Shown one piece after another: positions 1 to 64,000 of a stretch of DNA of 64,000 bases. The notes under the pieces are model-generated. The model was not told where the DNA came from. It made no database searches and worked only from the letters and a program-made list of their open reading frames with translations. The DNA is from Clostridia bacterium. Its GTDB lineage: Bacteria; Bacillota; Clostridia; Oscillospirales; Acutalibacteraceae. Both the position numbers and the translations under genes were made by a program. How positions within the stretch are numbered: position 1 is the first letter of the stretch; each line of letters opens with the position of its first letter. The stretch lies in assembly GCA_017513245.1 (NCBI GenBank), contig JAFXGK010000018.1, positions 1 through 64,000 of the forward strand, given 5' to 3'.

Positions 1-63
1 AATTACAACAGCAAGAACGGCTGCAACTATAGCAAGTATGCGCTTTTTAGTTTTGTTTTCCAT
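1..63 (-). CDS. 5' fragment of a membrane or exported protein (runs off the window)
   Basis: Twenty-one codons are visible, beginning MENKTKKRILAIVAAVLAVV. A basic start (KTKKR) followed by an Ala/Val-rich hydrophobic run is what a signal peptide or N-terminal membrane anchor looks like. The ATG overlaps the stop of the 2277-aa surface protein (TAATG arrangement), and an AAGGAGTG ribosome site lies about 10 nt upstream inside the end of that gene. The two are therefore probably translationally coupled and the product probably works at the envelope with it. The rest lies outside the window, so no function can be given. Confidence 0.7.
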   Translation of the reverse strand, partial: MENKTKKRILAIVAAVLAVVI

Positions 64-3000
64 TACATGCTCACTCCTTTCTTACGGGTTAAAACAAGTG
101 CGGCGGTAGCAAGGATCATAACTGCAACGCAGATGATCGGAATAGCGATATTGCCGCTCTCAGTGGTTTCCAGGGCTGCTACCGAGATGGTAGCAGCGCC
201 GGAATTAAACTGTTCAAGAGTTACGTCATAGGATTCGAGTACGGCAGCGTCTTTGGTAGTGCCTTCAACGAACCAGCTGCAGTCGAGGATGTAAGCGGTG
301 TACTCACCGTTTGCATCGGTAGCGGTGAGGTATGCCCATTCGGTATCATCGTCAACAATCTTAACAATACCGTTGCGAACACCCTGACCGGTTATTTGAA
401 CAACAGAACCGCCCAGACGATAGCATGCAAGGCCGGAGTATTCTCCATCATTCAGTGTGATATCGCCCCAAAGGGTCAGCTTGTCGCAATCGGATGCCGA
501 CAGGAAAAGCCGGTACGTTCCGTTGGCGATGTTAGTCTGCTGATAGGTGCCGTCGTCGGCAATGCTTATAGTGTAATCTTTATCGCCCTTGAGTAAAAGT
601 TTCGAGCCGCTCGGCAGTCCTGCTATGGTGCCTGAGATATAGTTACCGAGGCTACCGCTCTCGGGATCGACAAAGTTTGATTCGTCGTTCGGGTCGAAGG
701 TAACAACGGTATGGTCATACTGAACGTCCTTGTAGCCGTGGTTTGCGTTGAAAAGCTGAATATAATCAACGTCAAAACTTCCGGCCGTACATTCAATTAC
801 GAGGTAAACCCTTGTGAGTCTGTTATCCGCAAAGGTGAAACCGCTGCGCTTCCACTTACCGTCGGTATTCGGAGAAAGCGAAACAATATTCTCGGTTCCG
901 ATGGCGCAAAGGCGATTATCACCTTTGCTGTCGGTCGAAATGTAGATGCCACCCTGCGCCGAGGCATCACCGCGAAGCGATGCGGCAAGGGTATATTTGC
1001 TGGCCCATTCCTGGTTGTAATCAACCCTTGAATCAACGGGGATAATAACGCGGTCGCCCGCCTTAAAGGAACCTATCTTGTCACCGTAAACAGCATCGGT
1101 TGCTGCTTTCGCGTAGGCGCCGAGATAGCCGCCTTCTTTCTCAAAACTATAGTTTTCAATATAGTTCTGAGATATGTCCTGAGTGTAGAGAAGGGAAGTA
1201 GCGGTATCGATTATCGAACTCGAACTTTCAACAATCTCAACATCGTCAAAGTAGATGTCGCCTTTTGTCTTGTCGCCCAGGCTGTTAACACTGAGATACA
1301 GAGTTTCCGAGCCTGTTACAACACTATCGTCGGCAACAACGTAATGCTTAATCTGCGTCCATTCGGTATTTGCAAGTGTAACGGTCTGCTCATCGTCATA
1401 CCAATACCAGTTTTCGTCCAATTGAACAACCATGCTCGAGTATTCACTGCCCGCAACATCGGCCTTTGCCCAGTAAGAAACTTCATAAACCTTTCCCGGA
1501 CGAACCTGGAAACGGGTGAAGCTCTGGGTCAGCGGGTGTCCGCTGGCCTCAAAGTTGCTCTGCTCGGCGCTGGTAAGCGCGGTTATCGGGTCGTGTCTCA
1601 TAACGAGCGAGCCCTCACCGCTATGAACGTTTGCATCGCCCGATTGCGCAGAATACAGTTCGAAGAACTTGGTGTTAAGAGAATTATCGGACTGCCAGTT
1701 CTTGCTGCCTCTTGAGAGTGCGGCGCCTGCTTTTTGCATCATCGATATCCGTATCGAGTTGCCCTCAAAGGCCTCAAAGGCCAGCTTATGAACCGAGATA
1801 TTACCATCGGGTTCACAAAGCTTTACGTCATCAATCATAACCTCGCCGTCAGATGAGAGGAAGAGGCTGTACTGAAGCACGTCGGTTGAGCTTATGCCAA
1901 AGGAATATTCTTTCCATTCGTTCTCTAAAACAGCGCTTCCGTGAGAGGAGCCTGTAAAGGCGTTTATTACGTCACCGGTATAGAGCGAATCAAAACCGCC
2001 GCGAGTGATTCCGTAGCGGAGTGTAGCGCCCGACGGAGACTTAGCCTTGAAAGAAATGGTGTAGCTTTTATAGCGATCGAGATTTATCTTGTTTTCGATT
2101 TCGCTGTTGTTGATAACACCAAAGGTGTTGTTGCCGTCCGTGGCGGTGGAGAAGGAACCCATCCAGCCATCGTCACCGCTGTTTTTCTCGAAATCACCGT
2201 CAACAACCGAATCGGTGTAGCCGCTCGAAGTTTTAACGATCTTAACGTCGTCGATCGAGAGCAGACCGCTTCCTGCCGATCTTGACGTATTGAACATCAG
2301 GTAGGCTTCGGTTCTGTTTTTGGTTGTAAAAGTGAACTCCAGCGGGACCCATTTATCATAAGAGTCAAAGTCCTCAACGGCCGCAAAACCGAGGCAGTTA
2401 GGACCAACACGGTCGCTTGCGCTCGAGGTTCTGGAGGGGCTTACCCAATAGGTTTCGCCCTTCGTAGAGTTCTCACGGCGTTCATATTCACGGCGGCGCT
2501 GGAAAACGGAAACCGCCGCTAATTTATAGTATTCGGGAACGTTATAAACCAAAGAAACTGTATAGGTTGTGAAGGGTTCAAGGTTGGAAATCAGGAAGTT
2601 GGTAGAGCGCGAATGAGCATTAAGACGAAGGAAATTCTCACCGCTGTATGCAGTTATATTTCCTGCCGCCGAGGTAATGCCATAGGTGCACCAATCGGTT
2701 CCCGAACTCTTGTGGTCAAAGGTAGGCGGAATGAGGCAGTTGTTTTCAAAGTCACCGTCAACGAAGTAGTTGATGGGATCTTCGTCAGATCCGATCGGCT
2801 TGAAGTAAGCCGCAATAGCAACTGCGCCGTTTGCCTCGAAGGTATAGGTTGTGTTGCGACCGAACACCTTTGAGGAATCGGTATAATCATACCAGCCTAC
2901 GAATTCATATCCCGAATCGGGTATAGCCGTAAGGGTTATTTGTTCGCCCCTCTGTGCAGGACCGCTGACACCGCCGTTAAAGGTGGTGTTGATGGAGCCG

Positions 3001-6000
3001 CCTTCGCCGGCAACCAGGGTAATATAATCCGATTCGTAGAGGGCCATATTATCCATATAGAAATCGCCCGAGCCTGCCTGATATTTAATTGCAAGCTTAA
3101 CCTCGGTGTTCTGGCCCGTAAAGAAGGGAATTGTAACCTTCTGCCATGCGGTTGAAGCGGCTGCACCGATTCCTACTCCGCGGCCTGCGCCAAGCTCCTC
3201 GCCCGACTGCACACCCGTAAGGGTTGTGGCTGAGAGATAAGCATTAGACGAAAGATTTTGAATTTGCCAATAATAGGTGAATACGTAGTTTGTGTTCGCC
3301 TTAAGGCCGGTGAGCGTGGTGCTCATAAAATTATTTCTGTGGGTTGCTCGAATAATCGAGTGACCGTCGTATGCGTTGATATCAAATAGGCCTGCGCCGT
3401 CACCCTTGTTGCCGACAAAGGGGCCGTTGGCCGTTGAATCATACCACATATCAAAGCCCCAAAGTTGCTTGTTGGATTCGCTAACCTGCCACAATCCCAA
3501 ATCGCTCAGGCTTTCTTCAGCGTGGGAGTTTTCAAATCCCGAGTCGGGAATGAGGTTATTAATCTCAAATTTTGCAACAAGTGTTGTAAACTCAGCGGCG
3601 GGGAAGGTGTAGCTTTCGTTGGCCGAAACCAATGCGCCGTCCTTATACCAGCCAAGGAATTTATTAGCCATATAGGGCTTAACCGAAACGGTTGCATTCT
3701 GTCCAAAGGAAACATAATTCACGGCATCACCGAGCAAGTAACCGGGATATATGCCGTCCATTTCCATTTCTGCATTTATAACGAAGGGTGCAGAAGCGGT
3801 GTCGTAGAGAACGACGTCATCGATATAAACCGTCGAGCCCGAGCCCGAATATTTCAAAACGAAATAAACGCTGGTGGCAGAGCCGGTGTTTACGTTAGCA
3901 TAGAACTTCTGCCAGTCGCCGGTAGCGGCGGTGAAGGTTGTATACTCCTTGATAAGAGCGTTATCAGCCGCGTTATAAACCTTTACGTATTCAAGGCCGT
4001 AGCCGTCACCGGTGTTAGATACCATCCAGTTGAAGGCAAGATGATATGTTTTGCCTGCCGAAACGGCTATATTTGTATGCTTAATATCCTTGCCTGCGGC
4101 GCTGATATTAATGCTGTTTTTTCCGGTCTTGGCCGCAATATTAACGACATTACCGTAGGCATCTGCAGCAGAGGACCATTCCTTATCGCTGCCCACAACG
4201 CTTGTCGCCACCTCTGCGTTTTCATAACTCGAGTCGGCGATTAGGTTGTTACACTCAAACTTGGCTGTAAGTTCAGCGTTTTTCAAAACGGTATACTCAA
4301 AGGTTTCCTCGTTTGATACGAGGGTATTGCCGTCATACCAGCCTACGAAGGAGTTTCCGTGGTAAGGAGCGGCAGAAAGGGTGATTTTTGCACCCGAAGG
4401 CAGTTCGTTAAAGGCCTTGTCACCGGTTATGTAACCGCCAAAGGTCGGTTCGTCTTCAACAACCGCCGAAACAGAGTATTTATTGGGGTCGCTAATGAAT
4501 TTTGCGGTGTAGTTGCCACCGTCGTTATATGCAAGCGACAGTACGGGGTCGGTCGAAACACGGTTTCCGTCTTTATACCAACCGTCAAAGGCATAACCCA
4601 TATCGGCTGATGCCAAATAGGTGTATTGCATAACGGGATAGAGCGGTTTTGTCGCGTCAATGCTCGATTCGAAGGGCTTTGCAGTGCCCTTTGCAGCGGT
4701 GGCCTCAAATGCGACGTCACCGGCAAGCGAAGACTCAACGGTACCGTTTTCTCCCACACTGACGGTGGGAACGGTGCTTGCGTCGGCCACCTGCGTAAAC
4801 GACATATTATCAAACACAACGGGGTCGGTCATTGCGTTAATGGTTCCGAGCGTTAAGAAATACGTGCCGCTGGCTTCGGGGGTGAAAACAATGTAGAAAT
4901 CAACCCACTCGCCGGCACCCGAGGAGTTTTTGTTGTTGCTGTATTCGCCGGAGGTTGCCTTGCCCCAGGCATACGGATAATCGTCAACGTTATCAAGAAT
5001 ATCCGTATCGCGGTCGCTACGGTAGGAGGAAAGCTGCGAATGGAATGAGTAGGGAGCGGTGAAGCCCCAGCCTATGGGCTTTGCATCGGTGTTGAACTTA
5101 TCAACCGAGAAGGTAAGATAATGCTTCGAGGCATCATAAACGGCGAGATATGTATAGGAGAACTTCCAAATATACTGCTTGCCTGCCTCTACCTCAACGG
5201 GGATGTTCATAAGGTTTTTCGGCTTGCCGACGTCGGTTACGGAATAGGGGGTAACCATTAAAACCTTGTCGCCGAATTCAGCACCGCCGCCGATGGGGTT
5301 GTTAATGATATCATAACCTGACATCTTCGGCAGCGACGAATAATGCGGATATGCCTTGTAGGTGTCGACGGTGGAGGTGCAGCCGCTTTCAAAATTACCG
5401 TCGAAAATCTGGTTATCTGTGGTGAATTTTGCGTAGCAGGCTGATGTGTTGTTTGTGTCGGCCGTTGCATCGGTCGTAACGAGCGTCGCATTGCTGTCAG
5501 CGCTGTCGAACCAACCTAAGAAACGGTTTCCGTAAAATGCGGTTGCGGTATGCGTACCGTCGGAGTTTTTGCTTATAAAGCCGCCGTCCGAGGAATAAAC
5601 TCTCGATACAAACTTAGCGGTATAATCTTTTCCGGTCATTAAAAGGGGAGTGGTAATACCTTTGGATACGAGGTTGTTTCCATCGTACCAACCGTCGAAA
5701 ACAGAGCCGTCTGCGGCCTTGGCCGTAAAACGCTCATATATCGAGGGATAGTAAACCTTAGATGTGTCTCTGCCGGTGTAGCTGTTAGCATTGCCGCGGG
5801 CATAGGAGGTGTAAACGTAATAATCCTCGCCTTGGCGATAATCCTGCATGGTTACTGTGCCGTTGCCAGAAACCGAAACATCGCTTCTGTCATTGGCAAC
5901 AGCCTTGCTGACCGACATGTTATCAATATAAAGTGTATCAACGCAGGACTGATGATAGTTTCCAAGCATCAGATAAATAGTTCCCGTGTCGCCGTTTGCA

Positions 6001-6896
6001 AAGATTTTTGCATCCTCGCCGGGGTTAAACAAAACGTAAAAGTCCTGCCATTTTCCCTTTACGGTACGGCCGTTATCTCCGATTACTTCAGCGGTAAAGG
6101 CAGAGCCGCCGCCCCAAGCGTAGGTGTTGGTCCATGCTGCCGAGCCAACCTCGGTTCCCTCGGGATGGGAGTTCATAGTCCACTTAACTGCGCTCGAAGC
6201 GTTGCTCCAGTCGGAAACCGAGCTGTTAAGAGCAAAACGAATGCTGTGTGTGCTGGCATTGAACGCAGTAGACAGAGTGTCCGAAAAACGGTATGAGAAG
6301 CGCCAAATATAATCTTGGTTTTTCGTAACTGTGACGGGAATGCAAAGTAAAGATTTCTTCTTCGATGCTGCCGTGGTGGAGGCGGCAGGAGTCAGCTTAA
6401 GAGCATAACTACCGAAATCCGCCGAGCAGTTCGTCAGCTCGTCGGTTTCGCCAATAGCGGCAGTACCCCTATTAGCAGTGCTGTAAGAGGGGTTGGAGTT
6501 GTATGTATTAATAATGCTTTGCTGGGTTGAAACGGTTTCCATATCACCGTTTTCAATTAAGTTTCGGATATCGAACTTGGCCTTGAGGGTTCTGTCACCC
6601 TCAACAACGAAGGTGTAGCTAAGTTTATCAGAAACCTTAGTTGTGCCTTCGTACCAGCCTAAGAAGCCATTACCGTAGTAAGGCTCGGCTGTTACGGTAG
6701 CGCTGTCGCCGAAGGCCACCGTCTGGTTAGCCTCGGTAAGAACAGTACCGCCGTAGAGTCCGTCCTGCACCTCAACCGAGGTAGCAACGGTGTGATTTTC
6801 ACCTGAGGCCGCAAATGCGGTTACACCTGTGAACACAACCGAAAAGCAGGAGAACACTATGAGTAGCGCGAGAACGATGCTCAAACTTTTTTTCAA
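63..6896 (-). CDS. Giant exported multi-repeat protein, C-terminally membrane anchored (2277 aa)
   Basis: A cell-surface protein of unknown ligand. The N-terminus (MKKSLSIVLALLIVF... to TAFAA) is a typical Sec signal peptide. The body carries seven GW[YF] beta-repeat units (pattern YGNxFxGWYxG..VS..Y.F......AKF), which resemble Listeria-Bacteroides/InlB B repeats. These alternate with about 200-residue modules starting 'LI.NGD.E' and ending '.YIDNM', which look like CBM4/9-type jelly rolls. A C-terminal Ig/CNA-B-like region precedes a hydrophobic helix and the basic tail RKKGVSM; no LPXTG motif is visible. The start is taken as TTG at 6896 because AGGGAGTG lies 8 nt upstream and the signal peptide begins there; the frame is open up to an ATG at 6968, but that extension runs through the leader hairpin. 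Sugar or protein binding and adhesion are inference. Paralogous in style to 7289-11401. Confidence 0.8.
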   Translation of the reverse strand: MKKSLSIVLALLIVFSCFSVVFTGVTAFAASGENHTVATSVEVQDGLYGGTVLTEANQTVAFGDSATVTAEPYYGNGFLGWYEGTTKVSDKLSYTFVVEGDRTLKAKFDIRNLIENGDMETVSTQQSIINTYNSNPSYSTANRGTAAIGETDELTNCSADFGSYALKLTPAASTTAASKKKSLLCIPVTVTKNQDYIWRFSYRFSDTLSTAFNASTHSIRFALNSSVSDWSNASSAVKWTMNSHPEGTEVGSAAWTNTYAWGGGSAFTAEVIGDNGRTVKGKWQDFYVLFNPGEDAKIFANGDTGTIYLMLGNYHQSCVDTLYIDNMSVSKAVANDRSDVSVSGNGTVTMQDYRQGEDYYVYTSYARGNANSYTGRDTSKVYYPSIYERFTAKAADGSVFDGWYDGNNLVSKGITTPLLMTGKDYTAKFVSRVYSSDGGFISKNSDGTHTATAFYGNRFLGWFDSADSNATLVTTDATADTNNTSACYAKFTTDNQIFDGNFESGCTSTVDTYKAYPHYSSLPKMSGYDIINNPIGGGAEFGDKVLMVTPYSVTDVGKPKNLMNIPVEVEAGKQYIWKFSYTYLAVYDASKHYLTFSVDKFNTDAKPIGWGFTAPYSFHSQLSSYRSDRDTDILDNVDDYPYAWGKATSGEYSNNKNSSGAGEWVDFYIVFTPEASGTYFLTLGTINAMTDPVVFDNMSFTQVADASTVPTVSVGENGTVESSLAGDVAFEATAAKGTAKPFESSIDATKPLYPVMQYTYLASADMGYAFDGWYKDGNRVSTDPVLSLAYNDGGNYTAKFISDPNKYSVSAVVEDEPTFGGYITGDKAFNELPSGAKITLSAAPYHGNSFVGWYDGNTLVSNEETFEYTVLKNAELTAKFECNNLIADSSYENAEVATSVVGSDKEWSSAADAYGNVVNIAAKTGKNSINISAAGKDIKHTNIAVSAGKTYHLAFNWMVSNTGDGYGLEYVKVYNAADNALIKEYTTFTAATGDWQKFYANVNTGSATSVYFVLKYSGSGSTVYIDDVVLYDTASAPFVINAEMEMDGIYPGYLLGDAVNYVSFGQNATVSVKPYMANKFLGWYKDGALVSANESYTFPAAEFTTLVAKFEINNLIPDSGFENSHAEESLSDLGLWQVSESNKQLWGFDMWYDSTANGPFVGNKGDGAGLFDINAYDGHSIIRATHRNNFMSTTLTGLKANTNYVFTYYWQIQNLSSNAYLSATTLTGVQSGEELGAGRGVGIGAAASTAWQKVTIPFFTGQNTEVKLAIKYQAGSGDFYMDNMALYESDYITLVAGEGGSINTTFNGGVSGPAQRGEQITLTAIPDSGYEFVGWYDYTDSSKVFGRNTTYTFEANGAVAIAAYFKPIGSDEDPINYFVDGDFENNCLIPPTFDHKSSGTDWCTYGITSAAGNITAYSGENFLRLNAHSRSTNFLISNLEPFTTYTVSLVYNVPEYYKLAAVSVFQRRREYERRENSTKGETYWVSPSRTSSASDRVGPNCLGFAAVEDFDSYDKWVPLEFTFTTKNRTEAYLMFNTSRSAGSGLLSIDDVKIVKTSSGYTDSVVDGDFEKNSGDDGWMGSFSTATDGNNTFGVINNSEIENKINLDRYKSYTISFKAKSPSGATLRYGITRGGFDSLYTGDVINAFTGSSHGSAVLENEWKEYSFGISSTDVLQYSLFLSSDGEVMIDDVKLCEPDGNISVHKLAFEAFEGNSIRISMMQKAGAALSRGSKNWQSDNSLNTKFFELYSAQSGDANVHSGEGSLVMRHDPITALTSAEQSNFEASGHPLTQSFTRFQVRPGKVYEVSYWAKADVAGSEYSSMVVQLDENWYWYDDEQTVTLANTEWTQIKHYVVADDSVVTGSETLYLSVNSLGDKTKGDIYFDDVEIVESSSSIIDTATSLLYTQDISQNYIENYSFEKEGGYLGAYAKAATDAVYGDKIGSFKAGDRVIIPVDSRVDYNQEWASKYTLAASLRGDASAQGGIYISTDSKGDNRLCAIGTENIVSLSPNTDGKWKRSGFTFADNRLTRVYLVIECTAGSFDVDYIQLFNANHGYKDVQYDHTVVTFDPNDESNFVDPESGSLGNYISGTIAGLPSGSKLLLKGDKDYTISIADDGTYQQTNIANGTYRLFLSASDCDKLTLWGDITLNDGEYSGLACYRLGGSVVQITGQGVRNGIVKIVDDDTEWAYLTATDANGEYTAYILDCSWFVEGTTKDAAVLESYDVTLEQFNSGAATISVAALETTESGNIAIPIICVAVMILATAALVLTRKKGVSM

Positions 6897-6910
6897 AAAT
6901 AAACACTCCC

Positions 6911-6989
6911 TAATAAAAAAATAAACGGCACCCGTGAGAGATGAAAGCATAAAGACGATAATCATCACTCAACAAACTCACGATGCCGT
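6911..6989 (-). promoter_or_regulatory. Terminator-like hairpin in the leader of the giant protein gene
   Basis: On the minus strand ACGGCA-T-CGTGAG (6989-6977) pairs with CTCACG-GG-TGCCGT (6938-6925): two 6-bp helices around a small internal loop, closed by a loop of about 38 nt. A T-rich run (TTATTTTTTT) follows, then the ribosome site. It lies wholly between the promoter (7003-7031) and the TTG start, so it belongs to the 5' leader and not to an upstream gene. CGATAA near the RNA 5' end can alternatively pair with TTATCG in the loop. Attenuation is an inference; I recognise no known riboswitch class. Confidence 0.6.
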
Positions 6990-7002
6990 ACTTATCGGGA
7001 AT

Positions 7003-7031
7003 ATTATATCATAATAATGCTCCTAAAGCAA
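7003..7031 (-). promoter_or_regulatory. SigA-type promoter for the giant protein gene
   Basis: On the minus strand: -35 TTGCTT (7031-7026), 17-nt spacer, -10 TATAAT (7008-7003). Predicted start near 6996 gives a leader of about 100 nt before the TTG at 6896. Confidence 0.65.
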
Positions 7032-7082
7032 CAATTTTTTTGCATTTTTTACATATCTTTGATTTTTTGCTGTTATCGCCTT

Positions 7083-7120
7083 AAAAACAAAAAATCCCCC
7101 GTGGCTTTCGCCACAGGGGA
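7083..7120 (-). terminator. Rho-independent terminator after the 44-aa peptide gene
   Basis: Minus strand: TCCCCTGTGGC, loop GAAA, GCCACGGGGGA, then TTTTTTG. It separates the 1370-aa protein/peptide unit from the promoter of the 2277-aa protein gene. Confidence 0.85.
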
Positions 7121-7133
7121 AGTTTTATAAAAG

Positions 7134-7268
7134 TTAGATCTCGTCGCCGTCTTCGTCGATGAAGTCGTCCGGAACGTCGGTCAGATCGCCCTGGCTGGGT
7201 CCGCAGATGTCGGAAACCAGCTTGATCTCAAGGATCTCAGCTTCAGGAGCATTGTATAAACTTCTCAT
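7134..7268 (-). CDS. Small acidic peptide, 44 aa, unknown function
   Basis: A complete reading frame with an excellent ribosome site (AAAGGAGG, 9 nt before ATG), located 20 nt after the stop of the 1370-aa exported protein and directly before a terminator. The peptide starts MRSLYNAPEAEILEIKLVSD, has a single Cys in an ICGPS motif at about residues 21-25, and ends in an Asp/Glu-rich tail (DDFIDEDGDEI). It has no signal peptide or membrane segment. From memory, short acidic frames with a 'Y.xPE.E.l.(f/k)' opening are common in gut Clostridia without known function. A short precursor peptide or an accessory factor of the neighbouring surface protein are possibilities; neither is shown. Confidence 0.75.
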   Translation of the reverse strand: MRSLYNAPEAEILEIKLVSDICGPSQGDLTDVPDDFIDEDGDEI

Positions 7269-7288
7269 TAATCTCAATCCTCCTTTAA

Positions 7289-10200
7289 TTACTGTGCATT
7301 AGCTGCAAGAACGAATGCCCAAACCTCGTCGATATTGCAGTTCCAAAGTGCCTTACCATCGATAGGGGTGATCATTTCGGCTGCAAGAGCGGCGTGGTCA
7401 CCCTCGATGAGAGCCTTAGCGGTAAGACGCTTCATCTGAGTGAGCGAGCGGCTGTAAACACCGTTGTCAATTGCCTTGGAAGCATCGGTGTTCTGGGTGC
7501 CGAGTACGATATCTAAGGAGTTACCATAGTTATCGGAGATGGAAATCTCAGTACGTGCAAGAACACGTGCGGTGGGATTCATAGCATCGAAGCCTTCATA
7601 GGTTGTGTAGAAGTTACCCTTCTTCATAGCCTTGCCGTCTTCGCCGAGAACAAGGTGGTTGCTTTCTTCGTCAGCGCGCATAGAAGCGAAACCTGCCTCA
7701 TCAATCTCGAAGTCGAAGTCGTATGCACGCTCCGGATACTTGGTGTCGATGAAGTACTTAGCAATCATATGAGTGGTTACGCAGTTCATCGAAACGTATG
7801 CCGGGAGGTCAACGCTGGTTACGTAGTAAACAGTGCTGCCGTCGGTATCAAGCAGAGCGCCCTCCATCTTGGGAGCGAGGTCAGCCTGATTGATGATGCT
7901 GAAGCTATCGATTGCGAATTCGCCGCCGTTGCGGAGACCAACGTTAATATAAGCGGTGGTATCAGCGGTAAGAGCGGTTGCATCGATTACCCAGTAAAGG
8001 TCAACGTAGCTGTCTTCAACCTCGTTCCAGTTCCAGTAGAGAGAACCGTCGGTGCTGAAGGAGGAGAGTACGGTGCCGTAGCTGTTGGTACCGGTTACCT
8101 TATAGGTAAGACCTTCGGGAGCTCCTGTCCAAGAAGCAGCGGCACTGTCGATACGTGCATCAAAGCGAGAAGAGGTTGCAAGAGCCTCATCGTTAACGGT
8201 ATCGGGGAGAGAAAGAACACGGAACTTAGCGTGTGCAAGATACTTGTTGCCTGTAGCAAGGTCAACGGGGAATGCAACGTCTACGTGTCCACCATCGGGG
8301 TTAGCAGTTACCTTAAGGAAGTTGCTGCCCATAGTGTCGTCGAAGCCCTTAAGAGCCTTATCAGCCTCAGCGTAGCCTGCAAATTCAGCAGAAGCGCCGC
8401 TGTTTAAATCAACGAGCTGCTCGGGAACTACAGAAGTGTCCTCGAAGCCGCCGTTTTCGCCTTCTGTTACGTCAAGCTTATCAAGCTCGAAGTTAGCGGT
8501 AAGCTCAGCGCTTTCGAAGGTAGAATAGGGGTTAGCGGTGGAAACAACCTGACCCTCTGCATCGGTCCAACCTGTGAACTTGTAGCCGGGTTCTCTAACG
8601 GTTGCGGTGTAGGTCATCGGGATAACTGCGGTAGAAGCAGCAGGGCCGATGTTACCGGTACCAATGTTGCCGTCAGTGTAGTGAACAGCGCCTTCGTTTA
8701 CAACCTCGGAAACAACGATGTTATCGATGTCGAGAGCGAAAGTACCTGCGTTATTGTTACCAAAGGTCATACCGAACAGAGCCTCATCGCCGAGGTCGGT
8801 AGTGCCATCCTGGAGGGTCCAGGTGGTGGTGTCGATAACTATAGTTCTGTGAACCCAATCGGTGGGTGCGTTCTGGTATGCACCTGCGAACGAGGTGGAG
8901 CCTTCGCGCGGATAGTCGTCGGTACCGCCGGAGGGCAGGGGATTGAAGTCGCCAACGTAGGTATTGCTGGTACCGCTGTTAACGGAATAGCTGTCTGCGA
9001 AAGCAATACGGTTCCACTCATATGTGCGGTTGCCGAATGTGCCGCTCTTGTTGTAAACGAACATATTACGATAGCTGGAGCCCTCGGAAGAGAGGTAGTT
9101 GCCTTCTGCATCCATCGGAACTCTGTGATCGTAGGAAATTACGTATTTCTTGCCCTTTTCGAGCTCGAACTGCCACTGGAATGCATAGAATGCGTTGCTT
9201 CCGGTGATAGTAGAAACCATCTGGAGATAGTTGTTGCCGTTCTCTTCAGTCTTAACGGTTGCGCTGTAAGCAGCGTTCTGAACGAAAACGTCGTGATCGC
9301 CGAAGTCGAAGCCACCGTCAACAATCTTGTTGTACTCGGTGAAGGAAGCATACATGCCTGCGGTTGCGGCGTAGGTAGCATCGGTGGAAACGAGAGCATC
9401 GTTTATATCATACCAACCGTTGAACTTGTTGCCGTAGTAAGCCTTTGCAGTGTAAGTGCCGTCCTGATTCTTAACGATGATACCACCGTCGGTTGCATAG
9501 GGAGCAACAGCGAACTTAGCGGTATAGGTGCCTTCAGCGTAGAAGGTCTCGGTTGCGTTAGTAGAAACGAGATTGCCCTGTGCATCGTACCAACCAACGA
9601 ACTCAGAACCGCTGTTAGCGGTTGCGGTGTAGGTGGTAACTGCTACCTGCGAGTAAGCGGTAGTGCCGTCAACTGCGGTAGAAACGGAGCCAACCTTAGC
9701 GTTGCCGTTTGCAACGTAGCAAACAGCATCGGGAGTGTAGGGCATTGCAGCTGCAACATTACCGTCGCCGCTTGCAACAGCGCTTATAGCGGTGTTAGCA
9801 GTAGCGCCTGCCTCGGTGATGCTGATGTTATCGAAGTAATAGGTGTTAGTTTGAGAGTTAGCAATACCCATGAGGAAGAACATCTCTGCGGTGTCCTCAC
9901 CGTCTGCGAAGATGGAAGCATCCTCAGTAGTCTCGAAGGTGCACCAGTAGTCAACCCACTTGTTAGCGCCTGCGTTAACGGAAGCATGAGTCTGGTCACG
10001 CATCATCTGGTAGGTGCTGCCGTAGCCGCCGAATACCGACCAGGCACCAAGGTTGGTTACACCTTCGGGCTCCCAGTGGTAGGTAACGTTGGAAACAACA
10101 GCGGAACGGGTCCAGCCGTTGGTAAAGGTCTTCTTAGCGTGGAGACCTACGTAAGCGGGCTGGTTGACGTCTACCGAGTAGTAGGAAAGGTGGAATACAT

Positions 10201-11401
10201 AGCGGGTATTCTTCTTAACGGTGAAGGGGATGGTAACAAGGTCAGCGTTGGTGTTAGCGGTGGTAGCCGGATTAAGCTTAAATACCTTGTCGCCGTGGAT
10301 GGTCTTGCTGCTGGTCGGGTTGTCAATAATAACGCCGTGACCTGCATTAGATACAGTCTTGTTAGCGTTGAGATAATCCTGACCTGCGGTAGTGCCCGAT
10401 TCAAAGCTGCCGTCAACAACCTGGTTGTAAACGTTGAACTTTGCGGTGTAGTCGCCGTCAGCAACAACCTTAATGGTAGTGTCGGTGGAAACGAGCTCTT
10501 CGCCCTTATACCAACCTGCGAAGGTGTTGCCGTAGAAGGGAGTAGCAACTAAAGTGGTGTAGCAGTCTGCATAAGCAACGTCGGTATTAACCATACCGCC
10601 GGCCTCTGCAGTAACGGTGCCGCCAACCTCATACATAGCAATCTGGTCAACGAGACCGCTGAACGAGCCGCCCCAAGTATAGTTGTAGATTACAAGACGA
10701 GCGTTATATTTGCCGTCTTCGCCTGCAACCAAACCGTTAGCTGCGATGAATTCGTCAGCCGAGAAGGTGAAGCTGCGGTCAACCATGTCGCCTGCGCCGT
10801 AGTAAACGGTTTCAGCAGCAGGATCGATTGCGCTGTAGGACCAGGTTTCAACAACGCCGAACTTGTCGTAATCAGCGTTAGTGTTGCTGGGGGTTTCAAC
10901 GCCGGTCTTGGCATCGATTCCGAGGATCATTTTCCAGGCAGTCTGTGCGGTTGTGTCGGTGGTGGTCGGACGATAGCCGAGTCTACCGGAAACAACGTAG
11001 GTCTTGCCGGCCTCAAGCTTGATGTCCTGCATCATAGCTGCGCCCTGGTTGATGGTGCCCATTATGTTGTCTGCTGTGGTAATGTAACCCTTGGGCGAAA
11101 GTGCGGAAGCGTAAGCGAGTTTAGCGTTGCTGTAAACGTCGCTGTTTACGCGCCAGCCTGCGGGACGTGCCGCAATGATTTCGCCGGGGTAGGTGCTGGT
11201 GGCAGCATCGTCTGCATCGTAAACGTCCTTGTCTACAACGCCGTCGCCATCAGTGTCGATACCCTTGAAGTCGCCGTTAACGATGAGGTTAACCGGTTCT
11301 TCAGGTATCTCTGTTGTTGCAGTTGCCGGTAAAATCATAAGTACCGAAAGGGCACTCAGGATGAGCATTACCGACAGTGCAATGCTGAGAACTTTTTTCA
11401 T
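7289..11401 (-). CDS. Large exported multi-repeat protein (1370 aa)
   Basis: Begins MKKVLSIALSVMLILSALSV... with cleavage likely near PATATT, so exported. Four GW[YT] beta-repeat units (for example TFAGWYKGEELVS, EFVGWYDAQGNLVS) alternate with jelly-roll-like modules that start 'VDG.FE/FD' and contain phrases such as 'SIFADGEDTAEMFF' that parallel 'KIFANGDTGTIYL' in the 2277-aa protein, so the two are diverged paralogues. The last 180 residues (from about ALLDTDGSTVYYVTSVDLP) are a different domain that I do not recognise. No membrane anchor or sorting motif is visible at the C-terminus, so it may be released or held non-covalently. The ATG is supported by AGAGGTG 8 nt upstream. Adhesion or glycan binding is inference. 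Confidence 0.75.
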   Translation of the reverse strand: MKKVLSIALSVMLILSALSVLMILPATATTEIPEEPVNLIVNGDFKGIDTDGDGVVDKDVYDADDAATSTYPGEIIAARPAGWRVNSDVYSNAKLAYASALSPKGYITTADNIMGTINQGAAMMQDIKLEAGKTYVVSGRLGYRPTTTDTTAQTAWKMILGIDAKTGVETPSNTNADYDKFGVVETWSYSAIDPAAETVYYGAGDMVDRSFTFSADEFIAANGLVAGEDGKYNARLVIYNYTWGGSFSGLVDQIAMYEVGGTVTAEAGGMVNTDVAYADCYTTLVATPFYGNTFAGWYKGEELVSTDTTIKVVADGDYTAKFNVYNQVVDGSFESGTTAGQDYLNANKTVSNAGHGVIIDNPTSSKTIHGDKVFKLNPATTANTNADLVTIPFTVKKNTRYVFHLSYYSVDVNQPAYVGLHAKKTFTNGWTRSAVVSNVTYHWEPEGVTNLGAWSVFGGYGSTYQMMRDQTHASVNAGANKWVDYWCTFETTEDASIFADGEDTAEMFFLMGIANSQTNTYYFDNISITEAGATANTAISAVASGDGNVAAAMPYTPDAVCYVANGNAKVGSVSTAVDGTTAYSQVAVTTYTATANSGSEFVGWYDAQGNLVSTNATETFYAEGTYTAKFAVAPYATDGGIIVKNQDGTYTAKAYYGNKFNGWYDINDALVSTDATYAATAGMYASFTEYNKIVDGGFDFGDHDVFVQNAAYSATVKTEENGNNYLQMVSTITGSNAFYAFQWQFELEKGKKYVISYDHRVPMDAEGNYLSSEGSSYRNMFVYNKSGTFGNRTYEWNRIAFADSYSVNSGTSNTYVGDFNPLPSGGTDDYPREGSTSFAGAYQNAPTDWVHRTIVIDTTTWTLQDGTTDLGDEALFGMTFGNNNAGTFALDIDNIVVSEVVNEGAVHYTDGNIGTGNIGPAASTAVIPMTYTATVREPGYKFTGWTDAEGQVVSTANPYSTFESAELTANFELDKLDVTEGENGGFEDTSVVPEQLVDLNSGASAEFAGYAEADKALKGFDDTMGSNFLKVTANPDGGHVDVAFPVDLATGNKYLAHAKFRVLSLPDTVNDEALATSSRFDARIDSAAASWTGAPEGLTYKVTGTNSYGTVLSSFSTDGSLYWNWNEVEDSYVDLYWVIDATALTADTTAYINVGLRNGGEFAIDSFSIINQADLAPKMEGALLDTDGSTVYYVTSVDLPAYVSMNCVTTHMIAKYFIDTKYPERAYDFDFEIDEAGFASMRADEESNHLVLGEDGKAMKKGNFYTTYEGFDAMNPTARVLARTEISISDNYGNSLDIVLGTQNTDASKAIDNGVYSRSLTQMKRLTAKALIEGDHAALAAEMITPIDGKALWNCNIDEVWAFVLAANAQ

Positions 11402-11423
11402 GTAAACACCTCTTTTTAATTCT

Positions 11424-11506
11424 CTGCGCGGAGGGGTGCTCGGGGAATACTCCTCGCAGGATAATCTTACAGAATAATAATACTATAAAATGGCTATAAA
11501 AGTCAA
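11424..11506 (-). promoter_or_regulatory. Promoter and leader hairpin of the 1370-aa protein gene
   Basis: Minus strand: -35 TTGACT (11506-11501), 18-nt spacer, -10 TATTAT (11482-11477). The leader of about 70 nt folds CTGCG (11459-11455) with CGCAG (11428-11424), with further G-C pairing inside, upstream of the AGAGGTG ribosome site. The rest of the 11402-11677 gap is AT-rich and shows nothing else I can support. Confidence 0.55.
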
Positions 11507-11677
11507 GTTTTTTTATAATTATTTTACAACTTTCAAGGTTGATTTTGTGTTGTTTTTTGCAAATGCCCATAAAACTGCGGTTTCAAGCCGTTTTTGCGTG
11601 GTTAACATAATATTTACGTCTTGATTTTAGGGGTACATATATATGTATATACATATAATTATATTGCGCAGCATACA

Positions 11678-11715
11678 AAAAAAGACCGTCCATCATGTGA
11701 TGAACGGTCTTTTTT
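11678..11715 (-). terminator. Terminator downstream of the YabE-type gene
   Basis: GACCGT-c-CATCA / TGATG-a-ACGGTC stem with a 2-nt apparent loop (opening further in practice), flanked by A-runs and T-runs on both sides, so it could stop transcription in either direction. Confidence 0.85.
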
Positions 11716-11716
11716 A

Positions 11717-12853
11717 TTACTCCAAGATATAAATTTCAACGTTTCGTCTGCCGAAATTGAGGCAAGCGGCGTTGGTCGGGAACGCGAGGTCAACGTTGGT
11801 CGGCTTGGTGCGGATAAATCCGCCCGTATCAGCCGCAATAGCGTAGCCGTAAACGTACTTACCGTCGCTCGATTTAATATACATCTTTGTTCCGTAGGGA
11901 ATGTAGTTGGGATTAACCGCAATACATCCCGGCTTACAGGAAACACCCGTTGCACAGGTACCCTTTGCAAGGTAGGCGGTAGCCTGAACCGTAAGTCGCT
12001 TGGTGTAGTTAACGGGGTTACCGTTAGAATCAAGCGGAATGGGACTGGAGGGCTTGAGTACCGAAACCGACTTAACCTTTGAAGAATCGGTTACTGCATT
12101 GTTTGGAACTTTGGGAGGTTTGGTTACAGTACCTGCGGTTACGCTGTCCTTTACAGGGTCAGCAACCTTCTTGGTGCCGATGGTAATAACCTTATCGACC
12201 GCCTCGGTAAGAACAACCTCGTCAATTATCTGCTCCTCGGTTACAACACCGTTTACAATAGTCTTCTTGCAGGTTACCTGCTTGGTACCCTCGATACCGC
12301 CGGTTTCAATACGGCGACCCTCGGGAAGATTCTTGTCCTTAACGGTTTTGGCCTGGTAGTAGATACGTTTTGTATAGGTTTCGGTAATATAGTCGATATC
12401 AATAACGTCTATATAGGTGGTAGCGCTGATTTTGGTGTCCAGATCGTAGTTAACAATGTCGTTTTCGCTAACCATAATGTTAGCCATGTCCAAAAGTTCA
12501 CCAACGGTGGCACCGGTGGTCGTAACGGTGGTGGTGTTCTTGCCGAGAGTGATATAAACGGGGAAGGAGTACTTCACAGCTATATCCATCTTGCCGAACT
12601 GTTCCTTCGTTGTAACGAGGTCGTCATCGCCGTACGAGATGTTTGCCAGCTCAAGTATACTGTCTGTGTCGGAAAGCATGGTCTTTAAGGTGACCACCCT
12701 CTGTCCGTCAGCGGTTACCGAAACGGTGTTAACCGAAAGGGCAAGCACCGAAAACAGCAGCACAGAGGCGAGGGACAGGGCTATAAGGGCGCGTTTTCTG
12801 CCCGAAGACCTGGTCCAAAGCTTCTGAAAGCCGGACTTTAATTTTTCTATCAT
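11717..12853 (-). CDS. yabE: YabE-type cell-wall protein: DUF348, G5 and 3D domains (378 aa)
   Basis: Predicted secreted or membrane-anchored muralytic/wall-stress protein of the YabE/Rpf-like family. A basic start (SGRKRALIA) precedes one hydrophobic segment at about residues 24-42. Next come DUF348-type modules (VTADGQRVVTLKTML..., TVTTTGATVGELL), then a G5-like region (YYQAKTVKDKNLPEGRRIETGGIEGTKQVTCKK), and a C-terminal 3D domain with the family's aspartates (AIAADTGGFI, NVDLAFP). The 3D fold is shared with lytic transglycosylase MltA, which supports a peptidoglycan role; the exact reaction is not established for this subtype. It has its own consensus promoter and terminator, so it is monocistronic. 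AAGGGG lies before the ATG. Confidence 0.85.
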   Translation of the reverse strand: MIEKLKSGFQKLWTRSSGRKRALIALSLASVLLFSVLALSVNTVSVTADGQRVVTLKTMLSDTDSILELANISYGDDDLVTTKEQFGKMDIAVKYSFPVYITLGKNTTTVTTTGATVGELLDMANIMVSENDIVNYDLDTKISATTYIDVIDIDYITETYTKRIYYQAKTVKDKNLPEGRRIETGGIEGTKQVTCKKTIVNGVVTEEQIIDEVVLTEAVDKVITIGTKKVADPVKDSVTAGTVTKPPKVPNNAVTDSSKVKSVSVLKPSSPIPLDSNGNPVNYTKRLTVQATAYLAKGTCATGVSCKPGCIAVNPNYIPYGTKMYIKSSDGKYVYGYAIAADTGGFIRTKPTNVDLAFPTNAACLNFGRRNVEIYILE

Positions 12854-12947
12854 TGAATTTCCCCTTTATAATTTATAATAGGTAAAACGCCCCAAAAGGA
12901 CGCTCTGCATATCACGCAGTATACCGGTTAAAAACAATGCACCCGAG

Positions 12948-12976
12948 ATTATATCGGCAATTTTCGTTTTTGTCAA
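12948..12976 (-). promoter_or_regulatory. Consensus SigA promoter for yabE
   Basis: Minus strand: TTGACA (12976-12971), 17-nt spacer, TATAAT (12953-12948); both hexamers match the consensus exactly. The leader of about 90 nt contains a weak stem CGTCC/GGGCG near 12880-12900 followed by TTTT, which could be a minor attenuator. Confidence 0.85.
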
Positions 12977-13134
12977 CCCAAAAAGGCCTTATGATTTTGT
13001 GAAAAATACACAAAAATCAACCGCGTTCAAAAACTGTTACAATTTTGTAACCTATAGAAAAATGTCGAAATTTTACATTTTTTGACAAAACGCTTATGCA
13101 AAATGTAGATTTTAACCCGCAAGTGTTAACAACT

Positions 13135-13156
13135 GCCCGTAAAATGGGCGTTTTTT
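13135..13156 (+). promoter_or_regulatory. Small terminator-like hairpin upstream of the carboxypeptidase gene
   Basis: GCCCGT, loop AAA, ATGGGC, followed by GTTTTTT. It lies between divergent genes, so on the plus strand it can only act on a transcript started nearby. The rest of the 12977-13210 gap is AT-rich, with repeated short T/A runs but no gene. Confidence 0.35.
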
Positions 13157-13210
13157 ACAGATTTAGTATATGATTGAAATACGAAAAATAACCGTATTTT
13201 TAACCCGCCC

Positions 13211-13238
13211 GCATTAAAGAAATGCTTAAGGCATAGTA
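13211..13238 (+). promoter_or_regulatory. Weak candidate forespore-type promoter
   Basis: GCATT (13211-13215), 16 nt, CATAGTA (13232-13238). The -10 fits the SigG pattern CATNNTA, but the -35 has one mismatch and the spacing is 2 nt short of the usual 18. The geometry to the ribosome site (13255-13259) is right. B. subtilis dacF is forespore expressed, which makes it worth noting. Confidence 0.25.
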
Positions 13239-13266
13239 ATTTTATTGAGAATATGGGGGTGCAACA

Positions 13267-14478
13267 ATGAAAAAGTTCATAATAATATTAACCGCCGTGC
13301 TGTGCCTTTTTGCAAGTGCGGCAACCGTAGGGGCGGCCGAGCAAAAAATAGCCACGGAATACTATAGTGACGACCTGTTTGACGGTGTGGCGGCGCCTGC
13401 GATGACGCTTTTGGACGGCAATTTGGATATAGGCGCGGCAAGTGCCGTACTCATAGAGCCCAAAACGGGCACCGTGCTGTATGAAAAGGATAGTGACGTT
13501 CAATTGGCGCCGGCTTCAATCACCAAAATAATGTCGCTTTTGCTTGTGATGGAGGCGATCGAGGAGGGAAAGCTTACCTTAGAAACCGAAATTACCGCCG
13601 GAGAGCACGCCTGCAGTATGGGAGGCTCGCAAATTTGGCTCGAGCCGGGTGAAAAAATGACGGTCGACGAGCTCCTCAAAGCCGTCGTTATTGCCTCAGC
13701 AAACGATGCCACGGTGGCGCTCGGCGAGGCGATTTCGGGCAGTGAGCAGGCCTTTGTCGAGCTTATGAACGAGCGCGCAGAGCAGCTTTCAATGACCGGA
13801 ACGCACTTCCTCAACTGTACCGGTCTTGATGCCGACGGTCACGTAACCACCGCCTACGACGTTGCTGTTATGTCCTGCGAACTCATAAAACATCGGCTTA
13901 TTACAAAGTATTCCACCGTCTGGATGGATACCTTGCGCGGAGGCGAAAGTCAGCTTGTGAACACCAATAAACTGGTGCGCTTTTACGATGGCTGTATAGG
14001 GCTCAAAACCGGCACGACAAGCAAAGCAGGCTACTGCCTTTCTGCTGCGGCCGAGCGTGACGGAATGACCCTTATAGCGGTAGTTATGAACGGGGACGAC
14101 AGCAACGCCCGTTTTGCCGCAGCTAGGGCAATGCTCGATTTCGGATTTGCCAACTATTCATTTCTTGAAATAGAGTCCGAACTTGAGGAAAATACCTTTG
14201 TTAAAATAAAGGGAGGCGAACGCAGCAGTGCCAAGGTAGAAGCAGAGGAAACGCTTTCGGTATTGTGCCGCAAGGGTTCTCCCGAGGTTACCCGTCAGGT
14301 ATTTTTGGAGGATACGCTTAAGGCTCCCGTAAATAAAGGCGATACGGTGGGCAAAATAATGGTGTCGGTCGACGGTGAGGAGGTTGGCGCCATACCGATA
14401 AAAGCGGCGGAAAAGGTCAAAAAAAGAAGTATTCTTACGGTTTACGGCTGGCTCATACGTGGAATTGTGTCTTTTTGA
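13267..14478 (+). CDS. D-alanyl-D-alanine carboxypeptidase (403 aa)
   Basis: Low-molecular-weight penicillin-binding protein that removes the terminal D-Ala from peptidoglycan stem peptides outside the membrane. A signal peptide (MKKFIIILTAVLCLFASAATVGAA) is followed by the serine peptidase S11 motifs: SITK (SxxK), SAN in ASANDATVALGEAI, and KTG in GLKTGTTSKAG. The C-terminal PBP5-like beta domain follows, and the last residues (SILTVYGWLIRGIVSF) look like an amphipathic membrane anchor. GGGGGTG lies 7 nt before the ATG. It stands alone, divergent from yabE. Whether it is the vegetative DacA-type or sporulation DacF-type enzyme is not decided by sequence; a second S11 enzyme lies at 39446. 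Confidence 0.9.
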   Translation: MKKFIIILTAVLCLFASAATVGAAEQKIATEYYSDDLFDGVAAPAMTLLDGNLDIGAASAVLIEPKTGTVLYEKDSDVQLAPASITKIMSLLLVMEAIEEGKLTLETEITAGEHACSMGGSQIWLEPGEKMTVDELLKAVVIASANDATVALGEAISGSEQAFVELMNERAEQLSMTGTHFLNCTGLDADGHVTTAYDVAVMSCELIKHRLITKYSTVWMDTLRGGESQLVNTNKLVRFYDGCIGLKTGTTSKAGYCLSAAAERDGMTLIAVVMNGDDSNARFAAARAMLDFGFANYSFLEIESELEENTFVKIKGGERSSAKVEAEETLSVLCRKGSPEVTRQVFLEDTLKAPVNKGDTVGKIMVSVDGEEVGAIPIKAAEKVKKRSILTVYGWLIRGIVSF

Positions 14479-14519
14479 TAAAAAAATAAAAAACTGGGTG
14501 TGAAATTAAATTATTTCAG

Positions 14520-14548
14520 TTGAAATATTTATAAAAATATAGTAGAAT
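14520..14548 (+). promoter_or_regulatory. SigA promoter for pgi
   Basis: TTGAAA (14520-14525), 17-nt spacer, TAGAAT (14543-14548), about 23 nt before the ATG at 14572. Confidence 0.75.
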
Positions 14549-14571
14549 AGTTTAAAAGAAAGGGTGGTTAA

Positions 14572-15912
14572 ATGGCTATTCGTTTTACAGAAAAGTATGC
14601 AAAAGATTTTTTGCGCGATAATGATATCGCAGGTCTTAGCACTCAGGTTGCCTTAGCGCATGACGCACTTCACTCCGGCACGGGGCTCGGAAACGATTTT
14701 CTCGGCTGGGTCGATCTTCCCGTAAACTACGATAAGGAAGAATTTACACGCATCAAGGCTGCCGCTAAGCGCATCTGTGACGATACCGATATTCTTATAG
14801 TTATAGGAATCGGCGGTTCCTACCTCGGCGCACGCGCAGCAATCGAATTCTTAAAGTCACCTTATTACAATTCGCTTCCCAAGAATACCCCCGAAATCTA
14901 TTTCGCAGGTAATTCTATCTCGGGCAGTGCGCTTGCAGATATCCTAAAGCTCTGTGAGGGCAAGCGTGTTTCGGTAAATATTATTTCAAAATCGGGAACT
15001 ACAACCGAGCCTGCAGTGGCTTTCCGCGTTCTTCGCGAACTGCTTGAAACTCGCTACGGCAAGGAAGAGGCGGCTCGCCGCATCTACTGTACGACCGATA
15101 AGGCTCGCGGAACCTTAAAGCAGTTAGCCGACGAAAACGGCTACGAGTGCTTTGTAATTCCGGATGACGTAGGCGGCCGTTTCTCGGTGCTTACCGCTGT
15201 CGGCCTTCTGCCGATAGCCGTTTGCGGTGCCGATATTGACGCTTTAATGGCAGGCGCCGCAGCTGCTCGTGAGGAGTATATGAACAAAAACCTTGCAGAG
15301 AACGACTGCCACCGTTACGCCGCAGTTCGTAACGCGCTTTACCGCAAGGGCAAGGAAATCGAGCTGCTTGTAAGCTACGAGCCTCGTTTTACAATGATGG
15401 CCGAGTGGTTTAAACAGCTCTACGGCGAGAGCGAAGGCAAGGATAATAAGGGCATTTTCCCCGCATCCGTAACCTTCTCGACCGACCTTCATTCCATGGG
15501 CCAATATATTCAGGACGGAAAAAGAATTTTATTCGAAACCGTAGTTACTATTGACGATGGCGGAGAAGATGTTATAATAAAAGAAGAAGAATCAAACGGT
15601 GACGGTCTTAACTTCCTTTCGGGCAAGCCGATGTCCTTCGTAAACCGCAAGGCTTTCGAGGGTACGGTACTGGCTCATACCGACGGCGGCGTTCCCAATC
15701 TCGTTATTGAGATGGATGCCGCAAATGAGGAAGACCTTGGCCGCCTCATCTACTTCTTCGAAAAGGCTTGTGCTATCTCGGGTTATATGCTGGGCGTAAA
15801 TCCGTTCGACCAGCCCGGTGTGGAAGCATATAAGAAAAATATGTTCGCACTTTTAGGCAAGCCCGGATACGAAGCAGAAAAAGCAGAGCTTGAAGCTCGA
15901 CTTTCTCGGTAG
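14572..15912 (+). CDS. pgi: Glucose-6-phosphate isomerase
   Basis: Cytoplasmic enzyme that interconverts glucose 6-phosphate and fructose 6-phosphate in glycolysis and gluconeogenesis. The family signatures are clear: [15 protein letters not shown] near residue 80, the phosphate-binding [10 protein letters not shown] near 140, [16 protein letters not shown] near 205, and [13 protein letters not shown] near 290. At 446 aa it is the short Firmicutes form. AAAGGGTGG lies before the ATG. A short hairpin (ACCGCC-CGGT-GGCGGT, 15916-15931) follows the stop, but without a clear T-run, so some transcription may continue into the next gene. Confidence 0.95.
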
Positions 15913-15955
15913 ACTACCGCCCGGTGGCGGTTTAATATAAAAGGAGTTGACAATT

Positions 15956-16372
15956 ATGGTAAAACTTATTATCGGAAACAAAGGCTCGGGTAAGACCAAG
16001 AAACTCATCGACCTCGTAAATACAACTGCAGCCGAATCAAAGGGCAACGTTGTATGTGTTGAAAAGGGCGATACCCTGACCTTTAGCATAAGTCATAAGG
16101 CACGTCTTATCGACGTAAACAACTACAATATCTCCGGCTACGGCGAGTATTACGCTCTTCTTTGCGGAATCTGCTCGGGCAACCACGACGTTACCCACAT
16201 CTTCGGCGATGCAACCCTTCGCATCGGCACCCGCAACTACGATGAGCTTGCAGCATTCCTCGCTCGCGTTGAGGAGCTTTCCAAGCAGAATGAAGTAGAG
16301 TTTATCTTCACCGTTTCCTGTGATGAGAGCGACCTTCCTGCGGCTGTTTACGAAGTAGCAGAGAAAATCTAA
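15956..16372 (+). CDS. Small P-loop ATPase-like protein (138 aa), conserved in Clostridia
   Basis: Carries a perfect Walker A motif at the very N-terminus (GNKGSGKT, residues 7-14), followed by about 120 residues without an obvious Walker B. The length is that of one minimal nucleotide-binding domain. From memory, close relatives in Clostridia are often labelled 'twitching motility protein PilT', which is not supported by length or context. The start is ATG at 15956, with AAAGGAG 9 nt upstream; a TTG 9 nt earlier overlaps that ribosome site. It follows pgi by 43 nt and ends at its own strong terminator. The substrate or partner is unknown; a role as a small NTPase or kinase-like protein is inference. 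Confidence 0.75.
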   Translation: MVKLIIGNKGSGKTKKLIDLVNTTAAESKGNVVCVEKGDTLTFSISHKARLIDVNNYNISGYGEYYALLCGICSGNHDVTHIFGDATLRIGTRNYDELAAFLARVEELSKQNEVEFIFTVSCDESDLPAAVYEVAEKI

Positions 16373-16382
16373 CATATTACCC

Positions 16383-16412
16383 AAAAAACGGCGGTAAACT
16401 CCGCCGTTTTTT
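16383..16412 (+). terminator. Terminator after the small P-loop gene
   Basis: AAAAAACGGCGG, 6-nt loop, CCGCCGTTTTTT. Confidence 0.9.
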
Positions 16413-16436
16413 CTTGAACTTTAAAAATAAAAAACC

Positions 16437-16465
16437 TTGACAAACCATTCGCGCGCATATATAAT
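16437..16465 (+). promoter_or_regulatory. Consensus SigA promoter for yceD-rpmF
   Basis: TTGACA (16437-16442), 17-nt spacer, TATAAT (16460-16465): exact matches in both boxes. The start is expected near 16472, about 20 nt before the GTG. Confidence 0.85.
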
Positions 16466-16492
16466 AGTCGGTGTGACAAATGAGGTGGGACT

Positions 16493-16993
16493 GTGATTCT
16501 TGATTTAAAATCAGTTTTTATATCAGATGGAGCAAGTCTTCCCGTCGACTTTGAGCTGGACATGCATGATATGGATTTTTTCGGTATTTGTCCGATAAAA
16601 AAGCCCGTTTCCGTAAAGGGAAAGGTTTTTAATCGTGCAGGTATCGTAACCGCAGATCTTTCCTGCAGTGTGGAGTTCACCGCACCGTGCGACCGTTGCG
16701 GCAAGGAAACCGTAAAGCACCATGAGGTTCACACCCAGCGTGTGCTCGTGTCCCGGCTGGCCGACCGCGAAAGCGACGAAATTATAGAAATCCCCAATAT
16801 GCAGCTCGACGTTACCGAGCTCTGCACCGACGAGGTTGTGCTTAATCTTCCGATGAAGCACCTCTGCAGGGAGGACTGTAAAGGCGTTTGCGCTACGTGC
16901 GGAAAGGACCTCAACGAGGGTAAATGCGGATGTAATTCCGTCTCTCACGACCCACGGCTTGAGGCTTTGGCTCAACTATTGAATGATAATTAA
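16493..16993 (+). CDS. yceD: YceD/DUF177 family protein with zinc-binding cysteines (166 aa)
   Basis: Member of the DUF177 (YceD) family, almost always encoded just before ribosomal protein L32 and linked to 23S rRNA accumulation in other bacteria. Cys pairs at residues 66/69 (CDRC) and a Cys-rich tail (C125, C129, C133, C136, C145, C147) suggest one or two zinc sites, as in many Firmicutes members. GTG start at 16493 with GAGGTGGG 4-5 nt upstream. Spacing to rpmF is 24 nt and the two share the consensus promoter and the terminator at 17213. Confidence 0.88.
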   Translation: MILDLKSVFISDGASLPVDFELDMHDMDFFGICPIKKPVSVKGKVFNRAGIVTADLSCSVEFTAPCDRCGKETVKHHEVHTQRVLVSRLADRESDEIIEIPNMQLDVTELCTDEVVLNLPMKHLCREDCKGVCATCGKDLNEGKCGCNSVSHDPRLEALAQLLNDN

Positions 16994-17017
16994 AACCACG
17001 TTAAGGGGGAGAATTAA

Positions 17018-17200
17018 ATGGCAGTACCGAAGAGAAAGACTTCTAAGACCAGAAGAGATAAAAGACGTTCTAACGTATGGAAGCTTGAGGCTCCGGCTCT
17101 CGTAAAGTGCTCACGCTGCGGCGAGTATAAGAGACCGCACAGACTTTGCAAGGCTTGCGGCTATTACGGCGACCGTCAGGTAGTTCAGGTAGAAGACTAA
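17018..17200 (+). CDS. rpmF: 50S ribosomal protein L32
   Basis: 60 aa, beginning MAVPKRKTSKTRRDKRRSN, the invariant L32 start. Zinc ribbon cysteines at C31, C34, C44 and C47 mark the zinc-containing (C+) form. AAGGGGG precedes the ATG. Second gene of the yceD-rpmF operon. Confidence 0.98.
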   Translation: MAVPKRKTSKTRRDKRRSNVWKLEAPALVKCSRCGEYKRPHRLCKACGYYGDRQVVQVED

Positions 17201-17212
17201 TTAAAGCTTGAG

Positions 17213-17247
17213 TAGGGGAGGAACAATAATTCCTCCCCTATTTTTTT
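17213..17247 (+). terminator. Terminator of yceD-rpmF
   Basis: TAGGGGAGGAA, 6-nt loop, TTCCTCCCCTA, then seven T: an 11-bp perfect stem. Confidence 0.95.
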
Positions 17248-17264
17248 GAAATTTCGGGGGTTTT

Positions 17265-18542
17265 ATGGCAGTAATAATAAAATCGGTTGAAAAGCATTCT
17301 CCTGCGCAAAAAGCGGGACTTAAAAGCGGCGATACACTCATATCCTTAAACGGAAACGAAATTTTGGATGTGCTCGATTACCGCTTTTACCAATCAGACG
17401 AAAAAATCACGATAAAGTTCATAAATTCTAAGGGCAAGGAAAAGGAAAAGACCGTCAAAAAGCGTGAAGGCGATGAGATAGGTCTGCTTTTTGATACCTA
17501 TTTGATGGATAAGCAGCGCTCTTGTAAAAACAAGTGCATTTTCTGCTTTATCGACCAACTGCCCGGTGGTATGCGTGATACGCTTTATTTTAAGGATGAT
17601 GATTCGCGACTTTCCTTCCTTTTCGGCAACTACATAACCCTCACAAACATCTCCGAGCATGAGGTTGACCGCATTATAAAAATGCATATAAGCCCCGTAA
17701 ACGTCTCGGTGCATACAACCAACCCCGAACTGCGTGTTAAAATGATGAAAAACCCTCACGCGGGCGAGGTATTGTCGATAATGAAGCGTTTTGACGAGGC
17801 AGGCATCGCTATGAACTGCCAGCTTGTGCTTTGCCCCGGCTACAACGATGGGGAAGAGCTTATACGCTCGATTGACGACCTTATTGCAATGCCCTCGGTG
17901 CAGAGCATAGCGGCCGTTCCCGTCGGTCTTTCCAAGCATCGCGACGGTCTGCCGAAACTCGAAAAATTCGAAAAGGAAACCGCCGCTGCAGTGCTCGATA
18001 TAATGGATAAATACCGCGATACGGGACGGGTTTTTGCGGCCGATGAGTTTTTCCTTTTAGCCGATAGGCCTATCCCTGAATGCGACTATTACGGAGATTT
18101 TTTACAGCTTGAAAACGGCGTAGGTATGTGGGCATTAATGCTTGCCGATTCGCGTGATGCAATCGATACTTGCGCTCCGCCGGCTTCTCCGCGAAATATA
18201 AGCACGGTGACCGGTGTCAGTGCATATCCGCTTATACGGAATATTGTTGACACGGCCGAGCAAAAATGGCATAATCTTAAATGTAAGGTTTTTTGTGTGG
18301 AAAATGACTTTTTCGGTCACAACATAACGGTAGCGGGTCTTATAACCGGCGGAGATATAATAGGTCAACTGTCGGGAAAAGACCTTGGGGACGAATTACT
18401 TATTCCCGACGTTATGCTGCGCCACGAAAATGATAAATTCCTTGACGACGTAACGGTTGAAGAACTCGAAAAAGCGCTCGGAGTTAAGGTTAGGGTAGTA
18501 TCCTCGGATGGCTACGGCCTTATTGACGCGCTCTGTGAATAA
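17265..18542 (+). CDS. DUF512 radical-SAM-like protein with PDZ domain (425 aa)
   Basis: Fe-S oxidoreductase-like protein of unknown reaction. Residues 1-60 form a PDZ-type domain (AQKAGLKSGDTLISLNG). A CxxxCxxC cluster follows (C87, C91, C94 in SCKNKCIFCFIDQLP) as in radical SAM enzymes, then a DUF512 C-terminal region (CPGYNDG, AADEFF, GVSAYP, AGLITGGDI). From family knowledge the DUF512-der-plsY-gpsA order is conserved in Clostridia, as seen here (16 nt to der). It starts 18 nt after the rpmF terminator, so either some read-through or a promoter overlapping that region drives it. GGGG lies before the ATG. Confidence 0.85.
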   Translation: MAVIIKSVEKHSPAQKAGLKSGDTLISLNGNEILDVLDYRFYQSDEKITIKFINSKGKEKEKTVKKREGDEIGLLFDTYLMDKQRSCKNKCIFCFIDQLPGGMRDTLYFKDDDSRLSFLFGNYITLTNISEHEVDRIIKMHISPVNVSVHTTNPELRVKMMKNPHAGEVLSIMKRFDEAGIAMNCQLVLCPGYNDGEELIRSIDDLIAMPSVQSIAAVPVGLSKHRDGLPKLEKFEKETAAAVLDIMDKYRDTGRVFAADEFFLLADRPIPECDYYGDFLQLENGVGMWALMLADSRDAIDTCAPPASPRNISTVTGVSAYPLIRNIVDTAEQKWHNLKCKVFCVENDFFGHNITVAGLITGGDIIGQLSGKDLGDELLIPDVMLRHENDKFLDDVTVEELEKALGVKVRVVSSDGYGLIDALCE

Positions 18543-18558
18543 AAGAAGAGGTGATTAA

Positions 18559-19881
18559 ATGGCAAAACCCGTTATTGCGGTGGTAGGTTGCCCCAACGTC
18601 GGCAAATCTACTCTTTTCAATAAACTTATAGGCAAGCGCCTCGCAATAGTCGATGACACCCCCGGCGTAACGCGTGACCGTATCTACGGTGACACCGAAT
18701 GGTCGGGCAGAACGGTAATGCTCATCGATACGGGCGGTATTGAGCCTCGTACAGACGATATAATCCTTTCAAAAATGCGTGCTCAGGCCAATTTGGCTAT
18801 TGACACGGCAAACGTTATTATCTTTGTAACAAGCCTTGAATGCGGCGTTACGGCGGCCGATAACGAGGTTGCCGCAATGCTCAGAAAAAGCGGAAAACCG
18901 ATTGTGCTTTGCGTTAATAAGTGCGATAATATCGGTGCTCTGCCGTCTGATTTTTACGAGTTTTACAATTTAGGCCTCGGCGACCCCATTGCCGTATCCG
19001 CAGTACACGGTCACGGCACGGGCGACCTTTTGGACGAAGCCTTTAAATATCTGCCTCCCGAAGACGACAGCGAAGAGGATGACGACCTTATAAACGTTGC
19101 CGTAATCGGCAAGCCCAACGCAGGTAAATCCTCGCTTGTGAATAACGTATCGGGCGAGGAACGCTCAATAGTATCCGATATAGCGGGTACAACGCGTGAC
19201 GCTATCGATACCGTGGTCGAAAACAGCCACGGACGATTTAACTTTATCGATACCGCGGGCCTTCGCCGCAAGAGCCGCGTTGAGGACCAAATTGAAAAAT
19301 ACAGCGTACTGCGTGCAAAAATGGCAATCGAGCGTGCCGACGTCTGCGTTATTATGATTGACGGCGTCGACGGATTTACCGAGCAGGATTCCAAGGTTGC
19401 AGGACTTGCAATCGAGCAGGGAAAAGCCTGTATTATTGCGGTGAACAAGTGGGATATCGTTGAAAAGGACGGCAGCACGATGGACAGCTACCGCAAAAAG
19501 TTGATGAATGATTTTTCGTTTATGTCCTATGCGCCGATAATCTTCATATCCGCCAAAACCGGTCAGCGCGTTGACCGCCTTTTTGAACTTATAAAGTACG
19601 TTAACCAGCAGAATACGATGCGCATATCAACCGGTATGCTCAACGACGTTTTGGCCGATGCCACAGCGCGTGTACAGCCCCCGAGTGATAAGGGAAAAAG
19701 ACTGAAAATATACTATATTACCCAGGCTTCGACCCGTCCGCCCACATTCGTATGCTTCTGTAATAAGGCCGAGCTGTTCCATTTTTCATATCAGCGCTAC
19801 CTTGAAAACCAAATAAGATCTACCTTCGGCCTCGAAGGTACACCGGTGCGATTTGTTATTAGAGAACGTGGAGATAAATAG
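18559..19881 (+). CDS. der: Ribosome biogenesis GTPase Der (EngA)
   Basis: Double-GTPase that acts in late 50S subunit assembly. Two G domains are seen in tandem: GCPNVGKST near residues 9-17 with DTGG and NKCD, and GKPNAGKSS near 183 with DTAG and NKWD, followed by the KH-like C-terminal domain (KIYYITQAS...PTFVCFCN). 440 aa, the normal length. GAAGAGGTG precedes the ATG. Confidence 0.97.
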   Translation: MAKPVIAVVGCPNVGKSTLFNKLIGKRLAIVDDTPGVTRDRIYGDTEWSGRTVMLIDTGGIEPRTDDIILSKMRAQANLAIDTANVIIFVTSLECGVTAADNEVAAMLRKSGKPIVLCVNKCDNIGALPSDFYEFYNLGLGDPIAVSAVHGHGTGDLLDEAFKYLPPEDDSEEDDDLINVAVIGKPNAGKSSLVNNVSGEERSIVSDIAGTTRDAIDTVVENSHGRFNFIDTAGLRRKSRVEDQIEKYSVLRAKMAIERADVCVIMIDGVDGFTEQDSKVAGLAIEQGKACIIAVNKWDIVEKDGSTMDSYRKKLMNDFSFMSYAPIIFISAKTGQRVDRLFELIKYVNQQNTMRISTGMLNDVLADATARVQPPSDKGKRLKIYYITQASTRPPTFVCFCNKAELFHFSYQRYLENQIRSTFGLEGTPVRFVIRERGDK

Positions 19882-19892
19882 GAGATTGCAGT

Positions 19893-20570
19893 ATGGAAAC
19901 TTTTAAAGCAATTTTATGTATTGTAGGCGCGTGTGTATTTAGCTACGCGCTCGGAAGTATCAGCTTTGCCGTCATTTTTTCAAAGCTCTTTGCTAAAAAG
20001 GACGTTCGTGATTTCGGCAGCGGAAACGCGGGAATGACTAACGTAATGCGTGCGGTAGGCGTATTGCCCGGCATACTCACCTTCGTGTGTGACGTGCTAA
20101 AGGGCGCTGCCGCCTGTGCCGCAGCAAAATATTTGTTTTTCCCTTATGTGTTTGAACTCGGGATTCACCCGTGGCTCAACCCCGTATACGGCGCCTATTT
20201 TTGCGGACTCTTGTGTATAATCGGTCACGCATTTCCGATATTCTTCGGCTTTAAGGGCGGCAAGGGAATAGCAACCAGCGTGGGTATCTTCGCGGTGTGC
20301 TGCTATCCCGCAATTATTGCAGGCCTTGCAGTGTTTATTTTGTGCGTGCTGATTTCCAAAATCGTGTCCTTAAGTTCTATTTTGGCGGCAATAACGGTTG
20401 CAATCGGCGTATTTTTTGCGCACGAAAGCGTCAACCCCGCCTATCCCACCACCCCTGCGTTTATACTTACAGCGCTTATAGCACTGTTTGTAATAATTAA
20501 GCATAAAGACAATATAATCAGACTTATCAACGGAGAAGAAAAAAGACTTGTTGTGAGAAAAGGAGAATAA
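19893..20570 (+). CDS. plsY: Glycerol-3-phosphate acyltransferase PlsY
   Basis: Integral membrane enzyme that transfers the acyl chain from acyl-phosphate to sn-glycerol-3-phosphate, the first step of phospholipid synthesis. The conserved loops GSGNAGMTN (about residue 43) and GFKGGKGIATSVG (about 118), together with about five to six hydrophobic helices, identify it. 225 aa, slightly longer than usual because of a loop around residues 85-100 and a basic tail. It is 11 nt after der and 4 nt before gpsA, which makes its substrate. Confidence 0.94.
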   Translation: METFKAILCIVGACVFSYALGSISFAVIFSKLFAKKDVRDFGSGNAGMTNVMRAVGVLPGILTFVCDVLKGAAACAAAKYLFFPYVFELGIHPWLNPVYGAYFCGLLCIIGHAFPIFFGFKGGKGIATSVGIFAVCCYPAIIAGLAVFILCVLISKIVSLSSILAAITVAIGVFFAHESVNPAYPTTPAFILTALIALFVIIKHKDNIIRLINGEEKRLVVRKGE

Positions 20571-20574
20571 TACA

Positions 20575-21576
20575 ATGTCTAAGATTTCTGTTCTCGGAGC
20601 CGGCGGATGGGGCCTTGCCCTTTCCATGTCGGTGGCGCGAAACGGCCATAGCGTTACGGTTTGGTCGCCCTTTGAAAACGAGGTATCGGCGCTTTGCGAA
20701 AAACGCGAAAGCGAGCGGCTTTTGCCCGGAGTTCGCATACCTGATGAGATCCGCTTTACCACCAATCTTTCGGAGATTGAGGGCTCGGAAATCACGGTAA
20801 TCGCAACCCCGTCTATCGCGGTGCGCGAAACCGCAAAAAGGCTGAAAAATATAGCCGATTGCGGAATAATCGTAAACGTATCTAAGGGTATCGAGTACGA
20901 TACGCTTTATACCTTGGCTCAGGTGATAGAGGATGAACTGCCCGAAAAAACGGTCGTAGTGCTTTCGGGTCCCTCCCACGCGGAAGAGGTTGCACGACTT
21001 GTTGAAACCTCGCTTGTAGCCACCTCGAAGAACCTCGAGGCTGCAGAAACGGTACAAAAGGCCTTCGCGAGCGATAAATTGCGCGTTTATACTAACGTAG
21101 ACGTAACGGGTGTCGAACTCGGCGGTGCATTTAAAAATATTATTGCCATCGCCGCAGGCATATGCGACGGACTTGAGCTCGGCGATAATACCCGTGCGGC
21201 TCTGATGACGCGCGGTCTTACCGAAATGGCTCGCCTCGGCGTTAAAATGGGCGCCAATGAAAAGACCTTTGCAGGCCTTACGGGAATGGGAGATTTAATT
21301 GTTACCTGCACCTCTCGCCACAGCCGAAATCACCGTTTCGGTGAAATGTTAGGTAAGGGAGTGCCCGTTCCCGAAGCTCTGAGTGCGGTCGGCACCGTTG
21401 AGGGCTATTATGCTGCTGCAGCCGCACACCGACTGCAGGAAAAGTACGGCATCGAAATGCCCATTATAGAACAGAGTTATCTTGTAATGTATAAAAATAA
21501 AAGCGTAGTCGATGCGGTGCGGGACCTTATGACGCGCCCGTCCCACGGTGAAATCGACGACAACTGGTTACAATAA
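20575..21576 (+). CDS. gpsA: Glycerol-3-phosphate dehydrogenase [NAD(P)+]
   Basis: Makes sn-glycerol-3-phosphate from dihydroxyacetone phosphate for PlsY. N-terminal Rossmann motif GAGGWG (residues 7-12), SGPSHAEEV near 130, and the catalytic region GGAFKNIIAIAAGICDGLELGDNTRAALMTRGL near 185-215. 333 aa, normal. AAAGGAG precedes the ATG. Last gene of the operon; in many relatives spoIVA follows, but here a strong terminator and the convergent MATE gene do. Confidence 0.96.
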   Translation: MSKISVLGAGGWGLALSMSVARNGHSVTVWSPFENEVSALCEKRESERLLPGVRIPDEIRFTTNLSEIEGSEITVIATPSIAVRETAKRLKNIADCGIIVNVSKGIEYDTLYTLAQVIEDELPEKTVVVLSGPSHAEEVARLVETSLVATSKNLEAAETVQKAFASDKLRVYTNVDVTGVELGGAFKNIIAIAAGICDGLELGDNTRAALMTRGLTEMARLGVKMGANEKTFAGLTGMGDLIVTCTSRHSRNHRFGEMLGKGVPVPEALSAVGTVEGYYAAAAAHRLQEKYGIEMPIIEQSYLVMYKNKSVVDAVRDLMTRPSHGEIDDNWLQ

Positions 21577-21577
21577 G

Positions 21578-21609
21578 AAAAGACCTTATGCTGCTGCATA
21601 AGGTCTTTT
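21578..21609. terminator. Bidirectional terminator between gpsA and the MATE gene
   Basis: AAAAGACCTTATGC, loop TGCT, GCATAAGGTCTTTT: a 14-bp palindromic arm with A- and T-runs on each side serving both convergent genes. Confidence 0.93.
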
Positions 21610-21611
21610 AA

Positions 21612-22976
21612 TTATTCTTGTTCGGTTTGAGCGAGCCGTTTAAATCTTTTCATAACGATTAGATAGTCTATACCTATCGGAATCAGCCCAAAGAGCCATG
21701 CCAGAGGGTTTGAGAAGCAAATGCCGAGATACTGTGCCGACGCTGAAGAAAACAGCATCAAAGCGCCGATGGACGACATCGCGCGGCCGAGTATTTCGGT
21801 GGGACCCGAAATGATCGGGGAAACGGCGCGGCCCATGGCCTGAAGCGCACCCTTGGCGATAATAAGCATCGACACTATAATGCAGGCTGCCGTGTTGATA
21901 ACGATGTAGGTGTATCCGTTTTTGATAATTTCGGTTTCATCAAAGCCAACAACCAGCCCCAAAAAGAACTTGCCGAAGGCAAACATAATCAGCGAAATGC
22001 CGATGCACCAAATAATACCCATCAACTGGGCTTTTCTGCAGCCGTCTACGATTCGACTGTATTTCTTAGCGCCAAAGTTTTGGGCTACGAAAACCGTGGT
22101 AGCCGAGCCGAGCGATAAAAGCGGCTGTGTTACAAATTGTTCAATCTTGGCGGCCGCAGTTTGCGAGGCCATATAAACGTTGCCCAGCGTATTGCTTACA
22201 AACTGCATAACAATTGAGCCGATGGAAAGCAGCATATTAAGCAGCGACATCGGAATGCCAACCCGCAGCAGATGCATAATAAGTACGCCGTTCAGCTTTA
22301 AATGGCGACGCTTTATATGAAGAACAGGTTGTTTCTTTACAATAAAAACAATGCACATAAGTCCCGACGTAAGCTGCGCTATTGCAGTTGCAAGACCGGC
22401 GCCGGCCGTTCCCATACGGGGAACTAAAAAAATATCGAGGATTATGTTTATAATGCAGGCTGAAATCAAGAAAACAAGCGGAGTTTTTGAATCTCCCAGC
22501 GCGCGTATCGCGTTTGAAAGCAGGTTGAAAAGCGCGCTTCCGCCGAGACCGATAAATATCCACATAACGTAGTCGTAAGCCATATTGATAATACCGTGTT
22601 CGTGCGGGGTTTTAAGCAGTTCCAAAACCGGCATCGCGAAAATGCAGGTCACCGTTGTGACCAGAATTGCCGTAACAGCCGACAGAAAGATGCTCATTCC
22701 GAAGGCGTGACGTACCTTTTCGGGCCTTTTTGCGCCGAAATACTGCGAAATAACGGCCGAAAATCCGGTTGTCAGACTAACAATAGCGCCATTCGCAAAC
22801 CAAACCAGTCCGCCCGTAGAGCCGACAGCCGCAAGCGCATCCGCGTTCATTACGCGACCAACGATAACGGTGTCAACGATGTTATAAAATTGTTGAAAGA
22901 GGTTTCCGATTAAATAGGGAATGGTGAAGAAGAAAATCTGCTTCATCGGCGAACCTTTAGTAAAGTCGTTGGTCAT
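21612..22976 (-). CDS. MATE family efflux transporter
   Basis: About 12 hydrophobic segments. The N-terminus (FTKGSPMKQIFFFTIPYLIGNLFQQFYNIVDTVIVGR) is the classic MatE start of the NorM/DinF-like Firmicutes group. The protein likely exports cationic drugs or metabolites in exchange for Na+ or H+; the substrate cannot be told. The start is ATG at 22976 because GGGGGTG lies 6 nt upstream; an in-frame TTG-type start 9 nt earlier overlaps that ribosome site. The ribosome site sits in the 3' arm of a leader hairpin (see 22985-23010). Confidence 0.9.
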   Translation of the reverse strand: MTNDFTKGSPMKQIFFFTIPYLIGNLFQQFYNIVDTVIVGRVMNADALAAVGSTGGLVWFANGAIVSLTTGFSAVISQYFGAKRPEKVRHAFGMSIFLSAVTAILVTTVTCIFAMPVLELLKTPHEHGIINMAYDYVMWIFIGLGGSALFNLLSNAIRALGDSKTPLVFLISACIINIILDIFLVPRMGTAGAGLATAIAQLTSGLMCIVFIVKKQPVLHIKRRHLKLNGVLIMHLLRVGIPMSLLNMLLSIGSIVMQFVSNTLGNVYMASQTAAAKIEQFVTQPLLSLGSATTVFVAQNFGAKKYSRIVDGCRKAQLMGIIWCIGISLIMFAFGKFFLGLVVGFDETEIIKNGYTYIVINTAACIIVSMLIIAKGALQAMGRAVSPIISGPTEILGRAMSSIGALMLFSSASAQYLGICFSNPLAWLFGLIPIGIDYLIVMKRFKRLAQTEQE

Positions 22977-22984
22977 AAAAAACA

Positions 22985-23010
22985 CCCCCGAAAAACGCTG
23001 TTTTCGAGGG
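22985..23010 (-). promoter_or_regulatory. Leader hairpin covering the MATE ribosome site
   Basis: Minus strand: CCCTCGAAAA (23010-23001), loop of 6, TTTTCGGGGG (22994-22985), followed by TGTTTTTT and the ATG. The 3' arm contains the GGGGG ribosome site and the T-run makes the hairpin terminator-like. The promoter start point falls at or near the 5' arm. Confidence 0.6.
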
Positions 23011-23011
23011 T

Positions 23012-23040
23012 ATTATAGTATTGCTGTTCACAAAAGTCAA
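23012..23040 (-). promoter_or_regulatory. SigA promoter for the MATE gene
   Basis: Minus strand: TTGACT (23040-23035), 17-nt spacer, TATAAT (23017-23012). Confidence 0.8.
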
Positions 23041-23078
23041 TAACAAAAGGCTGGAAAAATAAAGAATTATTTTAAAAC

Positions 23079-23110
23079 CAAAAAAGCAGCCGCTTTTACG
23101 GCTGCTTTTA
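23079..23110. terminator. Terminator of rpmB
   Basis: AAAAGCAGCCG, 6-nt loop, CGGCTGCTTTT; reads well on the minus strand after rpmB and also on the plus strand. Confidence 0.9.
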
Positions 23111-23137
23111 ATGGTTAAAAGTTACTTGATAGAAAGG

Positions 23138-23326
23138 TTAGATAGCTCTCTCTACCTTGCCCGAACGAAGGCAACGGGTGCAAACGTTAATGTGACGAGG
23201 AGAACCGTTTACGATGGCCTTAACACGCTTAACGTTGGGCTTCCAAGTTCTGTTGGTACGTCTGTGAGAATGGGAAACCTTAATACCGAATGCGATTTCT
23301 TTACTGCAGATATCACACTTTGCCAT
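23138..23326 (-). CDS. rpmB: 50S ribosomal protein L28
   Basis: 62 aa, starting MAKCDICSKEIAFGIKVSHS, with the second Cys pair in CTRCLRSGKV, so the zinc-binding form. The ATG at 23326 is chosen because AAAGGAGG lies 9 nt upstream and the family starts here. Monocistronic, with its own promoter and terminator. Confidence 0.97.
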   Translation of the reverse strand: MAKCDICSKEIAFGIKVSHSHRRTNRTWKPNVKRVKAIVNGSPRHINVCTRCLRSGKVERAI

Positions 23327-23363
23327 GTGTCTGCACCTCCTTTGATTTGTCGATAGCCATACT

Positions 23364-23392
23364 ATAATAGCAGAAAGGTGGCAAGAATGCAA
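23364..23392 (-). promoter_or_regulatory. Promoter for rpmB
   Basis: Minus strand: TTGCAT (23392-23387), 17-nt spacer, TATTAT (23369-23364). The same hexamers and spacing occur before rpmE (29604). Confidence 0.7.
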
Positions 23393-23429
23393 GTGTTTTT
23401 TTAAAAAAATACAATATAACATATTTTTC

Positions 23430-23458
23430 TTGAATGACGGGCCGTTATATTATATAAT
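23430..23458 (+). promoter_or_regulatory. Promoter for the HAD-MFS-dCMP deaminase operon
   Basis: TTGAAT (23430-23435), 17-nt spacer, TATAAT (23453-23458). Confidence 0.75.
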
Positions 23459-23496
23459 AAAGTTTATGAATTATTTAAGAATGTGCGGTGTTCAAT

Positions 23497-24162
23497 TTGA
23501 TTAAAGCAGTAATTTTTGATTTGGACGGAACAATAGCCAATACGCTATACGATTTAACCGATGCGGTAAACCACGCCGCCGAGAAATTCGGTTTCAAAAA
23601 AAGAACGGTTGAGGAGATTCGCATCATCGTCGGCAACGGTATGCGCAACCTTATCGAGCGCGCTACCGACGGCGCTTATAACGGCCAGCCCGTATTCGAG
23701 GATATTCTCGCCACCTTTAAGGCGTATTACGATATCCACTTCTGTGATAAAACCGTAGCGTATGACGGCATTTGCGACTTAATAAACGAGCTTCGTGCGC
23801 GCGGAATTAAAACAGCCGTCGTAACCAATAAGGACCAGGGCGTATCGCGCATCATCGTAAACACCCTCTGCGGCAACGTATTTGATATAATTTGCGGCAA
23901 GGTTGACGGTGTACCGGCCAAACCCGACCCGACCAGTACAAAAATGGTAATGCGCGAGCTGGGCGTTCGTCCCGAGGAATGCGTATTTATGGGTGACTCG
24001 GACGTCGATATTAAAACCGGCATCGCCAGCGGCGCCCACGCAGTGGGCGAAACCTGGGGCTTCCGTGACCGTGAGCTCCTTTTATCGGTCGGCGCAAAGA
24101 ATATAATCGACCACCCGTCAGAACTTCTCGGCATCATAGGAAAGATAAACAATGAACTATAA
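23497..24162 (+). CDS. HAD-family phosphatase, phosphoglycolate phosphatase-like
   Basis: HAD hydrolase with the nucleophile motif FDLDGT at the N-terminus, a helical cap (TVEEIRIIVGNGM), Lys in GVPAKPDPTS and the acidic motif MGDSDVDI. This arrangement is that of the Gph/PpaX/YfnB-like subclass I enzymes; the substrate is not determined by sequence. TTG at 23497 is preferred because it gives the family-typical M-IKAVIFDLDG start; a GTG 9 nt earlier is possible, and neither has a strong ribosome site. The downstream MFS gene starts inside its last codons, so translation is coupled. Confidence 0.85.
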   Translation: MIKAVIFDLDGTIANTLYDLTDAVNHAAEKFGFKKRTVEEIRIIVGNGMRNLIERATDGAYNGQPVFEDILATFKAYYDIHFCDKTVAYDGICDLINELRARGIKTAVVTNKDQGVSRIIVNTLCGNVFDIICGKVDGVPAKPDPTSTKMVMRELGVRPEECVFMGDSDVDIKTGIASGAHAVGETWGFRDRELLLSVGAKNIIDHPSELLGIIGKINNEL

Positions 24163-25324
24163 CTCCACCCGCACGGCCTGCTACATAGGCTACGTTGTTC
24201 AAGCGATAATTAATAACTTTTTACCGCTTTTGTTTGTAATGTTTAATACCGACTACGGCCTCTCGTATACACTGCTGGGAGGCATAGTACTGCTCAATTT
24301 CGGTATCCAGCTTATAACCGACGTTGCATCTATAAAAATAGTGCATATGCTTGGTACCAAGCGCTCGGTAATACTCGCGCACTTTATGTGTGCGCTGGGA
24401 CTTATACTTTTATGCGTCCTGCCCGACCTTATCGGCAACGCGTTTATCGGCATTTGCATATCGGTTCTGTTTACTGCGGTAGGCGGCGGACTTATAGAAG
24501 TTCTTATTTCTCCCGTAATGGACCGCATATCGGGTGATAAGGGCAGGGGATATATGTCCTTTTTGCACTCCTTTTACTGTTGGGGACAGATTTTGGTTGT
24601 CCTGCTTACCACCCTCGCAATTTTCGTGTTCGGACTTTCGGTTTGGCGTCCGCTTAGTCTTTTGTGGGCGGTCGTTCCGCTTGTGAACGGCTTCTTCTTT
24701 ATAAAGGTTACGGTTGTCGAGGAAGAGCCTCCCGAACAGCGTACTCCGCTTGGCGCGATAATGAAAAGCAAGACCTTTTTTCTTATCGCGGTACTTATGT
24801 TTGCGGCGGGTGCCGCCGAGCTTGCAATGGCTCAGTGGGCGTCCACCTTCGCAGAGCAGGGACTGGGCCTTTCGAAATTTACGGGTGACCTTTTAGGCCC
24901 CTGCGCGTTCGCCTTCTTTATGGGCGCAGGCCGAATAGCCTACGCGCTTTTACCCGAGCGCATCAGTATGAAAAGCGTGCTTTTGGTGGGAGGTACAATC
25001 GCTCTCGGCTGTTATCTTACCACCTCGCTTGTGGATAACAGCATCATAGCTGTAATCGCCTGCGCGCTGTGCGGACTTGGCGTCAGCGCAATGTGGCCCG
25101 GCTCCTACACCCTCGCGAGTGAAAGTTTTCCTCACGGAGGTAACGCAATGTTCGGCATACTTGCAATGTTTGGTGACCTCGGCGCTTCGGCAGGCCCCTG
25201 GCTTGCAGGAGTAATTGCTTCGGCAAAGGGCCTTCGTCCGGCGCTTTTGGTATGCTCCGTTTTTCCCGCAATCTCATTAGTGTTTTTACTCTTCTACCGC
25301 AAAAATAAAATTAAAGAGGTATAG
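24152..25324 (+). CDS. MFS transporter (390 aa)
   Basis: Twelve predicted transmembrane helices in two bundles, separated near residue 195 by a short charged loop (VEEEPPEQRTPLG). The helix-rich sequence with 'GPCAFAFFMGAGRIAYALLPER' and 'CALCGLGVSAMWPGSYTLASESFP' is similar in style to fucose/nucleoside-type major facilitator permeases. The substrate is unknown. The ATG lies inside the end of the HAD gene (11-nt overlap), with AGGAAAG upstream. The HAD phosphatase and a deaminase in the same operon allow a speculative nucleotide-salvage link. Confidence 0.85.
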   Translation: MNYNSTRTACYIGYVVQAIINNFLPLLFVMFNTDYGLSYTLLGGIVLLNFGIQLITDVASIKIVHMLGTKRSVILAHFMCALGLILLCVLPDLIGNAFIGICISVLFTAVGGGLIEVLISPVMDRISGDKGRGYMSFLHSFYCWGQILVVLLTTLAIFVFGLSVWRPLSLLWAVVPLVNGFFFIKVTVVEEEPPEQRTPLGAIMKSKTFFLIAVLMFAAGAAELAMAQWASTFAEQGLGLSKFTGDLLGPCAFAFFMGAGRIAYALLPERISMKSVLLVGGTIALGCYLTTSLVDNSIIAVIACALCGLGVSAMWPGSYTLASESFPHGGNAMFGILAMFGDLGASAGPWLAGVIASAKGLRPALLVCSVFPAISLVFLLFYRKNKIKEV

Positions 25325-25326
25325 TT

Positions 25327-25806
25327 ATGAAAAGAGAAGACTACATATCCTGGGACCAATATTTTATGGGAATCGCAATGCTTTCTGCCAAGCGCAGTAA
25401 GGATCCTTCTACCCAGGTCGGAGCCTGCATCGTAAGTGATGAAAACAAAATTCTTTCGGTAGGCTATAACGGAATGCCCTGCCACTGCCATGACGATGAA
25501 TTCCCTTGGCAGCGAGAGGGAAGTGCGCTCGAAACCAAGTATATGTTCGTGTGCCACGCCGAACTTAACGCGATCCTAAACTATAGCGGTACCGCACTGC
25601 GCGGCAGCCGTGTATACGTAACCCTCTTTCCTTGCAACGAGTGCGCCAAGGCCATTATCCAAAGCGGTATTAAGGAAATAATCTACGCCGAGAATAAATA
25701 TGACGGTACCGACAGTGTTATGGCATCAAAAAAGATGTTCGATGCTGCCGGCGTAAAATACCGTCAGTACGAACATCTTGGTAAAACTATTAATATCGAG
25801 GTTTAA
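25327..25806 (+). CDS. comEB: dCMP deaminase (ComEB-like)
   Basis: Zinc enzyme that converts dCMP to dUMP for dTTP synthesis. The deaminase signature is complete: H77-A-E79 (CHAELNAIL) and P-C103-x-x-C106 (FPCNECAKAI), with the N-terminal DPSTQVGACIV of the family. 159 aa, normal length. AAGAGGT lies before the ATG, 2 nt after the MFS stop. Its end overlaps the convergent rluA-like gene by 4 nt and no terminator separates them. Confidence 0.93.
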   Translation: MKREDYISWDQYFMGIAMLSAKRSKDPSTQVGACIVSDENKILSVGYNGMPCHCHDDEFPWQREGSALETKYMFVCHAELNAILNYSGTALRGSRVYVTLFPCNECAKAIIQSGIKEIIYAENKYDGTDSVMASKKMFDAAGVKYRQYEHLGKTINIEV

Positions 25807-26753
25807 AACAACTCGTCGGCAAACCATACCTTTTTAACGGTAAAGGTTTTACCGTTTAGGTACTCAAGTATGCCGGCATCGGTGGTAAAATTAAACCTAA
25901 GCTTATACGAATAAAGCGCCTGATGGCGGAAGCCTTGCTTCTTGTCCTCGGCGTTTTTGCCGTATTTACCGTCGCCCAAAAGCGGGTGACCGATTGAGGC
26001 TAAATGCGCTCTTATTTGGTGGGTTCTGCCCGTGAGCAGTTCAACCTCCAAAAGGCTTAGACCGTTTTTCTCCTTAAGCACGCGGTAATGCGTCTTAATT
26101 GTGCGTGAGTCCTCGGTCTTTCGGTTTTGGATAAACACGCGGTTTTTGTCCTCGTCCTTATATAAAAATCCGTCGAGTACAGCTTCTTTTTCTTTGGGGT
26201 TGCCGTGTACCACCGCAAGATAAAACTTATCCATTTCACGGTATTTTATCTTATCGCATAAAATTCTCAGCGCTTCGGCATTTTTTGCGGCTATTACGAT
26301 TCCGCCCGTGTTGCGGTCAATACGGTTGGCCAGCGCAGGCTTAAAGCTTTGCTCGGCCTCGGGGTCGTATTCGCCCTTTTCGTATAAATAACGCTGAATT
26401 CGCGATATAAGCGTATCGCCGTATTCGTTTTCGTCCGGATGGGATAAAAGTCCCTGCTTTTTGTCGGCCAGCAGGATGTTTTCATCCTCGTAAACTATTT
26501 CTAAATTCTTGGAAGCCGACATAAAATCGAGTTTTTTCTCCATGGGAGCAAAGAACTCATCGTTTATATAAGCGTCGACAACGCTGCCCTCGGTAAGCTT
26601 GGTTGATATATCGGCTCGCTTGCCGTCAACCTTTATGCGTTTAAGTCTTATGTATTTGTACATAAGTGATTTAGGCAGGGCAGGCATAGCCTTGGATATG
26701 AATTTATCAAGCCTTTGTCCGGCGTCGTTTTTACCAATAGTGAAGCTTTTCAT
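25803..26753 (-). CDS. RluA-family 23S rRNA pseudouridine synthase
   Basis: Modifies uridines in large-subunit rRNA. The N-terminal S4 RNA-binding domain (DAGQRLDKFISKAMPALPKSLMYKYIRLKRIKVDG) is followed by the catalytic domain with the active Asp in NRIDRNTGG, and ELLTGRTHQIRAHLASIGHPLLGD near residue 240. The RLD motif is RID here, a conservative change. 316 aa. The start at 26753 is set by AGAGGTG 6 nt upstream; the frame runs open further into the divergent radC gene, but that part has no family similarity. Closest in look to the RluC/YjbO-type Firmicutes enzymes. Confidence 0.9.
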   Translation of the reverse strand: MKSFTIGKNDAGQRLDKFISKAMPALPKSLMYKYIRLKRIKVDGKRADISTKLTEGSVVDAYINDEFFAPMEKKLDFMSASKNLEIVYEDENILLADKKQGLLSHPDENEYGDTLISRIQRYLYEKGEYDPEAEQSFKPALANRIDRNTGGIVIAAKNAEALRILCDKIKYREMDKFYLAVVHGNPKEKEAVLDGFLYKDEDKNRVFIQNRKTEDSRTIKTHYRVLKEKNGLSLLEVELLTGRTHQIRAHLASIGHPLLGDGKYGKNAEDKKQGFRHQALYSYKLRFNFTTDAGILEYLNGKTFTVKKVWFADELF

Positions 26754-26815
26754 TATTTCACCTCTTGACAGACAGTATAACACATAAATTTTAAAAAAGA
26801 AAGGGTGTGCAGAGG

Positions 26816-27523
26816 ATGAAAGAAAACAAAAAAGAAAAAAGTCTGCACACGGGTCACCGCGTGAGAATGCGCGAGCAGCTCTTTTCGGGCGATATAAACG
26901 AAAAATCGCCGCCACACGTGTTGCTTGAGATGTTGCTTTATCACAGCATTCCGCAGGGTGACACCAATCCAATTGCGCATAGACTAATAAATCGTTTCGG
27001 CAGTTTAAACGGCGTATTCTCGGCCTCTAAGGAGGAACTGATGTCGGTTGAGGGAGTTGGAGAGGTAACCGCAGCGCTCATATCGCTTTACGTACCGCTT
27101 ACCCGCCGCGTGATACTCGACCGCCTAAAGGAAACCGACGAACTGCACAGTTCCGAGGATATAGGCTCGTACGTGCTCGGTCATTATTCCTTTTGTAAGG
27201 ATGAGTACGTGTCGCTTCTGTGCCTCAGGCCCAACGGCAAGATAGCCGCATTTGAGAAAATCGCCGACGGTGATATTACGGGAGTTGGCGTAAGCGCGCG
27301 TAAAATTCTCGAAATCGCCATAAAATACGATTCATCCATCGTAATTCTGGCACACAACCACCCAAGCGGAATAGCGCTTCCGTCGGCTATCGACGTAGAG
27401 GTAACCAAGGGTCTTGTGGAGGCGCTTCGTCAGGTTGGGGTGCATCTTGCCGATCACGTGATTTTAACCGATAACGACTACGTCAGTATGGCGCAGTCGG
27501 CAGAATACAGTCATCTTTTCTAA
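26816..27523 (+). CDS. radC: RadC family JAB1/MPN-type protein
   Basis: Helix-hairpin-helix region (SVEGVGEVTAALI, residues about 75-88) followed by a JAMM metalloprotease-like domain with E, HNHPSG and S-x-x-D (HNHPSGIALPSAID near residue 180-193). The original role in DNA repair is not supported for the family and the true substrate is unknown. ATG at 26816 with AAAGGG 10 nt upstream. First of a compact run radC-engB-ispE-spoIIR. Confidence 0.9.
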   Translation: MKENKKEKSLHTGHRVRMREQLFSGDINEKSPPHVLLEMLLYHSIPQGDTNPIAHRLINRFGSLNGVFSASKEELMSVEGVGEVTAALISLYVPLTRRVILDRLKETDELHSSEDIGSYVLGHYSFCKDEYVSLLCLRPNGKIAAFEKIADGDITGVGVSARKILEIAIKYDSSIVILAHNHPSGIALPSAIDVEVTKGLVEALRQVGVHLADHVILTDNDYVSMAQSAEYSHLF

Positions 27524-27535
27524 GGAGGGAAATTT

Positions 27536-28108
27536 ATGAACTATTCCAGTGCCGCATTTGAAGCCGCCTTCGGTACGGCAGGGCAGATGTCCGAATCGGA
27601 CATGCCCGAAATTTGTTTTGCAGGCCGCTCTAACGTAGGTAAATCCTCGCTCATAAACCGAGTGCTCGGTCGCAAAAATTTGGCCCGCGTCAGCACAAAG
27701 CCCGGCAAAACAGTGACAATAAATTTCTATCGCCTTGAAAACATCCGCCTTGTTGACCTGCCGGGCTACGGCTACGCCAAGGTAAATGATAAGGAAAAAC
27801 TCCGCTGGGCCGACTTAATGGAAACCTATTTCGGCAGCGGCCGTGATATAAAAATGACCTTTCAGCTTATCGATATGCGCCACGAACCTTCTCAGTTTGA
27901 TATCGATATGATCGATTTCCTAAAGCAGACAGAAACGCCATTTACGGTAGTACTCACCAAGAGTGACAAGCTCAATAAAACCGAGTATAAGGCTTCGTGT
28001 GACCGTATGCGTGAAATTTTGGGAAACGATGATTTTATACCTTTTTCGGCACTTTCGGGTGACGGGGTAGAGGCAATACGAAAGGTAATCGAGGAGGTGT
28101 CCCTATAA
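27536..28108 (+). CDS. engB: Ribosome biogenesis GTP-binding protein EngB/YsxC
   Basis: Essential GTPase of 50S assembly. G1 GRSNVGKSS near residue 30, G3 DLPGYG, G4 TKSDK and G5 SALSGDG are all present. 190 aa, normal. AAGGAGGG before the ATG; the last base of the stop overlaps the ispE ATG (TAATG). Confidence 0.96.
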   Translation: MNYSSAAFEAAFGTAGQMSESDMPEICFAGRSNVGKSSLINRVLGRKNLARVSTKPGKTVTINFYRLENIRLVDLPGYGYAKVNDKEKLRWADLMETYFGSGRDIKMTFQLIDMRHEPSQFDIDMIDFLKQTETPFTVVLTKSDKLNKTEYKASCDRMREILGNDDFIPFSALSGDGVEAIRKVIEEVSL

Positions 28109-28935
28109 TGGACGCTACCATGACACTTCGCGTAGCCGCAAAAATAAACCTCATGCTTTCGGTCCCTGCGCTGAGAGAGGACGGCTACCACGAAATCTCC
28201 ACCGTTATGCAAACGGTCGGACTTTTTGATACGCTTACTATAAAAAAATCCGATAAAATAACCGTAAGTTCCGAAAACGCCCCCTGCGGCGAGGAAAACA
28301 TCTGCTATAAGGCGGCAAAGTTTTTCTCCCCATTCGGCGGCGCCGATATAACTATCAAAAAAAGCATACCGCTTTTGTCGGGACTCGGCGGCGGCAGCGC
28401 CGACGCGGCCGCAACGCTCTTGGCGCTCAACCGACTTTATGGTAACCCTTTCGGTGAGGACGAGCTGGTAGAAAAGGCAATGTCGCTCGGCTCGGACGTG
28501 CCCTTCTTTATTAAGGGCGGAACCGCACTTATCGAGGGCAAGGGCGAAAAATGCCTGCCGTGCGCGCCCTATAACGCCCATATCGTGCTTATAAAGGATG
28601 GCAAAAAGCAGTCTACCGGATATATGTATTCCGAACTCGACCGCCGCGGACTTAAGGACCGCCGCGACGAGGTAGCCGCTTTTTGTGACGCTCTCTCTTC
28701 GGGCAAGCCCGTAAAATTCTTTAACGATTTTGAAGCGGTATTTGAGTGCAAGGCCGTTAAGGAAGCGCTTCGTATCTGCGGGGCAGAGGGCGTTTGTTTG
28801 TCGGGCAGCGGGCCTACCGTTTTCGGTGCCTTCGCTACAAAAGAAGAAGCCCTTGCCTGCGTAGATAAACTGAAAAAAGGCTACGCCGAGGTATATTATT
28901 GTCCCACCGTGGAAAAATCTGTTTATTTTGAATAA
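28108..28935 (+). CDS. ispE: 4-diphosphocytidyl-2-C-methyl-D-erythritol kinase
   Basis: GHMP kinase that phosphorylates CDP-ME in the non-mevalonate (MEP) isoprenoid pathway. N-terminal AKINLMLSV...DGYHEISTVMQTV, the ATP-binding PLLSGLGGGSADAAATL near residue 92, and the C-terminal SGSGPTVFGAF. 275 aa. Coupled to engB by a TAATG overlap. The 3' end carries a candidate SigF promoter for spoIIR. Confidence 0.95.
   Translation: MDATMTLRVAAKINLMLSVPALREDGYHEISTVMQTVGLFDTLTIKKSDKITVSSENAPCGEENICYKAAKFFSPFGGADITIKKSIPLLSGLGGGSADAAATLLALNRLYGNPFGEDELVEKAMSLGSDVPFFIKGGTALIEGKGEKCLPCAPYNAHIVLIKDGKKQSTGYMYSELDRRGLKDRRDEVAAFCDALSSGKPVKFFNDFEAVFECKAVKEALRICGAEGVCLSGSGPTVFGAFATKEEALACVDKLKKGYAEVYYCPTVEKSVYFE
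28891..28920 (+). promoter_or_regulatory. Candidate SigF promoter for spoIIR, inside the end of ispE
   Basis: GTATA (28891-28895), exactly 15 nt, then GGAAAAATCT (28911-28920), close to the SigF pattern GYATA-N15-GGNRANANTW, with one late mismatch. The predicted start near 28927 leaves a leader of about 58 nt to the spoIIR ATG. In B. subtilis spoIIR is transcribed by SigF, which agrees. Confidence 0.5.
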
Positions 28936-28980
28936 AAAAATTCCCTTCGGTCAAACATCTGCTTGATTGGAGGGATTTTT
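28936..28980 (+). promoter_or_regulatory. Hairpin between ispE and spoIIR that covers the spoIIR ribosome site
   Basis: AAAAATTCCCT pairs with AGGGATTTTT (one bulged base), and TCAA with TTGA inside. The 3' arm includes the GGAGGG ribosome site and runs into T's, so it can act as an ispE terminator and as a shield of spoIIR translation. Confidence 0.5.
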
Positions 28981-28984
28981 CCTT

Positions 28985-29584
28985 ATGAAAACAAAAAAGA
29001 GAATACTTAATCTGTCACTGGCGCTGGCGCTGATTTTCTCGGTGCTTTTATCATTTGTTACTTTCGAAGCCAACTGCGAGGACCTGCGAGAAAACGTATT
29101 CCGCCTGCATATCATTGCGAATTCCGATTCGGATGAGGATCAGGCCCTTAAAATTGCCGTACGAGACGCGATCTTGGCCGAAAGTGATAATCTGTTCGGC
29201 GAGTGCAAAAGCCTCAGCGAAGCAAAAATAAAGGCGCGTGAGAGCCTTGCGCAGATAGGGGAGATAGCCGAGCGGGTAATTGCCGAAAACGGCTATTCAT
29301 ATATGGTGTCGGTCTCGGTAGAGGAGGCCTTTTTCGATACCCGCGTGTACGATGATTTTACACTGCCGGCAGGAAATTATGAGGCTCTTCGCGTAGAAAT
29401 CGGAAAAGCCGAAGGTAAGAACTGGTGGTGCGTGCTTTTCCCGAGTATTTGTGTCGGCGCGGCAGGAAAGCTTACCGATACAACCCGTGAGGATTCGGCC
29501 TACGTTGCCCAAAACAGCGACCGATATACGGTTCGTTTTAAGATAGTCGAATGGTATGAACGACTGCGTTCTAAAATATTTTAG
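28985..29584 (+). CDS. spoIIR: Stage II sporulation protein R
   Basis: Forespore-made signalling protein secreted into the intermembrane space, where it triggers SpoIIGA to process pro-SigE in the mother cell. Signal segment MKTKKRILNLSLALALIFSVLLSFVTF, then the family hallmark FRLHIIANSDSDEDQALKIAVRDAIL and the aromatic/Cys motif NWWCVLFPSICVGA near residue 145. 199 aa from the ATG at 28985, chosen because GGAGGG lies 10 nt upstream. In B. subtilis it is SigF controlled; here a matching promoter lies at 28891. Confidence 0.93.
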   Translation: MKTKKRILNLSLALALIFSVLLSFVTFEANCEDLRENVFRLHIIANSDSDEDQALKIAVRDAILAESDNLFGECKSLSEAKIKARESLAQIGEIAERVIAENGYSYMVSVSVEEAFFDTRVYDDFTLPAGNYEALRVEIGKAEGKNWWCVLFPSICVGAAGKLTDTTREDSAYVAQNSDRYTVRFKIVEWYERLRSKIF

Positions 29585-29603
29585 CAAAGTTTAAAAATTT
29601 TTC

Positions 29604-29632
29604 TTGCATTTTCAAATGTGTTGTGATATTAT
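29604..29632 (+). promoter_or_regulatory. Promoter for rpmE
   Basis: TTGCAT (29604-29609), 17-nt spacer, TATTAT (29627-29632). Confidence 0.7.
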
Positions 29633-29666
29633 CAGTATGTTATCGAGATTTGAAAGGGGTGACGGT

Positions 29667-29873
29667 ATGAAAGAAAGTATTCATCCGCAGTATGAAAAGG
29701 TAACAGTTAAGTGTGCTTGCGGCGCTGAGTTTGAAACAAGATCCACCAAGCAGAATATTCGTCTTGACATCTGCTCTAAATGTCATCCGTTCTTCACCGG
29801 CAGACAGAAGCTGGTAGATACAGGTGGCCGTGTTGACCGTTTCAAGAAGCGTTTCGGCATGACCGAGAACTAA
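29667..29873 (+). CDS. rpmE: 50S ribosomal protein L31, zinc form
   Basis: 68 aa from the ATG at 29667 (GAAAGGGG 8-9 nt upstream), starting [12 protein letters not shown]. Zinc ligand cysteines at C16, C18, C36 and C39 (CxC...CxxC) mark the zinc-type L31. Monocistronic. Confidence 0.97.
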
Positions 29874-29881
29874 AACTTATG

Positions 29882-29917
29882 TACCGCATCCAAATAGGGT
29901 GCGGTATTTTCTTTTTT
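29882..29917 (+). terminator. Terminator of rpmE
   Basis: TACCGCATCC, 5-nt loop, GGGTGCGGTA, then TTTTCTTTTTT. Confidence 0.9.
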
Positions 29918-29934
29918 GAAGGAAGAGGTGCGTT

Positions 29935-30549
29935 ATGGACTCGTTTTTAACCGTATCGGGTGAATCGGGCGGCGAAATTTCGGTTGAGCGTTCGCGTTTT
30001 ATCGCGGCGGCAGCCCACGTCGAAACCGAAGAGGAAGCCTTCGAATTTATCGCCTCAAAAAAGGCAAAATACCATGATGCCAAGCATAATTGCTACGCCT
30101 TTATCCTGCGTAACGGGGTGTCCCGTTTTTCGGATGACGGTGAGCCCCATTCAACGGCCGGAAAGCCGATGCTCGAGGTTATAGAGGGTGAAAAAATATT
30201 CGACGTTTGTGTCGTTGTAACGCGCTATTTCGGCGGTGTTCTGCTCGGCACGGGCGGGCTTGTTCGCGCCTATTCCGCCGCTACTAAAGAGGCCCTTGCA
30301 AACGCAAAAAAAGAGAGCCTTGAAAATTGTATGGAATATTCGATTATTTGCGAATATGCCGACTACGATTATCTGCAAAAGCAGCTGCTTCGTTTCGGCC
30401 GTGTGCAGTCCTCCGATTTTTCGGATAAGGTAACGCTTACGGTGGCGGTTCGTCTTTCGTGTGAAACGGAATGCCTCGATATGCTCGAAAAAACCTTCCG
30501 TGAACGTCTTATTCTTGAAAAGAAGGGCGAAAAAGTACTTCCCGTATAA
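29935..30549 (+). CDS. yigZ: YigZ/IMPACT family protein
   Basis: 204 aa. The N-terminal UPF0029 domain has the family run KYHDAKHNCYAF..., FSDDGEPHSTAGKPML and VTRYFGGVLLGTGGLVRAYS; the C-terminal part is the DUF1949 region. The function is not firmly known; eukaryotic IMPACT modulates translation control, and the bacterial proteins have a suggested link to ribosome or peptide handling. GGAAGAGGTG before the ATG. It follows the rpmE terminator closely with no evident promoter in the 17-nt gap. Confidence 0.9.
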   Translation: MDSFLTVSGESGGEISVERSRFIAAAAHVETEEEAFEFIASKKAKYHDAKHNCYAFILRNGVSRFSDDGEPHSTAGKPMLEVIEGEKIFDVCVVVTRYFGGVLLGTGGLVRAYSAATKEALANAKKESLENCMEYSIICEYADYDYLQKQLLRFGRVQSSDFSDKVTLTVAVRLSCETECLDMLEKTFRERLILEKKGEKVLPV

Positions 30550-30616
30550 CTTTTTTTAAAAAAATAAAGTAATTTGTATATAAAAAGCTAATAAGATAAT
30601 TAAAGGGGTGAATGCA

Positions 30617-31615
30617 TTGTCAAGTATCAGAGAAACAACCGAGCGCATCGAGCGTGAAACGCTCTCGAAAAAAGCTACCTTGTCTGAAAAATCACTGGGC
30701 CGTGAGGTAAACGAGCCGCAGTGCAGTCTGCGTACCGTTTTTCAGCGTGACCGCGACCGTATTATCCACTGCAAAGCATTCCGCCGTCTAAAGCATAAAA
30801 CGCAGGTCTTTTTGGCTCCCGAGTCGGACCATTACAGAACCCGACTGACCCATACGCTTGAGGTATCGCAGATAGCGCGTACCATTGCCCGTTCGCTGCG
30901 TCTAAATGAGGACCTGACAGAGGCTATCGCTCTCGGGCACGACCTCGGTCATACTCCGTTTGGCCACGCGGGTGAGCGCGCCCTTGCAAAAATATCCAAA
31001 AACGGCTTTACCCATTTTGAGCAAAGCGTTCGCGTCTGCCGCTTTTTAGAGCGTGAAGGCCGCGGACTTAACCTCACCCATGAGGTGCTTGACGGTATCC
31101 TGCATCACACCCGTGGTGAACAACCCCATACCCTTGAGGGTCAAATAGTTCGCATAGCCGATAAAATTGCCTACATAAACCACGATATTGACGATGCCGT
31201 GCGCGCAGGTATTATTGCCGCAGAGGATATCCCCGACGATATCATAAAGGCGCTTGGCGACACTAAAAGCGCCCGTATAAATTCGATGGTCACAGCCGTT
31301 ATCGAAAGCAGCGGCGACGTTATAAAAATGGACGATAAAACCACCGAACATTTCGATAAACTGCACGATTTTCTTTTCTCCGCCGTATACACCAATCCCA
31401 AGGCCAAGGGCGAGGAAAGCAAGGTTGACGGCATTTTAACAACCCTTTACGCCCACTTCGCAGCCCACCCCGAAAAGCTTCGCGGCGAGTATGCCGCAGT
31501 GCTCGAGCGTGAGGGCATTGAAAGGGCGGTGCTCGACTACGTTTCGGGCATGACCGACCATTATGCCATAACGGTATTTTCGGATATCTGTATTCCGAAA
31601 TGTTGGGAGGTGTAG
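30617..31615 (+). CDS. dgt: dGTPase-like deoxynucleotide triphosphohydrolase (HD domain)
   Basis: Hydrolyses dNTPs to nucleoside and triphosphate. HD-domain metal ligands are visible in TRLTHTLEVSQIA and GHDLGHTPFGHAGE. TTG start at 30617 with AAAGGGG 8 nt upstream; an in-frame GTG at 30608 lies inside that ribosome site. Its stop is 3 nt from the dnaG start. The gene order dgt-dnaG-sigA recurs in Clostridia and forms a macromolecular-synthesis operon. Confidence 0.93.
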   Translation: MSSIRETTERIERETLSKKATLSEKSLGREVNEPQCSLRTVFQRDRDRIIHCKAFRRLKHKTQVFLAPESDHYRTRLTHTLEVSQIARTIARSLRLNEDLTEAIALGHDLGHTPFGHAGERALAKISKNGFTHFEQSVRVCRFLEREGRGLNLTHEVLDGILHHTRGEQPHTLEGQIVRIADKIAYINHDIDDAVRAGIIAAEDIPDDIIKALGDTKSARINSMVTAVIESSGDVIKMDDKTTEHFDKLHDFLFSAVYTNPKAKGEESKVDGILTTLYAHFAAHPEKLRGEYAAVLEREGIERAVLDYVSGMTDHYAITVFSDICIPKCWEV

Positions 31616-31618
31616 TGC

Positions 31619-33394
31619 TTGGCCAACATTTCTGAAGATATTAAGCTTGAAATAAAATACCGCAACGATATCGAATCGGTAATCTCGCAGTACGTTAATT
31701 TAAAGCGCAGGGGAAAAAACCTTGTAGGCCTTTGCCCGTTTCATAATGAAAAAACGCCCTCGTTTACGGTCTATCCCGAAAACGGTTCTTACTACTGCTT
31801 CGGTTGCGGCCAGGGCGGCGACGTTATAACGTTTGTAAGTCAGATAGAAAAGCTCGACTATGTTGAGGCTGTAAAGCTGCTTGCCGATCGTTCGGGCATT
31901 ACCATCCCTGAATCGGGCTACGATAACTCGATGCAGGAACTTAAAAACCGCATCTTCGAAATCAATCGCGAAACCGCAAGATTTTACTACGCCTATCTTA
32001 TGTCGCCGGGCGGCAAATGGGCGCTCGATTATCTGCACGGCAGGGGACTTACCGACGCTACCATTAAGCGTTTCGGCCTCGGCGCTGCGCCCGACAGCTG
32101 GGATTTGCTTATAAAGCACTTAAAATCCAAGGGCTTCAGCATTCCCGATATGCTTCAGGCCAACGTAATTTCGCAAAGCTCGCGCGGCAGCTATTTTGAC
32201 CGTTTCCGCAACCGCGTTATGTTCCCGATATTTAACCTTCGCGGCAACGTAATCGCCTTCAGCGGACGAGCCCGACCCGATGACCCCAAGGCCACCGGAA
32301 AATACGTTAATACGCAGGACACCCCCGTTTATAAAAAAAGTCAGCACCTTTTTGCCCTTAATTTCGCCAAAAACGATTGTGCCGACCGCATTATTCTCGT
32401 TGAGGGAAATATGGACGTTATAAGCCTGCATCAGGCAGGCTTTACCAACGCCGTAGCGGCGCTGGGCACAGCTTTCGGTGCAGAGCAGGTGAAACTGCTT
32501 TCTCGCTACACCAAGGAGATAGTGGTTACCATGGATGCCGACGAAGCGGGTCAAAAAGCGGTTCGCCGAACCATAGAGGAACTAAAGGACAGCGGCATTA
32601 ATATCCGCGTGCTTGTAATTCCCGACGGCAAGGACCCCGACGAATACATCCGCAAAAACGGCGCTGCAAAATTCCGCGCGCTATTGGACGGCGCAGTGAG
32701 CGATATTGAGTATAAACTCTTAACCGCCGCAAGCGATATCGACGTCACAACCGATAACGGAAGACTGCAGTACTTAAAGCGCGCCGCCGAAATATTGGCA
32801 GGCGTGTACGATAAATTGACAATCGACCTTTACGCAGGCCGTCTTGCCGATAAATACGGTGTGTCGAAGACCGCTCTGCTCTCGCAAATCGACGATTTAA
32901 AGAAAAGAAACGTCCGCAAGGAGCAGAAAAAGGAGTTTGACCGCGTTGTAACGCCGCGTTATGACAGCGGCGATATCAATCCGGACCGCCGTCGTTATCC
33001 CCGTGCCGCCAAGGCCGAGGAAAGCCTAATTGCAATTCTCTTGTCCCATCCCGACCTATATTCGGCCTTAAAGGGCAGAATATCGCCCGACAGCTTCATT
33101 ACTTCGCTTAATAAACGTGTATTCCAAACAATTTGCGACGTATTGGATTCGGGTCGTCCCACGGTGGATATAGCCCTCTTTGGTGAAGGCTATACGCCTG
33201 CCGAACTCGGCTATATAGTATCGTTGCAAAACGGCGTACTGGCCGAAAAGAACGCAAAAACGGTATTAAACGATTGCATTAAGGTAATATTAGAAGAGAA
33301 TATGGCGGTAAATGCCGCAAACGACAAGGACTTGTCGATAGATGATTGGGCTGCAAAAATGCAGCAGATAGCCAAAAATAAAAAGGGAGAATAA
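31619..33394 (+). CDS. dnaG: DNA primase
   Basis: Synthesises RNA primers at the replication fork. CHC2 zinc finger near residues 40-65 ([22 protein letters not shown]), RNA polymerase-like core with the EGNMDVI and [14 protein letters not shown] motifs around 260-310, and a C-terminal helicase-binding domain. 591 aa, normal. TTG start at 31619 preceded by GGGAGGTG, which lies in the end of dgt. Confidence 0.97.
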
Positions 33395-33396
33395 AA

Positions 33397-34458
33397 ATGG
33401 GTAAGGTAACTAAAAAGGAAACCGCAGCAAGCGAGGAAGTAATCGCCAAAAAGGAAATCGAAAAAGAGCCTGAAGAGCGCGATTTTGACGATTTTAATCC
33501 TCCTGAGGATCTCGAAGAACTTGAATCCGAGGTTCCGCTGCTTGATATTGATTTTGACAAAGAGCCCACAGAGGAAGACTTAAAACTCGAAGAGCTCGAT
33601 GCTGATCAGCTTGAGGACGTAACACTTGAGAATACCTCGCTGGACGATCCGGTTAAGGTATATCTGCGTGAAATCGGTAGAGTTCCGCTTCTGTCCACCG
33701 ACGAGGAAAAGAGACTTGCCGAAAAGATTTCCGACGGTGACGAATACGCAAAACAGCGCTTAACCGAAGCCAACCTTCGTCTTGTTGTAAGTATTGCAAA
33801 GAAGTACGTTGGCCGCGGAATGCACTTTTTAGACCTCATCCAGGAGGGTAACGTAGGTCTTATTAAGGCCGTTGATAAGTTTGACTATACCAAGGGCTTT
33901 AAGTTCTCTACCTATGCTACTTGGTGGATTCGTCAGGCTATTACCCGTGCGATTGCCGACCAGGCAAGAACCATACGTATTCCCGTACACATGGTTGAAA
34001 CCATCAACCGCTTAAAGAAGGTACAGAGCCAGCTTCTGCACGAAAACGGCTACGAGCCGAGCGAGGAACTCATCGCAGAGAAGATGAATCTCCCCGTTGA
34101 GCGTGTTCGCGAGATTATGCGTGTTGCACAGGAGCCTGTTTCTATGGAAACTCCCATCGGCCCCGAGGAGGACAGCCGCCTTATGGACTTCATCCGTGAT
34201 GAGGACGCTCTCGCTCCCGACGAGGCTGCACTTAAGGCCATCACCAACGAGGATATCGACAGTGTTCTTCGTACGCTCACTTCGCGTGAAGAGGCTGTTA
34301 TCCGTCTGCGCTTCGGCCTGCAGGACGGCCGTTGCCACACTCTTGAGGAGGTTGGCAGCGAGTTTAACGTAACCCGTGAGCGTATCCGTCAGATTGAGGC
34401 TAAGGCACTCCGTAAACTCCGTCACCCCGTAAGAAGCAATAAGTTTAAGGATAGATAA
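33397..34458 (+). CDS. sigA: Primary sigma factor RpoD/SigA
   Basis: Housekeeping sigma. A very acidic N-terminal segment (residues 1-85) replaces a full region 1.1. Then region 1.2 ([16 protein letters not shown]), region 2 ([17 protein letters not shown]), region 3, and region 4 with the helix-turn-helix ([22 protein letters not shown]). 353 aa, typical for Clostridia. It starts 2 nt after dnaG, with AAAGGGAG upstream. Confidence 0.98.
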
Positions 34459-34461
34459 GTA

Positions 34462-34842
34462 ATGCTTTTCAATAACGAAACTGACTACGCCATAAGAATA
34501 GTTTCCTGCCTTGCCGAACGCGCCCAAAAGACCGACGCCGGCACGGTAGCCGAGCTTACCGGCGTGACCCCACAGTTTACGCTAAAAATACTGCGTCGTC
34601 TTATGTCGGCCGATATCGTAAAATCTTATAAGGGTGCGCAGGGCGGTTATGCTCTTTCGCGAAATCCGGGCGAGATTACGCTGCTTCAGGTGGTCGAAAC
34701 CATAAACGGCCCCATAGCCGTAAGCCGCTGTCAGCACAGTATTTCCGAATGCACCCACCCGAAGGGCATCTGCAGCTATCGCGAGGTCTTTTCGGACGTA
34801 AGCGACTATATGCGCGAAAAACTTCGCAGCGTGACTTTTTAA
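34462..34842 (+). CDS. Rrf2/IscR family transcriptional regulator
   Basis: 126 aa. N-terminal winged helix (TVAELTGVTPQFTLKILRRL), then the family motif GAQGGYALSR and three cysteines C90, C97 and C104 (spacing 7 and 6) in the position where IscR and NsrR bind an Fe-S cluster, so it likely senses iron-sulphur or redox/NO state. It lies 3 nt after sigA; the ribosome site is weak (AGGATAGATA). Targets are unknown; no isc/suf genes are in this window. Confidence 0.88.
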   Translation: MLFNNETDYAIRIVSCLAERAQKTDAGTVAELTGVTPQFTLKILRRLMSADIVKSYKGAQGGYALSRNPGEITLLQVVETINGPIAVSRCQHSISECTHPKGICSYREVFSDVSDYMREKLRSVTF

Positions 34843-34860
34843 AAAAGGGGTATATTAAGA

Positions 34861-35118
34861 ATGACTTTTACATATAAAACAAAGGGAGTTTGTTCCAGGT
34901 CCATTACGCTCGACGTTGAAGAAAACGTAATCAAAAGCGTTAGCTTCGAGGGCGGTTGCAACGGCAATACAAAAGGTATTGCGGCGCTTATAGCCGGTAT
35001 GGACGTAGACGATGCGATCGCTCGCTTAGAGGGGACAACCTGCGGTTTTAAATCAACCTCCTGCCCCGACCAATTGGCTCAAGCTCTTAAAGTATATAAA
35101 ACCGAAAAGGGTGAGTAA
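34861..35118 (+). CDS. TSCPD domain protein (TIGR03905 type), 85 aa
   Basis: Small protein whose C-terminal motif TSCPDQLAQAL and the GVCSR / GGCNGNTKGIAALI pattern match the TSCPD domain found at the end of some ribonucleotide reductases and as stand-alone proteins in Clostridia. The Cys residues suggest metal binding. AAAAGGGG lies before the ATG. Stand-alone function is unknown; it is in the sigA-rrf2 gene run. Confidence 0.82.
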   Translation: MTFTYKTKGVCSRSITLDVEENVIKSVSFEGGCNGNTKGIAALIAGMDVDDAIARLEGTTCGFKSTSCPDQLAQALKVYKTEKGE

Positions 35119-35120
35119 TT

Positions 35121-35654
35121 TTGTTCGAAGATAAGGATATGAAAATAGCGGGCGAGCGTCCGTCAGAATCGGTCAAGAAAAACGCCGCCAGACGTGAGAC
35201 CGATATATCCAAAATATCTTCCGATTCGGCTAAAGGAAAGGCCATCGGAAAGGCGGTAGCGCTTGAATATATCAAGGCCGGTACGGCGTCACTTGTAGAA
35301 AACGATGCCGACGACAGCTATATGATTATGCAGCGCCTACTGCTTATAAGCTTTGCCGTAACGGTAGGGCTTGAATCGTTCTGCGAAAACGATACCGTAT
35401 CGGGCATTGCGCAAAAAACCTTCCTCGATACGCTTAAAAAAGAAGCACCCGACCTTTATGCCTACACCTCCGATAACGGCGCCTTTTCCTTCTATTTTTT
35501 GGCCTACCGCCGCGGAACCGAGGTCGAACGCCGCATAGGACAGACCTTTGCAATGCTCTGCTCCCACGATGGTGACCCCATCTATCAGGAACTCGGCGAA
35601 GCGCTTTACTGTTGGTTTTATTCGGTCGTTGAGCAAACCGTTAAAAAGTTTTAA
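35121..35654 (+). CDS. Protein of unknown function, 177 aa
   Basis: Not recognised. TTG start at 35121, 2 nt after the TSCPD gene, with GGGTGAG upstream; an ATG at 35139 is an alternative. The first 45 residues are charged and Lys-rich, and the rest looks helical and soluble with a mildly hydrophobic centre (LLLISFAVTVGLESFC). No signal peptide or clear catalytic motif. It closes the dgt-dnaG-sigA-rrf2-TSCPD run before a strong terminator, so it is probably co-expressed with them. Confidence 0.7.
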   Translation: MFEDKDMKIAGERPSESVKKNAARRETDISKISSDSAKGKAIGKAVALEYIKAGTASLVENDADDSYMIMQRLLLISFAVTVGLESFCENDTVSGIAQKTFLDTLKKEAPDLYAYTSDNGAFSFYFLAYRRGTEVERRIGQTFAMLCSHDGDPIYQELGEALYCWFYSVVEQTVKKF

Positions 35655-35658
35655 AAAC

Positions 35659-35696
35659 AAAAAAGATGTGTCCTTTTGGACACATCTTTTCTTTTT
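35659..35696. terminator. Bidirectional terminator between the sigA run and ppa
   Basis: AAAAGATGTGTCC, TTTT, GGACACATCTTTT: a 13-bp stem with A- and T-runs on both sides for convergent genes. Confidence 0.93.
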
Positions 35697-35699
35697 AAT

Positions 35700-36230
35700 T
35701 TATCTGCAAAAGCTTTCAACGTAACGGTCGAGCGCATCCGAAATAACACCGATTGCGGCCTCGTATCCGTTAACCTCCTTAGCAACCGCTTCTTTATCCT
35801 CAAGCGCCTTATAAACGTTGAAGAAGTGGAGCATTTCATCAAAAATATGCTTGGGCAGCTCGGAAATATCCTTATACTTGTTGTAGGTCGGGTCGCCGAA
35901 GGGGATAGCGATTATCTTCTCATCGTTTCTTCCGCCGTCAAGCATCGAAATATAGCCGATGGGGTAGCAGCGAACGAGGGTTAAGGGAGAGAGCGCCTCC
36001 GAGCACAGCACCAAAACGTCGAGCGGGTCGCCGTCGTCACCGTAAGAGCGGGGAATAAAGCCGTAGTTTGCAGGGTAGTGGGTCGAGGTGTATAAAATTC
36101 GGTCGAGCATAATAAGGCCGGTTTCTTTATCAAGCTCGTACTTGTTTTTACTGCCTTTTGAGATTTCAATTACCGCAACAAAATCATTGGGGTCGATTCT
36201 TTTGGGGTCGATATCGTGCCAAATGTTCAT
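35700..36230 (-). CDS. ppa: Inorganic pyrophosphatase (family I)
   Basis: Hydrolyses PPi to drive biosynthetic reactions. Family I signature YPANYGFIPRSYGDDGDPLDVLVL (metal-binding aspartates) near residues 50-73 and EISKGSKNKYELD near 20. 176 aa from the ATG at 36230, which has ACGGAGA upstream. Clostridia often use the unrelated family II enzyme, so family I here is notable but not rare. Confidence 0.95.
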   Translation of the reverse strand: MNIWHDIDPKRIDPNDFVAVIEISKGSKNKYELDKETGLIMLDRILYTSTHYPANYGFIPRSYGDDGDPLDVLVLCSEALSPLTLVRCYPIGYISMLDGGRNDEKIIAIPFGDPTYNKYKDISELPKHIFDEMLHFFNVYKALEDKEAVAKEVNGYEAAIGVISDALDRYVESFCR

Positions 36231-36277
36231 ATTTATCTCCGTTCTGCCGCGCAAGCGGTATTTTTTTGACTGATTTT

Positions 36278-36306
36278 ATTATATATCATCGCAGCCGACT
36301 TTTCAA
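36278..36306 (-). promoter_or_regulatory. SigA promoter for ppa
   Basis: Minus strand: TTGAAA (36306-36301), 17-nt spacer, TATAAT (36283-36278). A small CCGC-TTGC-GCGG hairpin lies in the leader. Confidence 0.78.
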
Positions 36307-36350
36307 GATAATCTATCTGTGTATAAATCGTTAATTCGACTCTTTTCTTC

Positions 36351-36379
36351 TTGTAAATATATAAATCTTGTAGTATAAT
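36351..36379 (+). promoter_or_regulatory. SigA promoter for the M50-scpAB operon
   Basis: TTGTAA (36351-36356), 17-nt spacer, TATAAT (36374-36379), about 28 nt before the GTG start. The ppa promoter lies just upstream in the opposite direction. Confidence 0.75.
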
Positions 36380-36406
36380 AGTACAGTATAGATTGGAGTG
36401 GTATAC

Positions 36407-37078
36407 GTGCTTTTAGATGCAATACTCGGCGAATTCAGTTGGAGCATGATAATCGGCTCAATTCTCGCCAGTCTTATGCTTATATTTTTGGTGTCGCCCC
36501 TGCACGAATTGTCACACGCTGGAGTTGCTCTCGCCCTGGGCGATAAAACCCCCAAGTGGCAGGGAAGAATAACACTTAACCCCATGGCCCATATTGACTG
36601 GATAGGCTCTCTTATGATTATCCTTTTCGGCTTCGGCTGGGCTAAGCCCGTTCAGGTAAATATGCGTAACTTTAAATACCCCAAGCTCGGTATGGCGATT
36701 ACGGCGCTTGCCGGTCCGTTTTCGAACTTCCTTGTGGCATTTATAGCTTCGCTTTTCTTTTATCCCATCTACACAAATATTGGCTCTTTACCGACCTTTT
36801 GGATTCAAGTTATTGATGCTTTATATAGTTATTTTATTCTGCTCAATATCTATATCGGCCTTTTCAACCTTATTCCTATCCCACCGCTGGACGGTTCTCG
36901 TATTTTATCGGCAGTTCTGCCCAATAAGTATTATTTCCAGCTTATGCAATACGAGCGATATTCGTTCATACTCTTCGTTATCGTCTTCTTCGTGCTCGAC
37001 GTCGGCGAGTATCTTGCCGTTATGGCAAACAACATTGTGGATATTTTCTTCCGCTTATCTCAAATTATTTTTGCTTAA
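36407..37078 (+). CDS. Site-2 protease family (M50) membrane metalloprotease
   Basis: Intramembrane zinc protease-like protein. HELSH (HExxH, residues 33-37) lies in the first helices and the second metal motif NLIPIPPLDGSRIL near residue 157. Five to six hydrophobic helices. It lacks a PDZ domain, so it is the short YwhC-like group rather than RseP. GTG at 36407 is chosen because TTGGAG lies 8 nt upstream. The substrate is unknown. It stands 15 nt before scpA, a neighbourhood common in Clostridia. Confidence 0.88.
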   Translation: MLLDAILGEFSWSMIIGSILASLMLIFLVSPLHELSHAGVALALGDKTPKWQGRITLNPMAHIDWIGSLMIILFGFGWAKPVQVNMRNFKYPKLGMAITALAGPFSNFLVAFIASLFFYPIYTNIGSLPTFWIQVIDALYSYFILLNIYIGLFNLIPIPPLDGSRILSAVLPNKYYFQLMQYERYSFILFVIVFFVLDVGEYLAVMANNIVDIFFRLSQIIFA

Positions 37079-37093
37079 AATTAAGGAGAAAAA

Positions 37094-37810
37094 ATGGAAA
37101 CCTCGCTTTCTTACAAACTGGACTGCTTTGAAGGTCCGCTTGATCTGCTGCTTACGCTGATATCAAGAAATAAACTGAATATTTACGATATCCCGATAGC
37201 AGAACTGCTCGAGCAGTATATGCAACAGATCGACGCTATGCGTGAGGCGGATATGGATATAGCCAGCGAATTTTTGGAGATGGCGTCGCGACTGCTTTAT
37301 ATGAAAACGGTCAGCCTGCTTCCGCGCAGTGACGAGGCCGAAGTCCTCAAGCAGGAGCTGACGGGCGAGCTTATCGAGTATAAAATCTGCCGCGAAATGG
37401 CCGAAAAGCTCTCCCATATGGTAGACGGCTTTGCAACCCACGTTCGCACACCGTCACCCATTGATTTTGATAACACCTATGAAATCGTTCACGACAGCGA
37501 CGTGCTCTATTCTGCGTATATGTCGGCGGCCGGCAGAGGAATGCGCAAAATGCCCCCTCCCGTAACCGCGTTTACCCGCATAGTAGCCAAAAAAATCGTT
37601 GCCGTATCGACCAAAATCGTGTTCGTTATGCGCCGCTTAGTTCGAGGCAAGCAAACAATGTCGTCACTCTTCGCAGGCGCCAAAAGCCGTTCGGAATTAG
37701 TGGCAACCTTCTTGGCCGTGCTCGAACTCTGCAAAGCCAACCGCATTGCCGTAAATACCGATAAGGGCGATGCCGAAATTACCTTAAGGAGGGCAAAAAA
37801 CGATGAATAA
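37094..37810 (+). CDS. scpA: Segregation and condensation protein A
   Basis: Kleisin subunit of the SMC-ScpAB chromosome condensation complex. The N-terminal kleisin motif (YKLDCFEGPLDLLLTLISRNKLNIYDIPIAELLEQY) is textbook, and the C-terminal winged-helix region ends the protein. 238 aa. AAGGAG before the ATG. Overlaps scpB by 8 nt. Confidence 0.97.
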   Translation: METSLSYKLDCFEGPLDLLLTLISRNKLNIYDIPIAELLEQYMQQIDAMREADMDIASEFLEMASRLLYMKTVSLLPRSDEAEVLKQELTGELIEYKICREMAEKLSHMVDGFATHVRTPSPIDFDNTYEIVHDSDVLYSAYMSAAGRGMRKMPPPVTAFTRIVAKKIVAVSTKIVFVMRRLVRGKQTMSSLFAGAKSRSELVATFLAVLELCKANRIAVNTDKGDAEITLRRAKNDE

Positions 37811-38390
37811 AAATCTTCTTCCTGCGCTCGAAGCCGTGCTTTTCGCAGGCGGCGAGCCGATTTCAGCTGCCCGACTTGTAAAGGTGTTCGATATCGAGCC
37901 TGAGGAGCTTGCCGAACTCTGCGCCGAGCTCTCAAATAAACTTGACCGTGAGGGTAGCGGCATAAAGCTTTTAAACCTCGACGGTGCATATCAGCTCGCA
38001 ACCCGAGAAGAATATGAACAGTACATCAAAGAGGCCTATGACCTTCGCCGTCGCACTCCGCTGTCGCAGGCCGCGCTCGAGGTGCTTTCGGTAATAGCCT
38101 ACAACCAGCCCGTAACCAAAGCCTTTATTGAGCAGGTCCGCGGTGTTGATTGCTCGGGCGTTATAGGCACCCTTGTTGAGAAGGACCTTATTGAGGAATG
38201 CGGCCGACTTGAGCTTCCCGGCAGACCGCTGCTTTACTCAACCACAAAAAATTTCCTTCGTTGCTTCTCACTTACTTCATTAAAAGATTTACCGCCTCTT
38301 CCCGGCAAGGAGGCTGCCGCTGCTCCCGACCTCGGCGAGCAACTTATGGTTTCAACCCTCGCCGAAGAGGAACTGGAGGACGAACAGTAA
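37803..38390 (+). CDS. scpB: Segregation and condensation protein B
   Basis: Winged-helix dimer that binds ScpA. Family motifs LEAVLFAGGEPIS, RTPLSQAALEVLSVIAYNQPVTKAFIEQVRGVD, and GRPLLYSTTKNFLRCF. 195 aa. AAGGAGG lies within the end of scpA, so the two are translated together. Confidence 0.97.
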   Translation: MNKNLLPALEAVLFAGGEPISAARLVKVFDIEPEELAELCAELSNKLDREGSGIKLLNLDGAYQLATREEYEQYIKEAYDLRRRTPLSQAALEVLSVIAYNQPVTKAFIEQVRGVDCSGVIGTLVEKDLIEECGRLELPGRPLLYSTTKNFLRCFSLTSLKDLPPLPGKEAAAAPDLGEQLMVSTLAEEELEDEQ

Positions 38391-38393
38391 TCT

Positions 38394-39032
38394 ATGACGG
38401 TGCTGTATATAATTTTGGGACTTTTGCTTTTGTGCGGCGCGCTTTTTTTCTCGTCGCTGACCCTAACGGTCGACTATAACGAAAAGTTCACCGCCAAGGT
38501 TGGCTGGTTGGGACTAAAACTTAACCTCGCAAAAGAAAAAAAGGAAAAGCCCAAAAAAGAAAAAAGCCCTAAAAAGAAAGCCGACGGTAAACCTAAAAGA
38601 AAAGAGGAAAGCGCGCTTAAAAAGCGCTTTCGCGAAAATTCTTTTTCGGAAAACGTTCGGTTTGTAATAGGCCTCCTGCGCGAAATTTTTCCGCAGTTTA
38701 AGTATCTGCTTCGCCACACCCGAGTAAGACAGCTGAAACTCGATTTAAAAATCGTTGGCGCCGATGCCGCCAAAACGGCTATCGAATACGGCGGCGTGTG
38801 CTCGGTTTTATACCCGTTTTTGGCGTGGGCCGACAGTTTTTTAGACCTTTCCATGAAGAAGGTTGACGTTTCGGCCGATTTTGCGGGTGAAAAAAGCAAA
38901 GCCCTCTTTCACGTAAAACTCAAAATAAGGGTTATAATATTGCTGATATCAGCATTTAAACTTATAAAACTATACCTGAAATTAACGGAGGTTAATGAAA
39001 ATGAGCGAAAAAAACATAAGTTCAATCATTGA
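38394..39032 (+). CDS. DUF2953 domain membrane protein (212 aa)
   Basis: One N-terminal membrane segment (VLYIILGLLLLCGALFF), then a long Lys-rich stretch (residues about 46-80), then a beta-rich DUF2953 region (RVRQLKLDLKIVGADAAKTA...) and a C-terminal hydrophobic helix. In spore formers this family sits directly before ytfJ, as here with a 32-nt overlap, and is presumed sporulation related; the role is unknown. The ribosome site is weak. Confidence 0.82.
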   Translation: MTVLYIILGLLLLCGALFFSSLTLTVDYNEKFTAKVGWLGLKLNLAKEKKEKPKKEKSPKKKADGKPKRKEESALKKRFRENSFSENVRFVIGLLREIFPQFKYLLRHTRVRQLKLDLKIVGADAAKTAIEYGGVCSVLYPFLAWADSFLDLSMKKVDVSADFAGEKSKALFHVKLKIRVIILLISAFKLIKLYLKLTEVNENERKKHKFNH

Positions 39033-39402
39033 TGTTACAATGGAAAAGCTTCGTACTATGGTTGATGCCGATACCATCCTCGGCACCCCCATTACCGTAG
39101 AGGGAAGTACAATAATCCCCGTATCCAAGGTGACCTTCGGTCTTGCTACCGGCGGTTCGGATTTTCCCACAAAGAGCGATAAAGAAACCTTCGGCGGAGG
39201 TGGCGGCGCAGGCGTATCCATTATCCCGATGGGTGTTATCTCTATGAGCGGCGGAAACGTAAAGTTTATCCCCATCAATAACGAGGTAACCGCTCTTGAC
39301 CGTGCTTTGCAGGCCGTTCCCGAACTCATAGATAAAATCAAAACCTTTATCGATGAGAAGAAAGCGCCCGTTGAGGTGCACGAACTCGGCGAAGAAGAGT
39401 AA
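39001..39402 (+). CDS. ytfJ: GerW/YtfJ family spore protein
   Basis: Small spore protein needed for normal germination in B. subtilis (GerW/YtfJ). MSEKNISSIIDVTMEKLRTMVDADTILGTPI..., the central GLATGGSDFP and Gly run (FGGGGGAGVSIIPMG), and C-terminal DRALQAVPELIDKIK fit the family. 133 aa. ATG at 39001 is preferred because CGGAGG is 9 nt upstream; the ATG at 38995 is too close to it. The gene lies inside the end of the DUF2953 gene. Confidence 0.92.
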   Translation: MSEKNISSIIDVTMEKLRTMVDADTILGTPITVEGSTIIPVSKVTFGLATGGSDFPTKSDKETFGGGGGAGVSIIPMGVISMSGGNVKFIPINNEVTALDRALQAVPELIDKIKTFIDEKKAPVEVHELGEEE

Positions 39403-39445
39403 TATAAAAACAATGCGGAAAATATCCTTTTATGGGTGATAAACT

Positions 39446-40552
39446 ATGAAATGGGTGTTTTCCGTACTGCTTTGTTTGGTGCTAATGTTTTTCCTGCCGT
39501 TTAGCGCATCGGCCGAGGTAGGCGCCAAGGCCGCCGTGCTTATAAACGGACAAACGGGCGAAATACTTTACGCTAAAAACTGTCACGAGCAGCTTTCGAT
39601 GGCCAGCACCACAAAAATAATGACGGCGCTTTTGCTCGCAGAAAACGCCGACCTCTCCAAAACCATTACCGCCACGCGCGAAACGGTAACGGTTGAGGGC
39701 TCGTCGATGGGCCTTCTGCCGGGGGATACCGTGTCGTATCGCGACCTGCTGTACGGAATGCTGCTCGCCTCTGGCAACGATGCCGCAAACACCGCGGCGA
39801 TATCGCTTTGCGGCAGTGTGGAAAAATTTTCGGCTCTTATGAATAAAAAAGCCGCCGATATAGGTATGAAAAACACCAATTTCGTAACTCCGTCGGGGCT
39901 CGATTCGGCAGGGCATTATTCAACCGCCTACGATATGGCCTTACTTGCGCGCCACGCCCTCGAAAACGAGGATTTTGCAGCGGCTGCCGCGAGCAAATAC
40001 GCAACCCTCAGTTACGGTAACCCACCCTACAGGCGAACGCTTAAAAACCATAACAAGCTTTTGTGGAACTATGACGGCTGCATCGGCGTGAAAACGGGCT
40101 ACACCAAAAAATCGGGCCGTTGCCTTGTGTCGTCCGCAAGACGAGAAAACGGCTATCTGATAGCCGTAACTCTCTCTGACCCTAACGATTGGGCAACCCA
40201 CAAAGAACTGCTCGATTACGGCTTTTCGTTACTCGAAAACCGAACCCTTCCGGGCGAGGATTTTATTCTGCCTACGGCAGGCGGAAAGGCGCTTTCCGTA
40301 AAAAGCGAAAGCGTTTCCGTTTCCCTTACCGATAAGGAATACGCTTCCCTCGAAAAGCGCGTGTTTCTACCGCAGTTTGTCTACTCGGCGCAAAAGGGCG
40401 AGTGCCTTGGCAGGGTAGAATACCTAATCGGCGAAAATATTGTGGTCTCGTCTGCCGTAAGGGCGATAGAATCTACGGATATATCTGCCGAAAAAAGCGC
40501 CCTCGGCGCAATAATTTCAGACTTTAAAATGCTTCTTAAGGCGATGATATAA
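39446..40552 (+). CDS. D-alanyl-D-alanine carboxypeptidase, S11 family (368 aa)
   Basis: Second S11 enzyme in the window. Signal peptide (MKWVFSVLLCLVLMFFLPFSASA), SxxK motif MASTTKIMTALL, SGNDAANTAA and KTG in GVKTGYTKKSG. The position after scpAB-DUF2953-ytfJ matches the clostridial cluster in which the enzyme is thought to act on spore cortex peptidoglycan (DacF/DacB-like), which is inference. It trims the terminal D-Ala outside the membrane. Confidence 0.92.
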   Translation: MKWVFSVLLCLVLMFFLPFSASAEVGAKAAVLINGQTGEILYAKNCHEQLSMASTTKIMTALLLAENADLSKTITATRETVTVEGSSMGLLPGDTVSYRDLLYGMLLASGNDAANTAAISLCGSVEKFSALMNKKAADIGMKNTNFVTPSGLDSAGHYSTAYDMALLARHALENEDFAAAAASKYATLSYGNPPYRRTLKNHNKLLWNYDGCIGVKTGYTKKSGRCLVSSARRENGYLIAVTLSDPNDWATHKELLDYGFSLLENRTLPGEDFILPTAGGKALSVKSESVSVSLTDKEYASLEKRVFLPQFVYSAQKGECLGRVEYLIGENIVVSSAVRAIESTDISAEKSALGAIISDFKMLLKAMI

Positions 40553-40553
40553 A

Positions 40554-41303
40554 ATGAAAGACAATAAAATAAGACTTCAAAAATTTATGTCCACCTGCGG
40601 AGTTGCCTCACGCCGTAAGGCCGAGGAGCTTATTGAGCAGGGAAGGGTTAAGGTTAACGGCCGCGTTGCCTCCTTGGGCGATAAGGTCGACCCCTTCCGC
40701 GATAAGGTAACCGTAAGCGGCAAGAGAATTGTAAGCACCAAGGAAAAGGTTTACATAATGTTGCACAAGCCGCGTGGCTTTGTTACCACCCTAAACGACG
40801 AGCGTGACCGTAAATGCGTAGCCCAGTTGGTTGAGGACGTTGGCGTTCGTGTGTTTCCCGTAGGTCGACTCGACCGCAATTCCGAGGGACTTTTGCTCAT
40901 GACCAACGACGGCGAATTTTCCAACAAGCTTACCCATCCCTCAAGCTACGTTAACAAGACCTATCGCGTAACCGTAGCAGGCGAGGTAAAGGACGAAACG
41001 GTGGTAAAACTTGCAAGCGGAATAATGCTTGACGACCGTAAGACCATGCCGTGTGACGTTCACGTTATCGACCGCAAGGCCGACCGTACCGTGCTTATCT
41101 TCATCATTCACGAGGGTCGCAACCGCCAGATTCGCCGCATGTGCGAGGCGGTGGGCCTTGAAGTGCTGCGACTCAAGCGCACCGAGATTGCGGGCGTTAA
41201 GCTCGGAATGCTGCCGCAGGGCAAATGGCGCCCCCTAAACGAAAAGGAAATGCGCCACTTAACCAACGTTACCACAGTTAAAAAGGATGAAGACGATGCT
41301 TGA
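40554..41303 (+). CDS. rluB: RluB/RsuA-type pseudouridine synthase
   Basis: Modifies 23S rRNA. S4 domain (RLQKFMSTCGVASRRKAEELIEQGRVKVNG) then the catalytic GRLDRNSEGLLLMTNDG with the active Asp, and HEGRNRQIRRMCEAVG. 249 aa, RluB type. One base separates it from the carboxypeptidase stop; the ribosome site is weak (AAGG at 12 nt), so coupling is likely. Confidence 0.94.
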   Translation: MKDNKIRLQKFMSTCGVASRRKAEELIEQGRVKVNGRVASLGDKVDPFRDKVTVSGKRIVSTKEKVYIMLHKPRGFVTTLNDERDRKCVAQLVEDVGVRVFPVGRLDRNSEGLLLMTNDGEFSNKLTHPSSYVNKTYRVTVAGEVKDETVVKLASGIMLDDRKTMPCDVHVIDRKADRTVLIFIIHEGRNRQIRRMCEAVGLEVLRLKRTEIAGVKLGMLPQGKWRPLNEKEMRHLTNVTTVKKDEDDA

Positions 41304-41667
41304 AATTAAGGTTTTAACCGATGAAAATAAAATAAGAGAGCTTTTAAATCAGGTTGGCGCCGAGCCCTCGTTTGACCGTGGCATTATGGCCGCCGTCGAC
41401 GGGGAAGAGGTAATCGCTTTCTCGGTATTCACACTGTCTGCAGACAGTATGACGGTTGAATACATCGTCCCCGACAGCGACGTACCGCTGGCCGACGGAA
41501 TGCTTCGAAGCACCATCCACGTGGCTCTGTCCCGCGGCAAGAACGAGGTGTATTACGCCGAAACCGTAAGCGAAAAGCTCTTAAAGCTTTTGAAATTTAT
41601 AAAGGACCCCGAAAAGAAACTGCTCGATTCGGACAAGCTTTTTGAAAGTTGCTGCGGCTGTAAATAA
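41296..41667 (+). CDS. Small protein of unknown function (123 aa), possibly GNAT-like
   Basis: Not firmly recognised. ATG at 41296 overlaps the end of rluB, with AAAAGGA 8 nt upstream. The layout (MAAVDGEEVIAFSVFTL...MTVEYIVPDSDVPLADGMLRSTIHVALSRGKNEVYYAE) looks like a trimmed acetyltransferase fold with the beta-strand pair and following helix, but the acetyl-CoA loop is not obvious. The C-terminal ESCCGCK could bind metal. Last gene of the scpAB run. Confidence 0.75.
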   Translation: MLEIKVLTDENKIRELLNQVGAEPSFDRGIMAAVDGEEVIAFSVFTLSADSMTVEYIVPDSDVPLADGMLRSTIHVALSRGKNEVYYAETVSEKLLKLLKFIKDPEKKLLDSDKLFESCCGCK

Positions 41668-41672
41668 AATGC

Positions 41673-41701
41673 TTGCAATTTGGCCATATATGTGATATTA
41701 T
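41673..41701 (+). promoter_or_regulatory. Promoter for secG
   Basis: TTGCAA (41673-41678), 17-nt spacer, TATTAT (41696-41701). Confidence 0.7.
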
Positions 41702-41741
41702 CTTATTTGACTTAAAAAACTAAACTCTCGGAGGTTTTAAT

Positions 41742-41993
41742 ATGGACGCTATTCAGATTGTTTTAGGTGTAGCTATTCTTATCGTATCGGTTCTGCTCGT
41801 AATTTTAATTATCTTCCAGCAGAGTCAGCGCACCGGTCTCAACTCCACCATCGGCGGTGGCAGCGGAGATACCTTCCTTGCAAAGAACAAATCGCGTTCT
41901 ACCGAAGCAAAGCTCGCTCGCTTAACCAAGATTTTAACCGTTGCTTTCTTCGTTTTGGTAGTAGTAGCCAATCTCTTTACTGCAAGAACCTAA
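41742..41993 (+). CDS. secG: Preprotein translocase subunit SecG
   Basis: 83 aa with two membrane helices and the SecG middle motif IFQQSQRTGLNSTIGGGSGDTFLAKNKSRSTEAKLARLTKI. Accessory subunit of the SecYEG channel. CTCGGAGG 7 nt before the ATG. Monocistronic, with a terminator. Confidence 0.96.
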   Translation: MDAIQIVLGVAILIVSVLLVILIIFQQSQRTGLNSTIGGGSGDTFLAKNKSRSTEAKLARLTKILTVAFFVLVVVANLFTART

Positions 41994-42006
41994 TATTAAA
42001 TGGTGT

Positions 42007-42036
42007 AAAAAGACCGCTGTTTAGCGGTCTTTTTTA
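42007..42036 (+). terminator. Terminator of secG
   Basis: AAAAAGACCGCT, GTTT, AGCGGTCTTTTTT. Confidence 0.93.
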
Positions 42037-42040
42037 TTTT

Positions 42041-42078
42041 CCCCCTGCATATATTTATTTAAAAAAATGCAGTGGGGG
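42041..42078 (+). promoter_or_regulatory. Inverted repeat covering the ribosome site of the BofA-like gene
   Basis: CCCCCTGCAT (42041-42050) faces ATGCAGTGGGGG (42067-42078) across a 16-nt AT-rich loop, with one base bulged. The 3' arm is the GGGGG ribosome site of the TTG start at 42087. Confidence 0.5.
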
Positions 42079-42086
42079 AATTTGCG

Positions 42087-42353
42087 TTGGAGGCCTTAAA
42101 AATTATACTTATTTGCGTTACCGTTTTATACTTTTTGGTTTACATAATATTGGCGATTCGCAGCCGAAAACCTATAAAAACCATCTTTTTCTCGGCGCTG
42201 CTCGGGATACTGTCGATGACCCTTATAAACCTCACCTCAAAATTCACGGGCGTATGCATTCCAGTTAACGGATATACCGCATCTGTGGCGGCGTCGGGCG
42301 GCTTGCCCGCTACGGTGGCGCTCGTCCTTGTAAAGACGGTTATCGGCGTGTAG
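42087..42353 (+). CDS. BofA-like pro-SigK processing inhibitor family protein (88 aa)
   Basis: Small membrane protein with two hydrophobic helices (IILICVTVLYFLVYIILAI; IFFSALLGILSMTLINL) and a C-terminal pattern FTGVCIPVNGYTASVAASGGLPATVALVLVKTVI that matches the BofA layout (IP.N..T..V...G.PG...L). BofA holds back SigK activation in the mother cell of Bacillus; many Clostridia keep a homologue without a proven role. TTG at 42087 with GGGGG 8 nt upstream; a GTG at 42072 overlaps it. Assignment is by pattern and moderate. Confidence 0.6.
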   Translation: MEALKIILICVTVLYFLVYIILAIRSRKPIKTIFFSALLGILSMTLINLTSKFTGVCIPVNGYTASVAASGGLPATVALVLVKTVIGV

Positions 42354-42384
42354 AAAATTGTAATAAATATTACATTTTTGTTAG

Positions 42385-42421
42385 TTGACATAATGTTATG
42401 CCTCTTGTAGAATGAGCATAA
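42385..42421 (+). promoter_or_regulatory. SigA promoter of the lipoprotein gene, overlapping an inverted repeat
   Basis: TTGACA (42385-42390), 17-nt spacer, TAGAAT (42408-42413). TTATGCCTC (42396-42404) and GAGCATAA (42414-42421) form an inverted repeat around the -10, and CCTCTT (42401) mirrors AAGAGG (42420), so an operator is plausible. Confidence 0.65.
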
Positions 42422-42433
42422 GAGGTGGTAGAT

Positions 42434-43195
42434 ATGAAAAAACTGTTAGTCCTCACTTTTGCGTTAATGCTTTTGCTTTGCGGATGCGGCAAAACCGAGT
42501 CTTTCCAGAGCAGCGGCACCCTTTTGCCCGATTCTTCCACTCCCGATACCTCGTCTGCCGTGTCGGAACCTGGGGATAACCCCTATAAAGACGTAATTGC
42601 CGACTATAGAAATATGGTTTCGCTAACCGGCTCCGACGAATTTTCGTACGAAGAGGTAATCGAATTTTTTGACGAAAAAATTGCCCCCGTTCTCAAAACG
42701 AACGAGGAGGATATGGGCGAGGTCTATGGCTCCGTGCTCGATTATGAGGTAGGCCCCATAGAAGAATTCGGCTATAAGCTTATCGATATGGACGACGACG
42801 GAACGGATGAACTCTTTCTCTTAAAAAACGATGAATACGGCCAAGGAATTTTAGCTTTTTATACCTACACCGACGGTGCGCCGAAGCTGATTTCGGTCTA
42901 TTGGCCGCGTTATAACGCGGTGTTGACCGAAGGAAAACTTTTATATACAACCGGTTCCAGCGGCGCCGTGTATGTTACCATGGAGGTATCAAAGCTCGAA
43001 AACGGAAAACTGGTTCCTATCGAGGTTTTCGGCATTGACGGATATGACGAAGAAAAGGGAAAAGAAAAATATTTCCGCACCGAAAATAATTCGCAAATCT
43101 TCATAACAGAAGAGGAGTTTGACGCGATATCAGAGCGCTATTCCGATAGCTTTGGCCCCGAATGGAACGCGTCACCGATTATCCCCCTAAAATAA
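42434..43195 (+). CDS. Lipoprotein of unknown function (253 aa)
   Basis: Signal peptide with a lipobox (LLLCGCGK; lipidated Cys after LCG), then a Ser/Thr/Pro-rich linker (residues about 25-50) and a folded domain with an Asp-rich motif LIDMDDDGTDELFLL, which resembles a single EF-hand-like or VCBS-type calcium loop. Likely attached to the outer face of the membrane. ATG at 42434 with AGAGGTGG upstream. Monocistronic. No function can be named. Confidence 0.8.
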   Translation: MKKLLVLTFALMLLLCGCGKTESFQSSGTLLPDSSTPDTSSAVSEPGDNPYKDVIADYRNMVSLTGSDEFSYEEVIEFFDEKIAPVLKTNEEDMGEVYGSVLDYEVGPIEEFGYKLIDMDDDGTDELFLLKNDEYGQGILAFYTYTDGAPKLISVYWPRYNAVLTEGKLLYTTGSSGAVYVTMEVSKLENGKLVPIEVFGIDGYDEEKGKEKYFRTENNSQIFITEEEFDAISERYSDSFGPEWNASPIIPLK

Positions 43196-43201
43196 CACCT
43201 T

Positions 43202-43237
43202 AAAAACCCTGTATTTTACAGGGTTTTTAATTTTTTT
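43202..43237 (+). terminator. Terminator of the lipoprotein gene
   Basis: AAAAACCCTGTA, TTT, TACAGGGTTTTTAATTTTTTT. Confidence 0.92.
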
Positions 43238-43307
43238 ATAATATAGTCCTTTTTTTCGTACACAAGATGTGATAAAATATATCCATAAACCGAAAAGGGG
43301 ATACGGG

Positions 43308-46300
43308 ATGATTAAATTTATCTTTGGCCGTTCGGCCACCGGAAAAACCGAAACCATCTTCCGCCGCATTAAAGAAGCCACCGAAAAGGGTACGGGCGAG
43401 CAAATTTTAATAGTGCCCGAGCAGTCTACCTTCGACTGCGAAAAAAAGCTGCTGCATCTTTTGGATGACGGCAAGTTTACCGGTGCCCCCGTTTTAAATT
43501 TCACCCGCCTGTGTGATGAGGTTAGCCGTCATTTCGGCGGTCTTTCGTCGCGCCGCATAACCGATTGCGAGCGCGTTATTCTTATGAGCCGCGCGGTATC
43601 GGCAGTCGCCGATAAGCTCGTATTCTTCTCGAAATATGCAGGCGACGTTCACTTTATCGAAAACGCGATTTCAGCCGTCGACGAATTTAAACGCTGCGGC
43701 ATCGATGCCGAGGGGCTTCGCTCTTTTTCGGGTCGTGTTTCGGGTGCGCTTGCGGTAAAGCTTGCCGACATAGCGCTCATTATCGATACCTACGAAGCCC
43801 TGATTGAAAATAAGTATTCCGACCCTTCCGACGATTTAATAAAACTCGACCGCAAACTCGGCGAATACGCCTATTTTGCCGAAAAGACGGTTTATATCGA
43901 CTCCTTTAAAAACTTCACGGGCGCCCAAATGAAGATAATCGAGCGCATCATAACTCAGGCCGATGAGGTTACCTTCAGTTTCCTTTTCGATAAGGACCTC
44001 AGCGACGATGGCGAGCTGTTTTCGAACGTGGCGGCAACCATCCGCCAAATCGAGGCCATAGCAAGAAAGCACTCGGTAGAGTGCGCAAAGCCCGAAATAC
44101 TTACCGAAAGCCACTATAATTCCGAGGCAATAAAGGTGCTCGAGCGCGCTTTGTCGGTCGATAGCGGAGCTTCTTTTGAAGACGGAACCGACGACGTGGC
44201 AGTGCTCTCTGCCCCCGATAAATACGGCGAGGCCGAGCTCGTATGCCGCGAAATCAGCCGCCTTGTACGAGAAGAGGGATACCGCTACCGCGACTTCCTT
44301 ATAGTCGCTCGCCACGATGAGCATTACCGTACCGCGGTCGAGCATATGTGTCGCCGCTACGAGCTGCCTTGCTTTATCGACCGCCGCAGCGGAATTTCGC
44401 ATATGCCGTTATCGGTATTTACGCTTTCGCTTCTGCGTTTTGCGGATAACCTCGCAACCGAGGAGGCTTTGCGACTTTTAAAAACCGACCTCGCAGGCCT
44501 TTCAGAGCTAGAAACCGCAACGCTCGAAAACTACCTCTATATTTGGAAAATAAACGGCAAGAAATGGCTCGAGGAGTGGAATATGAGTCCCTCGGGTCTC
44601 GATAAGTTTGACGAGGACGATAAAAAAGCCCTCGAGGAGATTAACTCTCTTCGTTTGCGCGTGCTGGAAAACATATCCAAGCTTCGCTATCTTTCCCGCG
44701 CATCGGCCCAAATAATTGCCGAGTCGGTTTGGAACGTTATCGAGCGCGGCGGCGTTGCCGAAAGGCTGGCCGACGTTTGTTTGCGTCTGCCTGCCGACGA
44801 AGCCGAGCAAAACCGCCAAAGCTACGGCGCCGTGGCCGAAATTTTAGATAGCCTTGTGGGTGCGCTGGGTGATGAAAATGTATCGCTTAAAACCTTCTGC
44901 GAGTATCTTACTCTTTCGCTTTCAAGCGTAACTGTTGGCACGATTCCGCAGATGCTTGATGAAATTTCCTTCGGCTCGGCCGACCGTATTATGCCGCGTG
45001 AGCCCAAGGTTACCTTTATGCTTGGTATGAATCAGGGCGTTTTCCCGTCCAGTGCCGCCGTTTCGGGTATTATTGCAGGCAGTGAGCGTCTGTCGCTAAT
45101 GCGTGCCGGTATGCCCATAACCGATTATACACTCGGCTTCTCGGTCGATGAGGAATATTTAGTTTATAAAATGGCCTGCAGCGCCACCGATAAAATTTAT
45201 TTTTCCTACTCCACGAACGACGCAGGGGAGGAGGCCAAGCCCTCGGGCGTTATCGATCGTGTAATAGGCGCGCTTCCAAACTGCAAAAAAATTGCCCGCG
45301 AAAGCGTGCCTTGTCGTGACCTTATCGAAACCGCAGCCTCTGCCTTCACTGCGCTTATGCGAAAAGAGGGTAGTGCTCTTGCGCCTATAAAAGAGTTCCT
45401 TTCCGATAACGACGAATATGCAGGTCGTATGGCCTCGGCCGAAAACATTAAGAAAATCGGCGATGAAAAGCTTTCTCCCGAGCGAGGAGAACTGCTTTTC
45501 GGCAAAAATATGTATCTTTCCGCAACCGGTATTGACACCTATTTCCGTTGTGCGTTTTCATATTTCTGTCGCTACGGTATGGGTCTTAAAACCATAAAAC
45601 CCGCCGAGATTGATTCGCTTCAGCGAGGCACCATAGTTCACGAGGCGCTCGAAAAAATAGTATCGCAAAACGGCAAAAACCTTGTGAATCTCACCGACGA
45701 GCAGATTGTGCTCGAGGTTGACCGCGTTGCCGAGGAATTTCTAAACCGCATCCCCGGCATCGAGCAGATCGCCGACAACCGCTTTATGTATGCCATTGCG
45801 GCAATTAAATCGCTCACGGTAGACGTAATAAAGCACATCCGTGCCGATTTTGCGCAAAACGGCTTCGAGCCCGTTAAATGCGAGCTTAAAATCAGCGGCC
45901 CCGATGCCGATATAGACGGCGCAGTAATAACCGCGCGCGACGGCAGCATTAAGCTTCGCGGAGCTATTGACCGCGTTGACCGTTACGGCGCTTATATCCG
46001 CGTTGTCGATTATAAAACCGGCTCGCGCAAGTTCCGTCTGCCCGACGTGCTCTACGGTCTTAATATGCAGATGCTGCTTTATCTGTATGCCGTAATCCGC
46101 AGCAACGAATTTAAGGATACCAAGCCTGCGGGCGTGCTTTACCTCGAAACCCGCAAAGCCCCCGACGAGGAAAATAACTTCCGTATGAACGGTATAATCG
46201 CCGAGGACGAGGCGGTACACGCCGCGATGGACCGCGAAAATGGCGGCCGCTTTGTGCCAAAACTTAAGCGCAAAAAGGACGGCAGTTTTTATAAAAGCAA

Positions 46301-46550
46301 CGACTTTATCGCGCCCGAGCATTTTGAGGATATCTTCGCCCATATGGAAGGCCTTCTTGCCGGTATGAACGAGGATCTCCGTGACGGACGCATCCCCGTA
46401 AACCCGACCGACGGACTGGATAAAGATGCTTGCAAGTACTGTGATTTTGCCGCCGTTTGCGGAATTGAGGATAAGCCTCACCGCAAGGTGCAGCGCATAG
46501 ACGGCGATAATATGTGGAATAAATTCAAAGGCGGTGAAGATAATGTTTAA
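43308..46550 (+). CDS. addB: Helicase-exonuclease AddAB, subunit AddB
   Basis: Partner of AddA in the end-resection machine for double-strand break repair. Walker A GRSATGKT at residues 6-13, long UvrD-like body, and a C-terminal nuclease domain (RGTIVHEALE, GAIDRVD, VVDYKTGSRKF). The four Fe-S cluster cysteines of AddB are visible: one near residue 747 (YFRCAFSYFCRYG) and three in CKYCDFAAVC near 1041-1050. 1080 aa. ATG at 43308 with AAAAGGGG upstream; the 39-nt extension before it has no family match. Overlaps addA by 8 nt. Confidence 0.95.
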   Translation: MIKFIFGRSATGKTETIFRRIKEATEKGTGEQILIVPEQSTFDCEKKLLHLLDDGKFTGAPVLNFTRLCDEVSRHFGGLSSRRITDCERVILMSRAVSAVADKLVFFSKYAGDVHFIENAISAVDEFKRCGIDAEGLRSFSGRVSGALAVKLADIALIIDTYEALIENKYSDPSDDLIKLDRKLGEYAYFAEKTVYIDSFKNFTGAQMKIIERIITQADEVTFSFLFDKDLSDDGELFSNVAATIRQIEAIARKHSVECAKPEILTESHYNSEAIKVLERALSVDSGASFEDGTDDVAVLSAPDKYGEAELVCREISRLVREEGYRYRDFLIVARHDEHYRTAVEHMCRRYELPCFIDRRSGISHMPLSVFTLSLLRFADNLATEEALRLLKTDLAGLSELETATLENYLYIWKINGKKWLEEWNMSPSGLDKFDEDDKKALEEINSLRLRVLENISKLRYLSRASAQIIAESVWNVIERGGVAERLADVCLRLPADEAEQNRQSYGAVAEILDSLVGALGDENVSLKTFCEYLTLSLSSVTVGTIPQMLDEISFGSADRIMPREPKVTFMLGMNQGVFPSSAAVSGIIAGSERLSLMRAGMPITDYTLGFSVDEEYLVYKMACSATDKIYFSYSTNDAGEEAKPSGVIDRVIGALPNCKKIARESVPCRDLIETAASAFTALMRKEGSALAPIKEFLSDNDEYAGRMASAENIKKIGDEKLSPERGELLFGKNMYLSATGIDTYFRCAFSYFCRYGMGLKTIKPAEIDSLQRGTIVHEALEKIVSQNGKNLVNLTDEQIVLEVDRVAEEFLNRIPGIEQIADNRFMYAIAAIKSLTVDVIKHIRADFAQNGFEPVKCELKISGPDADIDGAVITARDGSIKLRGAIDRVDRYGAYIRVVDYKTGSRKFRLPDVLYGLNMQMLLYLYAVIRSNEFKDTKPAGVLYLETRKAPDEENNFRMNGIIAEDEAVHAAMDRENGGRFVPKLKRKKDGSFYKSNDFIAPEHFEDIFAHMEGLLAGMNEDLRDGRIPVNPTDGLDKDACKYCDFAAVCGIEDKPHRKVQRIDGDNMWNKFKGGEDNV

Positions 46551-49500
46551 GCCTACAAAGCAACAGCAAAGCGCAATCGACACGCAGGGAAGCGTGCTTA
46601 TAACCGCCGCCGCAGGCTCGGGCAAAACCGCCGTGCTCGTCGAGCGCGTGGTTAAAATGCTCTGCCGCGAGAAGAACCCCGTATCGGTTGATCGATTGCT
46701 GATAGTTACCTTCACAAACGCCGCCGCGGCCGAAATGCGACTTCGAATTGAAAAGCGCCTTCACGAGGAGGCGGCAAAAAATCCTGCCGACCGAACACTC
46801 CGCCGACAGCTGCTTTTACTGCCCTCGGCCAAAATCTGCACCATCGATACCTTCTGTATCAATCTGGTGCGCGAAAATTTTGAGCATTTCGGCATCTCGC
46901 CCGATTTTAAAATCATAACCGATACCGAACTTTACCCGCTTTACGAAACCGCGGTAAACGAAATTTTGGACGAATACTACGAAACTGAGCACGAGCGTAT
47001 ACTGCAGTTGCTTGAGGTGTTCGGCTGTGGGGGAGACGACCGTCGCCTTATCGACGCCGTACTTAAAATATTCGGCTACGCCGTAAGTATGCCGTTCCCC
47101 GAGCATTGGTTTTCGGGTTGCAAGCGTATGTACGAGCAGTGCGAGCAAACGGCTGAGTCGCTTTGGCGCCAAAAGCTGATAGAACTCTCGTCTGAGGAGC
47201 TGTTCGATAGCGAAGAGGACGCAGCGGCCTTAAAAATGCTGGCTCCGTGTGTAATTACGCTTATAGAAATCGTCGAAAAATTCTACAGCCGTCTTTTATC
47301 GCTTATGTGCGAGAAAAATACGCTGACCTTCTATAACACCGAGCAGATGGCGCTGTCACTTTTATCAACGCCCGACGGTGCTCCCACCGAGCAGGCTATC
47401 ACGCTTTCTGAGGAGTTCGATGAAATTCTCGTTGACGAGTATCAAGACGTAAACGACCTTCAGGATACGCTGTTTTACGTGCTTTCCTCCTTCGGTAAAA
47501 AGCTTTTTGCGGTAGGTGACGTAAAGCAGAGTATTTACGGCTTCCGCGGCGCCAATCCTGAAAACTTTATGCGCAAGAAGGATGATTACGTACCGCTTGA
47601 CAGTAATGAGGACAAGGGCAAAAAGATAGTTCTTTCCTCGAATTTCCGCAGCAGAGCAGGCGTTTGCGAGTATATTAACTACCTCTTCTCGCTCACTATG
47701 TCGCGTCGTTTCGGCGGCGTCGATTATAACGATGACGAGCGCCTTATCCCTGCCGCTGCGTTCCCGCAAAACGACGGAGCGGACGTTTCCATAGAACTGC
47801 TCAACACCGGTGACGGCGACGATGCCGACGCGGTTGTCGAGGCAAAGCACATAGCGGCATATATCCAAAAAACCATGGCGGAAGCGCCCTTCCTCCGTGA
47901 GGGAGAGGGCCTTCGTACGGCTCGCTACGGCGATTTCGCGATACTTATGCGTTCGCCCTCGAGCCATGCCGAGGTTTATATAAACGAAATGCGCCGAGCA
48001 GGCATACCCGTCCGCTATCAAACGGGCAGCTTTTTAACCTCGCACGAGGTACAGACGGTACTCTCGCTGTTGCGCGTTTTAAACAATCCCACCCACGACG
48101 TACCTCTTATGTCGCTTATGCTCTCGCCGATATTCGGCTTCACCCCTGACGAGGCGGCAAAAATCCGCCTTGCTCGCCGCAAGGGCAGTCTGTATACGGC
48201 TGTGCTTGCCGCAGAGGAGCAGGGCGACGAGCGTGCAAAAAACTTTTTGGATACCATACGCGAGTGGCGCCGACTTGCCGTTACACTGCCGGTTGACCGA
48301 TTGCTATCCACGCTATACGACCGTACGGGCATACTCGATATCGTGCTCTCAATGGAGGACGGTGATCGCAGAAACGGCAATCTTTTACTGCTTTTGCAGT
48401 GCGCACGCGAATTTTCCGAAAACGGCGGCACACTGGCCGGTTTCCCGTCCTACGTGGAGAAAACGGGCGAGGGCCAAAAACCGCCCGTATCGGTTGGCGG
48501 TGACGCGGTAAATATTATGAGTTTTCACGGCTCTAAGGGCCTTCAGTTTCCGATGTGCATTATAGCAGGCTGTTTTCATCGGTTTAATAAGACCGACAGC
48601 ACTTCAAGCCTCGTTATGGACAGACATCTGGGCGTTGCCTTTAAGGGACTGAACGCAGCAGAAAACAAGCGCTACAATACCGTAGCGCGTGAGGCTATAG
48701 CGAGCGCCGTTGCCGAGCGAAATCTCTCGGAAGAACTGCGAGTTTTGTACGTTGCTCTTACCCGCGCAGAGGAGCGACTGGTGGTACTGCTGACCGCAAA
48801 GGACCATAAAAAGAAGGCAAATACCGTTTTAAAGGCGCTCAAGGAAAAGGGCGCAGGCGAGGTAATTTCCTCGGCAGGCAGTTATTACGATTGGTTTATG
48901 TATTCTCTGCTGTGCGGCAGCGAATTTTCGGAGTTGCGCCGTGCTCTTGATATCGAGGTTCCCGACGAACTGATTACGCCCGGTGCGCCTGCCGCCGTAT
49001 TCCTCGGCAACCCAAGCTCTGCCGACGAAACAGAAGAAAGCGGTAGCGATGAGACTGCCGACGACTGCCGCGATATCCTTTCGCGACTTGAATTTACCTA
49101 TCCGTTCGCCGACTGTGTAGCCGCCAAGGCGAAAATTTCGGTTTCGGATATCGTAAGTGAGAAGAAGGACCCGAGTTTTGAATTTACCGCCCGACCGGCA
49201 TTTTTATCGTCGAAGGGACTAACCCCTGCGCAGCGCGGTACCGCAACCCATAAGTTTATGCAGTTTGCCGATTATGATGCCGCCGCGGAAGACCCAAATA
49301 CCGAACTTTTACGCCTTAAGGATATGCGGTTCCTAACACCGGAGGAGGCCGACGCAGTAAACTTAAAAGAACTTGAAAAATTCTTTAGAAGCGACCTTTT
49401 CTCGCGTATGCAGGGCGCTGTTCTTCACCGCGAAATGCGCTTTATAAGCGAGATACCCGTAGGCGCCGATGAATACGACGCTACCGTGCTTCAGGGTGTT

Positions 49501-49701
49501 ATCGACTGCGTAATCGACGAAGGCGACAGCGTAACGGTTGTCGATTTTAAAACCGACCGCGTATCCGATGAAAAAGAGCTTAAAGACCGCTATGCAAATC
49601 AGCTTGATATCTACGCCGATTCCTGCTTGAAACTCTTCGGTCGTCCCGTTAAGGAAAAGCTTATCTATTCTTTCGCCCTCGGAAAGGTAATAACGGTATA
49701 A
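46543..49701 (+). CDS. addA: Helicase-exonuclease AddAB, subunit AddA
   Basis: UvrD-type helicase with a C-terminal nuclease. Walker A AAAGSGKTAVLVERV near residue 25-40, helicase motifs CTIDTF, VDEYQDVNDLQ, VGDVKQSIYGFRGA, SSNFRS, and LYVALTRAEERL, then the RecB-like nuclease motif GVIDCVIDEGD...VVDFKTD near residue 985-1005. 1052 aa, slightly short for the family (about 1200). ATG at 46543, inside the end of addB; GGCGGTG upstream. Confidence 0.96.
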   Translation: MFKPTKQQQSAIDTQGSVLITAAAGSGKTAVLVERVVKMLCREKNPVSVDRLLIVTFTNAAAAEMRLRIEKRLHEEAAKNPADRTLRRQLLLLPSAKICTIDTFCINLVRENFEHFGISPDFKIITDTELYPLYETAVNEILDEYYETEHERILQLLEVFGCGGDDRRLIDAVLKIFGYAVSMPFPEHWFSGCKRMYEQCEQTAESLWRQKLIELSSEELFDSEEDAAALKMLAPCVITLIEIVEKFYSRLLSLMCEKNTLTFYNTEQMALSLLSTPDGAPTEQAITLSEEFDEILVDEYQDVNDLQDTLFYVLSSFGKKLFAVGDVKQSIYGFRGANPENFMRKKDDYVPLDSNEDKGKKIVLSSNFRSRAGVCEYINYLFSLTMSRRFGGVDYNDDERLIPAAAFPQNDGADVSIELLNTGDGDDADAVVEAKHIAAYIQKTMAEAPFLREGEGLRTARYGDFAILMRSPSSHAEVYINEMRRAGIPVRYQTGSFLTSHEVQTVLSLLRVLNNPTHDVPLMSLMLSPIFGFTPDEAAKIRLARRKGSLYTAVLAAEEQGDERAKNFLDTIREWRRLAVTLPVDRLLSTLYDRTGILDIVLSMEDGDRRNGNLLLLLQCAREFSENGGTLAGFPSYVEKTGEGQKPPVSVGGDAVNIMSFHGSKGLQFPMCIIAGCFHRFNKTDSTSSLVMDRHLGVAFKGLNAAENKRYNTVAREAIASAVAERNLSEELRVLYVALTRAEERLVVLLTAKDHKKKANTVLKALKEKGAGEVISSAGSYYDWFMYSLLCGSEFSELRRALDIEVPDELITPGAPAAVFLGNPSSADETEESGSDETADDCRDILSRLEFTYPFADCVAAKAKISVSDIVSEKKDPSFEFTARPAFLSSKGLTPAQRGTATHKFMQFADYDAAAEDPNTELLRLKDMRFLTPEEADAVNLKELEKFFRSDLFSRMQGAVLHREMRFISEIPVGADEYDATVLQGVIDCVIDEGDSVTVVDFKTDRVSDEKELKDRYANQLDIYADSCLKLFGRPVKEKLIYSFALGKVITV

Positions 49702-49745
49702 AAAATAACGCTGTATGGTTTCATCCACACAGCGTTATTTTATTT
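49701..49745. terminator. Bidirectional terminator between addA and dpaB
   Basis: AAATAACGCTGT...ACAGCGTTATTT stem with an inner TGG/CCA helix and T-runs on both sides, overlapping the dpaB stop. Confidence 0.9.
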
Positions 49746-50312
49746 TACCACGGGGGTTAATTGTTTACCGTTAAGCGCGGCGGTAGCCGCTTCGGGAATG
49801 AGAGAAAAATCTGCTATCATCGAGGTCGGCTTACCGAGTGGGTCATCCTGCGAGAAGGGTACGAAAAACACGTTTTTGGTGTTAAGTAAAGCGCCGATAT
49901 TTTTGGCTGTTGCCGAAAGGGCATCGTTGGTCGCTAGGCTTATAAGCAGTGGCTTTTGGTTTCTTATATGCGCCTTAAGCGCCATGGTAACCGAGGTGTC
50001 GGTAATACCGAGCGAAAATTTGCTTAACGTATTGCCGGTGCAGGGGGCCGCTATCAGTAAATCAAACGGACTTTTAGGTCCTATCGGTTCTGCATCCTTA
50101 ACGGTGTGTATTATTTTCCTGCCGCAGATTTCCTCAGCCTCTCGGCGGATATCCTCGGCTTTTCCGAAGCGTGTATCGGTAGAGTATACAATGGGCGACA
50201 TAATGGGCGTTATCTCTGCACCGAGCTCGCGCAACCGCTTCATGGCGTCCAGTGCGCGACGAAGTGTGCAAAAAGAACCGCACATAGCGTATCCCAGGGA
50301 AATTCCGTTCAT
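49740..50312 (-). CDS. dpaB: Dipicolinate synthase subunit B
   Basis: Flavoprotein subunit (SpoVFB) of dipicolinate synthase, made in the mother cell to fill the spore core with Ca-DPA. Flavoprotein family marks: GYAMCGSFCTLRRAL at the N-terminus, SPIVYSTDTRFG, and AAPCTGNTLSKFSLGITDTSVTMALKAHIRN. 190 aa. ACGGAG before the ATG; 17 nt after dpaA. Many Clostridia lack dpaAB and use an EtfA-type route, so its presence is informative. Confidence 0.95.
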   Translation of the reverse strand: MNGISLGYAMCGSFCTLRRALDAMKRLRELGAEITPIMSPIVYSTDTRFGKAEDIRREAEEICGRKIIHTVKDAEPIGPKSPFDLLIAAPCTGNTLSKFSLGITDTSVTMALKAHIRNQKPLLISLATNDALSATAKNIGALLNTKNVFFVPFSQDDPLGKPTSMIADFSLIPEAATAALNGKQLTPVVK

Positions 50313-50329
50313 AAAAAGTCTCCGTTTCG

Positions 50330-51157
50330 CTAAAGCTTTTGGTTAATTATGTTGTTTATGGTGTCGTATATTATCTCCGCGGCTGTTTGAGGCGCGGTTT
50401 TTGCGGGCAGACCCGAAGCCTTAATAACCTTAATTCCCAGTTCCTCCGCCGCCCCCATATCAATTCCGTAGGGAGGGGAGGCAAGTTCGATATAAACACA
50501 GTCGCTCTTTAGACGGCTGAGTACGTTTCTGGTAAAAATCAGTTCGGGCGCGGTGTTAAAAATAATATCGTAGCGGTCGGCAAAACGCTCAATATCGCTC
50601 GCGTTAATGCCGTCATAACCGTAGGACCGTATCCACGCCATAGTCTCGTTTCTTCTCGAGGACGTGTGCAATTTGGCGCCAAAAGGTAAAAGCCTGCTGC
50701 AAAGAAGTTTTCCGATTCTTCCAAAGCCGGTAACAAGGCATTCAGCCCCTAAAAGCGAGCGGCTTGTGTTGTTAATGGCTGCCGCAACGGCACCCTCAGC
50801 GGTCACTGCGGCGTTAAGAACCGTAAGCTCTTCACGGGCAAAATAGTCACATTCGCGGTTGGCACCAAGACTGCAAAGCGCCGTTAAAAAAAGCGTGCGC
50901 TTGCCGGTTGCCTTCGGCAGGTCACGAAGCAGAATCTCCTCGTTGCCAAAGGGTGTCCATACGGTTTTACCGTCCTTCGTGGAAGGAATAGGCAGTATTA
51001 CGCAATCGGCGCCGAAGAGTGCATCGCCAACCTTAAGGCAGGAAACGTGTCCGCCAAAGCGCTCAAATCCGCACATTCGTACCGTGTGACCGTCACCAAG
51101 CAGGCGTTGCCGCAGATATATTTGACGTTCATCGCCGCCAATGATAGCAAAAACCAT
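50330..51157 (-). CDS. dpaA: Dipicolinate synthase subunit A
   Basis: NAD(P)-binding subunit (SpoVFA) of dipicolinate synthase. N-terminal MVFAIIGGDERQIYLRQRL, later a Rossmann motif CLVTGFGRIGKLLCSRL near residue 140, and FNTAPELIFTRNVLSRLK. 275 aa. GGTGGTG before the ATG. In B. subtilis spoVFAB is SigK dependent; a SigK-like promoter overlaps the cca terminator just upstream (51199-51226). Confidence 0.95.
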   Translation of the reverse strand: MVFAIIGGDERQIYLRQRLLGDGHTVRMCGFERFGGHVSCLKVGDALFGADCVILPIPSTKDGKTVWTPFGNEEILLRDLPKATGKRTLFLTALCSLGANRECDYFAREELTVLNAAVTAEGAVAAAINNTSRSLLGAECLVTGFGRIGKLLCSRLLPFGAKLHTSSRRNETMAWIRSYGYDGINASDIERFADRYDIIFNTAPELIFTRNVLSRLKSDCVYIELASPPYGIDMGAAEELGIKVIKASGLPAKTAPQTAAEIIYDTINNIINQKL

Positions 51158-51169
51158 AAAAACACCACC

Positions 51170-51211
51170 AAAAAAGGGTCATAGGAGTAATCTTAATACA
51201 TCCTATGACCC
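51170..51211 (-). terminator. Terminator of cca, in front of dpaA
   Basis: Minus strand: GGGTCATAGGA, 14-nt loop, TCCTATGACCC, then TTTTTT: an 11-bp perfect stem. Its T-run ends only 13 nt before the dpaA ATG. Confidence 0.88.
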
Positions 51212-51226
51212 TAATATCTATTTGGT
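51199..51226 (-). promoter_or_regulatory. Candidate SigK promoter for dpaAB, overlapping the cca terminator
   Basis: Minus strand: AC (51226-51225), 17 nt, CATAGGATG (51207-51199). The SigK consensus is AC-N17-CATANNNTA, so only the last base differs. The -10 lies in the 5' arm and start of the loop of the terminator, and the start point is expected near 51192, within the loop. Confidence 0.45.
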
Positions 51227-52381
51227 GATTAACTTTTTAAGCGTATCGGGTTTGTTCTTTTCGGGGTCTTTTATAACCTCTAAAAGCAGTCGCTCAAGCA
51301 GGCGTCCGACCTCGCGACCCGAGTATCCGAGCGCCTTTATATCGTCGCCGCCGATTGCGAGCGCCGCTATACCGTAAGGCTCGCGGTTGCTTTTAATTTC
51401 AGAAAATAAATCGCGCAAAGCAGCCGTGTCGCAGCCTTCCGTGAAGGCTAAAAGCGCCGGATATTTTTCGAATATTTCTTCTCCGTATTCACGAAGCAGA
51501 AGCTTTATTTCGACCTTGTTTTCGGGCATTTTTCTGCCGCAAAGCTCGCACAAGGCCGCAACCTCACTTTTAAGTTTATTGTCGGCCCTCAGAGCAGACA
51601 GCACCTCTTTAGAGTCGCTGCCCGAACGAAGCATTAAAGCGGCAAAACGAATACTGCGGTCTGCAGGCAGGCTGTTAAAGCCGCCGATACTGCACTTTTT
51701 AAGACCTAAAAATTCGAGCGCGCCGAGCGAGAAAAAGCCGTCGGCGTTTTCCGGCAGTTTGCCGCAAAGCATACCGCAAAGCTCCGAAAAAATGCGCTCT
51801 GCGCTGATTTTTTGCAGTAAGGGCATCAGTTCTTCGGCTGCCGCTCGGGTTTCCTTCACGGGCAAAAAACCGAGTTTTGAAGCAAAGCGGTAAAGGCGCA
51901 TAATTCTAAGCGCGTCTTCCGAAAAACGGCGGTGCGGGTCGCCGACCGTACGGAGTATGCCGTCCTTTATATCGTCAAGACCCGAAAACGGGTCAAAAAT
52001 CCCGTTTTTTTCGTTGTACGCAATGGCATTTACGGTAAAATCGCGGCGCGAAAGATCGTCCTCAATGTTGCCTACAAAGCTTACCTTATCTGGATGACGC
52101 GAATCGGCGTAACCGCCCTCCACGCGGTAGGTGGTAACCTCTATCGGCATCCCGTCCGACAGAACGGTGACGGTGCCGTGGTCTATGCCCGTGGGTATAG
52201 TGTGGGGGAAAATCTTTATTATGCCGTCGGGTGTGCAATTGGTGGTTATATCAAAGTCGGAGGGGGAGGGGTTGCCCATAAGCATATCGCGCACCGCTCC
52301 GCCAACGCAAAAAGCCTCGTAGCCTGCATTTTCGAGTGTAGTGAGGCAAAGTATAACCTGTTTCGGTAATGAAAAACGCAA
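51218..52381 (-). CDS. cca: CCA tRNA nucleotidyltransferase family protein
   Basis: Adds or repairs the 3' CCA end of tRNAs. The class II nucleotidyltransferase head GGAVRDMLMGNPSPSDFDITTNC with catalytic DxD is near residue 28-50; then DDLSRRDFTVNAIAY and the RNA-binding domain (RFSEDALRIMRLYRFASKL). About 387 aa, with no HD domain seen. Start uncertain: TTG at 52381 follows GAGGTG by 6 nt; a GTG at 52390 overlaps that ribosome site. It could be the A-adding-only type; sequence alone does not decide. Confidence 0.93.
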   Translation of the reverse strand: MRFSLPKQVILCLTTLENAGYEAFCVGGAVRDMLMGNPSPSDFDITTNCTPDGIIKIFPHTIPTGIDHGTVTVLSDGMPIEVTTYRVEGGYADSRHPDKVSFVGNIEDDLSRRDFTVNAIAYNEKNGIFDPFSGLDDIKDGILRTVGDPHRRFSEDALRIMRLYRFASKLGFLPVKETRAAAEELMPLLQKISAERIFSELCGMLCGKLPENADGFFSLGALEFLGLKKCSIGGFNSLPADRSIRFAALMLRSGSDSKEVLSALRADNKLKSEVAALCELCGRKMPENKVEIKLLLREYGEEIFEKYPALLAFTEGCDTAALRDLFSEIKSNREPYGIAALAIGGDDIKALGYSGREVGRLLERLLLEVIKDPEKNKPDTLKKLITK

Positions 52382-52419
52382 AAAAGTCACCTCGTTTCGG
52401 TTTTTTGGAAAAGTTTTTG

Positions 52420-52448
52420 TTTATTTTTTATTATAAAAGCAATATAAT
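52420..52448 (+). promoter_or_regulatory. Possible promoter for murC
   Basis: TATAAT (52443-52448) is clear, 34 nt before the ATG; the -35 (TTTATT, 52420-52425) at 17-nt spacing is weak. Confidence 0.45.
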
Positions 52449-52481
52449 AGAATGGTAAATAATTTCCTTTGGAGGAAGAAT

Positions 52482-53861
52482 ATGAAGAATCTCAGGGAAG
52501 AAGATAAAATTATCGAACGCGTAAAGCGTATTCATATGATTGGCATCGGCGGTTCGGGCATGTGCCCGCTGGCCGAAATTCTGCATTCGCAGGGTTATAT
52601 TCTTTCGGGCTCGGACAATAACGAGAGCGATCCGCTCAAGCGCGTACGCGCCCTCGGTGCTACCGTGTATATGGGCCACGCCGCCGAAAACTTAGGCGAC
52701 TGTGAGCTCGTCGTGTATTCGGCCGCAATATCGCAAGAAAATCCCGAACTGTGTGAAGCTCGCCGCCGCGGCATCCCCACAATGGAACGCTCGCATCTTT
52801 TAGGCGCGCTTACACGCCGTTTTGATAACGTTATCGGTGTGTGCGGTACCCACGGTAAAACTACCGTTACTTCTATGATAACACAAATTCTCTATTTAAA
52901 CAACCTCGATCCTACAGCAGTCATCGGAGGCAGACTTCCGCTTTTGGGAACAAACGGTCGCAGCGGCAAGAGCGAGCATATGGTTTGCGAGTCCTGCGAG
53001 TTTGTAGATACGTTTTTACAGCTTTCTCCCGACGTGTCGGTTTTGCTTAACATCGATGACGACCACCTCGATTATTTCAAAACAATGGACAATCTCGTCC
53101 TTTCGTTCCATAAGTTTATTTCTATGTCGCACACGGCCTATATAAACGGTGACGATGCTCTTGCCATGCGTGCCGCAGAGGGAATAGACGCAAAGGTAAT
53201 CACCTTCGGCCTTAAAAATACCAATGATTTCTATGCCGATAATATTACCACCGGCGCCTTCGGCTACGAGTTTGACGCATATAAAAACGGCGAAAAACTC
53301 GGCCGCGTGCATATGCGAATTCCCGGTGAGCACAACGTTTATAACGGTCTTGCCGCATTTGCGGTAGCGTATGACCTCGGCGTTGCTCCCGCAGATATCG
53401 ATTCGGCCCTTTCCAAATTCACGGGTGCGGGCAGAAGATTCGAGTTCCTCTATGAAGCCGACGGTGTTACCCTCGTGGACGACTACGCCCACCATCCCAC
53501 CGAGATAGAAGCAACCCTCAAGGCCGCAAAAAGCCTTGATTATTCGCGTGTTATCGCTATATTCCAGCCCTTTACCTTCTCACGTACGGCTCTGCTTAAG
53601 GATGAGTTTATTCGTGCTTTGTCGCACGCCGATAAGGTGCTGCTCACCCCCATTATGGGCTCGCGCGAGGTAAATACCTACGGAATCAAGAGCGAGGATA
53701 TAGCCGCAGGTCTTGCCGATTGCACCGTGCTCGAAACCTTCCCTGATATCGCAAATCACGTAGCAAAAATCAAACAGCCGGGCGACCTTTTAATAACCAT
53801 GGGCGGCGGCGATATTTATAAGGCCGCATATCTCATCCGTGAGGACATGCAAAAAAGTTAA
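52482..53861 (+). CDS. murC: UDP-N-acetylmuramate--L-alanine ligase
   Basis: Adds L-Ala to UDP-MurNAc in cytoplasmic peptidoglycan synthesis. Rossmann start GIGGSGMCPLAEIL, ATP loop GVCGTHGKTTVTSMI near residue 115, DDDHLDYF, GEHNVYNGLAA, and DDYAHHPTEI. About 459 aa. ATG at 52482 with TTTGGAGGA 7-9 nt upstream. Transcribed alone, divergent from cca. Confidence 0.97.
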   Translation: MKNLREEDKIIERVKRIHMIGIGGSGMCPLAEILHSQGYILSGSDNNESDPLKRVRALGATVYMGHAAENLGDCELVVYSAAISQENPELCEARRRGIPTMERSHLLGALTRRFDNVIGVCGTHGKTTVTSMITQILYLNNLDPTAVIGGRLPLLGTNGRSGKSEHMVCESCEFVDTFLQLSPDVSVLLNIDDDHLDYFKTMDNLVLSFHKFISMSHTAYINGDDALAMRAAEGIDAKVITFGLKNTNDFYADNITTGAFGYEFDAYKNGEKLGRVHMRIPGEHNVYNGLAAFAVAYDLGVAPADIDSALSKFTGAGRRFEFLYEADGVTLVDDYAHHPTEIEATLKAAKSLDYSRVIAIFQPFTFSRTALLKDEFIRALSHADKVLLTPIMGSREVNTYGIKSEDIAAGLADCTVLETFPDIANHVAKIKQPGDLLITMGGGDIYKAAYLIREDMQKS

Positions 53862-53890
53862 TTGTATATTAACAAAAATTACGGTATTAT
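53862..53890 (+). promoter_or_regulatory. Promoter for the membrane protein pair
   Basis: TTGTAT (53862-53867), 17-nt spacer, TATTAT (53885-53890), about 40 nt before the ATG at 53932. Confidence 0.65.
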
Positions 53891-53931
53891 GTAATAGTAT
53901 ATTTAATATCACGAATTACGGAAGTGTAAAA

Positions 53932-54654
53932 ATGAAGAACAAAATGTCACTTGCAACGAGATGTATAGTATCGGTTTTGATACTTAATTTCCTTTGCTTT
54001 TTCATCCAGATGTCCTTTACGCTTATCGCGGTAGGAATCGGTACAACTCCGCTCGGCCACGACGTATACGTCGAGGAAAACGGCGAGCAGGTAAGACAGT
54101 ATACCCATTACTACGCCGACGGTGAGGACAAGCTGCTCGAGCAGTGGGAAAAAGAGGGTAAGGAATACAGCGTGGTCGAGTTCAGAAGCGACCTTAGCAA
54201 ATCTACCTCCTTCTTCCTGCGTGCCCTTACCATGGTATTTTCGCTTTCAATCTTCATAGCAATGATATATTCGGCGCTTTGGAAGCAGGGCGACAGCGAC
54301 AACAACCTCACGGTATACGGCGGCGAAAAGCGCGACCTATTTAAGGGCCTTAAGGTAGGACTTATAGCTACCGTTCCGTTTGCAGCGCTTTATTTATTGC
54401 TTGTTATCAATAAATTCGTTACCTTCTTTCCCGGTATCTACGGCGTCTTCAAGATAGCAAATTATTATATCTTCCCGCTTATCGACTTTGCCTACGGCGC
54501 CGCCGACAGCGTATCGCAGATATCTATAGGCGGCCTGCTTATACTTCTGCTTACTCTGGTTCCGGTACCGCTTGCCGCTGCACTCGGCTACTACTGCGGA
54601 AACAAAGAAATTTCAATTAAGAACAAGCTTATCTACGTTAAGGAGAAAAAATAA
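53932..54654 (+). CDS. Membrane protein of unknown function (240 aa)
   Basis: Four to five hydrophobic helices: one after the N-terminus (CIVSVLILNFLCFFIQMSF), one near residue 90-110 after an extracellular-looking acidic loop, then a cluster to the end. No catalytic motif seen. ATG at 53932 with ACGGAAGTG upstream. The stop overlaps the next ATG (TAATG), so it is coupled to a YesL-like protein and they likely act together in the membrane. Confidence 0.8.
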   Translation: MKNKMSLATRCIVSVLILNFLCFFIQMSFTLIAVGIGTTPLGHDVYVEENGEQVRQYTHYYADGEDKLLEQWEKEGKEYSVVEFRSDLSKSTSFFLRALTMVFSLSIFIAMIYSALWKQGDSDNNLTVYGGEKRDLFKGLKVGLIATVPFAALYLLLVINKFVTFFPGIYGVFKIANYYIFPLIDFAYGAADSVSQISIGGLLILLLTLVPVPLAAALGYYCGNKEISIKNKLIYVKEKK

Positions 54655-55484
54655 TGGGTCTTTTTAAAATCAACTACGAGAAGGAAGGTCCGGGCGTTTC
54701 CAAGAACGAGCCTAAAAAGAAATCGTTTATACGCTTTTTCGAACTTTACTTCCGCAACATCTGGAAACTTATCTCGATTACCTTCTATTACATTCTGCTT
54801 TGTATGCCCATTCTTACATACGGACTTGCAGATGCAGGTATCGCCCACGTAACCCGAAGCCTCAGCCGCGAAAGGCACTCCTTCGGCCGTCAGGACTTTT
54901 TCGATACCGTAAAGAAAAACTGGAAGCAGAGCTTAGGTGTGGGAATCCTCAACCTGATTCTCACCGCAGTAATGTTTTATGCGCTTTGGTATTATTTCGC
55001 ATCGGAAGGCACTATGGCAACCGTCCTTACGGGCGTAATGCTCTTCTGTATTATTACTTTTACGATAATGAAGTATTATATGCCGATGCTTATAATAACC
55101 TTCAATCTCACCACCAAGCAGCTTTATAAAAATACCTTTAAGTTTGTATTCCTAAACTTTAAACGCAATCTTATAATCTTTTTCTCGCTGCTGGCGTTTG
55201 ATGTTTTGATAGCAGTGCTCCTGCTGTGGACGCCCTTTACCGCAATGATAGGAAGTATCGTTCTTTTCCTTATCTATCCGGGCTTCAGAGCGTTCCTTAT
55301 TCAGTTTACAATCTTCGATTGCATCCGCAAGTTTATGATTGACCCCTACTATGAGGAGCACCCTGACGCCGATATCCAGAAGCGACTTGATTTAGGCCTC
55401 GACGTACCCGAGGAATATATGCCCAAATACGAAGACGACGACGTTTTCGCTGACGAGCGCGCCCTGCCGAAGGACGAGGAATAA
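54654..55484 (+). CDS. YesL/DUF624-like membrane protein (276 aa)
   Basis: About six hydrophobic helices with the DUF624 (YesL) start: YFRNIWKLISITFYYILLCMPILTYGLADAGIAHVTRSLSRERHSF. An acidic soluble tail (DADIQKR...KYEDDDVFADE) follows. YesL-type proteins are often encoded near sugar transport genes, which are not seen here; function unknown. Coupled to the preceding membrane protein. Confidence 0.8.
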   Translation: MGLFKINYEKEGPGVSKNEPKKKSFIRFFELYFRNIWKLISITFYYILLCMPILTYGLADAGIAHVTRSLSRERHSFGRQDFFDTVKKNWKQSLGVGILNLILTAVMFYALWYYFASEGTMATVLTGVMLFCIITFTIMKYYMPMLIITFNLTTKQLYKNTFKFVFLNFKRNLIIFFSLLAFDVLIAVLLLWTPFTAMIGSIVLFLIYPGFRAFLIQFTIFDCIRKFMIDPYYEEHPDADIQKRLDLGLDVPEEYMPKYEDDDVFADERALPKDEE

Positions 55485-55487
55485 AAC

Positions 55488-55518
55488 TAAAAAGCACCCC
55501 GTTTTCGGGGTGCTTTTA
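55488..55518. terminator. Bidirectional terminator after the YesL-like gene
   Basis: AAAAGCACCCCG, TTTT, CGGGGTGCTTTT. Confidence 0.93.
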
Positions 55519-55527
55519 TATATAAAC

Positions 55528-55626
55528 GGGGCATATCGGTACTCTGCGGATAGGCCATGGCTATCGCCGATATAGCGGGAATCCCTATTGTCGCCCCCTT
55601 AATTACATCCTATGTGTAAAGGGGCG
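55528..55626. other. Highly structured non-coding stretch between convergent genes
   Basis: Several nested inverted repeats: GGGGC (55528-55532) with GCCCC (55593-55597); ATATCGG (55533-55539) with CCGATAT (55567-55573), directly stacked on it; GATAG (55549) with CTATC (55561); GGG/CCC (55577/55583). CGCCCC (55592-55597) can instead pair with GGGGCG (55621-55626). It lies in the degV 3' region, beyond the terminator of the plus-strand operon. I recognise no known RNA family; a tRNA is excluded by the lack of a T-arm. Confidence 0.45.
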
Positions 55627-55632
55627 TTTTGG

Positions 55633-56496
55633 TTACGCGATCGGGTTCTTTCTTATAAACAGAACGCCGAGAGTATTTCTGCCGCAGTGGGCCGAAACGG
55701 TGCAGCCTGCGCGGGTAACAAAAACCTCGCCCCAGGGCATAGCGGCCTCAACCTGAGCCTTAATATCGTTTACAACCTCATCGTCGCAGCCTGCGTGGGT
55801 AACGAATACGCGGGTGGTATCAATGCTGTCCTTATCGGAAAGACGCTCGTCGGTGTAGGTTTTGAGAACGCTTGCAAAATTACCGCGATATTTCTTTTCA
55901 ACACCCATAGCGCCGCCCTTAACAACAATGCAGGGCTTAAGCTTTAAAAGATTTGCGCCGAGAGCAGCAACCGCCGAGCAACGTCCGCCCTTGTGCAGGT
56001 AGTTAAGGTCGTCAACAACGAAGGAAGCGTCAACGCAGGGCGCAAGCTCGTTTATGGCCTTGACAATCTCTTCAGGGTTCTTGCCGGCCTCAACCATATC
56101 GGCAGCCGCCAAAACGAGCAGTCCGCCACCGGTGGAAAGATTCTGAGTATCAATAATATAAACGTTCGGAACCTCCTCAGCGGCTAAAATAGCGTTGTGG
56201 TTGTTTACCGACATTGAAGAACTGATGGTAAAGTGTATGAGAGCAGAACCGTCAGCGGTCATTTTATTAAAGAAATCAATATGGTCACCGATGCTGGTGG
56301 CAGCAGTCTTGGCCAACTTGCCGGTGCGCTCTGCATAGGCGTAAAGATCGTCGGGCTGTGCTTCAACACCGTCAACGTAAACCTTGTCGTCCATAACAAC
56401 CGTCAGCGGGCTTATGGTAATGTTATATCTTTCGCGCAGCTCGGGACTTAAGTCGGTCGTGCTGTCGCTGGAAATTTTAATTTTCATATCAGCCAT
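55633..56496 (-). CDS. DegV family fatty-acid-binding protein
   Basis: Binds a fatty acid for delivery to the FakA kinase in Firmicutes (FakB role). N-terminal ISSDSTTDLSPELRERYNITISPLTV, the DDL...GGR motif in VVDDLNYLHKGGRCS, and THAGC in the C-terminal half. 287 aa. TTTGGAGG before the ATG. fakA is not in the window. Confidence 0.92.
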   Translation of the reverse strand: MADMKIKISSDSTTDLSPELRERYNITISPLTVVMDDKVYVDGVEAQPDDLYAYAERTGKLAKTAATSIGDHIDFFNKMTADGSALIHFTISSSMSVNNHNAILAAEEVPNVYIIDTQNLSTGGGLLVLAAADMVEAGKNPEEIVKAINELAPCVDASFVVDDLNYLHKGGRCSAVAALGANLLKLKPCIVVKGGAMGVEKKYRGNFASVLKTYTDERLSDKDSIDTTRVFVTHAGCDDEVVNDIKAQVEAAMPWGEVFVTRAGCTVSAHCGRNTLGVLFIRKNPIA

Positions 56497-56525
56497 AGTA
56501 GAACCTCCAAAAAAATCTTTTAACG

Positions 56526-56554
56526 ATTATACCATAATCTGCAGAAAACTACAA
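56526..56554 (-). promoter_or_regulatory. Promoter for degV
   Basis: Minus strand: TTGTAG (56554-56549), 17-nt spacer, TATAAT (56531-56526). A second minus-strand candidate lies upstream: TTGACA with TATACT 16 nt downstream. Confidence 0.7.
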
Positions 56555-56574
56555 GTATATTGTATTTCAAAACC

Positions 56575-56603
56575 TTGTCAAAGTGTAAAAATTATGTTAA
56601 TAT
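56575..56603 (+). promoter_or_regulatory. Promoter for rpe
   Basis: TTGTCA (56575-56580), 17-nt spacer, TAATAT (56598-56603). Confidence 0.65.
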
Positions 56604-56632
56604 AGGGTCATAAAGTAAAGGAGGCTGTTTTT

Positions 56633-57277
56633 ATGGCGAAAATCTCTCCGTCGGTGCTTACCGCCGATTTTTTAGAACTCGATTCCTACCTTAAAACCTT
56701 TGAAGAGTGTGGGGTAGATATGCTGCATATGGACGTTATGGACGGTATCTTCGTACCCAACATTTCGTTCGGCGCGCCGATAATCGAAAAGGTTAAAAAA
56801 CATACCTCCATACCTATGGACGTACATCTTATGATCGACCGTCCTCATCGCTATATCGATATGTTTGCCAAGAGCGCCGATATCCTCGGCTTTCATTTTG
56901 AGGCAGGCAGCGACGTCCAAGAAACCTTAAAAGCTATCAAGGCTCACGGAATAAAAACCTGCCTTACCATCAAGCCCTGCACCGAGCCCGAAGAAATTTT
57001 CGAGTTTCTTCCGCTTTGCGATATGGTGCTCGTTATGTCGGTCGAGCCCGGCTTCGGCGGCCAAAAATTTATGCCGCAGGCGCTCGATAAGCTTAAAAAA
57101 CTCCGTGCCGAGATCGAAAAGCAGGGCCTTTCCTGTCTGCTGGAGGTTGACGGCGGCATAAACAAAGAAACCGCACCTTTGGCCGTAGCGGCGGGCGCGG
57201 ATGTGCTGGTTGCAGGCAGTTACGTATTTGATTCTTCGGATATCGAAGCAACCGTGCGCGAAATAAAATCGCTTTAA
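56633..57277 (+). CDS. rpe: Ribulose-phosphate 3-epimerase
   Basis: TIM-barrel enzyme of the pentose phosphate pathway (ribulose 5-P to xylulose 5-P). SPSVLTADFLEL, MDVMDGIFVPNISFG, MDVHLMI, VEPGFGGQKF and EVDGGINKETAPL mark each catalytic strand. 214 aa. AAAGGAGG before the ATG. The end overlaps the convergent mecA-like gene by 4 nt. Confidence 0.97.
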   Translation: MAKISPSVLTADFLELDSYLKTFEECGVDMLHMDVMDGIFVPNISFGAPIIEKVKKHTSIPMDVHLMIDRPHRYIDMFAKSADILGFHFEAGSDVQETLKAIKAHGIKTCLTIKPCTEPEEIFEFLPLCDMVLVMSVEPGFGGQKFMPQALDKLKKLRAEIEKQGLSCLLEVDGGINKETAPLAVAAGADVLVAGSYVFDSSDIEATVREIKSL

Positions 57278-57813
57278 ACAATAATTGTACTTACGGGAGT
57301 GTTGTCACACAGCGTGTGCCAATGCTCCCTTGTTTTTTCGGCTTCATAGCGTCCCTTTACGGCGCGCCCCATATACTCCGAGCATATACGCATAATCTTT
57401 TTGCACATACAAGACGGTGCAAATGCAATTCGGTACGCTCCGTCCTTTTCGAAAAGCGACACGCGCAAATCCTTATGCACCAAAAACTTTAGTTGCTCGC
57501 ATACCGAAAGCATATTTTCACAGCCGTGAAATTCATATATGTAGGGCCTTTTTATCATCGCCAGTCGGTTAGAACTGCTTAAAATAAAATAGATATCGCA
57601 GCCGCCCGACGGGGTGGGGAACACCTTAATCGAAAGCCTGCCCGAGGAGAGAGAAAAATCGGTGCTGTCCATTGCTTTTTTAAGTATTTTGCCGAGTGCG
57701 GCACGGGAGTGCATATTATCGTAGCGGATATCACTGAAACTGCCGAAATAATCGCATATCTCGACGGCCGACAGAGTGATTTTAAGTTGTTTTTGCGTGT
57801 TTTCAATCAGCAT
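57274..57813 (-). CDS. MecA-like adaptor protein
   Basis: N-terminal pattern of the MecA/YpbH ClpC adaptor family: LKITLSAVEICDYF...IRYDNMHSRAALGKILKKAMDSTDFSLSSGRLSIKVFPTPSGGCDIYFI. The second half has the C-terminal substrate/Clp-binding layout in weaker form. It would deliver substrates to ClpCP; targets unknown. ATG at 57813 with GGGAGG 10 nt upstream; a TTG at 57819 is possible. 179 aa, shorter than Bacillus MecA (218). The promoter region contains a palindrome (57848-57857). Confidence 0.72.
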   Translation of the reverse strand: MLIENTQKQLKITLSAVEICDYFGSFSDIRYDNMHSRAALGKILKKAMDSTDFSLSSGRLSIKVFPTPSGGCDIYFILSSSNRLAMIKRPYIYEFHGCENMLSVCEQLKFLVHKDLRVSLFEKDGAYRIAFAPSCMCKKIMRICSEYMGRAVKGRYEAEKTREHWHTLCDNTPVSTIIV

Positions 57814-57836
57814 AAGCAATAAGCCTCCCCAAGCAT

Positions 57837-57866
57837 ATTTTAACCGAGGGACGTCCCCCTCTTCAA
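57837..57866 (-). promoter_or_regulatory. Promoter with a palindromic spacer, upstream of the mecA-like gene
   Basis: Minus strand: TTGAAG (57866-57861), 18-nt spacer, TAAAAT (57842-57837). The spacer holds the perfect palindrome GGGACGTCCC (57848-57857), extended imperfectly to GAGGG...CCCTC. Confidence 0.45.
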
Positions 57867-57881
57867 GCGGTAATGTTACCC

Positions 57882-57913
57882 AAAAAGGGGTGGGGCAGTT
57901 GCCACCGCCCCAC
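57882..57913 (-). terminator. Terminator of the Cys-rich gene
   Basis: Minus strand: GTGGGGC, 10-nt loop, GCCCCAC, then CCCTTTTT. Confidence 0.85.
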
Positions 57914-57922
57914 GTCGAAAAC

Positions 57923-58714
57923 CTACTTACAGCCGCAGCCTATGCCGCCGTGGTCGGAGTCCCTTTCGGGCGGGAAGAATTCATCGGTCGGGAACTCAAT
58001 TCTGCGGAAAAGGTCGCAGGGGTGCTCGGCAGTGTCTTCACACTGTTTTTCGGGAATGCAGAAATCATAAACGGGAACAAGCATCTGAACGTTGCGAACG
58101 AGCTGTACGATGCTGAAAAGACCGAGAGTAACAAAAACGGTCGGGGTACCGCTTTCACATTCGGTGCAAATCTGACCGCCCAGACACTGACAAACGCAGG
58201 CAGGGATACAGCAGGTGCTTTCATAACAGTCGCGAACGCAGCCGATTCTGGCCGAGAGGGGAATGGGGTCAACGCTTTGAACAACACAGCGCGGCATATT
58301 TGTGGTTCGCGGCAGCTGGGCATCCATGGCGTCCTCAAGGGTTATGTTGTTTGAAAATACCTTAACGTTACCGTCGCTGCCGTAGAGAATTACCTTTTTG
58401 TTAAAGTAAGCAATACCTCTTACAGTGGTGGGAGCAGCGTGTGGCGACATAACAAGGTCTAACTCAACGAGGAAGAAGAATGTAAGGTCGCAAGAGAAAT
58501 ATCCTCGATTAAAGCTAACGGGCTCAACGTCGATATAAACGTTAAGCACCTCGGCACTCCTTGTTTTAACGCTCAGCGCACGGCCGACCAGCGCCTGATC
58601 TGCGGCAGTAAAATAACATCTTAAATCTTCAAGACAGTCACGGTCGCAGCACGAGTCATAAACTCGACCGGCATCGATACAAACAGCTTCTTTAAAACTA
58701 TTGTTGTCTGCCAT
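57923..58714 (-). CDS. Cysteine-rich conserved protein (263 aa), possibly a spore coat component
   Basis: About twenty cysteines, many paired or clustered (DSCCDRDC near residue 22; CVRDCYESTCCIPACVCQC near 165-185; terminal GIGCGCK). No signal peptide and no membrane segment. The bulk is beta-rich with the phrases EAVCIDAGRVYDSCC and GIAYFNKKVILYGSDGNVKVF. I recall near-identical N-termini in other Clostridia as hypothetical proteins. Abundant Cys without export, together with a SigK-like promoter and spoVAC next door, fits a mother-cell coat or crust protein, but that is inference. AAAGGAGG before the ATG. Confidence 0.75.
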   Translation of the reverse strand: MADNNSFKEAVCIDAGRVYDSCCDRDCLEDLRCYFTAADQALVGRALSVKTRSAEVLNVYIDVEPVSFNRGYFSCDLTFFFLVELDLVMSPHAAPTTVRGIAYFNKKVILYGSDGNVKVFSNNITLEDAMDAQLPRTTNMPRCVVQSVDPIPLSARIGCVRDCYESTCCIPACVCQCLGGQICTECESGTPTVFVTLGLFSIVQLVRNVQMLVPVYDFCIPEKQCEDTAEHPCDLFRRIEFPTDEFFPPERDSDHGGIGCGCK

Positions 58715-58756
58715 TAAAAAGCCTCCTTTGAAAAATTGAAGTAAAAACTTCTATAA

Positions 58757-58783
58757 CATACTATGACGGGGCTTTTTTTGTGT
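58757..58783 (-). promoter_or_regulatory. Candidate SigK promoter for the Cys-rich gene
   Basis: Minus strand: AC (58783-58782), 16 nt, CATAGTATG (58765-58757). Same one-base deviation from CATANNNTA as the dpaA candidate. The plus strand reads CATACTATG, which fits the SigG -10 CATNNTA toward spoVAC, though no good -35 is seen there. Confidence 0.4.
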
Positions 58784-58836
58784 GAATATGAATTGAAAAG
58801 GGCAGTTTGGGCAAGATAATTGCGGAGTTGATATAT

Positions 58837-59280
58837 ATGAACATAACCCGTAATGAATATAAAGAATTATATGGTAAAGCGTCCCCCAAAAGCCCAAAGT
58901 TTCGAGATTTTTTGCTCGCGTTTTTAGTCGGCGGCGGAATATGCACCATAGGACAGTTGCTGCTTGAGCTTTATTTATATCTGGAACTTAAAACCGATAT
59001 TGCCAAGGCGCTTGTACCGATTTCGCTCATATTCTTGTCGGCGCTTTTTACCTCGCTGCATATATTCGATAAGCTTGCCAAGCACGCCGGTGCAGGCACC
59101 CTCGTTCCCATAACGGGTTTTGCCAACGCCGTTGTATCCCCCGCAATCGAATTTAAGGCCGAGGGTCGCATTTTGGGCACGGGAGCCAATATGTTCAAAA
59201 TTGCAGGTCCCGTAATCGCCTACGGCACCATATCGAGCGTGGCATACGGGGTTATTTATTGGATAACGACATTGTTTTAA
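58837..59280 (+). CDS. spoVAC: Stage V sporulation protein AC
   Basis: Membrane subunit of the SpoVA channel that moves dipicolinate into the forespore core and out again at germination; the Bacillus protein behaves as a mechanosensitive channel. Start motif EYKELYGKASPKSPKFRDFLLAFLVGGGICTIGQLLLELY, then GAGTLVPITGFANAVVSPAIEFKAEGRILGTGANMFKIAGPVIAYGT. 147 aa, three to four helices. ATG at 58837 with GCGGAG upstream; the frame is open for 30 nt before. spoVAD and spoVAE, usual partners directly downstream, are absent here. Its last 113 bp are repeated at 60336. Confidence 0.92.
   Translation: MNITRNEYKELYGKASPKSPKFRDFLLAFLVGGGICTIGQLLLELYLYLELKTDIAKALVPISLIFLSALFTSLHIFDKLAKHAGAGTLVPITGFANAVVSPAIEFKAEGRILGTGANMFKIAGPVIAYGTISSVAYGVIYWITTLF
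59158..59270 (+). repeat. Direct repeat A1: 3' end of spoVAC (resident copy)
   Basis: 113 bp inside spoVAC, repeated in the same orientation at 60336-60448 (offset 1178). I count six base differences, of which only one changes the protein (Ser to Ala). Confidence 0.9.
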
Positions 59281-59284
59281 ACAA

Positions 59285-59312
59285 AAACCGCACCAAGAAA
59301 TTGGTGCGGTTT
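59285..59312. terminator. Bidirectional terminator between spoVAC and the convergent membrane gene
   Basis: AAACCGCACCAA, GAAA, TTGGTGCGGTTT. Confidence 0.88.
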
Positions 59313-59316
59313 AAAT

Positions 59317-60249
59317 TTAACCTGCTATTGAAGATGCAATGATAACAGAAAGGAAAGCTATTACAAACGAACCCAATTCTGTTGTTCCCCAAAAATCGAT
59401 TACTTGCTTTTCCTCTGATTTGCACGATAACCGATCTTTCATATTCCACAGAATGACGCTCGAAATAATCATATGGAGAGCTAGTGGGATGATGCCGATA
59501 ATTAACCAATCGGTAAAAAAGGCACAGATAATATTTAATACTGTATAAGCAGCGTGTATGATAGTTGTAGCTTTAAAATAGTTTTTGATGATTTTTGCTT
59601 TGTGATTATTGAAAACAACATTTTTCTTTACTGCGTTATAATCTTTTTTCTTTTCCAAAAAGATACTCACACCAATACCTATTGCGCCAAGGAAAGCTAT
59701 ACCAAGACAGAGTGAGTAATCAAATATGTGATGCCACCAAGGACGGCTGACGATGGTAGTCAAAGTACCATCTGCATTTGCTTTATATACTTGAAAACTG
59801 TCGAAATAGAAGTTTCCCTCTGTAAATTGGTCATCGTATTCATTTTCCCATTCATAAGTTAAATCTAGTTTTTCCTCGTTTTCAAGTCCCAAAAAAGAAC
59901 CATTTTGAGAGTCGTAAATATAAGCATCACCATCACAAATGATAAGTTTATCATCCTGCAACTCAAAGTAGGAGTTTCGCATATACGGAGTAGCTACACA
60001 CCAAAGAAATTCACCTTTTTCGGTATATACATTTACACAGTTGGCGTCATTGTAACATACATATATTTGTTTCAAGTCTTCGTCATAAAGAACGGTTTCT
60101 ATTGTGTCGGGGAGAAAGGATTCCGACTGAATTGATGTATAGTCGTCATTACTGCGAGTACAAAACGCACGACCCAATAATCCTAAGGAAATACCACACA
60201 AAAACAGAGTAACGGAAATAGGAAACAATATTCTTGTGAATCGTCGCAT
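59317..60249 (-). CDS. Membrane protein of unknown function, accessory (310 aa)
   Basis: Start at the ATG of MRRFTRILFPISVTLFLCG, with AAAAGGGGTG upstream. One N-terminal helix (residues 5-30), an extracellular-looking domain with short repeats of the type 'IYVCYNDANCVNVYTEKGEFLW / LIICDGDAYIYDSQNGSFLG' (resembling beta-propeller or WD/NHL strands), then about four helices from residue 190 to the end. No known family recognised. The gene is clearly more AT-rich than its neighbours and lies, with its own promoter, between two copies of the spoVAC 3' end, so it is probably acquired. Confidence 0.8.
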   Translation of the reverse strand: MRRFTRILFPISVTLFLCGISLGLLGRAFCTRSNDDYTSIQSESFLPDTIETVLYDEDLKQIYVCYNDANCVNVYTEKGEFLWCVATPYMRNSYFELQDDKLIICDGDAYIYDSQNGSFLGLENEEKLDLTYEWENEYDDQFTEGNFYFDSFQVYKANADGTLTTIVSRPWWHHIFDYSLCLGIAFLGAIGIGVSIFLEKKKDYNAVKKNVVFNNHKAKIIKNYFKATTIIHAAYTVLNIICAFFTDWLIIGIIPLALHMIISSVILWNMKDRLSCKSEEKQVIDFWGTTELGSFVIAFLSVIIASSIAG

Positions 60250-60270
60250 AAGTTCACCCCTTTTGAAATT

Positions 60271-60299
60271 ATTATACCATACCACCATTTTAATGTAAA
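60271..60299 (-). promoter_or_regulatory. Promoter for the accessory membrane protein
   Basis: Minus strand: TTTACA (60299-60294), 17-nt spacer, TATAAT (60276-60271). Confidence 0.7.
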
Positions 60300-60335
60300 T
60301 ATTTCTGCAAAATGGTGTGTCCTATATTGACAGCA

Positions 60336-60455
60336 GCCGAGGGTCGCATTTTGGGCACGGGAGCCAATATGTTCAAAATCGCAGGCCCCGTAATCGCCTA
60401 CGGCACAATAGCGAGCGTAGCATACGGGGTTATTTACTGGATAACGACGTTATAA
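60336..60455 (+). pseudogene. spoVAC': Displaced 3' fragment of spoVAC (direct repeat A2)
   Basis: Forty codons in frame, from AEGRILGTGANMFKIAG to the stop, matching the last part of SpoVAC at 59158-59280 with one amino-acid change and an end one residue shorter. There is no start codon or ribosome site, so it is not expressed as a protein. The rest of 60250-60555 holds the accessory gene promoter (60271), this fragment, and a terminator (60507). Confidence 0.92.
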
Positions 60456-60506
60456 TCGTAGGGTACGGTCTTGCCTTACCGAGAAAAGCCTTTTTGCTAT
60501 TTTTAA

Positions 60507-60548
60507 ATAAAAATGCCACCTTTCATATTTAAAGAAAGGTGGCAAAAA
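60507..60548. terminator. Terminator of the 345-aa membrane protein gene
   Basis: AAAATGCCACCTTTC, 9-nt loop, GAAAGGTGGCAAAAA; it works for the minus strand gene ending at 60556. Confidence 0.9.
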
Positions 60549-60555
60549 TGCTTGA

Positions 60556-61593
60556 TTAGTCCCCGAAGGCTCGTAAAAATATTTTCATTTCGTCCTTTTC
60601 GGAAGGGGATAAGGAAGGGTCGTTTTCTATATGTTCTATTGCAGAAAAGCTATATTCTCCGTCAAAATTTTTGTTTATGTAGTCGAATTTTTGTTCGTAG
60701 GAAAGACCTGCGGAAGAACTATTTGACGACGTTGTAGAAGAATATTTTTTTCTTTCCTCTCGTTTTTTCATTTCCTCGCGTTCACGCCTATCGCGCTCAA
60801 CCTTATCAACAGAAACCCAGTAGCATTCTACTTTATCTGTAAATTTTTTCCATTTAACATAGCTATTAAAATAAGGCTGATTTATTTTGGTGAATATATA
60901 ATTCAGAACGTAAAAGGGAACATAAAACAAAACGCCCATTAATACACATAATAAAATTTTTTCTGAATACTCGTCCGACCCAAATAAAACCTTAAAAGCA
61001 GGTAAAAATCCCTTGCTTTGATTTATAGCTACGCCTTGAGAATACAACAAAAATACTATAACCAAAATGCCTGAAACAATTCCGCATACTCTGCGCCACA
61101 CAACAGGAGCGCCATCAAATGCCTGGAAATATGTTTGTGGCGATTTTTGCAAATAATCGTAAAGCTGTTTTGCTTGTTGAGCGGGGTTACCATTGATTTC
61201 AGGAGCCTTCACTTTTGTTTTGCGAGAAAGAATCAATACAATAATGCTGCAAATAACAAAAGGAACTAAAAATAAATAGAGCACCATTAAAATAATTCTT
61301 ATATACAAAATTTCAGTAAGGCTACCAAACATTCCCCAAATTGCATTCCAATATTTTAGAACAAAGGGTAGAGAATTAAAGGCCAATCCATCATTTGGAG
61401 CGGTTAATGTGCCGGCAAAACAAAAAACACCCAAAGACAAAATTAGAGTATGCAAAGTAAATAGAATGCTGCCAATGGGAAAAACGATTTTTTGCGCAAG
61501 GGTGTTGGTGTGCATCCTTTTGTTAAGGGCGTAGGCGCGATTCACAGCCTCTGGAAAATTTTCTTTAGATATTTCTTCAGTTCTTTTTATCAT
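60556..61593 (-). CDS. Membrane protein of unknown function, accessory (345 aa)
   Basis: About six hydrophobic helices between residues 35 and 250, then a soluble tail with a highly charged coiled-coil-like segment (VERDRREREEMKKREERKK), a Ser-rich linker (SSTTSSNSSSAG) and an acidic helical end (IEHIENDPSLSPSEKDEMKIF). No family recognised. AT-rich compared with core genes. AAAAGGAG lies 7 nt before the ATG, and this ribosome site is the distal end of a repeat (61601-61717) copied from the lipase 3' end, so it was once directly downstream of the lipase gene. Confidence 0.8.
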   Translation of the reverse strand: MIKRTEEISKENFPEAVNRAYALNKRMHTNTLAQKIVFPIGSILFTLHTLILSLGVFCFAGTLTAPNDGLAFNSLPFVLKYWNAIWGMFGSLTEILYIRIILMVLYLFLVPFVICSIIVLILSRKTKVKAPEINGNPAQQAKQLYDYLQKSPQTYFQAFDGAPVVWRRVCGIVSGILVIVFLLYSQGVAINQSKGFLPAFKVLFGSDEYSEKILLCVLMGVLFYVPFYVLNYIFTKINQPYFNSYVKWKKFTDKVECYWVSVDKVERDRREREEMKKREERKKYSSTTSSNSSSAGLSYEQKFDYINKNFDGEYSFSAIEHIENDPSLSPSEKDEMKIFLRAFGD

Positions 61594-61600
61594 AAAAAAT

Positions 61601-61717
61601 CTCCTTTTATCTTTAAAATCCTCTTTCTTTTAGGTCGCGAACGAGCTTTACGTAAAATTCTCTTACGTCAAAACCGTCAATATTCTGGCGGTTAAGGTCG
61701 ATTACGTCGGCATGCGA
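61601..61717 (-). repeat. Direct repeat B2: lipase 3' end plus ribosome site (second copy)
   Basis: 117 bp, identical to 62739-62855 (offset 1138) except for one base, which is synonymous. It includes the last 34 codons and stop of the lipase gene and the AAAGATAAAAGGAG leader. Confidence 0.95.
61613..61717 (-). pseudogene. Displaced 3' fragment of the lipase gene
   Basis: Codes in frame for SHADVIDLNRQNIDGFDV... to RDLKERGF and stop, the exact end of the lipase product encoded at 62751. It has no start codon and lies directly behind the stop of the PHP gene. Confidence 0.92.
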
Positions 61718-61721
61718 AATA

Positions 61722-62729
61722 TTACAGCAGATCTTTTAAGTAGTAGGGGCGAGTGGTGGCATAAGAGCCGTCCGGTGCGGTGACGGTAACATAAACAAAC
61801 GCGTCAGGATCGCCATCGACTCTGGAAAAGAAGGTGCCAAGGTTGAATTCTGCCTCTCGCAGAGGTTCGTTTTCGGCAAGGATTACTTGTGCCATCCGTC
61901 CATGGGTCTCCAGGTTGATTCGCTGCGCATCGGAGCAGGTCACTTTCAGCACGTCGCCTTCTATGCATAATTCGGTGATCTCGGGGCCGCAGGACATATA
62001 GAAATCACCATTTTCCAGCGCCTCGATCACACTGCCGTAGTTTAGATCCGATGCGCCCACCATAATCCAGGACTTACCCAGCGCTCTGGGCGAGTGCGTA
62101 TCGTCTGTACCCAGAGGGAAGATTCGGTTGCCGAGGGTCAGAAGATCTTTATAAACGCGGAAATTGTTTTCGTTATGGCCTATAAGGCAACACTCCGTAT
62201 TTCGCAGTTCCATTCCCCACAGACCTTTAAGGGGTGCATAGTTCGCATAGGTCTGACAAGACCAGGTTGGGTGGTTATACATAACGAGAAAGCCCTTCTC
62301 GTTCGCTTTCGCGATCATAGCGTTGATAGAATCCGGGTTGTATTGGATATCCATAGTGTCATACTGGATTTTGCTGTCCATTTCCTCTGAAACAGCGAAC
62401 CAGCGGGGGCACCTAGCCGGGAACCAGAGATTGTCAGGATCCTTAGCAATCAGATTCAGATGATAAGTCTGTCCACCGACTGCGCACTTGTCCGGAGCAT
62501 TGACGTTGATTTCTACACCCGTAAGCATCAAAAAATCAGGCTCGTTCATATCGGAATGGTTGACGATGGTGTTGTGGTCGGTCAAGCAAAGAATCTGGTA
62601 GCCAAGCGCTTTATATGCTTGCTTTATTTCTTCTCGGGTTAGTTTTCCGTCAGAAATGGTGCTGTGGGTGTGCAGGTTTGCTTTAAAATACCGTTCCACC
62701 TGCGGCAAAAGGTGTTTTGCTTCGCACAT
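61722..62729 (-). CDS. PHP-domain phosphoesterase-like protein, accessory (335 aa)
   Basis: PHP metal-dependent phosphoesterase fold: NLHTHSTISDG (HxH, about residue 18-28), LTDHN near 50, GVEIN near 72, MYNHP near 150 and GTDDTHS near 206 supply the usual metal ligands. Likely a phosphatase or nuclease-like hydrolase; the substrate is unknown. The C-terminal 100 residues form a beta-rich domain (CIEGDVLKVTCSDAQRI...). Base composition looks richer in G+C and codon choice differs from the AT-rich neighbours, suggesting transfer. The ribosome site (AAAAGGAG, 9 nt before ATG) is part of repeat B1. Inserted between the lipase gene and its displaced 3' copy. Confidence 0.85.
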   Translation of the reverse strand: MCEAKHLLPQVERYFKANLHTHSTISDGKLTREEIKQAYKALGYQILCLTDHNTIVNHSDMNEPDFLMLTGVEINVNAPDKCAVGGQTYHLNLIAKDPDNLWFPARCPRWFAVSEEMDSKIQYDTMDIQYNPDSINAMIAKANEKGFLVMYNHPTWSCQTYANYAPLKGLWGMELRNTECCLIGHNENNFRVYKDLLTLGNRIFPLGTDDTHSPRALGKSWIMVGASDLNYGSVIEALENGDFYMSCGPEITELCIEGDVLKVTCSDAQRINLETHGRMAQVILAENEPLREAEFNLGTFFSRVDGDPDAFVYVTVTAPDGSYATTRPYYLKDLL

Positions 62730-62738
62730 GTTGAGCAG

Positions 62739-62855
62739 CTCCTTTTATCTTTAAAATCCTCTTTCTTTCAGGTCGCGAACGAGCTTTACGTAAAATTCTC
62801 TTACGTCAAAACCGTCAATATTCTGGCGGTTAAGGTCGATTACGTCGGCATGCGA
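62739..62855 (-). repeat. Direct repeat B1: lipase 3' end plus ribosome site (resident copy)
   Basis: 117 bp at the end of the lipase gene, repeated at 61601-61717 with one mismatch. It supplies the ribosome site of the PHP gene. Confidence 0.95.
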
Positions 62856-64000
62856 TATACCGCGGCGCTTTTGCGGTTTGAGCAGCATATAGCGCTCGCC
62901 CCAATGGAACGAGGGCTCACCAACCAGGCCATCGTTATATCCGTCGAACATCTTAACGAACATGTAGGAAAGATTAAGCGGAAACTGTCCTCCGCCCGAC
63001 TGCGGCATAACCGAGCCAACGCTCTGACAGTATACGCCCTCGGGGTCAGGCACCTCTTTGTTAAAGGTCTTGCAGTAGGAATCGGTAAGGTTGTTTACCG
63101 CCGCGAAAAAGCTCGGGTTGGGCTCGCCGATTTTCTTCAGCGCAAGGTTGTACGTTCCGGCAACCTTATCCTGCACCTTTTTAGGCACGTAGTTTAGCAA
63201 ATAATCGGCAAAAAGACAGCCGTGGTGCGGTGTGTTTATGGTGGTGAGCGAGGCAACGTAAGGCGCCATTCCGAGCTTTGTAAGGGCCCATCTGCTGTCA
63301 AGTCCGCCCTTAGAGTGGGCGATTATATTAACCTTTTCGGCGCCCGTCTCACGAAGAACCTCTTCAATACGCTCTTTTAGCTGTGCGCCGCAGTTAACGA
63401 CCGAGGCGGCCGACGACTGATTACCGTAGAAAATGGTGGCGCCGTTTTTCTCGAGTTCTCCGGGGATTCGACCCCAGTAGTTAATTTTTTTGGAATCGCG
63501 AAAGAAAACTCCGTGCACCAAAAGTATAGGGTATTTCGTTTTGCAAAGCTCTTCTGCCTTGCGTTTTTCGTTCAGTTCTTCCTTTTCAAGCTCGAAGAAG
63601 CATTCCTTGGCGGTTGTACGGATGATAACGATAAGTAAAATCAGATTAACAACCGGCACCATACTGAACACAACGCCCAAAACGCGAATCTTTATACCGA
63701 GCTGTGTCGACGATAAGTAAACGCAGATAATACCGTTCCAAAAAACGATAAAGTGGACTATAAAGCAATAAAGCAAACTCCAACCGAGCGTAGCTTTAAT
63801 ATCCATGATGGTCACGAGGGCAAAGATAATATGATATCCCACCGACAGTATCACCGATAAAAACAGCGACGTCAGCAACAGCGTGCCTCGATAGCAAACC
63901 TTGAGTTTAATGTTCTTGGAACTATATGATTTCGCACCTGCCAAGAGGTTGGCTAAAAGGAATACCGGTACGAGCACTACTAAACTTAAGGGAAGCCTTC
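62751..64000 (-). CDS. Membrane-anchored lipase/esterase, alpha/beta hydrolase (5' end outside window)
   Basis: The frame is open to the window edge, so at least 8 N-terminal residues lie beyond; GTG at 63977 is only an internal codon or alternative start. About four hydrophobic helices are followed from about residue 150 by an alpha/beta hydrolase domain: ILLVHGVFF (oxyanion region), AHSKGGLDSRW (nucleophile Ser in the GxSxG-like A-H-S-K-G), a possible acid in MFDGYNDGLVG and His in GISHADVID. Resembles class-2/LipA-type triacylglycerol lipases. The substrate (lipid or wall ester) is unknown. Its 3' 105 bp are duplicated at 61613. Confidence 0.85.
   Translation of the reverse strand, partial: RLPLSLVVLVPVFLLANLLAGAKSYSSKNIKLKVCYRGTLLLTSLFLSVILSVGYHIIFALVTIMDIKATLGWSLLYCFIVHFIVFWNGIICVYLSSTQLGIKIRVLGVVFSMVPVVNLILLIVIIRTTAKECFFELEKEELNEKRKAEELCKTKYPILLVHGVFFRDSKKINYWGRIPGELEKNGATIFYGNQSSAASVVNCGAQLKERIEEVLRETGAEKVNIIAHSKGGLDSRWALTKLGMAPYVASLTTINTPHHGCLFADYLLNYVPKKVQDKVAGTYNLALKKIGEPNPSFFAAVNNLTDSYCKTFNKEVPDPEGVYCQSVGSVMPQSGGGQFPLNLSYMFVKMFDGYNDGLVGEPSFHWGERYMLLKPQKRRGISHADVIDLNRQNIDGFDVREFYVKLVRDLKERGF

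Follow-up and report, generated by a model that had tools for sequence, protein, structure and literature searches.

In the window analysed here, a 64,000-nucleotide stretch of contig JAFXGK010000018.1 from a Clostridia bacterium (assembly GCA_017513245.1), two single genes lie within 4 kb of each other, each between direct repeats that copy the 3' end of a neighbouring gene. The question is whether one process inserted both, and by what means a gene without an integrase could be inserted in this way. The original prediction proposed two insertions of the same design, with repeats of 113 and 117 bp that equal host-gene 3' ends including the stop codon.

Both repeat pairs exist and are the sole self-matches within the 64 kb at E<=1e-3, but their measured lengths are 116 bp (7 mismatches, 94% identity) and 121 bp (2 mismatches, 98% identity). 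One gene is located inside each pair, as proposed, and a third gene sits between the two pairs (Table 1). The first repeat copies the 3' end of a gene in the SpoVAC/SpoVAEB family (PF03862); its aligned part stops 4 bases short of that gene's stop codon, and each copy has a separate stop. In the second, the 3' end of a lipase-like gene is repeated together with the stop codon and 12 bases beyond it, which include the next ribosome-binding site. The spoVAC insertion has a fixed target and a conserved motif at its end, and the PHP/lipase repeat has neither, so the two do not share a design and need not stem from one process. Within this insertion zone we regard the PHP/lipase repeat as an independent event that is so far unexplained.

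Table 1. Features of the two repeat-flanked insertions and their surroundings in the window
Feature	Position	Strand	Basis
spoVAC, target gene, intact	58807..59280	+	PF03862, E 9e-41; annotated plasmid homologues among the matches listed are labelled spoVAC
spoVAC 3' end, repeat copy 1, starting at the AEG core (GCCGAGGG)	59158..59273	+	Self-match
Inverted repeat resembling a terminator, separating spoVAC from the convergent cargo gene	59284..59313		Read from sequence
Cassette gene, 323 aa, without Pfam match	59317..60288	-	Homologues in array locus L140 (88%) and in G056 (86%)
Cassette head resembling a promoter, with a TGTAAAT element and a -10 like box	60268..60316	-	Similar heads in other arrays; sequence reading
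Conserved end motif GTGTCCTATATTGACAGCA, immediately 5' of the displaced spoVAC end	60317..60335	+	Motif comparison
Displaced spoVAC 3' end with its own stop (repeat copy 2, 60336-60451)	60336..60455	+	Repeat match
Gene of 345 aa, no Pfam family	60556..61593	-	57% homologue adjoining the array in L116
Lipase 3' end, second copy (121 bp repeat)	61601..61721	-	Self-match
PHP-domain gene flanked by the 121 bp repeats	61722..62729	-	Homologues in array loci L117 (72%) and L051/L088 (58%)
121 bp repeat at the lipase-like gene, comprising its 3' end, the stop and the ribosome-binding site after it	62739..62859	-	Self-match
Lipase-like gene	62751..63977	-	61% homologue within a spoVAC cassette of L160

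A search for further cases had been suggested. In 398 kb sampled from this genome (23% of it), 8 self-matches were found, 3 of them in one tandem repeat and 5 as pairs of 57–67 bp, and none is a second locus of the claimed kind. In many other genomes, however, homologous repeats exist at the same gene, and the spoVAC repeat is therefore more than a chance event. Related Oscillospiraceae/Clostridia assemblies carry tandem arrays of mostly single-gene cassettes at the same spoVAC 3' site, with up to five spoVAC ends within one 8 kb locus. We counted 88 cassette units (second holdings of the same arrays excluded) of about 0.3–5 kb, and 64 of them contain a single antisense ORF; many have a promoter-like head of their own. 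The first insertion is thus a mobile, integrase-free, single-gene cassette, as predicted, and the homologue of its 323 aa gene in G056 also adjoins a displaced spoVAC end.

Across several families of the order, the displaced ends begin at the same codon, about 117, and the conserved motif (GTCCTATATTGACAGCA or a variant) lies directly 5' of them. Among about 85,000 species genomes the motif occurs 94 times. A strict test placed 69 of these occurrences directly before a spoVAC end, reading added 16, and 9 are unrelated; the strict test covered 92 (69 positive, a further 14 by reading) and omitted L163 and L164 of the 82 fetched loci, both positive by reading. The exact 18-mer precedes a spoVAC fragment in all 8 of its occurrences in 295 genomes. 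A fixed attachment site, which had been thought unlikely, is therefore present at spoVAC codon 117 behind the motif. Homology length had been proposed as the common factor, but only the left edge of the repeat is fixed and the right edge varies (about 116 to 229 bp).

No cargo class emerged. The 66 representatives, which include the four window genes, matched 69 Pfam families, none of them in more than 3 members, and in PADLOC they gave 23 families, one in two members and the others in one. Nor was a conserved hairpin found in the cassette head, where the only pairing in the alignment fold was that of TGTC and GACA, both within the motif.

Cassettes are shared between genomes. In 13 pairs of different genomes the cassette bodies are 92.9–97.9% identical and flanked by dissimilar spoVAC ends, and we looked for co-travel of a cassette with either neighbouring end and did not find it. 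Co-travel of the ends with the body is what a pure integrase model predicts, and this observation counts against that model. One such point of exchange is visible in the close relatives L087 and L150, where spoVAC identity is 91.7% before the core and 74.8% after it with a sharp break at GAGGG; since the break falls exactly at the AEG codon, the spoVAC end was exchanged there. Distances before and after the core correlate with rho 0.34 in loci without arrays (276 pairs) and 0.09 in those with arrays (561 pairs; L089 and L138 placed in the array group). When the comparison is restricted to pairs with 72% or more identity before the core, arrays do not significantly increase the drop that follows (p 0.58), with a mean of -1.1 for array loci (n=30) and +0.2 for the others (n=10), a result that speaks against the site-specific model; the neighbour test leaves out L258 and L271–L274, which have no usable gene.

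None of the cassettes contains an integrase, but a few relatives have a candidate enzyme beside the site. A tandem set of three large serine recombinases lies just 5' of a spoVAC end in five of six IMG/VR contigs and in genome G137, adjoining the integration site in the orientation of the target gene (L292, L293, L294, L296, L297 and G137). All three recombinases of L292 have the Resolvase and Recombinase domains (PF00239 and PF07508); the domains were also checked in G137, whose third gene is truncated at the contig end, and the remaining triplets were assigned by similarity. The end of a triplet-type element is present in three further genomes (G058, G198 and G124). PF00239 serine recombinases are found in 8 of 10 array-bearing genomes vs 5 of 8 others. 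A homologue of the third recombinase (E<=1e-30) is absent from 9 of 14 array-bearing genomes, including G212 (99% complete), and present in 162 of 281 other genomes, so the recombinase family does not track the arrays, which counts against the triplet as their enzyme.

From these sequences, the spoVAC repeat pair is probably one unit of an integron-like array, for which a serine-integrase triplet would act in trans, together with homologous recombination between the ends. A trans-acting recombinase was among the options of the original prediction and is the one we favour. Site-specific recombination at the AEG codons, around codon 117, would join a new unit to the gene; that unit would supply a spoVAC 3' end with a stop, and the 3' end already present would be displaced downstream, behind the motif. 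Because the incoming unit carries its own 3' end and stop, spoVAC would stay whole, and because the new end mimics the old one, the gene would remain a target and arrays could grow, each event rewriting the C-terminus of SpoVAC. The triplets of large serine integrases on larger elements using the same site most likely serve the cassettes that have no recombinase gene; we infer the chemistry, the circular intermediates and the action in trans. Since a cassette does not retain its neighbouring spoVAC end, the repeated ends must in addition undergo homologous recombination with one another. Taken as a whole, we lean slightly towards a serine-recombinase counterpart of the integron, in which recombinase-free cassettes, many of them equipped with a promoter and a terminator, would accumulate within the spoVAC-spoVAD sporulation operon through a triplet acting in trans while the spoVAC C-terminus is rewritten.

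Alternatively, the arrays could reflect insertion with long target duplication, or ends-in homologous recombination. In that case DNA bearing a short spoVAC stretch at either end would join the gene at codon 117 and close to its stop, so that the host's 116 bp are doubled, and bodies would later be swapped between slots without any dedicated recombinase. Repeat copies are mostly 60–90% alike, but 94–98% alike in 9 of 86 units and above background in every group, which would suit duplication, as would bodies that travel with neither spoVAC end and a conserved repeat tail that coincides with the start of body homology in several pairs. However, the left edge is fixed and the motif conserved, the exchange in L087/L150 falls at the core, recently shared cassettes have dissimilar repeat copies, and a recombinase triplet is present at the site; we consider this explanation unlikely. 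For the spoVAC type, an assembly artefact, about which the original prediction cautioned, deserves almost no credence. All array records come from metagenome-assembled genomes, in which repeats may cause breaks or wrong joins, but most repeat copies are far from identical, arrays occur in many separate assemblies, where the same cassettes return with the same edges, and spoVAD follows the displaced end at 16 bp in G137 and 46 bp in L100 (normal spoVAC-spoVAD spacing, 11–34 bp in 17 of 18).

Movement by a resident Xer-like tyrosine recombinase or a Y1 (RAYT-like) transposase is highly improbable. Genomes contain 2–9 PF00589 matches each, and the Xer-like family, present in 8 of 10 array-bearing genomes tested, is also present in 8 of 8 without arrays. 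Its members have XerC/XerD as best NCBIfam matches, all under the XerC and XerD cut-offs, and those tested score far under the integron integrase cut-off; no Bacillus-type dif pattern was found in 12 genomes and no tyrosine recombinase in the array loci. The Y1 transposase is present in 10 of 14 array-bearing vs 2 of 8 other genomes and carried by two cassettes, but it is missing from G000, G029, G278 and G124, and neither gene type is located at the site. Retro-insertion of cassette transcripts by a reverse transcriptase would fit some pairs whose shared body roughly spans the ribosome-binding site to the terminator; the reverse transcriptase domain, however, exists in only 3 of 18 genomes and is absent from 7 of 10 array-bearing ones, which makes this reading extremely unlikely.

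Integrons are the standard example of bacteria collecting single genes at a fixed place. If the favoured reading, a serine-integrase triplet serving recombinase-free cassettes in trans, is true, cassette collecting arose more than once, with a second platform in gut Clostridia based on serine integrases. The platform offers a DNA signature by which many unknown cassette genes can be found, and the effect on sporulation of splitting the spoVAC operon and replacing the 3' end becomes a testable question. We found no prior description of a spoVAC cassette platform in open-licence PMC papers.

Several known systems resemble the arrays in part. Integrons rely on a tyrosine recombinase and on attC sites that fold; they and recombinase-free cassette clusters alike consist of cassettes in tandem, mostly of one gene each, with varied cargo and a recombination site that recurs. 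The spoVAC arrays share this cassette structure and likewise form a cassette array at one chromosomal site, but no tyrosine recombinase was found in their loci, a protein-coding 3' end serves as the repeat and a promoter-like head is present in many cassettes. The composite islands of SCC and pseudo-SCC type at rlmH also combine serine recombinases with tandem elements at a gene 3' end, some members being recombinase-free; SCC units, however, are many kilobases long, while spoVAC units are far smaller and mostly of one gene. An insertion with long target duplication in Helicobacter pylori was reportedly described by Nobusato in 2000. The H. pylori duplications are described as long, variable and linked to restriction-modification genes (PMC1643837, PMC3031569). 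They resemble the spoVAC type in placing genes between long direct repeats of target sequence, but instead of a variable target without a conserved end motif, the spoVAC type has a single target edge that is fixed, along with a conserved motif and cargo of many kinds. A likeness in enzyme arrangement comes from the Streptococcus triplet serine-integrase ICEs, which have three adjacent large serine integrases in one orientation adjoining the integration site (PMC4701971). Their targets mutT, traG and hsdM are described there as disrupted, with repeats of 2–8 bp, whereas here the spoVAC 3' end is replaced and small recombinase-free cassettes share the site.

Both repeats behind the original prediction, in which host-gene 3' ends, directly repeated over about 115 bp, flank two one-gene insertions, are real (116 bp, 94% identical; 121 bp, 98%), and apart from these two pairs the window holds no self-match at E≤1e-3. 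The host gene of the first repeat, which flanks a 323 aa gene, belongs to PF03862, and the annotated homologues among those listed are named spoVAC. The second repeat flanks a PHP-domain gene and comes from a lipase-like gene, and a 345 aa gene sits between the two pairs.

The spoVAC end is a recurrent site. A protein search of 60 relatives returned full genes together with short C-terminal fragments in five genomes (G002, G029, G046, G056 and G058). In the genus mate G002 the repeat is likewise 116 bp (99% identical) and encloses two genes, one of AraC type and one of 609 aa, in G046 a 123 bp repeat flanks a 289 aa gene, and G058 carries three consecutive fragments. All these fragments start at the AEG codons near position 117 (the core). 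Immediately before 98 of 116 automatically typed fragments we found the motif TGTGTCCTATATTGACAGCA or a closely similar sequence, for example GGGTCCTAAGTTGACACAA; the remaining 18 include further motif variants, one contig edge and some false hits. An exact match to the 18-mer of the motif occurs eight times in 295 genomes of the order, always preceding a spoVAC fragment; one of 13 one-mismatch places does so, and a reversed control pattern matched 5 places. The 19-mer occurs 94 times in 82 loci of genome_contigs. Under a strict placement test of 80 loci, 69 of 92 occurrences immediately precede a spoVAC end; by reading, the other 23 comprise 14 spoVAC ends (five truncated or internally deleted) and nine unrelated sequences (seven outside Clostridia), and the two loci excluded from the test both have spoVAC ends. 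Setting the unrelated ones aside, the records, which for the arrays are metagenome assemblies, are MAGs of Oscillospiraceae, Clostridia and the like, mostly of ruminant-gut origin. More than one match to a profile of the last 40 spoVAC residues exists in 15 of the 295 genomes, and by reading the motif precedes a displaced end in 14 of the 295 (G000, G046, G056, G058, G061, G124, G137, G175, G176, G185, G198, G212, G228 and G278).

Between consecutive copies we counted 88 units of 150–6000 bp, excluding second holdings of one array, with a median spacing of about 0.85 kb; 64 of them contain a single ORF antisense to spoVAC. The cargo is diverse, and many cassettes share a promoter-like head: a TGTAAAT element is present at 65 of 82 distinct type-A ends, 55 of these 65 with a -10-like box. 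The adjacent cassettes 1 and 2 of locus L094 have nearly identical heads with different genes and different spoVAC ends, and heads are therefore shuffled separately. Each of the four genes at the window's two repeats has homologues inside other arrays or no more than about 4 kb away: in L140 (88%) and G056 (86%) for the 323 aa gene, in L117 (72%) for the PHP gene, in L116 (57%) for the 345 aa gene, and in several loci (about 60%) for the lipase, whose L160 homologue is inside a cassette. Where spoVAC and spoVAD are directly adjacent, the gap is 11–34 bp in 17 of 18 loci examined; from the spoVAD start on the window's contig, which lies outside the window, the distance there is 6.8 kb.

Coordinates of individual features in the window and in related loci
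Feature	Sequence	Position	Remark
263 aa gene, no Pfam match	window	57923-58714	strongly conserved beside spoVAC in G002
Counterpart of the 263 aa gene	L047 (G002)	6938-7732	
ATATTACAGCAG	window	61720-61733	adjoins the PHP repeat
spoVAD start	contig of the window	near 66092	
spoVAD of the window's genome	L171	10093-10743	reading frame only 216 aa; may be truncated
Reverse-transcriptase gene (PF00078 match)	L049 (G058)	2962-3873	adjoins final displaced spoVAC end; looks like retron-type cargo
RAYT-like Y1 transposase gene in cassette	L100	2671-3168	presumed label, partly from motif knowledge
RAYT-like Y1 transposase gene in cassette	L137		presumed label, as for L100; weak PF01797 match in G185 (same contig)
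Tyrosine integrase	L295 (phage-like IMG/VR contig)	293-1546	
spoVAC	L295	8632-9042	

The 121 bp PHP repeat lies within the same zone of inserted DNA as the spoVAC repeat, but its host gene differs and no motif precedes it. The adjoining ATATTACAGCAG is similar to the motif's ATATTGACAGCAG but stands at the opposite side of the repeat, possibly by chance. Array loci (651 kb) contain 90 self-repeats, 74 of spoVAC type and 16 of other kinds; several of these 16 overlap regions of the motif or of a head. Nine self-repeats were present in control loci (290 kb), six of them within one locus. No further case resembling the PHP/lipase repeat was found in these array and control loci.

A host whose own 116 bp was duplicated at insertion would also end up with direct repeats, and the most similar copies agree with such duplication: in 9 of 86 pairs of repeat ends within a locus, the two are 94–98% alike. 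Two ends of one locus generally exceed the background (68.7), with a mean of 80.2 for the intact gene versus the first fragment (n=37) and 73.9 for fragment versus fragment (n=49). However, duplication disagrees with the fixed edge of the repeat, whose left side is constant while the right reaches 229 bp in L097, and with dissimilar ends on recently shared cassettes. In 13 cassette pairs from different genomes the bodies are 92.9–97.9% identical, whereas the left-hand ends are 69–83% alike (background mean 70, 90th percentile 77.5, exceeded by three pairs) and the right-hand ends 62–77% (background mean 68); finer bins gave the same outcome. Exchange at the core also disagrees with duplication. 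Between L087 and L150, spoVAC is 91.7% identical upstream of the core and 74.8% downstream, with the break at GAGGG: an intact gene had its 3' end exchanged there. The correlation between pre- and post-core identity is rho 0.34 without arrays (276 pairs) and 0.09 with arrays (561 pairs); in a second comparison, of close pairs only, the array effect was not significant (p 0.58).

In the simplest model, spoVAC would recombine with a circle bearing the motif and a spoVAC end; the gene would stay intact but take the imported end, and its resident end would come to lie behind the motif. Because the imported end would mimic the old one, spoVAC would be reusable as a target and arrays could grow. Cassettes do not stay with the spoVAC end beside them; homologous recombination between repeated ends could uncouple the two, and would be favoured at the conserved tail ATT TAT TGG ATA AC, common at codon level to intact spoVAC genes with arrays and the starting point of body homology in several cassette pairs.

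No tyrosine recombinase was found in array loci, and the occurrence of Xer-like proteins, reverse transcriptases and Y1 transposases does not follow the arrays. A C-terminal spoVAC profile search of IMG/VR gave six contigs. Five (L292, L293, L294, L296 and L297) carry three tandem large serine recombinases, the last stopping 100–325 bp upstream of the spoVAC end, with the motif clear in three and divergent in L296 and L297. These five are labelled viral in IMG/VR and look like slices of serine-recombinase elements integrated at spoVAC. In the sixth, L295, the spoVAC match is of the full-length type and lacks the motif, and a tyrosine integrase lies 7 kb off. In G137 the triplet (third gene truncated by the contig end) is followed by a motif variant, a displaced spoVAC end and, 16 bp further, spoVAD. 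Ahead of the first displaced end, three genomes carry DNA that matches the element end of L293: G058 (97.6% over 126 aligned bases), G198 (92.3% over 104) and G124 (91.3% over 127; 127 recombinase residues are left there). Scores are 88–114 against at most 20.5 for shuffles, and the alignments also cover the initial bases of the spoVAC end. At E≤1e-30 the third recombinase has homologues in 167 of 295 genomes but in only 5 of 14 array-bearing ones, so most array genomes have no resident copy; in the model, visiting elements would act in trans to move cassettes that lack an enzyme.

A second related copy (like GTCCTAACGGAACACGAA) lies about 27 bases upstream of the motif in L104, L118, L120, L134, L138 and L292, spaced as tandem arm-type sites would be. 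Serine-integrase triplets are known in Streptococcus ICEs (PMC4701971), where the targets differ from spoVAC and the repeats are short.
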